From the IMG/VR virus record IMGVR_UViG_3300018080_000448, positions 1-30,299 of that record: a stretch of 30,299 nt of DNA; one strand, 5' to 3'. A program made the position numbers and the translations under genes. The notes below the pieces were generated by a model, which made no database searches, had not been told where the DNA came from, and was given only the letters and a program-made list of their open reading frames with translations. How positions within the stretch are numbered: the stretch's first letter is position 1; each line of letters starts with the position of its first letter. Positions 1 to 30,299 of this stretch are shown piece by piece. The DNA comes from a virus.

Positions 1-1249
1 GGTTGATCCCCGTCGGCGCGGTCAGCAACCCCGTCAACACCTGATAAAGCGAGCCGCCAATGGATTGCTGCAACGATCCGAGAACGGAGAGCACATCATC
101 GTTGACGACCGTGATCCGCCGGTTACCGAGAACCGTTGTGTCCTCGTTTCCGCCGATCTCCCGGCTCTTGTCACCCCGGACCCGCGAATTGATCTTGTTG
201 TGTTCCTCTTCGACGCCTCCTCGGGTGACCTGTTTGATCGTTCCGTCCTGCGCGTTGAAGATGATCGCGTTCCCGCTATGATCCTCCATAATCATCGGGG
301 TATCGCTGTTGGCATCCATCACGAACTTGTCGCCGTTCGCACCTTCAAGCCGCACGATGGGCGATCCCTTGCGCAAACCCATCTCGAACTCTTGGGTCTG
401 CGTGTTCTCCTTGTTCGTATTCCGCAGGATGATCCGTTCGTCGCCGAGGGTTGGGTCGAGAATGACCTCCTGCCCGGCCAAGTCTTTCAGGCGGATGTAA
501 CTCTTCCCGGCAACCATCGCTTCCTGATCGAGCTGGTCGCCCCGGATCGAGGAGCGGATGCCACGCTGTTCGGTGTTGTTCGCGTTCGGGGCCGCCTGCT
601 CTTCCCCCTCGGCCACCACCGCGCCCTCTTCCGCCGGAGTCGTTTCCACTCCGCAGCTCATCTCGATCACCTGCCCGGCGCGGTCCACAATCACGAACGC
701 TTCCTCGCCGCCCCGGTCTTCGGCATAAATCGTATGCCCCTTCGGCGACTTGTAGAGCAGCGTCCGCGTCGGCACGTTGTCGCCCTCTTCCTTCTCGAAG
801 AAGACATCGTGCGGGGTCTCTTCCTGATCCTCGCTCGGCACCCACGTTGCGTCCGGATCGGGAGCCTCTTCGGAGCCGTCGGACTTCACCCGACCGCCCA
901 CCGTGTTCATCGGCTGCGCGAACTCGGGGTTGGCGCGGTAGGTGCCGATCACCACCGGGTAGCGGTAGTGGCCACGCTCGAACATCACCCACACCCCGGA
1001 ACCGACCGGGATCGAGGGAGCACTGAAGGAACCGAAGTCGTAGCCACCGCCCCACTGCTCGGCTACTTCCGCCCACGGCAGGGCTTCCCGCGACGTGCGA
1101 GTCTCCGGGCCGTGCAACTCGTAAATGCGAACACGGAGCCTCCCCAGCCGCTCGGGATCGTCGATTCCCTCGACAATGCCTCGATAGACACCGGGACGAT
1201 GAACGTCCTGCTCTCGTAGAGCATCCTTGATTTCGGCTTCGCGACTCAC
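1..1249 (-). CDS. gp5-like baseplate central spike protein (3' end cut by window)
   Basis: The start is a GTG at 1249 that overlaps the stop of the upstream hub gene in a GTGA junction. The reading frame runs to the window edge without a stop, so about 416 codons are seen and the C terminus is missing. Residues about 14-115 look like the OB-fold of phage spikes (VYRGIVEGIDDPERLGRLRV, then LPWAEV, VGSGVWVMFERG and YPVVIGTYR), the domain that joins gp27 to gp5 in T4 and occurs in VgrG. The later part (GDKFVMDANSDTP, NKINSRVRGDKSREIGGNED) has the repetitive polar pattern of the strands leading into the membrane-piercing beta-helix. No lysozyme domain is visible in the part seen. The protein would sit at the tip of the tail tube under the hub. 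Family placement rests on motif pattern and position directly after the gp27-like gene. Confidence 0.8.
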   Translation of the reverse strand, partial: MSREAEIKDALREQDVHRPGVYRGIVEGIDDPERLGRLRVRIYELHGPETRTSREALPWAEVAEQWGGGYDFGSFSAPSIPVGSGVWVMFERGHYRYPVVIGTYRANPEFAQPMNTVGGRVKSDGSEEAPDPDATWVPSEDQEETPHDVFFEKEEGDNVPTRTLLYKSPKGHTIYAEDRGGEEAFVIVDRAGQVIEMSCGVETTPAEEGAVVAEGEEQAAPNANNTEQRGIRSSIRGDQLDQEAMVAGKSYIRLKDLAGQEVILDPTLGDERIILRNTNKENTQTQEFEMGLRKGSPIVRLEGANGDKFVMDANSDTPMIMEDHSGNAIIFNAQDGTIKQVTRGGVEEEHNKINSRVRGDKSREIGGNEDTTVLGNRRITVVNDDVLSVLGSLQQSIGGSLYQVLTGLLTAPTGIN

Positions 1250-2610
1250 TCGGTATCCTCGAAGAACCGAACGCCTTCGGGAACCACGTTGGCCCCGAGG
1301 GCGTTGGAATTGCGCCGGAGCTGGCAGGTCACCGTATACCCGGTTCCGGTTACGATCTCGTGACGCGCCTGTTTCACAAACCAGAGACCGGACGACCAAT
1401 GAATCTGCCCGTTCGGAAACTGAACGATCACGCGGATAATGTCGTAGGCGCGAATCCCAATCGTGCTCGGAGAGCCGTTCAAGGTGATCTCCGCTTCGGT
1501 GATCGTATTCATCAACCGCGCCCACCGATTCTCGGCAATGGCGCGGATCGTCTCTTCGTTATTGGCTTCAATCGGCAGGGTGATCGACGTGTCGAGGGAT
1601 TCCTCGTCCGCCGTATCGTTGATCTTCGCATCCCCGAAAACGGCGCGGTCGAACTCATCGGCGATCAGGTTGACCAACTCGTCCCGGAAGCGAGTACCGG
1701 CACCGCCGATCCGTCGCTGTGTCTCCGAACGCGGCATCGGGACGATAGCTCCACCGCGAGCGAGGAACTGATTGAGCTTCCCCTCTCTTGCCATCGAGGT
1801 TGGGTTGACCGGAATCGTCATCCACTTCTTGCGGGTGGCGTCCCAACCTCGGAACTTGATGCCTTCCGCGCCCCACGCCCCGAGCGTCGCCCCGTTGAAA
1901 CTCGGCGTGAACGACAGCACGTCCGACTGCCCCGGCCCCCCGAGCCACGAGAACGTCGGTATCTCAACCTGATCGCGCTCGAAGAGCGGAGACGAGAACC
2001 GGATGCCACCACCGTCACGACCGTCCTTGAAATAATAATCGCCGATTCCATCCTTGTTCTTCGCCAGCTTGACCAGCTCCGACTGGATGAAGTCGAACGG
2101 CTTCTTCGGCTCGGTCGTTTGCGAGGGAACGAAGATGTCCTCCTTGGTTTCCTCGACCCGGCGCAGATCGACCCCATCCCCGAAAATCTTCTTGGCGATG
2201 ATGATAACCGCCTCGGAGATCGTCGTGTCCTTCGGGAACTCGATAGGCTCGTTGTACTGGATATTCTTCCCGGCCCCCGCCGAGTAGCCGGTGATCCGAA
2301 TATCCATTCCCGCCTCGAAGGTCGGCAGATAGTGCGACACGTAGCAGCGAAGCAAACCCGTCGTCGCCACAGGCTGATTCGGGATATTGTAGTAGCCGAA
2401 CTCCATCTGTACTTCACTCTGCCGCCGCGCCGAGAAGAAGATATTTTCGATGTCGGTATAATTCGGGTCATGCAACCCGAGCTCGAAGCTGAAGAATCCC
2501 GACTCGTTATCCTCGAATACGAAGTCGGTCAGGTATTCAGGGGGAACCGGAGTCAGGTCTTCGTCATTGAGCGACACCTTCACCGCCGGGTAGTTGATGA
2601 AGTCCGTCAT
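1246..2610 (-). CDS. gp27-like baseplate hub protein (late control D family type)
   Basis: This 454-aa protein starts at an ATG overlapping the stop of the LysM-like gene (ATGA). It opens with a short lead (YPAVKVSLNDEDLT) followed by FEDNESGFFSFELGLHDPN, the N-terminal barrel pattern of gp27, gpD and VgrG hub proteins. The C-terminal part carries a NRWARLMN helix and strands ending TGYTVTCQLRRNS, typical of the second barrel. In T4, gp27 forms the trimeric hub that ends the tube and carries the gp5 spike. The next gene is the OB-fold spike, so hub and spike are separate genes as in T4 rather than fused as in VgrG or Pvc8. The assignment is by pattern and synteny. Confidence 0.8.
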   Translation of the reverse strand: MTDFINYPAVKVSLNDEDLTPVPPEYLTDFVFEDNESGFFSFELGLHDPNYTDIENIFFSARRQSEVQMEFGYYNIPNQPVATTGLLRCYVSHYLPTFEAGMDIRITGYSAGAGKNIQYNEPIEFPKDTTISEAVIIIAKKIFGDGVDLRRVEETKEDIFVPSQTTEPKKPFDFIQSELVKLAKNKDGIGDYYFKDGRDGGGIRFSSPLFERDQVEIPTFSWLGGPGQSDVLSFTPSFNGATLGAWGAEGIKFRGWDATRKKWMTIPVNPTSMAREGKLNQFLARGGAIVPMPRSETQRRIGGAGTRFRDELVNLIADEFDRAVFGDAKINDTADEESLDTSITLPIEANNEETIRAIAENRWARLMNTITEAEITLNGSPSTIGIRAYDIIRVIVQFPNGQIHWSSGLWFVKQARHEIVTGTGYTVTCQLRRNSNALGANVVPEGVRFFEDTE

Positions 2611-2975
2611 CCAACCAACCTCGAAATGACCCGGTTGTAGGCAGGCACCCGCAACCGCTGCCCGGCTTCCACATCTGACAGGGGATCAATCACGTAATTG
2701 ACGACCATGATGATCCAGTAGAGACGATCCGTGTTGCGGTACGCATCGCGACAAACCAAATCGGGGCGTTCCTTCCCGGCGGTTACTTCCAAGAAGCGGT
2801 CGGTGCGCTGACGCGCAAATGTTGGGGGATACCACGATGCGAGCGTCGGTACGTTCTCGTACTCGACCACATCCAAGTCCTTCGTCCGCGAGAACACGTT
2901 ACTCGATGCCACCTGCTTTCCGATCTTCCGGAAACGAACGTCGGGAAAGTTATAGTTTATAGGAAGTCCTCTCAT
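2607..2975 (-). CDS. LysM-like baseplate/tail protein (gp53- or Pvc7 C-terminal-like)
   Basis: This 122-aa protein is joined to both neighbours by ATGA overlaps. The C-terminal half follows the LysM pattern used in phage tail proteins: an initial RPDLVCRDAYRNTDRLYWII helix pair, then VVNYVIDPLSDVEAGQRLRV and a Pro-Ala end. The core Asn and the final GxxLxVP are present. In contractile systems such LysM modules bind the outside of the tail end; in T4 gp53 fastens baseplate wedges, and in PVC the module is the C-terminal half of Pvc7. Its place between a tube-initiator-like gene and the gp27-like gene fits either role. Gpx-type tail proteins are an alternative. Confidence 0.6.
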   Translation of the reverse strand: MRGLPINYNFPDVRFRKIGKQVASSNVFSRTKDLDVVEYENVPTLASWYPPTFARQRTDRFLEVTAGKERPDLVCRDAYRNTDRLYWIIMVVNYVIDPLSDVEAGQRLRVPAYNRVISRLVG

Positions 2976-3460
2976 AGGATTGTCCGTACATCGGAGTACC
3001 CGAGCATCTTTCCGATCCGGGTAAACTCCAGCGTCATGTCAACAAATTGCGGTAGAAAATTCTCGTCATACGGGGGGCTGATATTCGGATTCCATGCGCT
3101 GATGAACCCCTCTTCGTCGAAGAGCTTCCCCATCCACAACCGCACCACATGCGGCGGGGACAGAAACTCCCCGGCCAGATAGTCGGGGTAGAGCAGCGAT
3201 TCGAGGAACCGCAGATCGTTGATTACATCCTCGGTCGTCCCGCCGTCGTTCCGCTCGACGGACGAAACCAGCCGAAACGGAAGCGAGAGTGTCTTCGCCC
3301 CGGTGTGGGAATAATGAAAGAAGGGCTGCGAGGTTCCACGCGGCTCCTTCCCATCGTAATTCGCGGTCACACTCATGCTGACGGTAGAGAGGAACAGCAA
3401 CTCCACCGCCTCGCCCGTCACCGTGTCGATGAGGATCGCTTTGGGCATCGTGATCGGCAT
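2972..3460 (-). CDS. tail-tube initiator/adaptor-like protein (CIS tube protein, Pvc7 N-terminal-like)
   Basis: This 162-aa protein ends where the LysM-like gene starts (ATGA) and its ATG overlaps the stop of the tape measure gene (TAATG). It has the layout of the small CIS tube proteins: an early strand with SVSMSVTANYDGKEPRG, a central LSLPFRL strand, a helix (DVINDLRFLESLLYPDYL), PPHVVRLWMG, and a final MTLEFTRIG strand. In injection systems the equivalent domain caps the tube end next to the hub and is fused to LysM; here the two parts are adjacent genes. Its role in starting the tube on the hub is inferred from this. A gp48- or gp54-like protein is the alternative. Confidence 0.55.
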   Translation of the reverse strand: MPITMPKAILIDTVTGEAVELLFLSTVSMSVTANYDGKEPRGTSQPFFHYSHTGAKTLSLPFRLVSSVERNDGGTTEDVINDLRFLESLLYPDYLAGEFLSPPHVVRLWMGKLFDEEGFISAWNPNISPPYDENFLPQFVDMTLEFTRIGKMLGYSDVRTIL

Positions 3461-6400
3461 TACTTCGGTCCCACCTGATTGATAACGGCTACCTTATCCA
3501 CGTCCGTTCCCGGCTTCGACTGGCGGCGGGATTGGACCCGTTGTTCCACGCGCTGACCCTTCATCATCCCGAGCTGGTTTTCCATCACGGACTTGATGCC
3601 TTCGAGTAGCGAGACGATGTTCTTGTCGGTCCAATCGGTTTCGACCTTGAGGGGCTTTCCATCATCGCTTCCGGAGAGCATCGACTTGATTGTCTGCCCG
3701 ATACCTCCAATGCTCGAATCGGTAGGCGCGGCGGAAACCTTCCCCTCGGTAAACTTCACATCCGCTCCGGGAATATCCACGTCGGCGGCGGTCGATGGAG
3801 TGAACAGCGACGCATCGGGGTTCATCTTGAAGAAGTCCATGAACCCTTGGGCCATGCCCTTTCCGGTCTCGAACACATCGCTAACCGCTATGTCCTGACC
3901 GAGACCCTTCAGCGCACCGACTCCCTCCTCGGCCAGACCCCGCATGTAGGCTTCGATACCTCCGCGATCCATTGTCAGTGTTTCGGGACCACCCCCACCC
4001 GGTTTCAACTGCGAATTAGGATCGACCTGAACCGGAGCCTCGACCGGAATCTCCATCACCGCGTTCTGGAGGTTGTCCATGATCCGCTGTACGGTCTTCG
4101 GACCCAGCCCCAGATTTTCGAGGAAGATTTTCCGCTTCGTCGTGTCATTCAACTGCAACGCCAAGCCCTGCGCCAACGCCTCGGACTCCTGTGCCATCCG
4201 CTTGAACTTCTCGCTGCTCTTGTCCATTCCGATCATCTCCGAGCGCATATCGCGGAAGGTGTCGATCAGGTTGGCATTCGCCTCGACAAACTTCTCGTTG
4301 AAACCGCTTGCCCGTATCGTCTCCTCGTTGTTCTTCTTGATCTCGGCGTTCCAATCCTTGTACTTCTCGATCAGGTAGATCACCCCAGCCGTCGCCGCCG
4401 CGAGAAACGCCAGCAACGGATTCGCCAGCGCGAACTTCGCCAGACTGATTCCGAGCTTGAAGACGGCGGGGACCAGAACCTTCATCATCGTCCACCCGAG
4501 CTCCACCCCCGCTTTGATCGTGAACCACATCGCCGGGAGGACCGCCTTGCGCAGAACGACCAAACCCATGTGGAGTAGAGACTTCGAGAGCTTGTAGGTC
4601 GCAATCAGGGTGTACTTCGTAATAACGTATCCCAGCTTTACCATTCCCACCGCCAGCCGACCGACGTGTCCGATCAGCTTGAAGATGCGGTCGCCGAAGA
4701 CAAACACCGCCGCCGACAATCCTGCAATCTTGAGATGCGTCTGCTGGGTCTGCGTATCGAGATTGGTCCACCACTTGACCAACTCACGACCCTTTTGAAG
4801 CAGCGGAACAACGACCCCGACCAGTATTTCGTTAATCGACATTCCCGCCTCGGCCCAAAACGCCATGAAAACATCTTGGAAGCTTTTCCATGCTTGCGTC
4901 AGGCGATCAAGGCGATTCTTGGCCGCGTCTGCTGCCGATTCCCCTTCTTGCGCCGCCAACTTCGCGGCGAGTATCTGCTTAGCTATATCGGTTGAGCTCA
5001 TCTCTCGTCCGACATTCAGCAACTCCTGCCATGTGAAACTCAACTGGTCCAGCGGCTCAACCATCCCCTTCAAGCGGAGAGCTCCCTGCGGACCGGAAGC
5101 GATCTGATTGAGCTGCGAGGTGAATTGCGTCATCACCCCTGCGTAGTCCTGCTTGTCGATCATCTTTTGCAACGACATCGCGTCGATACCCATCAACGAC
5201 GCCAACTGATTCGTAAACGCACCGGCACCGGTCACCCGACCGAGCTCGTCTCGGCCCAACTCGACCTCCTCGGACAGCCGGGTAAACATCTCCGAGATTT
5301 TCGATTGATCGAGGAACTTGCTGTAGACACCCGCAATCGACTGGAGCTCGGTGATAATTTCCTCCCGAGACTTCGCCGTGTTCTCGGGAAGGAGCTGCAT
5401 CAGCCCGGTCAGACTGTTCGTAAAGCTCACCAACTCTTGCGCCGAAATGATTGTGTTATCCGTAATGAACTTGATCCCCGCCCCGATGTTTCGCAGACCT
5501 TGGGTGCCGATCCCGTAGAGGTTCGTCATTTGATTGAACATGTCGCCGACTGCCTCGGCACCGAGCTCGGTAGCGCGGGCCAACTCGACGGTCGCAATCG
5601 TGTAGTTTTGAAGATCGCGCACGCCGGATTCGACGGTCTTGTTCATCATCTGAAACTTCACGCCGGTCTTCGCGATTTCCGCCACCCGGTCGTTCCCTAC
5701 TCCAAGGATTCCGGTATACTCGCCCATCCGAATCAGGGATTGGTTGACCTCCTCCATCGCCTCGGGGGTCAGAGACAGCGACTCGTTCATGTCCCTCACC
5801 CGACGCTCGAAAGCCAACGCGGTCTTCAGAAGCGAGGCAAGGATCAGCCCAACCGACGCGGCCCGGAGAATCCCCTCCAGCTTCGAGAACGACAATCCTA
5901 GTTGATCCAGACCGAGGACGTTATCGTTCACCGCTCCGTGGAGCCGACCGAGACTTGTCCGCTGCATGTCGAAGCTCTTGGTTCCCTTGTCCGTCGCGGA
6001 CTGCGCCTTCTTCTGGCCGGACGCCATCTGCCCCAGCGAGCCGAACCCCTTCTTCATCCGACCGAAGAGGCCCGTCGCCGCCTCGTTCTGCTGCTCGGTC
6101 GCCCTCTTCTGTTTGAGTACCGCTTCGGCGGCTTCCTCGGATGCGAGCTTGAAGTCCTTGTTGACCGTCACGCTTTCCGAAACGATCTGATTGAAGGAAT
6201 CGACCTCGGAGAAGGCCAGACTGATCGCCTCGCCAATCGCATCGGCCAGCATCTCCCCGAGCTGCTGAATCCCCTCGGGGTCAATGAGAGAAGACCCGGA
6301 AACGGGGTTGATGGACGACCCGGCGTTGTTCACCGTTTCGACCATCCCCTGCGTTTCGCTCGCAAACTTGGCCGTCTGTCCGGCGGACGAGAGGAGCTGC

Positions 6401-6543
6401 TGATCGTAGCCCCCGAAAATCTGCTGGAACTTCTCGGCGGCCTTGTTCATCGACTGGACAAACTCCTCCATCCCCTGTGTCACCACAGCGAGAGGTTGGG
6501 ACGCCTGATCGTTGAGCTCGACGAGCCAGACTAGATCGTTCAT
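3460..6543 (-). CDS. tail tape measure protein
   Basis: At 1027 aa this is the longest gene in the window and it lies between the tail-assembly chaperone pair and the hub genes, the standard tape measure position. The N-terminal 200 residues are Gln/Ala/Lys-rich helices. A hydrophobic stretch at about 228-250 precedes a region resembling TP901-type tape measure domains (about 250-480). A long hydrophobic section lies at about 600-725 (AVFVFGDRIFKLIGHVGRLA through LLAFLAAATAGVIYLIEKY), as in tape measures thought to insert in the host membrane at injection. Gly/Pro-rich polar sequence follows to the end. The usual rule of about 0.15 nm per residue would give a tail near 150 nm. The start ATG overlaps the stop of the chaperone extension (ATGA), so translation is probably coupled. 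Confidence 0.9.
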   Translation of the reverse strand: MNDLVWLVELNDQASQPLAVVTQGMEEFVQSMNKAAEKFQQIFGGYDQQLLSSAGQTAKFASETQGMVETVNNAGSSINPVSGSSLIDPEGIQQLGEMLADAIGEAISLAFSEVDSFNQIVSESVTVNKDFKLASEEAAEAVLKQKRATEQQNEAATGLFGRMKKGFGSLGQMASGQKKAQSATDKGTKSFDMQRTSLGRLHGAVNDNVLGLDQLGLSFSKLEGILRAASVGLILASLLKTALAFERRVRDMNESLSLTPEAMEEVNQSLIRMGEYTGILGVGNDRVAEIAKTGVKFQMMNKTVESGVRDLQNYTIATVELARATELGAEAVGDMFNQMTNLYGIGTQGLRNIGAGIKFITDNTIISAQELVSFTNSLTGLMQLLPENTAKSREEIITELQSIAGVYSKFLDQSKISEMFTRLSEEVELGRDELGRVTGAGAFTNQLASLMGIDAMSLQKMIDKQDYAGVMTQFTSQLNQIASGPQGALRLKGMVEPLDQLSFTWQELLNVGREMSSTDIAKQILAAKLAAQEGESAADAAKNRLDRLTQAWKSFQDVFMAFWAEAGMSINEILVGVVVPLLQKGRELVKWWTNLDTQTQQTHLKIAGLSAAVFVFGDRIFKLIGHVGRLAVGMVKLGYVITKYTLIATYKLSKSLLHMGLVVLRKAVLPAMWFTIKAGVELGWTMMKVLVPAVFKLGISLAKFALANPLLAFLAAATAGVIYLIEKYKDWNAEIKKNNEETIRASGFNEKFVEANANLIDTFRDMRSEMIGMDKSSEKFKRMAQESEALAQGLALQLNDTTKRKIFLENLGLGPKTVQRIMDNLQNAVMEIPVEAPVQVDPNSQLKPGGGGPETLTMDRGGIEAYMRGLAEEGVGALKGLGQDIAVSDVFETGKGMAQGFMDFFKMNPDASLFTPSTAADVDIPGADVKFTEGKVSAAPTDSSIGGIGQTIKSMLSGSDDGKPLKVETDWTDKNIVSLLEGIKSVMENQLGMMKGQRVEQRVQSRRQSKPGTDVDKVAVINQVGPK

Positions 6544-6770
6544 CGTTTGAAGAGTCCCTTGAAGAGATTGCCCATGCTGCGACTGTCCTTCGCAACTTTT
6601 TCCTTCAGCTGCGCATAGAGGTAGTTTCTATCGCGCACAGTGAGGCGATAGTATTCGACGGGCGAGAGGTTGCCGTGCAACCACATGTCCGCCCGCATCT
6701 GGGCCAGCGCGGCGGCGTTCGGTACGACTTCGCTGAAGACCAGCTCAGCCGGAACGCCTTCGAGGACGAA
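6540..6770 (-). CDS. tail-assembly chaperone extension, expressed by ribosomal frameshift
   Basis: This frame has no good start of its own. Read from 6770 it gives about 76 codons (VLEGVPAELVFSEVVPNAAA onward, ending GNLFKGLFKR) and stops at 6540, overlapping the tape measure start by four bases. It lies one frame forward of the upstream chaperone gene, which passes through six T residues at 6774-6769 and stops at 6745. The first in-frame ATG, before RADMWLHGNLSPVEYY, has no Shine-Dalgarno sequence. The arrangement matches the G/GT pair of lambda and many other phages, in which a minority of ribosomes shift to make a longer chaperone that recruits the tape measure protein. The fusion would be 325 aa (+1) or 326 aa (-2). 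A sequencing indel in the T tract is the main alternative. Confidence 0.7.
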   Translation of the reverse strand, partial: FVLEGVPAELVFSEVVPNAAALAQMRADMWLHGNLSPVEYYRLTVRDRNYLYAQLKEKVAKDSRSMGNLFKGLFKR

Positions 6771-7518
6771 AAAACTCTGTCAGATCGAATTTGATCGTCA
6801 GCTCGTTCAACCACCCGCAATGCACGCAGTCCTGCTCGCGGTCTAAATCCACGCCGATGCGGTTGTCTTCGAGGGCGTCGGCATACGCCAAAGAGATCTC
6901 GCCCTTCAGCTTATTGACGACATACTTCAACGCCTCGCCGATGTTCTCGGGAGCTTCGCCGTTGACTTCGACCAATGAGAGGGCTTTGCGATAGCGGTAG
7001 GCGGGATCACCCTTCTTCCCCCCTCCTTTGTTCCGAATCTGATCGGCGTAGCGCAAAGCGGACGCCTCATCGGAACCTCGAAGGTGCCGCCACTTGATCG
7101 TGTCGCCATTGGGAAGGTGGAGCTCGAACGGTTCGCTCCACTCGGTCTGATCCTCGGGGGGACGAAGGAGCGGAAGCTGGGAGATCAGCACCGTATCCCG
7201 CATCTGCTTCCCGCAATTTTCGCACTTCCACGAAAACGTCCAGTTTTCGCCATAGGAATGCAAGCGGGTATACAGAAGCAGGAACAGCCGATCTCCCAGC
7301 AACAGCTCACGGAGAGGGACGGGACAGCGCACGATGTTTTCCAGAATGGCATCGACCAGATTACGCTTCCCGACGCTGGCGGGGTTGGCAACGATTTCCT
7401 CTTCTTCGGTCCCGAGTACGCCGACTTCGACGGCTCCGTTGGGAACCCTGCCGCCATACGGCAGACCGCGAGAGGGGAGATGTACCAGTCTCCAGTCCTG
7501 ATTGACGTTCTCACCCAT
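6745..7518 (-). CDS. tail-assembly chaperone (T4 gp26-like) with two CxxC pairs
   Basis: This 257-aa protein starts at 7518, seven bases after an AAGGAG ribosome binding site. The beginning (DWRLVHLPSRGLPYGGR) and the helical section around NLVDAILENIVRCPVPLREL resemble baseplate hub assembly/tail chaperone proteins of the T4 gp26 type. Two Cys pairs, C99/C102 (CENC) and C231/C234 (CVHC), could together bind one zinc ion. A strongly charged segment at about 160-200 lies between them. The gene ends just after the T6 tract at 6769-6774, where a frame change would add about 75 residues. Its position between tube and tape measure genes is that of gpG-type chaperones. Zinc binding is inferred. Confidence 0.72.
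   Translation of the reverse strand: MGENVNQDWRLVHLPSRGLPYGGRVPNGAVEVGVLGTEEEEIVANPASVGKRNLVDAILENIVRCPVPLRELLLGDRLFLLLYTRLHSYGENWTFSWKCENCGKQMRDTVLISQLPLLRPPEDQTEWSEPFELHLPNGDTIKWRHLRGSDEASALRYADQIRNKGGGKKGDPAYRYRKALSLVEVNGEAPENIGEALKYVVNKLKGEISLAYADALEDNRIGVDLDREQDCVHCGWLNELTIKFDLTEFFRPRRRSG
6769..6774 (-). promoter_or_regulatory. candidate slippery site for +1 (or -2) frameshift
   Basis: On the coding strand the tract reads GAG TTT TTT CGT in the chaperone frame. The extension frame reads TTC GTC CTC GAA from the fifth T. A tRNA-Phe sitting on the second TTT could slip forward one base to pair with TTC, a better match for its GAA anticodon. A two-base backward slip along the T run would reach the same frame. 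A simple -1 slip would instead lead into a frame whose product looks like an out-of-frame shadow. A -2 shift has been reported for the Mu tail-assembly genes. No downstream pseudoknot was assessed. Confidence 0.6.
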
Positions 7519-7572
7519 TTTCGTACTCCTTGCTTAATCGGTTAAATAATCGGGTGTATTCGGTTTCCTATC

Positions 7573-8088
7573 TTAGATGTCGCGATAGGCGGTGTCAACG
7601 GAGAGCGTCGCTTCCATGACAAGATTGTCCACGGTGGCGTGATCGAGATCGCCCCAATTCGCCGACTCGATGAACAGCCCCTCCATTTTCCAGAGCCGTT
7701 CGTGAGAGCCGTCGGGACCGAACAGGACGATGGTTCCGTCCCGCTTGTAGTCGGCGGGGAGACCCATGCTTCCCGTCTTCGGATCGCCGGTCAGCTGATA
7801 CCACCGCCAAAGCGCATCGCGAGTCTCGCTGTCGATGAAGTCGCGGACGCGGAGCGAAGTCGTTCCGACGATGATCTTCCCGGCCATGTGAACCTGCTTG
7901 TTCACGTAGTCGATGGTCACCTTCTCGAACGAGCTCTCGGGGATCGCACCACCGGCCACGCCGAGGATCAGGGTATCGGAGTCCTGTCCGGGCAGCCCGT
8001 GGATTTCGATGGAAAACTGGTTTTGCAACTGCGGGGTAAACTGCCCCGCCTGCTGAGCGATGTGGTTGGGCGCAAGAATTTCGGCCAT
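7573..8088 (-). CDS. tail tube protein (gp19-like)
   Basis: This 171-aa protein sits directly downstream of the sheath gene and has a strong GAGGAG ribosome binding site. Residues such as NQFSIEIHGLPGQDSDTLIL, FEKVTIDYVNKQVHMAGK and RDALWRWYQLTG match the tube fold shared by T4 gp19 and contractile injection system Hcp-like proteins: a strand, a long loop that contacts the next ring, and a helix carrying a WRWY-type motif. The length is close to that of T4 gp19. The protein would polymerise on the hub under control of the tape measure and chaperones encoded just downstream. Confidence 0.88.
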   Translation of the reverse strand: MAEILAPNHIAQQAGQFTPQLQNQFSIEIHGLPGQDSDTLILGVAGGAIPESSFEKVTIDYVNKQVHMAGKIIVGTTSLRVRDFIDSETRDALWRWYQLTGDPKTGSMGLPADYKRDGTIVLFGPDGSHERLWKMEGLFIESANWGDLDHATVDNLVMEATLSVDTAYRDI

Positions 8089-8123
8089 GTCGTTTCTCCT
8101 CGTCTGGGGTCAGTAGACCGCGA

Positions 8124-9644
8124 TTAGGCCGCCTGAAGCAGCTCTTGAAAGTCGGCCCCTTGCGAGGTGAGGGTGAAATCGAGGATGATTACTTCCGCCG
8201 ACTTCGTGGGCTTCAGTAGAATCTTCCCTCGCATTTCGTTCCGCTCGATCACCGCCGTCGGGTTGGTCGTTTCGTCCATCACGATCTGGTAGTCTTGCAG
8301 ACCACGACGGGCGAGCACATCCCGCAACGGGGGATCGACCACACCGCGCCACGACCGCCACGTCGGCGCGTCGCTCTGCTCGAAGGTAAAGTAGCGGGTC
8401 GAGGCCGTAATGATGGACTTGACCTTGTTGAGCATCCGGCGGACATTCACCCGGTCCAAGGCCGTCGGGGCACGCTGGAGCGTCTTCTGTCCGTAGATGA
8501 AGATGCCCTCGCCGACGAAGCTCACGATGGGATTCACGTTCTGGCCGGTCCCGTACATGACCTCCCGCTCCCCCTGCGAAGGCGAGTAGACGGCCTGCTT
8601 GGAATTGACCTTGCCGCGACGGAGACCGGCGGGTGCCCACCACGGAGCCGCCACCCGGTCGGTACGGGCAATCGCCGCTGCCACGAAACCGGAAGCGGCC
8701 ACGATCACATCCTGCTCGTTGAACTCGTCGTAAACGATCTGCTCGCTCCACCACAAGCCACCGTAAGACGAATTGAGGGCCGCGCTGCCGCCGCCGCTCG
8801 GATCGTTGTGCCAGTCCACAATGCCCTGCACGTCCAGACCCATCGGGCCGTCGGGGACCGCGAAGGCATCCTTCCGCGCCTCGGCGGTCAGAAGGAGCTG
8901 ATTCACCACGCTCTCGTCGTACATGCCGGGAGCGATCAGGGTATCGACGTAGACCTCTTCGACGTTCTCGAACTTCTTGATCGCCGTGATCGCCTTGCCG
9001 ACCAGCGTTCCGCTGAAGCCGTTGAGGCCACCCACGAACACCACCGGGTCTTGGGCCGTACTCGGCTCGCCGGGGCCACCCGCCGACAGCACCGTGGCTT
9101 CGAGCCATTCGCTGCCGTCCACCGGGTCGTTGATGATCTCCTCGACATCGGCACGGGACAGGTTATCCCAGACCTCCAGCTCTTGCAGACCGCCATAGGT
9201 CTCGTAGAGCGTGATCTTGAAGCCGGACTCCGTACCCGCCGCGACGTTGAGCTGGAGCGTGTTGCCGTAGGTTCCGTACTCCAGTAGTTGAAACTGAACG
9301 GAATCGACATCCCCCGCATCCACCAGCGTCGCAATGGCACGTCCGGTGTAGGGATCGGACAGGTTGATGTCGTCGCCCGTACCACCCGCATCGGAAGCGA
9401 TGCGGACGAACCACAACACATTCCCCTCGCGCAAGAACTGACGGGCGGCGTAGAACGCCTGACTGTTGGGGTCGGGGCGACCGAACTTCGTAATAAAATC
9501 CGGCTCGTCGGTAACGAGCGTCAACTCGTTCAGCGGTCCCTTCGTGGCCGTACCAACCATACCAAGTGCGGTAGGGGCAGCTCCGGCGGCGTAGAGGGAC
9601 AGGTCGATTTCTCGGGGGTATACACCCGCGCTCACTGGACTCAT
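8124..9644 (-). CDS. contractile tail sheath protein (gp18-like)
   Basis: This 506-aa protein has a clear AAAGGAG ribosome binding site before its ATG. The N terminus (SAGVYPREIDLSLY, then GTATKGPLNELTLVTDEPDF) is the classic sheath start, followed by AFYAARQFLREGNVLWFVRI. The C-terminal domain carries GIFIYGQKTLQ, NVRRMLNKVKSII, the RDVLARRGLQDYQIVMDETT segment, and a closing strand region (GKILLKPTKSAEVIILDFTL). These are the parts of the conserved core that intertwine between sheath subunits. The more variable middle would be the surface domain. It is shorter than T4 gp18 (659 aa), so it probably has fewer outer domains. Confidence 0.95.
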   Translation of the reverse strand: MSPVSAGVYPREIDLSLYAAGAAPTALGMVGTATKGPLNELTLVTDEPDFITKFGRPDPNSQAFYAARQFLREGNVLWFVRIASDAGGTGDDINLSDPYTGRAIATLVDAGDVDSVQFQLLEYGTYGNTLQLNVAAGTESGFKITLYETYGGLQELEVWDNLSRADVEEIINDPVDGSEWLEATVLSAGGPGEPSTAQDPVVFVGGLNGFSGTLVGKAITAIKKFENVEEVYVDTLIAPGMYDESVVNQLLLTAEARKDAFAVPDGPMGLDVQGIVDWHNDPSGGGSAALNSSYGGLWWSEQIVYDEFNEQDVIVAASGFVAAAIARTDRVAAPWWAPAGLRRGKVNSKQAVYSPSQGEREVMYGTGQNVNPIVSFVGEGIFIYGQKTLQRAPTALDRVNVRRMLNKVKSIITASTRYFTFEQSDAPTWRSWRGVVDPPLRDVLARRGLQDYQIVMDETTNPTAVIERNEMRGKILLKPTKSAEVIILDFTLTSQGADFQELLQAA

Positions 9645-9661
9645 CTCTGTACTCCTTTCAG

Positions 9662-10606
9662 TTAGGTTGAGATACCGATGGCTGCGTTACGGCCTGCTGT
9701 GACCAAGCTGTTGTAATCGGTCGCGTCCTTCGGAAACACAGCATAGTAGTACGTCTGGCTGTCGCCAACTGCATCGACGTATTCCTCCTCGCCACCGGCC
9801 TCGGGACTGCTGTTCTCGTAGACCGCTGTGCCATCGGATTCGTCCGTCGGATAGCTCCCCACCTTCCGCACAAGCCGCACGCTGTCCAACGCCTCTTCGT
9901 TCGGATTGGTCCAGCTCAATGTGATCTGGTCGTTCTCGTCGGTCGTTGCGGTGAAGTCGAGAATCTGAGATGGGGAATCGGGGGTTGCGGACACGGCGTT
10001 GAAGCCCGGCGTCACCGCCGTCTGCCAATTCATCGCCAAGTCCCGAACGAAGATCGAATAGAAGTATTCCGTCCCGTCGTCCAGCCCCACGTCCTCGACG
10101 GCAAGGGGTACGTTCGGCGATGCCTCGCGCACCTCCTTCACCAACGTCGCCTCGGGATCGTTGTAGGCGGTCGGGTAGGTATCCTCGCGCCGCAGAATCC
10201 GCAGTGAGTGGATGTCTTCGTCGGGAGGATTCGTCCACCGCAGCGTCGTCTTCTGCGACTCTCCGGATTGTGCGGTCAAGTCCACCACCTGCTCGGGGGG
10301 ATTCTGTTCGGTGAAGATCAGGAAGTCGATCCCCACCCGCCGCACAATGTCGGGGGTCACCTCGGTCGGGAGGATCGTAATCGCCCCGGCCAGCTCCACC
10401 TCGACATCCTCCTTCGGGACGAACTTCGAGTCGAAGCCCTGCATCGGATTCCCTACGGTAGCCCACTGCCCCTGACCTGACTGGTTGTAGATCACCCGAA
10501 TGTCGTCCGGGGTAAACGAACCCGGATTGAACATCGGCTGTCCGTAGACAAACAACCCGCCGATCTGAGAGGCTTGGGCTTCGGGGTTTGCCCAAATAAA
10601 TTGCAT
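9662..10606 (-). CDS. virion protein with two fibronectin type III-like domains
   Basis: This 314-aa protein lies just upstream of the sheath gene with a GAGGAG ribosome binding site. Residues 1-100 are unrecognised (QFIWANPEAQASQIGGLFVY at the start). Two repeated beta domains follow: about 104-200 (VVDLTAQSGE, TLRWTNPPDEDIHSLRILRR, TEYFYSIFVRD) and about 212-310 (ILDFTATTDENDQITLSWTN, SVRLVRKVGSYPTDESDGT, YYYAVFPKD). The xLxWTNP strand, the VRLVRK-type strand and the Y-x-Y-x-x-F/V strand are typical of FN3-like folds. Phage FN3 domains usually decorate capsids or tails and are thought to bind surface sugars loosely. The position next to the sheath suggests a tail or neck decoration or whisker; this is inference. 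Confidence 0.7.
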   Translation of the reverse strand: MQFIWANPEAQASQIGGLFVYGQPMFNPGSFTPDDIRVIYNQSGQGQWATVGNPMQGFDSKFVPKEDVEVELAGAITILPTEVTPDIVRRVGIDFLIFTEQNPPEQVVDLTAQSGESQKTTLRWTNPPDEDIHSLRILRREDTYPTAYNDPEATLVKEVREASPNVPLAVEDVGLDDGTEYFYSIFVRDLAMNWQTAVTPGFNAVSATPDSPSQILDFTATTDENDQITLSWTNPNEEALDSVRLVRKVGSYPTDESDGTAVYENSSPEAGGEEEYVDAVGDSQTYYYAVFPKDATDYNSLVTAGRNAAIGIST

Positions 10607-10632
10607 GTCGCTCTCCTCGTTATCGTCGCCGG

Positions 10633-10836
10633 TTAATCGACTTCTTTCACGGTGGTCAGCTTGACCATTTTCTTCTCGACGAGAACTTGGATGTGCCGCG
10701 TGATCTCCTCCTCGCCTACGATCAAATGACCGCGTGCGGTGAGGAACCGGGTCTTGTACTTCCCGGTTTTGAGATCGTTGAGGAGCACATCGAAGCCGGT
10801 GCGGGTGAGGTTCTGAATTTTGATCTTAGTAGTCAT
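10633..10836 (-). CDS. small tail-module protein of unknown function
   Basis: This 67-aa protein begins inside the last codons of the gp15-like gene (11-base overlap) and ends shortly before the FN3 gene. It is basic and predicted beta-rich at first (TKIKIQNLTRTGFDVLL, KYKTRFLTARGHLIVGEEEI) with a short helix later (TRHIQVLVEKKM). No family was recognised. Codon use and packing fit a real gene. Its place between the tail terminator-like and FN3 genes suggests a structural or assembly role, for example with the FN3 protein; nothing in the sequence proves this. Confidence 0.6.
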   Translation of the reverse strand: MTTKIKIQNLTRTGFDVLLNDLKTGKYKTRFLTARGHLIVGEEEITRHIQVLVEKKMVKLTTVKEVD

Positions 10837-11521
10837 GGGGAATCGTCTCCGACCAATAAAGCTCTTCGGTGTCCATATCGCACACGTCGATCCGGATTCG
10901 CTCGACCAGCCAACCCAGCTCGTAGAACAACTCGTCCAGCGTTCGCCACGGCTCCTCGAAGAGCGGGAACAGGTGCGCCTTTACCCGAAGGGTATAAGTG
11001 TAGCGAACGGTTCGATCCGCTTCGTCAGGCTCCAAATCCGAGGTATGATCCCCCGAACCGTCGAGGTAAACTTCGATGTACTTCTCCCCCCACGGGTAGC
11101 CGACATCGACGAGGATGTAGCGCGGGGGGAGATTCCAAAACAGCATCATCATCTTCCGCCGCCAGTAATTCATCTCCCACATGTGCTGCGTCCACATGTC
11201 GATCTGGTAGTTGATGATGATCGGCGTCGGCGGATCGGCGATGATCGCCCGGTTCGCCGCACTCTCCGGATCGGGAATCTTCCTAATCTTCGTTCCGAAG
11301 CGACGCTCCTCATCCGGATCGTCGTTCATCCGCGTGATCGAGATACGGGGCAACGCCAGCTTCAGGTTCTCCGGAGTCCGCCCCGAGAGGTAGTCGATAA
11401 ACTTCCGCTCGGGCGTCAGGAGAAACAACTGCGCCTCGTGACGCGGGATGATCGGAGCGAACTCACACGCCATCAGATCGAGGATCGCCTGATCGTATAG
11501 GTACAGCGTATTCTGGATCAT
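10826..11521 (-). CDS. gp15-like tail terminator / sheath stabiliser
   Basis: This 231-aa protein starts in an ATGA overlap with the 106-aa gene upstream. The layout agrees with the T4 gp15/gp3 type: LPRISITRMNDDPDEERR, then a strand with PIIINYQIDMWTQHMWEMN, a helix, and a late strand with RTVRYTYTLRVKAHLFPLFE followed by an acidic tail. In such proteins a short loop with the Asp/Glu-rich residues and an R-x-x-x-x-T/W-x-L-x-x-x-x-x-L-F/Y strand form the ring that caps tube and sheath and joins the neck. The gene stands between neck genes and the sheath gene, as expected. No exact homologue was recalled, so the call rests on pattern and synteny. Confidence 0.6.
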   Translation of the reverse strand: MIQNTLYLYDQAILDLMACEFAPIIPRHEAQLFLLTPERKFIDYLSGRTPENLKLALPRISITRMNDDPDEERRFGTKIRKIPDPESAANRAIIADPPTPIIINYQIDMWTQHMWEMNYWRRKMMMLFWNLPPRYILVDVGYPWGEKYIEVYLDGSGDHTSDLEPDEADRTVRYTYTLRVKAHLFPLFEEPWRTLDELFYELGWLVERIRIDVCDMDTEELYWSETIPHDY

Positions 11522-11838
11522 CGGCCCGGCTTCTTCGGCACCTTCGGCTTGTTCAGGTGGTGCGCCTGAATCACGTTATACTTCCCCGCGATCCACTCGG
11601 CCTTGCTCCGAATCTCCTCGTCGATTCTCCGGTCGGCGATGATCGAGTGGAAAAGCGATCCCACGGTATAGTCTGATTCGGTCGTGAATCTTTTGATGTG
11701 CTCGAAAACGATTTCCTCCTGCTCCCCGTCGAGCTCGGCATAGAGATCGGTCAGCTCGTCGTAGGCCATCCCCGAGTGCGCGGTTGCAATCGGGGAAGTC
11801 GGCGACAACAGGCTTTCCATAAAGTCCTTGCTCGGCAT
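11518..11838 (-). CDS. 106-aa protein of unknown function in the neck module
   Basis: This 106-aa protein has a strong AGGAGGT ribosome binding site and an ATGA overlap with the gp15-like gene. It appears mostly helical and acidic: MAYDELTDLYAELDGEQEEI, then EHIKRFTTESDYTVGSLFHS, DEEIRSKAEWIAGKYNVIQA, and a basic Lys/Pro end. No family is recognised. The neighbours (HK97-gp10-like and gp15-like) suggest a neck or tail-completion accessory protein. Confidence 0.65.
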   Translation of the reverse strand: MPSKDFMESLLSPTSPIATAHSGMAYDELTDLYAELDGEQEEIVFEHIKRFTTESDYTVGSLFHSIIADRRIDEEIRSKAEWIAGKYNVIQAHHLNKPKVPKKPGR

Positions 11839-11846
11839 GAAACCTC

Positions 11847-12539
11847 CTACAGGAGATCGGCGAAGGGATCGCTTTCGTCAATCGTAGGCCGCTTCTTCTT
11901 CGGCGGATCGGGAACCCGAGGCGGACGCCTCTTCGGTTTCACGGTCCGCTTCTTCGGCGGCTGTTTCTTCGGCTTACCCTTCCCGAGATCGGGAGAGGCG
12001 GCATTCGTTTTCCGTCGCGACTTCAGCTCCTCGGCCACCGCCGCGTAATACTTCTTCGCGAACTCGGGATTAACCTTCAACCACTTGGCGATCAGGGGAC
12101 GCCACAGCGGACGAGGGGGCATGATCTCGCCGGGGTTGGCAATCGGCGTGCCGAACTCCAGCCACCGCGCCAACTGGGGAAGGTTTACCGGACGCTTCCG
12201 CTTCTTCGTTTCGGGGTGGATCACGTCGGCCACCCCTACATGCGCGTAGCCCTGCTCGTCCGCCCACGCTTCGATGTTATCCCGGTAGAACTGCGTGCGG
12301 ATGTAGATACGCGGATCGTAGAGACCCTTCAGCTTCCGCCGCAGGTACTTGTTCGAGAGCGCAGCCCAATCGTATCGCTGCTGCGCAATGATTTCGATGG
12401 CCTCGTCGCGGATCGCTTCGGCCACCTCCATTGACACCTTCTCGGCAGCGACCTTCTGCGCCGTCCGAAACACGGAAACGAAACCGAGCGGCGAGGACTT
12501 CGGAATCTTCACCTTTGGTTTCATTCCGCGTATCGCCAT
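11847..12539 (-). CDS. HK97 gp10-like neck protein with basic C-terminal tail
   Basis: This 230-aa protein has a GGAGG ribosome binding site five bases before the ATG. Residues 20-165 fit the HK97-gp10-like neck family: an N-terminal helix (SMEVAEAIRDEAIEII), a central LARWLEFGTP strand-turn, and PPRPLWRPLIAKW. The LEFGTP...PPRPxWRP pair is the hallmark of these proteins, which join head and tail. The last 55 residues form a Lys/Arg/Pro-rich tail (KKQPPKKRTVKPKRRPPRVP) that ends in an acidic DESDPFADLL. The tail is unusual and could contact DNA in the neck channel; that is inference. Confidence 0.68.
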   Translation of the reverse strand: MAIRGMKPKVKIPKSSPLGFVSVFRTAQKVAAEKVSMEVAEAIRDEAIEIIAQQRYDWAALSNKYLRRKLKGLYDPRIYIRTQFYRDNIEAWADEQGYAHVGVADVIHPETKKRKRPVNLPQLARWLEFGTPIANPGEIMPPRPLWRPLIAKWLKVNPEFAKKYYAAVAEELKSRRKTNAASPDLGKGKPKKQPPKKRTVKPKRRPPRVPDPPKKKRPTIDESDPFADLL

Positions 12540-12743
12540 TTATTCCTCCAAGACCGCTGTGTCTTCCGGGTTCTTCTGCGCCCGCTGGATGCCGACCATC
12601 ATCTCCCGCTCGGTAAACATCAGCGGGATCAGATCGCCACCCCGGTCTACCAAGAAGGTCATGTAATTCGGATTCGACAGCGGATGCGGATTCTCATTCG
12701 CCACGTCGAAGACGTTACCTAGCTTGTCTCGATCCCATGCCAT
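12540..12743 (-). CDS. small protein of unknown function
   Basis: This 67-aa protein lies immediately upstream of the HK97-gp10-like gene with no gap, and its ATG is preceded by a GAGG ribosome binding site. The sequence (NVFDVANENPHPLSNPNYMT, then FLVDRGGDLIPLMFTEREMM) is polar at first with a helical end. No family is recognised. It is placed between the ferritin-like gene and a neck gene. Confidence 0.6.
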   Translation of the reverse strand: MAWDRDKLGNVFDVANENPHPLSNPNYMTFLVDRGGDLIPLMFTEREMMVGIQRAQKNPEDTAVLEE

Positions 12744-12744
12744 A

Positions 12745-13080
12745 TCAACCTCGGATTACTCTGCGGAGCAGAATTGTCGATTCCCCCATTCCGGTCATAT
12801 CTTCGACCTCTTCCTCGCCCTCCTCTTCGGCCTCCTCGTGCTTCGGGTCCAGCACTTCGAGCAGCGTTTCCGCTTCGCCGAAATGAACCTTCTCTTCGTG
12901 AACCAGACTTTGCAGCATCGTCTTCACCCGAGGATCGCGAGCTTGCTTCAGCATGTTCTCGTAGAGGGTGACTGCTTCCATCTCCTCGTTCATCACCTGC
13001 CGAAGGAGCTGCACATCGTCCATCGGGACATCGAGGGTGCCTCGCGCTTCGTTGATCTGTAGGGTCAATCGTTTCTTCAT
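12745..13080 (-). CDS. ferritin-like protein resembling encapsulated ferritins (EncFtn)
   Basis: This 111-aa protein has a GAGG ribosome binding site six bases before the ATG. Residues 20-80 form a two-helix ferritin-like hairpin: VMNEEMEAVTLYENM, then DPRVKTMLQSLVHEEKVHFG. E33, Y40, E63 and H66 stand exactly where, from memory, Rhodospirillum rubrum EncFtn has E32, Y39, E62 and H65 at its iron site. The spacing of 26 residues from Tyr to His is the same, as is the following DP. EncFtn proteins form dimers whose interface makes a di-iron ferroxidase centre, and they are cargo of encapsulin shells with the HK97 fold. The acidic stretch at 81-94 (EEAEEEGEEEVEDM) and the C terminus TILLRRVIRG are not part of the hairpin. 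Other rubrerythrin-like or structural helical proteins remain possible. Confidence 0.6.
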   Translation of the reverse strand: MKKRLTLQINEARGTLDVPMDDVQLLRQVMNEEMEAVTLYENMLKQARDPRVKTMLQSLVHEEKVHFGEAETLLEVLDPKHEEAEEEGEEEVEDMTGMGESTILLRRVIRG

Positions 13081-13087
13081 CGTAGCC

Positions 13088-13624
13088 TCACGAAGTAAGA
13101 GGTTCGTGCGTCAGGTTCGCCGCACACACAACGTGCAACGGGTATTGGGTGTTCCCCCAGAAGTCGTGAATCTCGGCGGTCCGCAGCTCATACTGATTCT
13201 TGATCGAACCTTCGACCATGAAGTCGATGCGGTCGCCGATCTTCGGCCCCTTCGTAATATCCCGAAAGTCGATTCCCAGCCCTTCGAGAACCGCAATCGA
13301 GAACACGACAAGGATGTCGGACGTACGATTGAGTCCCCACTTGTCCGCCGTCTTCTGGTCGATCTCCCGATTGATGTAGACCGGAAGGTCCACCACCGGA
13401 TCGCTGTACGCAGCGGTGTCCGGCCCATCGTCGGTCACCGCGCCTTCCACAGGCTCGCCGTAGATATTCCGCGACACGCCCGACCCACCCTCGGCAGCGG
13501 ACGCCTGCTGCACGAAGTACAGGCGGTGACGTTGCATCTGAAGGAAATACCGCTCGCGGTCCCACGCCTTGATCTGAGCAAGGTCTTTCGACTCCTGCCA
13601 ATGTAGATTCGGAGTATCGACCAT
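13088..13624 (-). CDS. probable neck/head-completion protein (gp14 position)
   Basis: This 178-aa protein lies right after the gp13-like gene. The C-terminal half has the pattern of head-closure proteins: GPKIGDRIDFMVEGSIKNQY, then ELRTAEIHDFWGNTQYPLHV and a short end. The phrase GDR-x-(D/T)-F followed by a turn and a hydrophobic strand recurs in such proteins. The N-terminal third is helical with aromatic residues (RERYFLQMQRHRLYFVQQAS). T4 has gp13 followed by gp14, so a gp14-like neck role is likely, although no distinct gp14 motif is seen. Confidence 0.5.
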   Translation of the reverse strand: MVDTPNLHWQESKDLAQIKAWDRERYFLQMQRHRLYFVQQASAAEGGSGVSRNIYGEPVEGAVTDDGPDTAAYSDPVVDLPVYINREIDQKTADKWGLNRTSDILVVFSIAVLEGLGIDFRDITKGPKIGDRIDFMVEGSIKNQYELRTAEIHDFWGNTQYPLHVVCAANLTHEPLTS

Positions 13625-13627
13625 CGG

Positions 13628-14434
13628 TTAGATTCCCGACCCGACCAGCGGTGGCATGAAGTCACCCTTGTCGTTGATGAAATCCTCGGTGATCTTCTCT
13701 TTTTCTTCTTGCGCCGTGCTGACCAGATCGGAGCCGTTGAGGTTTTGCCCCTCGTTCTGCCCCGGAATCTGCCCACCGAACTTCGCACGCTTCTCGCCAA
13801 TCAGCTCCTTCCCCAACGCAGCGGCGTAGAGCAGGAACCAATGCTGATCGGCCAGCGGAATCTGTTCGATATGATGCAGGTCTTGGTACTTCAAAACCAC
13901 CTGTGGAATGTTCGTCGATTCAGGAACCGGATAAATCCACAGCGTCCCGATCCCCGGACTAGGGAAATCAGGATCGAATCGCCAATCGAACTCCGCGCTG
14001 ACGATCCGCTTCGCCGTTTCGAGGTAAGACAGGTCCAGATGCAAGTCTCCGATCTCGGTCATGTACCGAATATCGAAGGAGATCAATTCGTCGGGGCTGA
14101 CCCCCAACCCCAAACCCAACTGCGTGCGCGTTGGGGGAACGAGAACATTCACCGCGCCGAAGCCCCACTGCTGATCTCCGACGCTGTTGTCCAGCTCGTA
14201 CTGCTGAACGCCGCCTGAAACCGGAACCACGGTATAGCCGTACTTCGGCCAGTACCGAGAGTACCAGAGCAACGCCTCGGCAATGATCCCGTCGCGCTTC
14301 AGGTCCGAGTCCGTTCCGCCCTTCCCGTAGAAGTCGTCGTCGGCCAACTCGACTGTGAGCGAGCTGTCGCCCATCTTCCGCTTCACGAGGTTCGGAATAT
14401 CGGCAACGGCTAGGGTTCGGCTGATCGTGGTCAT
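13628..14434 (-). CDS. gp13-like neck (head closure) protein
   Basis: This 268-aa protein begins in an ATGA overlap with the zinc-ribbon gene. The layout agrees with T4 gp13: an N-terminal helix bundle with IAEALLWYSRYWPKYGY, a strand with QQYELDNSV, a long middle strand section (FDWRFDPDFPSPGIGTLWIY), then ADQHWFLLYAAALGKELIGE and RAKFGGQIPG. The helix with YAAAxGKxxxG and the following R-x-K-F/Y are regular in these neck proteins, which close the portal after DNA packing. The start of a neck gene set after the capsid gene is normal for T4-like relatives. Confidence 0.7.
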   Translation of the reverse strand: MTTISRTLAVADIPNLVKRKMGDSSLTVELADDDFYGKGGTDSDLKRDGIIAEALLWYSRYWPKYGYTVVPVSGGVQQYELDNSVGDQQWGFGAVNVLVPPTRTQLGLGLGVSPDELISFDIRYMTEIGDLHLDLSYLETAKRIVSAEFDWRFDPDFPSPGIGTLWIYPVPESTNIPQVVLKYQDLHHIEQIPLADQHWFLLYAAALGKELIGEKRAKFGGQIPGQNEGQNLNGSDLVSTAQEEKEKITEDFINDKGDFMPPLVGSGI

Positions 14435-14652
14435 TCGTCTTCCGGCGGCTCAGTGAGATCACATCCGCACTCGGGGCACCGCTTCGGGTATGCTCCCGGA
14501 TACTTCGGAACTTTGTAGCCACAGCCGGGACACTGCCGCTTCGCCGGTAGGCGTTGCAGCATGTTAATCATCCCGTTCGTGGCCTGTTCCATCACATGAT
14601 CCGGATCGAGGCCGTTCATCACGCATTGGATCATCTGATCGGCGATCTGCAT
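14431..14652 (-). CDS. tagged zinc-ribbon protein
   Basis: This 73-aa protein lies between the capsid hairpin and the gp13-like gene, with a GGGAG ribosome binding site. Residues 1-25 (QIADQMIQCVMNGLDPDHV) carry the peptide shared by nine proteins of this window. Residues 41-62 hold CPGCG and CPECG, 14 residues apart, a typical zinc ribbon, followed by an acidic end. Zinc ribbons bind nucleic acid or protein. Its location is unusual, since it stands alone within the head module rather than in the accessory block. The function is unknown. The tag suggests it follows the same route as the ART-like proteins. Confidence 0.7.
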   Translation of the reverse strand: MQIADQMIQCVMNGLDPDHVMEQATNGMINMLQRLPAKRQCPGCGYKVPKYPGAYPKRCPECGCDLTEPPEDE

Positions 14653-14670
14653 CTGAATCTCCCTTGAAAT

Positions 14671-14694
14671 GGAGGGCGGGCGGACCCGCCCTCC
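14671..14694 (-). terminator. strong hairpin after the capsid gene, probable terminator or RNA-end signal
   Basis: A perfect 10-base-pair stem (14671-14680 with 14685-14694) lies 28-51 bases downstream of the capsid stop. On the coding strand the loop is TCCG, a very stable UCCG tetraloop, and the stem is nearly all G/C. The bases after the stem (ATTTCAAGG) are only weakly U-rich, so it may act as a leaky terminator, a processing site or a 3' stabiliser that gives more capsid mRNA than neck mRNA. No other stem of this quality was noticed between genes. Confidence 0.6.
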
Positions 14695-14721
14695 ACACTA
14701 CCCTATGGAGTCAACCCCCGA

Positions 14722-16164
14722 TTAGGAGGGCTGCAACGTCAGGTCAATCGCGCCGTTCGCGTAGAACTTGGAGTCGATGGCCTTCGTGGCATACCGACTC
14801 GCAATCGCCTTGCGCAGCACGAACTCGGCGTTCGGGCTGTTACTCAGCGGCGTCGCGTAGAAGGGCACGTAAGGGGCCAGCACGTAGCCGGTATCGAACA
14901 TCTGATCGCCCTTGTAGCCAATCAGGATGTCGTTCGGCCCGCCGTAGGTGTCCACGTAGACGGTCCAACGGCTATTGAGTGTACCGGCCTTGAACACGCC
15001 GCGCCCGGTCAGGTTGTCGAGGTTACCGCGCCAACCCGGCAGGGTTTCCAGCACGTTCGCCACCTCCAGACCGCAAACGATCCACTGGCCGCGAGCACGC
15101 TGCGTCGCGCCGAGAATATCGTTGCTGATCCGGGTCAGGGTGTCGATAATGCTGAGCTTGTGCTCGGTAAAGGAGATACCCGAGGGGGCTTTCCCTTCCC
15201 AAACACGGATGCCGTTGGGCACCGCCGGGTCGTACACAGCGGTCGCACGGGCGATGGCCTTCAGCTCGCGAATGACACGCCGGTCGATCTCGAACTTCAG
15301 CTCCAGCCCCAGAGCGTTGACGAGGTTGTTCTCCAAGTCTTCGCCGTGGACGACGCGCAGATCGTGGCTCGCCTCGACGGTCCACTTGGCACGCAGCTTC
15401 GTCTCGATGGGGCGCACTTCCGTCGATTCGAGGGTCATTTCGAGCTCGGGAAGCTGGGTATTTCCTTCCATCACGTAGACGTAGCTCACCTCGCTCACCG
15501 CAGCCGAATTGCCGCTGTAATCGAAGTCCACCGCTCCGGTCCGGTAGTCAATGGTATTCGTACCGGCACCCGTGTCGCCGACGATGTTACCGTTACCGTC
15601 GTCCTGCACGGTCAGCACGCCGTCGGTCGCCTGAAAGGTGTGCGGACGGACGGGCGAGAAGCCCAACGTCCCGACCTGATTGGTCGCCCCGGCAGTACCG
15701 AAGGACTCGGCGGTGATCCGCTCGCTGGCGTACTCGTCGTTCGGAACCTCGATGATGTCCTGACCGGCCACCACCGCACCCTTCGTGGTGCCGTACGTGA
15801 ACCGCTGGTAGAACACCAGCCCGGTCGGCCCCGACATCGGCTGAACGCTGACCAGCTCGTGAGCGATCAGGTTCGGGAAGACGGCGCGGACCAGCGGGAA
15901 CGCGAACTTGGGGAACTTGCCGAACTGGATCGTGCGGGTCGTCTCGTCGAGGCTGTTCATAAAGTCGTAGGTGTTCTCGACCATCAGCATCGTCGCGGAC
16001 TTGATCCAGTCGTCTTTTTCCTCCAGCCCTTCGGAGATGTCCCCGATACGAACCAGAGTCTCGTCGTCCTTGTAGAGAACGACATCTTTTTCCTCGGCCA
16101 ACCGCATCCCGCGCTCGTAGAGGCGGTTCATGTGGTTGTCGAAGACATTCTGTTCGGTCAACAT
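14722..16164 (-). CDS. major capsid protein (T4 gp23-like, HK97 fold)
   Basis: This 480-aa protein has a strong AGGAGGT ribosome binding site eight bases before the ATG. It contains the gp23 signature AFPLVRAVFPNLIAHELVSV followed by QPMSGPTGLVFYQRFTYG, which in T4-like capsids forms the start of the main HK97-fold domain. A beta-rich stretch with IDYRTGAVDFDYSGN is a small insertion seen in many gp23 relatives. Later parts with IVCGLEVANVLETLPGW and VYVDTYGGPNDILIGYKG belong to the A domain. It sits after the protease-scaffold gene as in T4. The N-terminal helix (NHMNRLYERGMRLAEEK) may be a short delta domain removed by the protease; no firm cleavage site was identified. Confidence 0.95.
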   Translation of the reverse strand: MLTEQNVFDNHMNRLYERGMRLAEEKDVVLYKDDETLVRIGDISEGLEEKDDWIKSATMLMVENTYDFMNSLDETTRTIQFGKFPKFAFPLVRAVFPNLIAHELVSVQPMSGPTGLVFYQRFTYGTTKGAVVAGQDIIEVPNDEYASERITAESFGTAGATNQVGTLGFSPVRPHTFQATDGVLTVQDDGNGNIVGDTGAGTNTIDYRTGAVDFDYSGNSAAVSEVSYVYVMEGNTQLPELEMTLESTEVRPIETKLRAKWTVEASHDLRVVHGEDLENNLVNALGLELKFEIDRRVIRELKAIARATAVYDPAVPNGIRVWEGKAPSGISFTEHKLSIIDTLTRISNDILGATQRARGQWIVCGLEVANVLETLPGWRGNLDNLTGRGVFKAGTLNSRWTVYVDTYGGPNDILIGYKGDQMFDTGYVLAPYVPFYATPLSNSPNAEFVLRKAIASRYATKAIDSKFYANGAIDLTLQPS

Positions 16165-16232
16165 GGTCTCAGACCTCCTGTCGATTGTTGTGGGAAATTA
16201 CTTACAACGTGAAGTGCAACGTGCCGGTTCCG

Positions 16233-17927
16233 TTAGCCGTTGAGCTTCTTCTCCACGCCGCTGACGATGCTGCTCGTCAGCTTCTTTCCGCGCTGTTCCT
16301 GCAACGTACCCTTATCCTTGGTACGCTCGGCCAGCTTGTGCGTCTTCTTCTCGGTCCGACGCAGACCGGGAAGGCCCGTGCTCAGCCGGGGAGTCGTGCC
16401 GCCACCTTTGGGGCCGCCAAACGCCTCGACCAGCTTGTCGATCTTCCCTTCGGCTTCCTCGGCGGTCCGGACGCGCCCCAACGCTTCCTTGATCGCCTCG
16501 CGCTTTTCGCCGTCGTAACCGTCGAGCTTGGACTCGATCACGGCATCCACTTCCGCGCTGCGCTTCTCGTCCAGCATCGCCGCAATCACCTTGCGGGACG
16601 CCTCGAACTTCTCCTTGTACTCGCTGTACTCGCCGGACTTGGCGACGAACGCGGTGATAAGCTTCTTGCTCGCACCGAGCTCTTCGTCCATCCGTTCGGC
16701 CACCCGCTTCAGGGCTTTGTGGCGGCGCAGCAACGACTCCTTGGGACGATCCTCGTCGTCCATCTCTTCGTCGTCGTCCGGCTCCTCCATGTCGTCCTGC
16801 TCGGACTTCTTGGTTTTGCGCTTCTCGGACTTGGAACCCTTCTTCTCGGGCATCTCTTCGTCGTCGTCCTCGCCGTCTTCGTCGTCGGCATCCGCATCGT
16901 CGGTTTCGGCCTTGCCCTTCGACTTCTCGGACTTGGAACCCTTCTTCTCGGGCATCTCTTCGTCGTCGTCCTCGCCGTCTTCCTGCTCACGCAGTTTCCG
17001 GAGCTCGACGCGCAACTCGGCGTTCTTCTCGCGGAGCGAGTCATTTTCCGTGCGGACCTGTTCGAGCTTGTCGGCGGCCTCGTTGACCTTGGCTTCCATC
17101 GCCTCGAACTTCTTGTTCTGCTCGGCCATGAGCTTTTCGACCTTGGCTCGCGCCAATTCCTCGATGGTCTCCGCAGCTTTCAGAGCATCCATTTCGCTCT
17201 CCTGCTTGGATTCACTGGATTCGGAAATCTCCAACCGCTCCAACAGCTTATCCTTCTCGGTCCTGTATAGAGTGGTTTCAAGGCTGCTCACGATCCCTTT
17301 TACCTCCTCCTGCGTCTGCGGGGAGGCGTCAGAATTTACGAGAGCGTCCATTGTTTCGAGGATAATCTTGGCGTTATCCTCGGTAGCGGATTCCAGCTTC
17401 GCGGGATACGCCCCTCGTGTGGACGGACCCGTCACGATGTCGAACGTATCGAGCTGGAAATCATCTTCGTCAACGTACTTGTTTCCGTTCCGTTCGACGA
17501 CGTTACCGGCCCCCCGACTGGAGACACCGATCTTGGCCTTGGCATCGACCAAAGCCTTCACGGCCTTTCCCATCGGCGTACCGACTACATCCATTTCGAC
17601 GTAGATTTCAGAACCGCGCCGCTCCATCTTCGTTACGATGTGCGAGACACGGGGAATCGAAGTCTTCCCGGTATCGGGATGATCGGCCTCACCGAGCATT
17701 TCCCGTTCGGCCACCCGGCGCAGCGTACCCTCGTCGTTGAAGATTTTCTCCCACAACCGCTTCGAGTAGATGCGCCCGTTCTTGTTCTTCTCGTCGATCC
17801 GCTGCCCGACACCGCCGAGGCGCAGGATTACCCCTTCCGGCAGCTCTTCCTTCTGTTCCAGCACCTCGTACTCGAACATAATCGGAGCGGTCAAAGGGGG
17901 TTCGGTGTTAATACGCTCAACCTGCAT
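16233..17927 (-). CDS. prohead protease (gp21-like) fused to scaffold-like domain
   Basis: Residues 1-180 of this 564-aa protein are a gp21-type serine protease of the herpesvirus-assemblin fold. GRIYSKRLWEKIF leads to GEADHPDT with the likely catalytic H83, and AKIGVSSRGAG holds the nucleophile S136 or S137, close to H85 and S140 of T4 gp21. Residues about 200-320 are long charged coiled coils (NKKFEAMEAKVNEAADKLEQ). An Asp/Glu/Lys-rich section includes a perfect 20-residue repeat, then further helices (KEKFEASRKVIAAM) and a basic end. T4 has separate protease (gp21, 212 aa) and scaffold (gp22) genes, so this fusion probably supplies both, with self-cleavage freeing the scaffold. The start follows an AGGAGG ribosome binding site. 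Confidence 0.85.
   Translation of the reverse strand: MQVERINTEPPLTAPIMFEYEVLEQKEELPEGVILRLGGVGQRIDEKNKNGRIYSKRLWEKIFNDEGTLRRVAEREMLGEADHPDTGKTSIPRVSHIVTKMERRGSEIYVEMDVVGTPMGKAVKALVDAKAKIGVSSRGAGNVVERNGNKYVDEDDFQLDTFDIVTGPSTRGAYPAKLESATEDNAKIILETMDALVNSDASPQTQEEVKGIVSSLETTLYRTEKDKLLERLEISESSESKQESEMDALKAAETIEELARAKVEKLMAEQNKKFEAMEAKVNEAADKLEQVRTENDSLREKNAELRVELRKLREQEDGEDDDEEMPEKKGSKSEKSKGKAETDDADADDEDGEDDDEEMPEKKGSKSEKRKTKKSEQDDMEEPDDDEEMDDEDRPKESLLRRHKALKRVAERMDEELGASKKLITAFVAKSGEYSEYKEKFEASRKVIAAMLDEKRSAEVDAVIESKLDGYDGEKREAIKEALGRVRTAEEAEGKIDKLVEAFGGPKGGGTTPRLSTGLPGLRRTEKKTHKLAERTKDKGTLQEQRGKKLTSSIVSGVEKKLNG
16821..16982 (-). repeat. in-frame 60-base direct repeat within the scaffold part
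   Basis: Two identical 60-base copies lie at 16821-16880 and 16923-16982, 102 bases (34 codons) apart. Each encodes the 20 residues EDGEDDDEEMPEKKGSKSEK in the protease-scaffold gene. Perfect identity at the DNA level implies a recent duplication or continued exchange; copy number may vary between relatives. Confidence 0.9.
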
Positions 17928-17928
17928 G

Positions 17929-18300
17929 TTACGCCTCCTGCGTGTAGATCGGCATGAAGGGGACGTTGATCGTCTCCACCGGATCGTGAACAGTATAAAT
18001 TTCGCCGGTATCGAGCCGGATAAAGATGCCCTTGTAGGACACGATCTTGTCGATCAGGAGCTCGACCCTGATCTTCAGGTGATCGGACCGGGGCGTCACG
18101 AATTGAGGTTTTGCCAGCACTTCCGAGAGCTGCACCTTGAGCAGCCGGAGATCGACGGTGTAATCGTCCTCCCCATTACGCCACCGAAACTCGCCATAGT
18201 GATAATGGCGCAGCTCCAAATCCGAGGGGTGATAGCCGGGCTTGCTCAGCATATCCACCCGGATCAGGTTCTCCTTACTGACCGGGATCACCTTCGCCAT
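17929..18300 (-). CDS. 123-aa protein of unknown function before the protease
   Basis: This 123-aa protein has an AGGAAG ribosome binding site, and its TAA ends one base before the protease ATG. It looks like a beta-rich domain: LIRVDMLSKPGYHPSDLELR, YHYGEFRWRNGEDDYTVDLR, then HLKIRVELLIDKIVSYKGIF and IRLDTGEIYTVHDPVE. No family is recognised. T4 has small head genes (67, 68) before gene 21, but those are helical, and I see no likeness beyond position. Confidence 0.65.
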   Translation of the reverse strand: MAKVIPVSKENLIRVDMLSKPGYHPSDLELRHYHYGEFRWRNGEDDYTVDLRLLKVQLSEVLAKPQFVTPRSDHLKIRVELLIDKIVSYKGIFIRLDTGEIYTVHDPVETINVPFMPIYTQEA

Positions 18301-18302
18301 CG

Positions 18303-18578
18303 TTACTTCCTGCGAAACGCCGACATGCGGCTGTTGAACCGGCCCAACGCCTTCGACAAACGACGGCCCTGAGCGGAACGCGCCCGCTTCTTCGCCGCTC
18401 GTTTGATCTTCGACTTCTTACCGCGCAGAGCTCGTTTGATCGCCATCGAACGCTTCCGGTCCTTCGGATGCTCCCGGCGACGCTTCTGCTCACGGCTCCG
18501 TCGTTTGATGACGATCTCGACAACTTCTTCGGGATCGGCACCCTCCACGACTTGCTGGATCAATTCATCGGTATTCAT
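18303..18578 (-). CDS. very basic tagged protein, internal-head-protein-like
   Basis: I chose the ATG at 18578, just after the upstream stop, because it starts exactly at the shared tag: residues 1-23 read MNTDELIQQVVEGADPEEVV. The frame is open further upstream, but that part lies inside the coding end of the 673-aa gene. The remaining residues 26-91 are almost a third Arg/Lys (KRALRGKKSKIKRAAKKRAR), as in DNA-binding or DNA-packed proteins. A small basic protein with an N-terminal peptide next to the protease gene has the general form of T4 internal proteins (IPI-III), which are targeted to the head by a peptide and then cleaved. Function by analogy only. Confidence 0.7.
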   Translation of the reverse strand: MNTDELIQQVVEGADPEEVVEIVIKRRSREQKRRREHPKDRKRSMAIKRALRGKKSKIKRAAKKRARSAQGRRLSKALGRFNSRMSAFRRK

Positions 18579-18582
18579 CGGG

Positions 18583-20604
18583 TTACAGGATTTCTTCCTC
18601 TTCGATGTCCTCCACCTCGTGAAGCATCTCGTAGACACGCTGCCACATGCCGCTGATCGGACCCTCGTAGCCCTCGAAGAACTGGTACAGGTCGGTCAGG
18701 CTCGCATCGGATTCGTCGAGCGATTCGGACATCTCGCGGTACACGTCTCGCAGATCGTCGATGGTTTCGACTTTACCCGGAAGGTAAAGAACCCCGTGGC
18801 GATCCTCGAAGATCAGGTCGTCGGCTTCGACGGTGATCTTCACCCACGGATCGTTGCGGATCGACTCGATCTTCGATTCTTCCATGCTCGCCAGCTCACG
18901 AGTAGCCATACCGACATCGCTGATCGAAATCTTCCCCGCGCCTGCGCCTTGGGCCATATCCTTAGCTTGGTCAGCGATCTTCTTGTACTCGGAGCTCTTC
19001 GCCCCCTTCTTCTTCAACGCCATGTAGCGGTTGTAGAGACCTTCATCGTTCATCACCCACCGAACGATCTCATCCGATCCCCACGTCTCGCTAACCGATT
19101 CCTCCATCGTCACGAGCTCTTCCGCCGCATCCTGCAAGTCGCCACGGTTGTACTTGAACGAGCTGTTCCAGCCCTTCGCAACCCGCGCCCCCATCTCGGC
19201 GACATCCATCATGTCCTTCCAGCTCGTCGCCCGACCGACGGCCCGCTGAAACGCACGGTACACCCCCTCGTCATTCATCACCGCATCGACGATATCGTCG
19301 GACGCATCGGATTCCTTCACGCACGAACCGTCCCGCTTGCGCTTCCGCATCGGGGGGTCTTCGTCGTCCTGCTCGGTGATCTGCGCTTCGATCAGGCGGT
19401 CGGCCTCGGTAAGCAGATCGCCGAAATACTCCTCTTCCACCTCGGAGACCCGGATGATCTTCACGAGGTTCTTCCCGTCGAGGATCGCCAAGTCTTCGGC
19501 CAGCTCTCCCTGCTGCTCGACCGCAAACATCTCGGCCTTGCGGAGATCGGTAAACGGCTCGTCGTTGAGCGGCTTCTGGTAGCCCTCGCCGTCGGCGTGA
19601 ACAAACACGTTCAACACCGCCGCGCTCTCGGCCCGGATATTCGGCGAGCCGCCCAGCGGGTAGGTCTGCATGTTCTTCCCGGCATCGGGGTCTTCCTGCC
19701 CAAGGAGATCGCTGAAGAGAGTCGATTCCTCATCGCCCAACGGAGACTCGTCGGCATTCCCTTCGAGATCAGACTGCTCGTGAAGGGCATACGCCTTTTC
19801 CGTAGACTCCTTCAGGAACTTCACGACGACCTTCTGCTGGTCGGAAGAGAGATCAGACCATTTGACTTTCCGCCCGAGGTGCGAACCGACCCTCCCGCTC
19901 TGCAAGCCATAAGAGATACGGGCACCGTACCGCTGGCTCCCGCCGATCCCGATCATCGGAGTGTCGTTGACGGCATCCTCCCAATCGCCCCCGAGGACAA
20001 CGGTATAGCGGTCGCCGGTCATATCCTCCTCGCCGGAATCGTAGACCGCAACCACGTCTTTCGGCTGCGCCACTTCGTTGATGTTCGGCACGTCGCTCGC
20101 GGCCAGAAGGTACTTGTACTGATACGGCCACAGGGCTTGAATTTCGGAACGCGCCGAATCCTGATTGGGATACCCCATCAACTGATCGGCTGCGATCTCC
20201 ATCTGCTCGACCCTGCCATCCACGAAATGCGCCACAATCGCCGTTCCGTTTGTGACCGAGATCACCTTGACCGGCATGTGGCCGCCCATCGGTCCGGGGC
20301 GAAGCGCAAACTGACCGGCCATGAGGGTCACCTCGCTACCGGCTTTCGTCTTGATCGTCGCTTCCTTCACTTCCATCGTTGTCTCCCGGTTTACTTCTAG
20401 CTTATGCCGCGCCTTGATCCGGCCATCGCGTAGTGCCATGAAACGATCCATCACGAATCCCCACGCATCGTTTTTCGTGAGGACCGGATTCGCTTCTTTC
20501 GGTTTTTTCCAATCGACATCCCGCCGACCCAGCATCGCGAGGGCGATCCGCTTGGCGTACCGCCACAACTTCTCCTCGCCTTTTTTGACTGCTGCCGGGG
20601 GCAT
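18583..20604 (-). CDS. 673-aa protein of unknown function with two NDEGxY modules
   Basis: The ATG at 20604 has a GAGG ribosome binding site; a longer open frame to 20745 would overlap the upstream gene and is not preferred. The N-terminal third is beta-rich (AGSEVTLMAGQFAL, MPVKVISVTNGTAIVAHFVD). A segment at about 215-270 (DRYTVVLGGDWEDAVNDTPM, YGARISYGLQSGRVG) looks like a defined domain I cannot name. Two repeats occur at about 436-450 (IVDAVMNDEGVYRAF) and 510-525 (EIVRWVMNDEGLYNRYMAL), each leading to a helical A-x-E-L stretch. A related module ends the 2H phosphoesterase protein upstream. The C terminus is acidic (VEDIEEEEIL). The protein lies between effector-like genes and head genes and could be virion-associated; no function is assigned. 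Confidence 0.75.
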   Translation of the reverse strand: MPPAAVKKGEEKLWRYAKRIALAMLGRRDVDWKKPKEANPVLTKNDAWGFVMDRFMALRDGRIKARHKLEVNRETTMEVKEATIKTKAGSEVTLMAGQFALRPGPMGGHMPVKVISVTNGTAIVAHFVDGRVEQMEIAADQLMGYPNQDSARSEIQALWPYQYKYLLAASDVPNINEVAQPKDVVAVYDSGEEDMTGDRYTVVLGGDWEDAVNDTPMIGIGGSQRYGARISYGLQSGRVGSHLGRKVKWSDLSSDQQKVVVKFLKESTEKAYALHEQSDLEGNADESPLGDEESTLFSDLLGQEDPDAGKNMQTYPLGGSPNIRAESAAVLNVFVHADGEGYQKPLNDEPFTDLRKAEMFAVEQQGELAEDLAILDGKNLVKIIRVSEVEEEYFGDLLTEADRLIEAQITEQDDEDPPMRKRKRDGSCVKESDASDDIVDAVMNDEGVYRAFQRAVGRATSWKDMMDVAEMGARVAKGWNSSFKYNRGDLQDAAEELVTMEESVSETWGSDEIVRWVMNDEGLYNRYMALKKKGAKSSEYKKIADQAKDMAQGAGAGKISISDVGMATRELASMEESKIESIRNDPWVKITVEADDLIFEDRHGVLYLPGKVETIDDLRDVYREMSESLDESDASLTDLYQFFEGYEGPISGMWQRVYEMLHEVEDIEEEEIL

Positions 20605-20611
20605 CGTTACC

Positions 20612-21343
20612 TCACCTAATCTGTTCTGCGATCTGGAAGAAGTTGCCCGCATCACGCGACAACTCCTGAGAACGCCGCTTGTCGAACCGCCACGCTTCGA
20701 GAGGTTTGATCGGCCCCTCGTTCGCCACGTTCGCGCCCTTGTCAATCAGAGCTAACTTCTGCTCGTCTGTCATTTTCCGCAGGAGCTGCTTCCCGACCGA
20801 AGCCCAATAGGCATATTCGCCACCGAGCAGCTTGTTCAACCGAGAAATGGCGACATTCCGTTTCGCCAGATCGGCAAGCCACCACAAAGACTTATCCTTG
20901 ATCGGCTTCGAGTAATCCAACCCCCACCGCTGCTGAACCATGAAGGTTCCGAGACCAAACGCATCGGAGAGCAAACGACCCACATCATCCTCGTCCGGCT
21001 GGATGTCCGCAAGTTGCGTACCCTCGATCACGAACAGGTAGCCAAACACATCCGTCTTCCCTCGAAACGACATCATCCCCGACATATCCTGTCCGATCAT
21101 GTTCGCGCCGAGGGTGTAGATCACAGCTTCCTTCAACTTCGGGGTGATATAGACCCGCCCCTCAACCGGCTTCAAGAAACCCTTCCGGTCCGTCAGGTCC
21201 GGCGGCTGGATACCATACTTGATGATCTCCTTCCCCGCCTTCCGGGTAGACGTGCCGTGGTAGTATCGTTTTCGTCTGTCGATCCCACGGGGTGCGGCGA
21301 ACTCGCGCAACTCCTGCTCGATCAACCTATCGACGCGACTCAT
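20612..21343 (-). CDS. ADP-ribosyltransferase-like protein (H-Y type), untagged
   Basis: The ATG at 21343 overlaps the 2H gene stop (ATGA), giving 243 aa. The start of an ART fold is seen: RYYHGTSTRKAGKEIIKYGI with H29 in an HGTS motif, EGRVYITPKLKEAVIYTLGA with Y65 on the second strand, then FGYLFVIEGTQLADIQPDED with acidic residues at 117-120. The order H, Y, acidic follows PARP-, Tpt1- and DarT-like enzymes, which use NAD to modify protein or nucleic acid. A helical second half (about 125-243) is unassigned. Unlike the cluster at 25236-29594 it has no N-terminal tag, though DRLIEQELREFA at the start is faintly similar. Target unknown. Confidence 0.6.
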   Translation of the reverse strand: MSRVDRLIEQELREFAAPRGIDRRKRYYHGTSTRKAGKEIIKYGIQPPDLTDRKGFLKPVEGRVYITPKLKEAVIYTLGANMIGQDMSGMMSFRGKTDVFGYLFVIEGTQLADIQPDEDDVGRLLSDAFGLGTFMVQQRWGLDYSKPIKDKSLWWLADLAKRNVAISRLNKLLGGEYAYWASVGKQLLRKMTDEQKLALIDKGANVANEGPIKPLEAWRFDKRRSQELSRDAGNFFQIAEQIR

Positions 21344-22314
21344 TTCTTCTGGTACTTCTTCGGCAGGAGGTGGTCGTAATTTCCCAAATCCATATCGTCG
21401 CCGTAGTATTCCCACAGCGACTTGGCGACGAGCTCGCGGGTCTTCTTGTTAAACCCGCCCATGTTCGGCCCCACTTCGGGGCGCGAAGACCCCGGCTCGT
21501 AACCGAACTCCTTGGCGTACTTCTTCGCTCCGGCATCGGCCAGATTGAGCCACGCCTTCAGAGCCTTCGCTTCGTCGAAGGTGCCACGCGCCCGCTTCGT
21601 CAACAGGTTCTTGATGATCGGGATCGTCATCTGACGGTAGAGGTCGCCATCGTTGATGATGAACTGGTACAGGTCCATCCCGAGCACCTTGTCCGCCGGT
21701 CCACTCCTCGCCCATGCGAACTCCACGACGGCTTCCGGGGTTTCCCCCCGCACCACGCGCTCGATCAATTCGTTGGCAATCGTCATTCGTTCGCTCCTTC
21801 GGCCATTGGTCGGGATCATCACCTTCGAGCTGTCCTTGCCCGAGAAGGTTATTTCGTCCACCTCGATCTCCAGCCCCGCGAGGGACTTGTCGCCTTTGTA
21901 CTTCGCCCCTTCGCCGGGGAGCACGTAGGCCACCGTCGCGTGCGGCTTGTAGACAGGGTGGGTATCGGTAACTTCGGTGCCTGCGGCGATCATCTTGTTC
22001 AACTTCTGAAGATCGTCGCTCTCAACGCTCACGAACACCACGTCGTAGTCGTCGGACTTGAATAGCTGAACCGGACCGAATTTCACCCGGATCGGTCCGA
22101 AACCGGAAACGATTCTCTCCACCTCCCGATAGTCGTCGGTGTGCAAACCGAACTTCACCGTGACATGGGCATCCGCTTCACGCCCAAAGCCCCCCTCTTC
22201 CGTGTCGTACAGCTCGCTATCGGGTATTTCTCGCGATAATTGTTTGAGCCGCGAAGCCACTTGAAGAGGGAGGTCTATTTGGGTAGAAGAAAACTCTCGA
22301 ACCTTGTCACTCAT
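21340..22314 (-). CDS. 2H phosphoesterase fused to tag and NDxxLY module
   Basis: Residues 1-170 of this 324-aa protein form a 2H phosphoesterase: H50-V-T52 in ADAHVTVKFGL and H125-A-T127 in YKPHATVAYV are the two catalytic HxT motifs. Known members hydrolyse cyclic or 2'-5' phosphodiester bonds in RNA or signal nucleotides; phage anti-CBASS protein Acb1 is one. Residues 177-200 contain the shared tag (ANELIERVVRGETPEAVVEF). The rest is helical: GMDLYQFIINDGDLYRQM, then PIIKNLLTKRARGTFDEAKA and a LLPKKYQKK end. A strong ribosome binding site precedes M177, so a 148-aa C-terminal product may also be made. The stop overlaps the next gene, an ART-like protein. Substrate unknown. Confidence 0.75.
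   Translation of the reverse strand: MSDKVREFSSTQIDLPLQVASRLKQLSREIPDSELYDTEEGGFGREADAHVTVKFGLHTDDYREVERIVSGFGPIRVKFGPVQLFKSDDYDVVFVSVESDDLQKLNKMIAAGTEVTDTHPVYKPHATVAYVLPGEGAKYKGDKSLAGLEIEVDEITFSGKDSSKVMIPTNGRRSERMTIANELIERVVRGETPEAVVEFAWARSGPADKVLGMDLYQFIINDGDLYRQMTIPIIKNLLTKRARGTFDEAKALKAWLNLADAGAKKYAKEFGYEPGSSRPEVGPNMGGFNKKTRELVAKSLWEYYGDDMDLGNYDHLLPKKYQKK
21784..21799 (-). promoter_or_regulatory. internal ribosome binding site and in-frame start in the 2H gene
   Basis: Coding-strand AAGGAG (21799-21794) lies seven bases before an in-frame ATG (21786-21784), codon 177 of the 2H protein. This ATG begins MTIANELIERVVRG, so the internal product would start with the shared tag like the other tagged proteins. 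The spacing and sequence are as good as those of the sheath and tube genes. Confidence 0.5.
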
Positions 22315-22861
22315 CGCTCTCTCCGGCGATCTTACCGAGAAGGATTCCGATGTTCTCGAAGGTCGTGGAGTACATCAGCACGACCAGATAGGACTCCTGC
22401 CGCTGGAAGCTCTTCGCGGTCTCCCACGCGCCGCCGAGGCTGAGCTGCCCCTTCGACTCGTAATCGACGCCGACGGCCAACCCCGCCACCTGTGGAGAGT
22501 CCGTCTTCACCGAGTCGGGTTGCTCGTACTCGTCCCGCATGACCGTTGTGGTGTCCACAACCGTTCCGGCGAACCCGGAACCGATCAGCGAGAAATGCTT
22601 CCACGCATACAGCGGACAGGTCAGACCGAAGCTGAGATGGACCTTCCCTTCGAGGTTGAGACCCTTCGTCTTCCCTTCTTCGGGACGTGCATCCATGTAC
22701 CACCGCCCCGCAAGCAGCGTCCCCACAACCGGGGAGCACCTGTCGAGGGAGAGGCCGTCCGTCTCCCCGGCAGCCGCCGGGCTGGGAGCGAATAGGGGGA
22801 AGACCCCCAGCCCGGCGGCGACTACCAAGGAGCTCAAAAATGTTTGCAGACGCCGGTTCAT
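22307..22861 (-). CDS. secreted protein of unknown function (Sec signal peptide)
   Basis: The start at 22861 follows a GAGG ribosome binding site and yields a 184-aa protein that begins with a classic signal peptide: MNRR, a hydrophobic core (FLSSLVVAAGLGVFPLF), then a Pro/Ala region with a likely signal peptidase I site near residues 30-32. The mature part is beta-rich (VGTLLAGRWYMDARPEEGKT, KVHLSFGLTCPLYAWKHFSL, VAGLAVGVDYESKGQLSLGG, SYLVVLMYSTTF) and could be a small beta-barrel or periplasmic beta protein. It lies after the lipoprotein gene and overlaps the 2H gene start by eight bases, so it belongs to the phage operon. Role unknown. Confidence 0.65.
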   Translation of the reverse strand: MNRRLQTFLSSLVVAAGLGVFPLFAPSPAAAGETDGLSLDRCSPVVGTLLAGRWYMDARPEEGKTKGLNLEGKVHLSFGLTCPLYAWKHFSLIGSGFAGTVVDTTTVMRDEYEQPDSVKTDSPQVAGLAVGVDYESKGQLSLGGAWETAKSFQRQESYLVVLMYSTTFENIGILLGKIAGESDE

Positions 22862-22868
22862 GGGAACC

Positions 22869-23900
22869 TCACTGTCCCGGATCGCACGCGCAATGATCGT
22901 TGCACGCCGATCCGCAGCCGTCCCCATACCCCCACGTATTCGGGGGATCGTAGGGCGTCGGGTCCAGATCGTACTCGCAGAGAAGCAGGTACGTGTTGTT
23001 GCAGACGCAGTAGTCGTTGAACAACCCATCGTTGTTCGTATCGACATTGCATCGGGTGTAACCCTCGATAATTGGCGGTTCGACCACCTCGGACACGTCG
23101 TAATTGCGCGGCTCCATGTCGAGTCCGACGCACAGGCACTCCCCATCGACCAGACCCACATACTCGTTCGTCATGCAGTTATTCGCATCGAAGTCCGGGC
23201 AGGCCAGACATACCGCCTGCGTCGTATTCGGATACTTCTCGCAGCAACTATCCACGTTCGGGGTCTTGGACAGATAGTGGCTCGCCGCCTCGTACAGAAA
23301 CTCGTCCGTAATGTAGGCGCAGTCCATCTCGTACTTGTCGGTGCATTGGATGTCGTTTCGCGCCACGGTCCACTGGAGCGTCTTCGTCTTCTCCAGCGTC
23401 ACCGTGATCTGGAGCTCGTCGAAGCAGGGATGCACCCCATGCAGCACCAGCCGCTCGGAGCTGGCCGACAGGTCCGGACCGGTGAAGTAGTACAGCCCAT
23501 CCCGGTTCGCCGCTTCCTGAACGCTCACCTCCTCGATGCAATTCGGGCAGAAGGCGTCGATCTCCCAGCCCCCGACGTGGAAGGACTCACCGCCACGGGG
23601 ACGCGGGTTATTGAAGCTGATCGAGTATTCGTACAAGGACTGTACGATCTCCACGCACTCGCCCGCCTCGTTATCGAACACCTCGCCGTCCGGGCAGTCC
23701 GAAACGCAGGCATCCTCGCCCACATCCCACTTCAGCCCGTCCCCGCACGCGGGAACGCAATCGTCGCCGACGAGCTCCATTCCCGCTCCGCAGAGAGGAA
23801 TGTCGTCGTCGTTCGCGGCGGTATCGTCGTCGTTACCCGATACACACCCGACCAGTGCGAACGCGAGGATCGCTACCAGCCATAGCCATTTCGTTTTCAT
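22869..23900 (-). CDS. Cys-rich lipoprotein
   Basis: The N terminus of this 343-aa protein (KTKWLWLVAILAFALVGC) is a type II signal peptide with a FALVGC-type lipobox and lipidation at C19. A short Asp/Asn linker follows (SGNDDDTAANDDD), then EGF/TIL-like Cys-rich sequence (CGAGMELVGDDCVPACGDG, CPDGEVFDNEAGECVE), a beta-rich middle (SISFNNPRPRGGESFHVGGW) and a second Cys-rich part (CCEKYPNTTQAVCLACPDFD, CNDHCACDPGQ). The many Cys residues imply disulfides and an outer-surface or periplasmic location. The ATG overlaps the stop of the 70-aa gene (ATGA), so it is not a stray host fragment. Phage lipoproteins often block superinfection, but no such family is recognised here. Confidence 0.75.
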   Translation of the reverse strand: MKTKWLWLVAILAFALVGCVSGNDDDTAANDDDIPLCGAGMELVGDDCVPACGDGLKWDVGEDACVSDCPDGEVFDNEAGECVEIVQSLYEYSISFNNPRPRGGESFHVGGWEIDAFCPNCIEEVSVQEAANRDGLYYFTGPDLSASSERLVLHGVHPCFDELQITVTLEKTKTLQWTVARNDIQCTDKYEMDCAYITDEFLYEAASHYLSKTPNVDSCCEKYPNTTQAVCLACPDFDANNCMTNEYVGLVDGECLCVGLDMEPRNYDVSEVVEPPIIEGYTRCNVDTNNDGLFNDYCVCNNTYLLLCEYDLDPTPYDPPNTWGYGDGCGSACNDHCACDPGQ

Positions 23901-24109
23901 TGTCGTTTCTCCCTTCGTACTCTGACCATTGACGTTACGTGGAACGCTCGCTCGTCGATGATCCCGCTCAGGTTTTCCTGCGAGAACACCGTCACGACCA
24001 ACTCCTTTTCGTCGATCTTCTTGACATCCCCGTACTGCGTTCCACGGATGAACGCGCTACCTTTTAGCAGGTTGTGACTGACCGTCACTTCCCAGAAGAA
24101 GTCCTCCAT
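23897..24109 (-). CDS. 70-aa protein of unknown function
   Basis: It starts inside the end of the ART-like gene (25-base overlap) behind a GGAAG-type ribosome binding site, and its stop overlaps the lipoprotein start. The sequence looks like a small beta domain: FFWEVTVSHNLLKGSAFIRG, KKIDEKELVVTVFS, then AFHVTSMVRVRREKRQ with a basic end. No family is recognised. Confidence 0.55.
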   Translation of the reverse strand: MEDFFWEVTVSHNLLKGSAFIRGTQYGDVKKIDEKELVVTVFSQENLSGIIDERAFHVTSMVRVRREKRQ

Positions 24110-24702
24110 GACTTCCCTTCCATCTGCTTCGAGGTGATTGTCGTTTCCACCACCTCACTCGGATCGCTGCCGTTGACCACGAGGTGAATCATCCCCTCGG
24201 TAACCTCGCGCATACTCTTCGCGCTCCGCAGCTTCCACACATCCTCCCGATCTTCGGGATGGTCCTGAAACCACTGCCAATATCTATCCTGATACCGGCT
24301 CGGCTTCCGCATCTGATGCAGCCGCTTCCCGTGCGGGGTCACGTAGTAGGGATCGACATGCAGGATGTCCTTCGGCTCGATCTCCCGACCGACAATCGCC
24401 TGATTCCCCGCAACCAACTCCACAAGGGGATCGTCGGGGTCCACCTGAAACACCACGAGGGCACCCGAGTCGGAGTACCCTTCCGGTTCCCGCGCCGCCC
24501 ACATCGCGCCTCGGGGTGGTGACTTGCTCTTCGATGGATCGAAACCGCGCTTCGCAATCGAGAGGGCTTCGGCGTTCCCCGTCCGGTGGTAGAGCAGGAT
24601 ATTCCCGCCGCGTGCCTTGACATGCTTCGGAAAGCCGCCACGATCCACGTCCTTCCACTCCCGCAGGCTCATCTCCCACGGATGTTTCGGGATCGACTTC
24701 AT
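24085..24702 (-). CDS. ART-like protein with C-terminal copy of the shared tag
   Basis: This 205-aa protein starts in a TAATG junction. Residues 35-120 look like an ART core: NILLYHRTGNAEALSIAKRG has H39 in YHRT in place of HGT, GAMWAAREPEGYSDSGALVV has W68 where the others have Tyr, and DPLVELVAGNQAIVGREIEP then DILHVDPYYV resembles the later strands. Changes at both key positions make catalytic activity uncertain. Uniquely in the set the tag is near the C terminus, residues about 164-187 (REVTEGMIHLVVNGSDPSEV). An in-frame ATG stands just before it but has only a weak ribosome binding site. It may be a degenerate or differently directed member of the ART group. Confidence 0.55.
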   Translation of the reverse strand: MKSIPKHPWEMSLREWKDVDRGGFPKHVKARGGNILLYHRTGNAEALSIAKRGFDPSKSKSPPRGAMWAAREPEGYSDSGALVVFQVDPDDPLVELVAGNQAIVGREIEPKDILHVDPYYVTPHGKRLHQMRKPSRYQDRYWQWFQDHPEDREDVWKLRSAKSMREVTEGMIHLVVNGSDPSEVVETTITSKQMEGKSWRTSSGK

Positions 24703-25031
24703 TACGGGTTGATCGTTCCGTCGCCGACGAGGCTCTTGTCGATGAGGTACTGGAGCAGCACGCGGGTCAGGTTCTCGAACACGTTGTCGGCCCCCTCTAC
24801 AGCGGACGCCATCACCGCGTCGTAATCGTCGTTCTTCACCTCAATCGTATTCGAGGTGAAGGCGATCTCGATGAGCGATCCGGAGACATACCCCTTCGTG
24901 TAGTAGAAGGTCAGGGTCCGCGTCGTCGGGACGATTTCAATCGGACCCGCGATCTGAATCTGGTCAACGTCAGCAACCGGGGTCGTTGTGTCCCGGCTCT
25001 CCGGAGTGTTCAGGGTCAGGATGGAACTCAT
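24702..25031 (-). CDS. 109-aa protein of unknown function
   Basis: The ATG at 25031 has an AAGGAG ribosome binding site seven bases upstream. The protein begins with Thr/Pro-rich polar sequence (LNTPESRDTTTPVADVDQIQ), then beta strands (IEIVPTTRTLTFYYTKGYVS, IEIAFTSNTIEV) and a C-terminal helix (DNVFENLTRVLLQYLIDKSL). It is not recognised. The phrase SAVEGADNVFENL has a slight likeness to the shared tag but lacks the Asp-Pro core and is not counted. Confidence 0.6.
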   Translation of the reverse strand: MSSILTLNTPESRDTTTPVADVDQIQIAGPIEIVPTTRTLTFYYTKGYVSGSLIEIAFTSNTIEVKNDDYDAVMASAVEGADNVFENLTRVLLQYLIDKSLVGDGTINP

Positions 25032-25061
25032 CGGGAAACTCCTTATGCAGTCTCGCGGCGA

Positions 25062-25205
25062 CTACTGCGCCCACAAAACTAGCCCGTCGAAATTGAAGGG
25101 GTCGTTGTCGTCGTCCCCTATGAAAAACGACACGACACGCTCGATCACCTTTCGTCCCGCACGCCTCAACACGCACCCCATTCTCTTTACACCAGCACAG
25201 CGCAT
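25062..25205 (-). CDS. small 47-aa protein, or C-terminal part of a frame-split gene
   Basis: An ATG at 25205 stands five bases after a perfect AAGGAGGT (25218-25211) and opens a 47-codon frame ending RKVIERVVSFFIGDDDNDPF then NFDGLVLWAQ. The Asp/Asn-rich end with C-rich third positions looks truly coding. A second frame starts at 25239 in an ATGA overlap with the upstream ART gene (MSGKPYYKEVVDALCWCKEN, GVRVEACGTK) and also looks coding for its first 30 residues, after which it becomes shadow-like. Either the 47-aa gene is complete and overlaps a decayed start, or one gene of about 58 aa is split by a single-base +1 change near 25150. Confidence 0.5.
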   Translation of the reverse strand: MRCAGVKRMGCVLRRAGRKVIERVVSFFIGDDDNDPFNFDGLVLWAQ

Positions 25206-25235
25206 CGACTACCTCCTTGTAGTACGGCTTACCGC

Positions 25236-26291
25236 TCATTTCCGATCAGCGAGCCACGGGATACCGCGACTGTTCACCTTCTCCCGGTATTGCTGTTCAA
25301 ACTCCGGAGGGATGCGCCCGAAGATCACCCGCTCGTAGTAGTGAGTAACCTTGAAGTCACCCTTCCCGGTCTCCTCCACCGGAACGGTCTCCACCGCCGC
25401 GATGATCCGGTTCGCCCCTTTGAAGTCCACCGGCTCGGTCATGCGGATATTCACGACATTCTCGTTCCCGGCCACGGCCAACTGCCGCAGCGTGCGGGTC
25501 AACTGCTCCAGATTGGCACGGGCCACGCGCTGCGCCTCGACGCGATCCGGCTGGAACTTCGGCCCCTCGATCCACAGGCTCACCTGCTCGGGGTCGATCC
25601 CGGCCCGCTCCGCACGTTTACCCGACAATGCGCGAGCAAACCGTTCGCGAAAATCATTGGGATGCAGGAACGCGACATCGCGCTCTAGGAAATCCCAAAA
25701 CATCTCCTTCAGGTGCGCGGTCAAGACCCGCTCTAGCTCCGGGTGCATGTCCCGACGCTCGAACTTTTTCTTGAAGTAGTCCACCGACTCCTCGACGAAG
25801 CGGTCCCGCGCCTCGTTCGCGAATTTCCCGTTCCCCCACTTGTGGTCCACCCATGCTTCGATGAGCATGAGAGAATTATTCCCCTTCACGCCCCAACTCA
25901 CCGCATCAATCGTGGCAAACCTCACGTTGTCTTCATCGACGAAGGCGGATCGCGGTTGCAGCCGGGCAACGACCATCACCTCGTTCGACTTGTCCCGGCC
26001 AGCCGTCTTCCACGCCGATTGCCGCGCCGTCAACAAGTTCCGCGTGAAGTACGTACCCGGAAACGAAGCGAGGCTCGATTTACCCGAACCGGACGGAGAC
26101 AGGTCGGCCCAAATCTTGTCGGCATCCGGATCGAAGCCCTTGCGCTTGATCTTCTTCCACCGCTTCATGCTCGTACCGTGGAAGAAGATGCCGGTCTTCG
26201 CCGCCTTCTGCCGCTTCTCGACGAGATCGACGACAACCTTCTCCGGGTCAGCCCCTTCGAGGACTTGGGCTATGAGCTGCTCGGCGTTCAT
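25236..26291 (-). CDS. tagged ADP-ribosyltransferase-like effector, copy 1
   Basis: The start at 26291 was chosen because it overlaps the upstream stop (ATGA) and begins with the tag MNAEQLIAQVLEGADPEKVV; the product is 351 aa. The ART core follows: FFHGTSMKRWKKIKRKGFDP with H38, FPGTYFTRNLLTAR with Y81, VMVVARLQPRSAFVDEDNVR with D119-E120-D121. Near the end, TEPVDFKGANRIIAAVE corresponds to the closing strand seen in its relatives. The order H, Y, acidic is that of PARP-, Tpt1- and DarT-like enzymes. Between core and end is a helical region with EQVSLWIEGPKFQPDRVEAQ. It is clearly homologous to the next two ART genes and probably transfers ADP-ribose to an unknown host target. Confidence 0.7.
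   Translation of the reverse strand: MNAEQLIAQVLEGADPEKVVVDLVEKRQKAAKTGIFFHGTSMKRWKKIKRKGFDPDADKIWADLSPSGSGKSSLASFPGTYFTRNLLTARQSAWKTAGRDKSNEVMVVARLQPRSAFVDEDNVRFATIDAVSWGVKGNNSLMLIEAWVDHKWGNGKFANEARDRFVEESVDYFKKKFERRDMHPELERVLTAHLKEMFWDFLERDVAFLHPNDFRERFARALSGKRAERAGIDPEQVSLWIEGPKFQPDRVEAQRVARANLEQLTRTLRQLAVAGNENVVNIRMTEPVDFKGANRIIAAVETVPVEETGKGDFKVTHYYERVIFGRIPPEFEQQYREKVNSRGIPWLADRK
26217..26291 (-). repeat. 75-base repeat covering the tag-coding start (second copy 27236-27310)
   Basis: The first 75 bases of the two adjacent tagged ART genes (26217-26291 and 27236-27310) are identical except at 26280. The 41 bases at 28511-28551, the start of the R-S-E ART gene, match 27270-27310 exactly. 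The bodies behind them differ far more, so the tag-coding DNA is conserved or exchanged separately from the rest of the gene. Confidence 0.85.
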
Positions 26292-27310
26292 TCTGCCGAA
26301 AATGCCGTATGTTTCGTGAAGATCGAGGGAGTACCATACACCACGTTCCATACCCCCGTGTAAGCAGACCCGAGATCGCGATACGCCGCCGCAATGATCT
26401 TGTTTCGTCCCTTGAAGTCCACCGGCTCACTCAATCGTAAATTTTCACCAAACGGATTGCCTTGCCGCGAAGGGGGATCAGCAACCATGAATCGACCGAG
26501 CCGCTTGGACAATGCAGCAACCGCACGTCTCCAATAACCCGCCGTCTTCTCGGCGGTATGATGCTTACCAAACTTACCGCGATACTGATTATGATTTTTA
26601 TTCAGCATCCCCATCCTCCGATAAACTTCGGCATCGGCAAGAGCAATGCCCTCCTGCTGATAGGCTTCCAGAAAACGGGGGTCGAACTCACCGTATCTCA
26701 AACCGGGATGGGCCTGTGCGAGGTAAGCGGGCATCGCATCCTTGAAATTCTTACGACCTTTCCGATACCCCTGCAACAGCTTCCGTGCCTTATCTCCCGT
26801 CTGGTCGTCGGAAAGAAGCTCGTCCTTTTCGGTGTACATGTAAAACCGATAGAGATTGCGAGGTTCAGTCAGGTTGAATCCAGCCGCCGACATCGCACCA
26901 CGAATACTCATAATCAAACCCGAAACAAACTCATCTTCGTCAAATCCGGCAGATCGGGGCTGAATCTGTGCAACGATAATCAGGGGTTTAGAATTATCCT
27001 TCGCCGCCACATCCTCCGCCGCTTCCCACGCTCCATACCGAGACGATCCCGTGCCTAGCACACTCCGGCTGAAGTACACACCGCCAACTGATTGTTGGGA
27101 CGGCTTATTAAACAATCCCAAACCAGTTCCCCAATTCTTCTCGACACCACCGGGCTTCAAACCCTCACGCTTGATCTTCTTCCACCGCTTCAGGCTCGTA
27201 CCGTGGAAAGCGATGATCGTGGGCGCACGCTTCCGCTCGACGAGATCGACGACAACCTTCTCCGGGTCAGCCCCTTCGAGGACTTGGGCTATGAGCTGAT
27301 CGGCGTTCAT
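26288..27310 (-). CDS. tagged ADP-ribosyltransferase-like effector, copy 2
   Basis: The start at 27310 overlaps the upstream stop (ATGA) and gives MNADQLIAQVLEGADPEKVV as tag in a 340-aa protein. Core motifs are IIAFHGTSLKRWKKIKREGL with H36, QSVGGVYFSRSVLGTG with Y79, and IIVAQIQPRSAGFDEDEFVS with the acidic run at 124-127. A helical middle includes DDQTGDKARKLLQGYRKGRK, and the end has LSEPVDFKGRNKIIAAAY, matching copy 1. The last residues add GVWNVVYGTPSIFTK. DNA in the second half is richer in A/T than its neighbours, which may mean separate origin. Enzyme class inferred from motifs; target unknown. Confidence 0.7.
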   Translation of the reverse strand: MNADQLIAQVLEGADPEKVVVDLVERKRAPTIIAFHGTSLKRWKKIKREGLKPGGVEKNWGTGLGLFNKPSQQSVGGVYFSRSVLGTGSSRYGAWEAAEDVAAKDNSKPLIIVAQIQPRSAGFDEDEFVSGLIMSIRGAMSAAGFNLTEPRNLYRFYMYTEKDELLSDDQTGDKARKLLQGYRKGRKNFKDAMPAYLAQAHPGLRYGEFDPRFLEAYQQEGIALADAEVYRRMGMLNKNHNQYRGKFGKHHTAEKTAGYWRRAVAALSKRLGRFMVADPPSRQGNPFGENLRLSEPVDFKGRNKIIAAAYRDLGSAYTGVWNVVYGTPSIFTKHTAFSAE

Positions 27311-28551
27311 GCTTTCACGATCCCCTTCCGGGGAACATATTCGTAACCCTGCTCCTTCAGCCACGAGAGCAGCGTCCCGCCCTGCAATTTGAGCTGGCTG
27401 ATCTTGGCATTCACCTTCCCATCGACAATCACCTCGTTCTGCCACAGGAACGGAAATTTTTCCTGATCCTCACGATGAAGCCGCGCCATGTCGATAATGA
27501 CCTTCCGCCCCGGAACCCGCGCCTTCAACAGAACTTCAATATCCGCAGTGCGCGAAAACTCGGCGGCCATCTGGGGGGTATAAGACCACGAGGAATGATC
27601 TTTACCTTGAGTGTATAGCGCGGCCCTGTCGTAGACCACCTTCGCCCCAACCCGAATCTGATCGAGACGTTTCACCCCGAACAAAGCAAGAAAAAACTTA
27701 TCGCGATAGTCCGACGGATAGCGAATAACCTTGTTGAACCCGCGATACAGCGTCAGCGTCCCCTTCGAGGGGTAGTGCCTCTGAAGATACTTAATCGTCT
27801 TGGGCTTGAGCTCCTTCTCTGCCGCAAAAGTGTAATTCATCAGGTCGTACAACACATCCTCGGGCAGGAGCTCATCGGAGGGGTCGGGAAGATCGTCCCG
27901 CTCTCCGCGCTTCACGGTCCCGTCGATCAAATCGAGGGAAGAGGAAATTGTATCCGCCACGGCGAATACCGTATCGTCGAACTGGTAGGCACCCCACACC
28001 CTGCTCAAACCCAACCTGTCGAGGTAGTAAGCAACGTCGTCGGCTTCGTGATATTCAGCGGCCTTCAAGCACTGAACCAGCACCTCGACAAACTCATCGT
28101 CGGTCAGGTCATAAACCGTCCGGCCATCTTCAAACATCCCGCCGTTGTCGTAATACGCTCGGAGTACATTCGAGGAGGGACCGTTCAAGTTACCTCCATG
28201 ACCCCCGAATCCCTTCACCCCGGAGCTGCTGGCAACCTCGCCTCGGGTTATCAATCCCTTTTTCACCGCCGTTCGGACGTGCCCGTGATTCGGGATAAAC
28301 ACGTTGATGGGCTTTACGGTCTTGTAGATATACCGATCTGTCTGGTAAACCAGCGACCCCCTCCCGATCTTCCGTTTCCACTCCCGATAAACTTCCTCGG
28401 GAGAGAGCGTCACCACACCTACCCTTTTTTGAATCGGGTCGCGGCTGAACAGGTAAAGATTCCCGACGTTCCGCTCGGTGAGAATCGCCTCGACTATTTG
28501 GTCGGGATCGGCCCCTTCGAGGACTTGGGCTATGAGCTGATCGGCGTTCAT
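27307..28551 (-). CDS. tagged R-S-E ADP-ribosyltransferase (toxin-type)
   Basis: The start at 28551 matches the tag start of its neighbours and overlaps the upstream stop (ATGA); a GTG six bases earlier is possible. It is 414 aa. Tag: MNADQLIAQVLEGADPDQIV. Residues 30-260 are unassigned (with GFGGHGGNLNGPSSNVLRAY and helices such as EVLVQCLKAAEYHEADDVAY). The C-terminal part is an R-S-E ART: LTLYRGFNKV with R270, SSWSYTPQMAAEFS at about 320-333 as the STS-type strand, and FLWQNEVIVDG with Q371-N372-E373 in place of ExE. A QxE pair is known from C3-like exoenzymes. This is a different ART class from its neighbours, joined only by the tag. Confidence 0.75.
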   Translation of the reverse strand: MNADQLIAQVLEGADPDQIVEAILTERNVGNLYLFSRDPIQKRVGVVTLSPEEVYREWKRKIGRGSLVYQTDRYIYKTVKPINVFIPNHGHVRTAVKKGLITRGEVASSSGVKGFGGHGGNLNGPSSNVLRAYYDNGGMFEDGRTVYDLTDDEFVEVLVQCLKAAEYHEADDVAYYLDRLGLSRVWGAYQFDDTVFAVADTISSSLDLIDGTVKRGERDDLPDPSDELLPEDVLYDLMNYTFAAEKELKPKTIKYLQRHYPSKGTLTLYRGFNKVIRYPSDYRDKFFLALFGVKRLDQIRVGAKVVYDRAALYTQGKDHSSWSYTPQMAAEFSRTADIEVLLKARVPGRKVIIDMARLHREDQEKFPFLWQNEVIVDGKVNAKISQLKLQGGTLLSWLKEQGYEYVPRKGIVKA

Positions 28552-29594
28552 CCCCACGTCACACGACCCGTCACTTTATCGGCAAAGGATTCCCCGTCGT
28601 CGTGGACATCCTCTACCCGGTCAAGCATTTTCGTGTTCCCCCAGATCGGTGTCCAGTGTGTTTCCAACCCGTGCGCCCCTTGTGAAACCTTATGCGGGTA
28701 TCCAATCGCGCCGACGATCCGGTTGCGGCCCCTGAAGTCGATAGGCTCGGTGAAGCGGAAGTTGTCGAACAAGTCCTTGTCGGCGGATTGAAACCGGCGA
28801 AACCGATCCCCGACCTTGCCGATAGCATCTCGCCATGCGGCGTTGGCCGTCTGCACATCGGGGGGTGGGGTATTGCCCCACATGATCTCAAATTCGGGAT
28901 AGGGTTTTTCGGCTTCTTCGTCAACCAACGCCACCCGCCGTCCCAGCTCGGCCCGGAAGAACGCCATCAACTCCGGAGTAAGCGCATCCCAAAACCGGGG
29001 ATCGACCTCCCCGGCATATCCTCGCCCCTCTAAAATTTCGCTGAAGCGGCTTATGGCACGAACCGCAAAGAGGGTTTCAATTTTATTCCGCCACCGGCTA
29101 TCGCGATTAAACCTGCCCCACAAATCACCATACTCGGGCCGGTCGTTCAAGCGAAAGCCTTGCTCCCGGAGAACCGCGAGAAAAATTTGGCCGTGCAAAA
29201 GTGCCTTGATCTCATCCTCGTCCACGGATGCCTGCCGGGGTTGAATCCTAACGTGAATCAGCACCGGCCAAGACTTGTCCGCTCGGTGGGCTTTGAGGGC
29301 AGCATGAAACGCATTGAACTTGCTCGCCCTTCGCATCGACTCGAAAGAGGAAAGATAAATCCCGCCCACCGAAATCGTCGAAGGCTCGTCCACCTGCCCC
29401 TTGTTGAATCCCCACACCTTCGGAGATGATGGTTTCAGGCCGTTACGTTTGATGTCTTGCCACCGCAAGTACGAAGTGCCGTGAAAGGCATCGACCAATG
29501 GAGCGCGTTTCCGCTCGGTGAGAATCGCCTCGGCCAACCGTTCCGGGTCAGCCCCCTCGATCACCTGTTGGATCAGGTCACCGGGAGACAGCAT
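28548..29594 (-). CDS. tagged ADP-ribosyltransferase-like effector, copy 3
   Basis: This 348-aa protein overlaps the 124-aa gene by 17 bases. The tag is a divergent version: LSPGDLIQQVIEGADPERLA. Core motifs: VDAFHGTSYLRWQDIKRNGL with H38, STISVGGIYLSSFESMRRAS with Y80, VLIHVRIQPRQASVDEDEIK with acidic residues 125-128. The C-terminal strand FTEPIDFRGRNRIVGAIG agrees with the other two. The middle (DPRFWDALTPELMAFFRAEL) is similar in place to DPRFLEAYQQEGIA in copy 2. It lies first in the three-gene H-Y family in transcription order and is the most distant at DNA level. Confidence 0.7.
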   Translation of the reverse strand: MLSPGDLIQQVIEGADPERLAEAILTERKRAPLVDAFHGTSYLRWQDIKRNGLKPSSPKVWGFNKGQVDEPSTISVGGIYLSSFESMRRASKFNAFHAALKAHRADKSWPVLIHVRIQPRQASVDEDEIKALLHGQIFLAVLREQGFRLNDRPEYGDLWGRFNRDSRWRNKIETLFAVRAISRFSEILEGRGYAGEVDPRFWDALTPELMAFFRAELGRRVALVDEEAEKPYPEFEIMWGNTPPPDVQTANAAWRDAIGKVGDRFRRFQSADKDLFDNFRFTEPIDFRGRNRIVGAIGYPHKVSQGAHGLETHWTPIWGNTKMLDRVEDVHDDGESFADKVTGRVTWG

Positions 29595-29952
29595 AGGTCG
29601 TCACCTCGCCGTACCACCGCCACGCCCGGTCCACCGCAGCCTCCCGATTCGTAAAGAGACCGAGGATCGGCGTCCGGGGACTCTTCGGGGGCAGATCAGT
29701 ACGGATCAACTGGAACATCTTCCGCCCCTTCTGGACGATCTCCTTGATTTTTACCCACGTGGGGAGAGCCTTGATCCGGTCCTTGTAGCGGTTTTTTGCT
29801 TCTTCCATGCCCTTACCACCGGCTGAAACCTCCTCGAATCGTCCCTGACGCGGGCCGTACAGCGTCGAAACCACCTCGGACGGGTCTTTACCCTCGATCA
29901 CCGCCTGAATCGCTCCAGCGGCCCAATCCTCGCCCATCGGGATCGTTTTCAT
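29578..29952 (-). CDS. tagged 124-aa protein of unknown function
   Basis: The ATG at 29952 overlaps the upstream stop by one base (TGATG); a GTG just before is possible. After a short lead (MKTIPMGEDWAAG) the tag reads AIQAVIEGKDPSEVVSTLYG. The rest is a small basic body: a helix (GMEEAKNRYKDRIKALPTWV) and strands with MFQLIRTDLPPKSPRTPILG then FTNREAAVDRAWRWYGEV. No ART motif is seen, so the tag is not tied to that enzyme. Function unknown. Confidence 0.65.
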   Translation of the reverse strand: MKTIPMGEDWAAGAIQAVIEGKDPSEVVSTLYGPRQGRFEEVSAGGKGMEEAKNRYKDRIKALPTWVKIKEIVQKGRKMFQLIRTDLPPKSPRTPILGLFTNREAAVDRAWRWYGEVTTYAVSR

Positions 29953-30299
29953 CACTTAACTCCCAGAACATCCCAATAGAACATCAAGGCCGTACCTCGA
30001 TATTGGATCGTACCCGGATAGGTGTCACCAGCCGACGAACCCTTGCGCCGCAACCTGATCGAGACGCCGAATCTTCCGGTAGCCCCCGGCACCACAAAGC
30101 CCGAGCCTGCCTCCGGAAACGAAGGGTGACGCGGGGGATGGTACATCATGCCCTGTGGAATGCCCTGTGCGGGAAAAGCGTAAGATAAGGGACCGCCCGT
30201 ATACATGCCTTCCCCCACAACCGTCCCCGGCTCCACATAGCCATACTCGAACTCCCACAGCACATTCCCCAGCTGATCGTCTCCCGGACAGTACCCGAA
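29952..30299 (-). CDS. unknown protein, N terminus outside window
   Basis: The frame is open to the window edge and stops at 29952, giving 115 residues. It is Gly/Pro/Tyr-rich with beta character: NVLWEFEYGYVEPGTVVGEG, MYTGGPLSYAFPAQGIPQGM, FVVPGATGRFGVSIRLRRKG, YRGTALMFYWDVLGVK. No family is recognised. A GTG at 30263 could be a start, but the coding pattern continues upstream of it, so the gene is treated as partial. Confidence 0.55.
   Translation of the reverse strand, partial: FGYCPGDDQLGNVLWEFEYGYVEPGTVVGEGMYTGGPLSYAFPAQGIPQGMMYHPPRHPSFPEAGSGFVVPGATGRFGVSIRLRRKGSSAGDTYPGTIQYRGTALMFYWDVLGVK

Follow-up and report, generated by a model that had tools for sequence, protein, structure and literature searches.

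In phage lambda, C and Nu3 are nested genes: a second start lies in frame within a head gene. Phage T4 provides a further head-gene precedent: the essential, short product gp21s is made from the internal Met45 of gene 21 (PMC9026906). The gp21 protease cleaves after the motif L/I-X-E (PMC9026906). The T4 capsid targeting sequence (CTS), found on the internal proteins and on Alt, is ~10 aa long, sits at the N terminus and is removed (PMC9026906, PMC7411985). Finally, polyvalent phage proteins are long, multidomain proteins in which 2H is joined to other domains, and they are expected to be packaged (Iyer et al. 2017, PMC5512222).

The gene of interest lies within a 30,299-nucleotide stretch of viral DNA (IMG/VR record IMGVR_UViG_3300018080_000448, positions 1–30,299; hereafter, the window), and encodes a fusion of a 2H phosphoesterase, a short tag, and an NDxxLY domain. 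It shares features with each of the above systems. As in gp21/gp21s and C/Nu3, an in-frame second start with a ribosome-binding site, inside a head gene, could give a shorter product; the differences are that the window parts are unrelated domains, and that the short form is predicted from sequence. As with the T4 CTS, a short peptide is common to unrelated proteins in a T4-type head module with ARTs and a gp21-type protease (phrog_207 in the window phage). However, the window tag is ~25 aa long, is predicted to form a hairpin, and occurs in N-terminal, internal and C-terminal positions. As in polyvalent proteins, unrelated domains (2H and NDxxLY) are joined in one chain, here encoded near head genes, but the window protein is short and three-part, its tag is specific to the family, and a ribosome-binding site lies at the join.

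Architecture of the fusion gene

The gene and its parts are as follows.

21340..22314, minus strand: full fusion gene (2H phosphoesterase–tag–NDxxLY), a 324-aa open ORF
21808..22314, minus strand: 2H phosphoesterase domain, residues ~1–169 (PF13563, E 7.9e-11; motifs; Foldseek)
21787..21807, minus strand: junction linker NGRRSER (alignment; stand-alone 2H relatives stop here)
21794..21799, minus strand: internal Shine-Dalgarno sequence AAGGAG, 7 nt upstream of an ATG
21784..21786, minus strand: internal start codon ATG, codon 177 of 324
21709..21786, minus strand: tag MTIANELIERVVRGETPEAVVEFAWA, predicted helical hairpin (13-tag alignment, tag HMM match, AF2)
21343..21708, minus strand: NDxxLY domain, four predicted helices

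The first part of the chain belongs to the 2H superfamily: it has two H-x-T motifs, a 2_5_RNA_ligase2 (PF13563) match above the curated cut-off (residues 44–137; 42.7 bits, cut-off 27), and the 2H fold. The motifs are HVT (residues 50–52) and HAT (125–127), of which H50/T52 and H125/T127 are invariant in 28 relatives. The 2H part is modelled with confidence, and its Foldseek matches to 2H enzymes include CPDase (cyclic phosphodiesterases), LigT, Usb1 and phage Acb1. The Acb1 proteins, which are anti-CBASS phosphoesterases, are also the solved structures nearest in sequence to the window 2H. The window protein differs from them in its fusion to tag-NDxxLY and in its score against the Acb1 Pfam family, PF23474 (20.8 bits, under the cut-off of 27); a 2H relative from another phage, G006, passes that cut-off with 30.4 bits. 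When aligned, stand-alone 2H relatives terminate 0–6 residues past the last strand, where AAGGAG begins in the window gene (the C-terminal end of one, L025, is TPIRLKAEQGV). Many other 2H relatives sit within long multidomain proteins, mostly of 600–2200 aa.

The NDxxLY domain matches no Pfam or PHROG family and no PDB fold. Among its relatives it occurs either as a stand-alone gene or as a module within larger proteins. Marine T4-like phages encode small, stand-alone NDxxLY proteins with their own N-terminal leader of the MKxFxxFIxEA type (e.g., MKTFKTYLVEA, MKNFKTFIEA), which makes a leader-first NDxxLY protein sensible. At two further loci (L040:1897–4182 and L072:1750–4398), NDxxLY is joined to a Peptidase_S77 prohead protease, a combination that points to the head. 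The protease and MCP genes of the window lie ~3.4 kb and 5 kb, respectively, from the fusion gene itself.

An identical 324-aa fusion is encoded by a second assembly, contig IMGVR_UViG_3300017987_001891 (71,946 bp). Seven SNPs separate the two assemblies over 7,198 bp, and the fusion gene is free of them; an assembly error or frameshift as the source of the fusion is thus ruled out. Outside this phage, we found no close relative of the whole fusion in IMG/VR or in phage records, and no further case of 2H and NDxxLY in one ORF among the relatives' loci then examined.

The internal start site

The preliminary description placed a strong AAGGAG-7-ATG in frame at codon 177, exactly before the tag and with 148 codons left, and re-examination of the DNA bears this out. 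The sequence CCGAAGGAGCGAACGA, directly 5' of the codon-177 ATG (first base 21786), gives AAGGAG, 7 nt, ATG; the 148 codons from this ATG onward are in frame with the 2H gene, and the tag begins at the internal-start Met (MTIANELIERVVRGETPEAVVEF).

The internal start is non-random and stands above the ordinary background. Across 36 window genes there are 189 internal in-frame ATGs, of which that of codon 177 is the only one preceded by a Shine-Dalgarno core of at least 6 nt (counted at 4–11 nt spacing). A duplex energy of −8.0 would place it 12th if it were set among the real starts of these 36 genes, and AAGGAG-7-ATG is also the arrangement at two of those starts (7518 and 9644). Window genes contain the hexamer AAGGAG 20 times, and 18 of these read AAG GAG (Lys-Glu); at codon 177 it is instead read as CGA AGG AGC, with AGG accounting for 5.4% of Arg codons. 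Arithmetic from codon and hexamer counts puts the probability that the peptide R-R-S is spelled with AAGGAG at ~0.002. A comparable start near the join was seen in one of 47 other 2H fusions (proteins with at least 80 residues past the 2H domain). Given this rarity on both counts and the rare AGG spelling, the site is probably under selection now or was so in the past; sequence alone cannot tell which.

An AAGGAG-5-ATG also lies immediately after the 2H domain in the 2H fusion at L150:3001–3501.

Should selection lie wholly in the past, or the match be a coincidence, the full fusion would be the sole product and AAGGAG-ATG would be without a role. We consider this unlikely: just one internal ATG in 189 has such a site, its spelling uses a rare codon, and it is placed exactly at the tag. 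On the other hand, a strong internal Shine-Dalgarno sequence is not proof of initiation, other internal and C-terminal tags manage without a start (see below), and the predicted local mRNA accessibility at the internal start is ordinary (39th percentile of gene starts). Accessibility was dropped as support for the internal start, being uninformative at this value.

Copies of the tag in the window phage and in G006

In the AF2 model, the helices of the tag span its residues 3–12 and 17–26, and a single helix runs through the linker and tag of the fusion. Further copies of the tag in the window include the following.

24085..24213, minus strand: tag at the C terminus of the ART-like gene 24702..24085; the preceding Met has no canonical Shine-Dalgarno sequence
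18303..18578, minus strand: small basic protein with the tag at its N terminus, encoded upstream of the prohead protease; synteny kept in G006 and L225
25236..29952, minus strand: run of N-terminally tagged genes, at least three of them ART-like (starts 26291, 27310, 28551, 29594, 29952)

Most tag copies are N-terminal. At least two genes of the window phage carry the tag at the C terminus (24702..24085 and L024:14209–14955), with the ending VVEWVFRDN stop recorded for a C-terminal tag of this phage. Several such tags start with Met, mostly without a good Shine-Dalgarno sequence, and this fits an origin of these proteins by fusion to tag-first genes.

The tag HMM detects a clear tag in one other phage, G006 (IMGVR_UViG_3300009506_000110), whose protease is ~40–44% identical to that of the window and whose MCP fragment is 60% identical. 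The order w25031, w23900, w22861, NDxxLY, w20604, tag-basic protein, w18300, protease, MCP is kept in G006 (w numbers are window start positions). A Cys-rich, lipoprotein-like gene in this head/cargo cluster (22869–23900) is 65% identical to its syntenic G006 counterpart.

The preliminary description called for relatives in which the two halves are separate genes, and G006 is one such: it encodes a 530-aa NDxxLY protein without 2H at the syntenic place, while its 2H lies ~18 kb off, in a HAD-like–2H–tag (IADQLIEQELRLMEKK)–DUF3175 protein. The internal tag of this protein was detected with E 2.8e-5 by a model built solely from N-terminal tags of the same type, and has no ATG, GTG or TTG start codon. 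Another G006 gene has at its C terminus a tag (VVEAARK stop) that contains no Met. The DUF3175 domain located after the tag of the G006 2H protein is also present in a 1,285-aa protein at L024:5953–9810; domains are shuffled among cargo proteins.

These copies contradict one proposal of the preliminary description, namely that the tag is meant for the N terminus. A T4-type CTS is confined to the N terminus; here, internal and C-terminal copies are spread across both phages, so the tag is not restricted to that end. The same copies weigh against a reading in which the tag works at the N terminus alone, translation of a distinct NDxxLY cargo, tag in front, begins at the internal start, and the long 2H product is in effect untagged and stays out of the head. 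That reading has in its favour the strong Shine-Dalgarno sequence and ATG exactly at the tag, the majority of tags being N-terminal, the N-terminal leaders on NDxxLY relatives, and the precedent of gp21s; yet the G006 2H protein has its internal tag without a start codon, and C-terminal tags are present in both phages. We regard it as quite unlikely.

Two head proteins could also arise without a second start, if the long product were packaged and a gp21-like protease then cut in the tag (L-I-E before R, residues 183–185) or nearby. A gp21-type protease is encoded by the phage, NELIE-R and, in the tag of the G006 2H protein, QLIE-Q both fit the L/I-X-E motif of T4 gp21, and LNEN or LTEA joins occur in large proteins holding other 2H or NDxxLY domains. 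However, the motif is short and common, the window phage's protease may not share the specificity of T4 gp21, the cut would land within the hairpin, and most class A tags are without the motif (LIA, LIQ). More generally, LIE-R is present in the fusion tag and LxE-K/R ends several ART tags, while the motif is absent from many others. L/I-X-E motifs were dropped as a cleavage predictor, being too short to decide, and we judge processing of this kind improbable.

The ART-like paralogues at 26291, 27310, 29594 and L024:13031, which share an FHGTS/YHGTS motif, have N-terminal tags ending LVE, LTE or LYE before K/R; these ends fit the cleavage motif.

Origin and products of the fusion

The account that we somewhat favour is that a stand-alone 2H was placed ahead of a tag-NDxxLY gene, that the hairpin tag serves in head docking, and that the full fusion is the main product with the short form perhaps made alongside. 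In the first step, a stand-alone 2H gene would have lost its stop codon and become joined in frame to the front of the tag-NDxxLY gene; in the window lineage, this would have taken place at the NDxxLY locus. The former ribosome-binding site of the tag-NDxxLY gene would thereby have become the linker codons GRRSER; a linker that is a translated ribosome-binding site is most easily accounted for if 2H was added ahead of a tag-first NDxxLY gene. Such an ancestral gene is presumed, since no close relative has a free tag-NDxxLY gene: in G006 and L225, NDxxLY follows other sequence, with no clear tag. The presence of the tag after 2H in G006 counts against this account, as the two may have been transferred as a unit and the start may be secondary.

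With regard to function, the hairpin tag, which is common to many proteins encoded beside head genes, may attach cargo to the core of the prohead. The full 2H-tag-NDxxLY product, with its tag mid-chain, would be loaded into the head and injected, and is probably the main head cargo made from the gene. Our inference of head loading draws on the tag that these proteins have in common, on the gene neighbourhood and its ART-like members, and on the NDxxLY-protease fusion. Once injected, the 2H domain would act in an anti-CBASS-like manner, cutting cyclic or 2'-5' nucleotides, or would cut RNA ends. The odds that the short tag-NDxxLY form is still made from the retained start seem about even. A broader proposal is that a position-independent hairpin loads heads and one message yields both 2H-tag-NDxxLY and tag-NDxxLY, with the choice of start setting the ratio of enzyme-bearing to enzyme-free protein; in this full form, we hold it to be somewhat unlikely.

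If the tag does work in cargo loading wherever it sits in a chain, it would be (i) more flexible than the T4 CTS, (ii) useful for packaging foreign proteins, and (iii) a marker by which injected effectors (ARTs, 2H nucleases) could be found in uncultured phages. On the favoured account of its origin, the junction is a clear snapshot of the birth of a fusion, with a stop codon lost and the ribosome-binding site of the next gene turned into a linker.

Several further observations concern the tag. At 14431–14652, it precedes a small zinc-ribbon protein adjoining the major capsid gene. A second, shorter tag class, M/V-[ST]RxADxLIExEL, is present in both phages (21343; L024:3854 and 5111; L214:7057, 7296, 7613 and 7901) and is apparently related to the first. 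A strain variant of the tag-basic protein at L031:418 reads EELIQQVVGGADPDEVV, as compared with DELIQQVVEGADPEEVV in the window. Finally, contig 3300017987_001891 is without ~2.2 kb (26291–28502) between the tag repeats at 26291 and 28551, with flanks that are 99.8–99.9% identical; this natural deletion removed two tagged genes and apparently arose through recombination at the tag.
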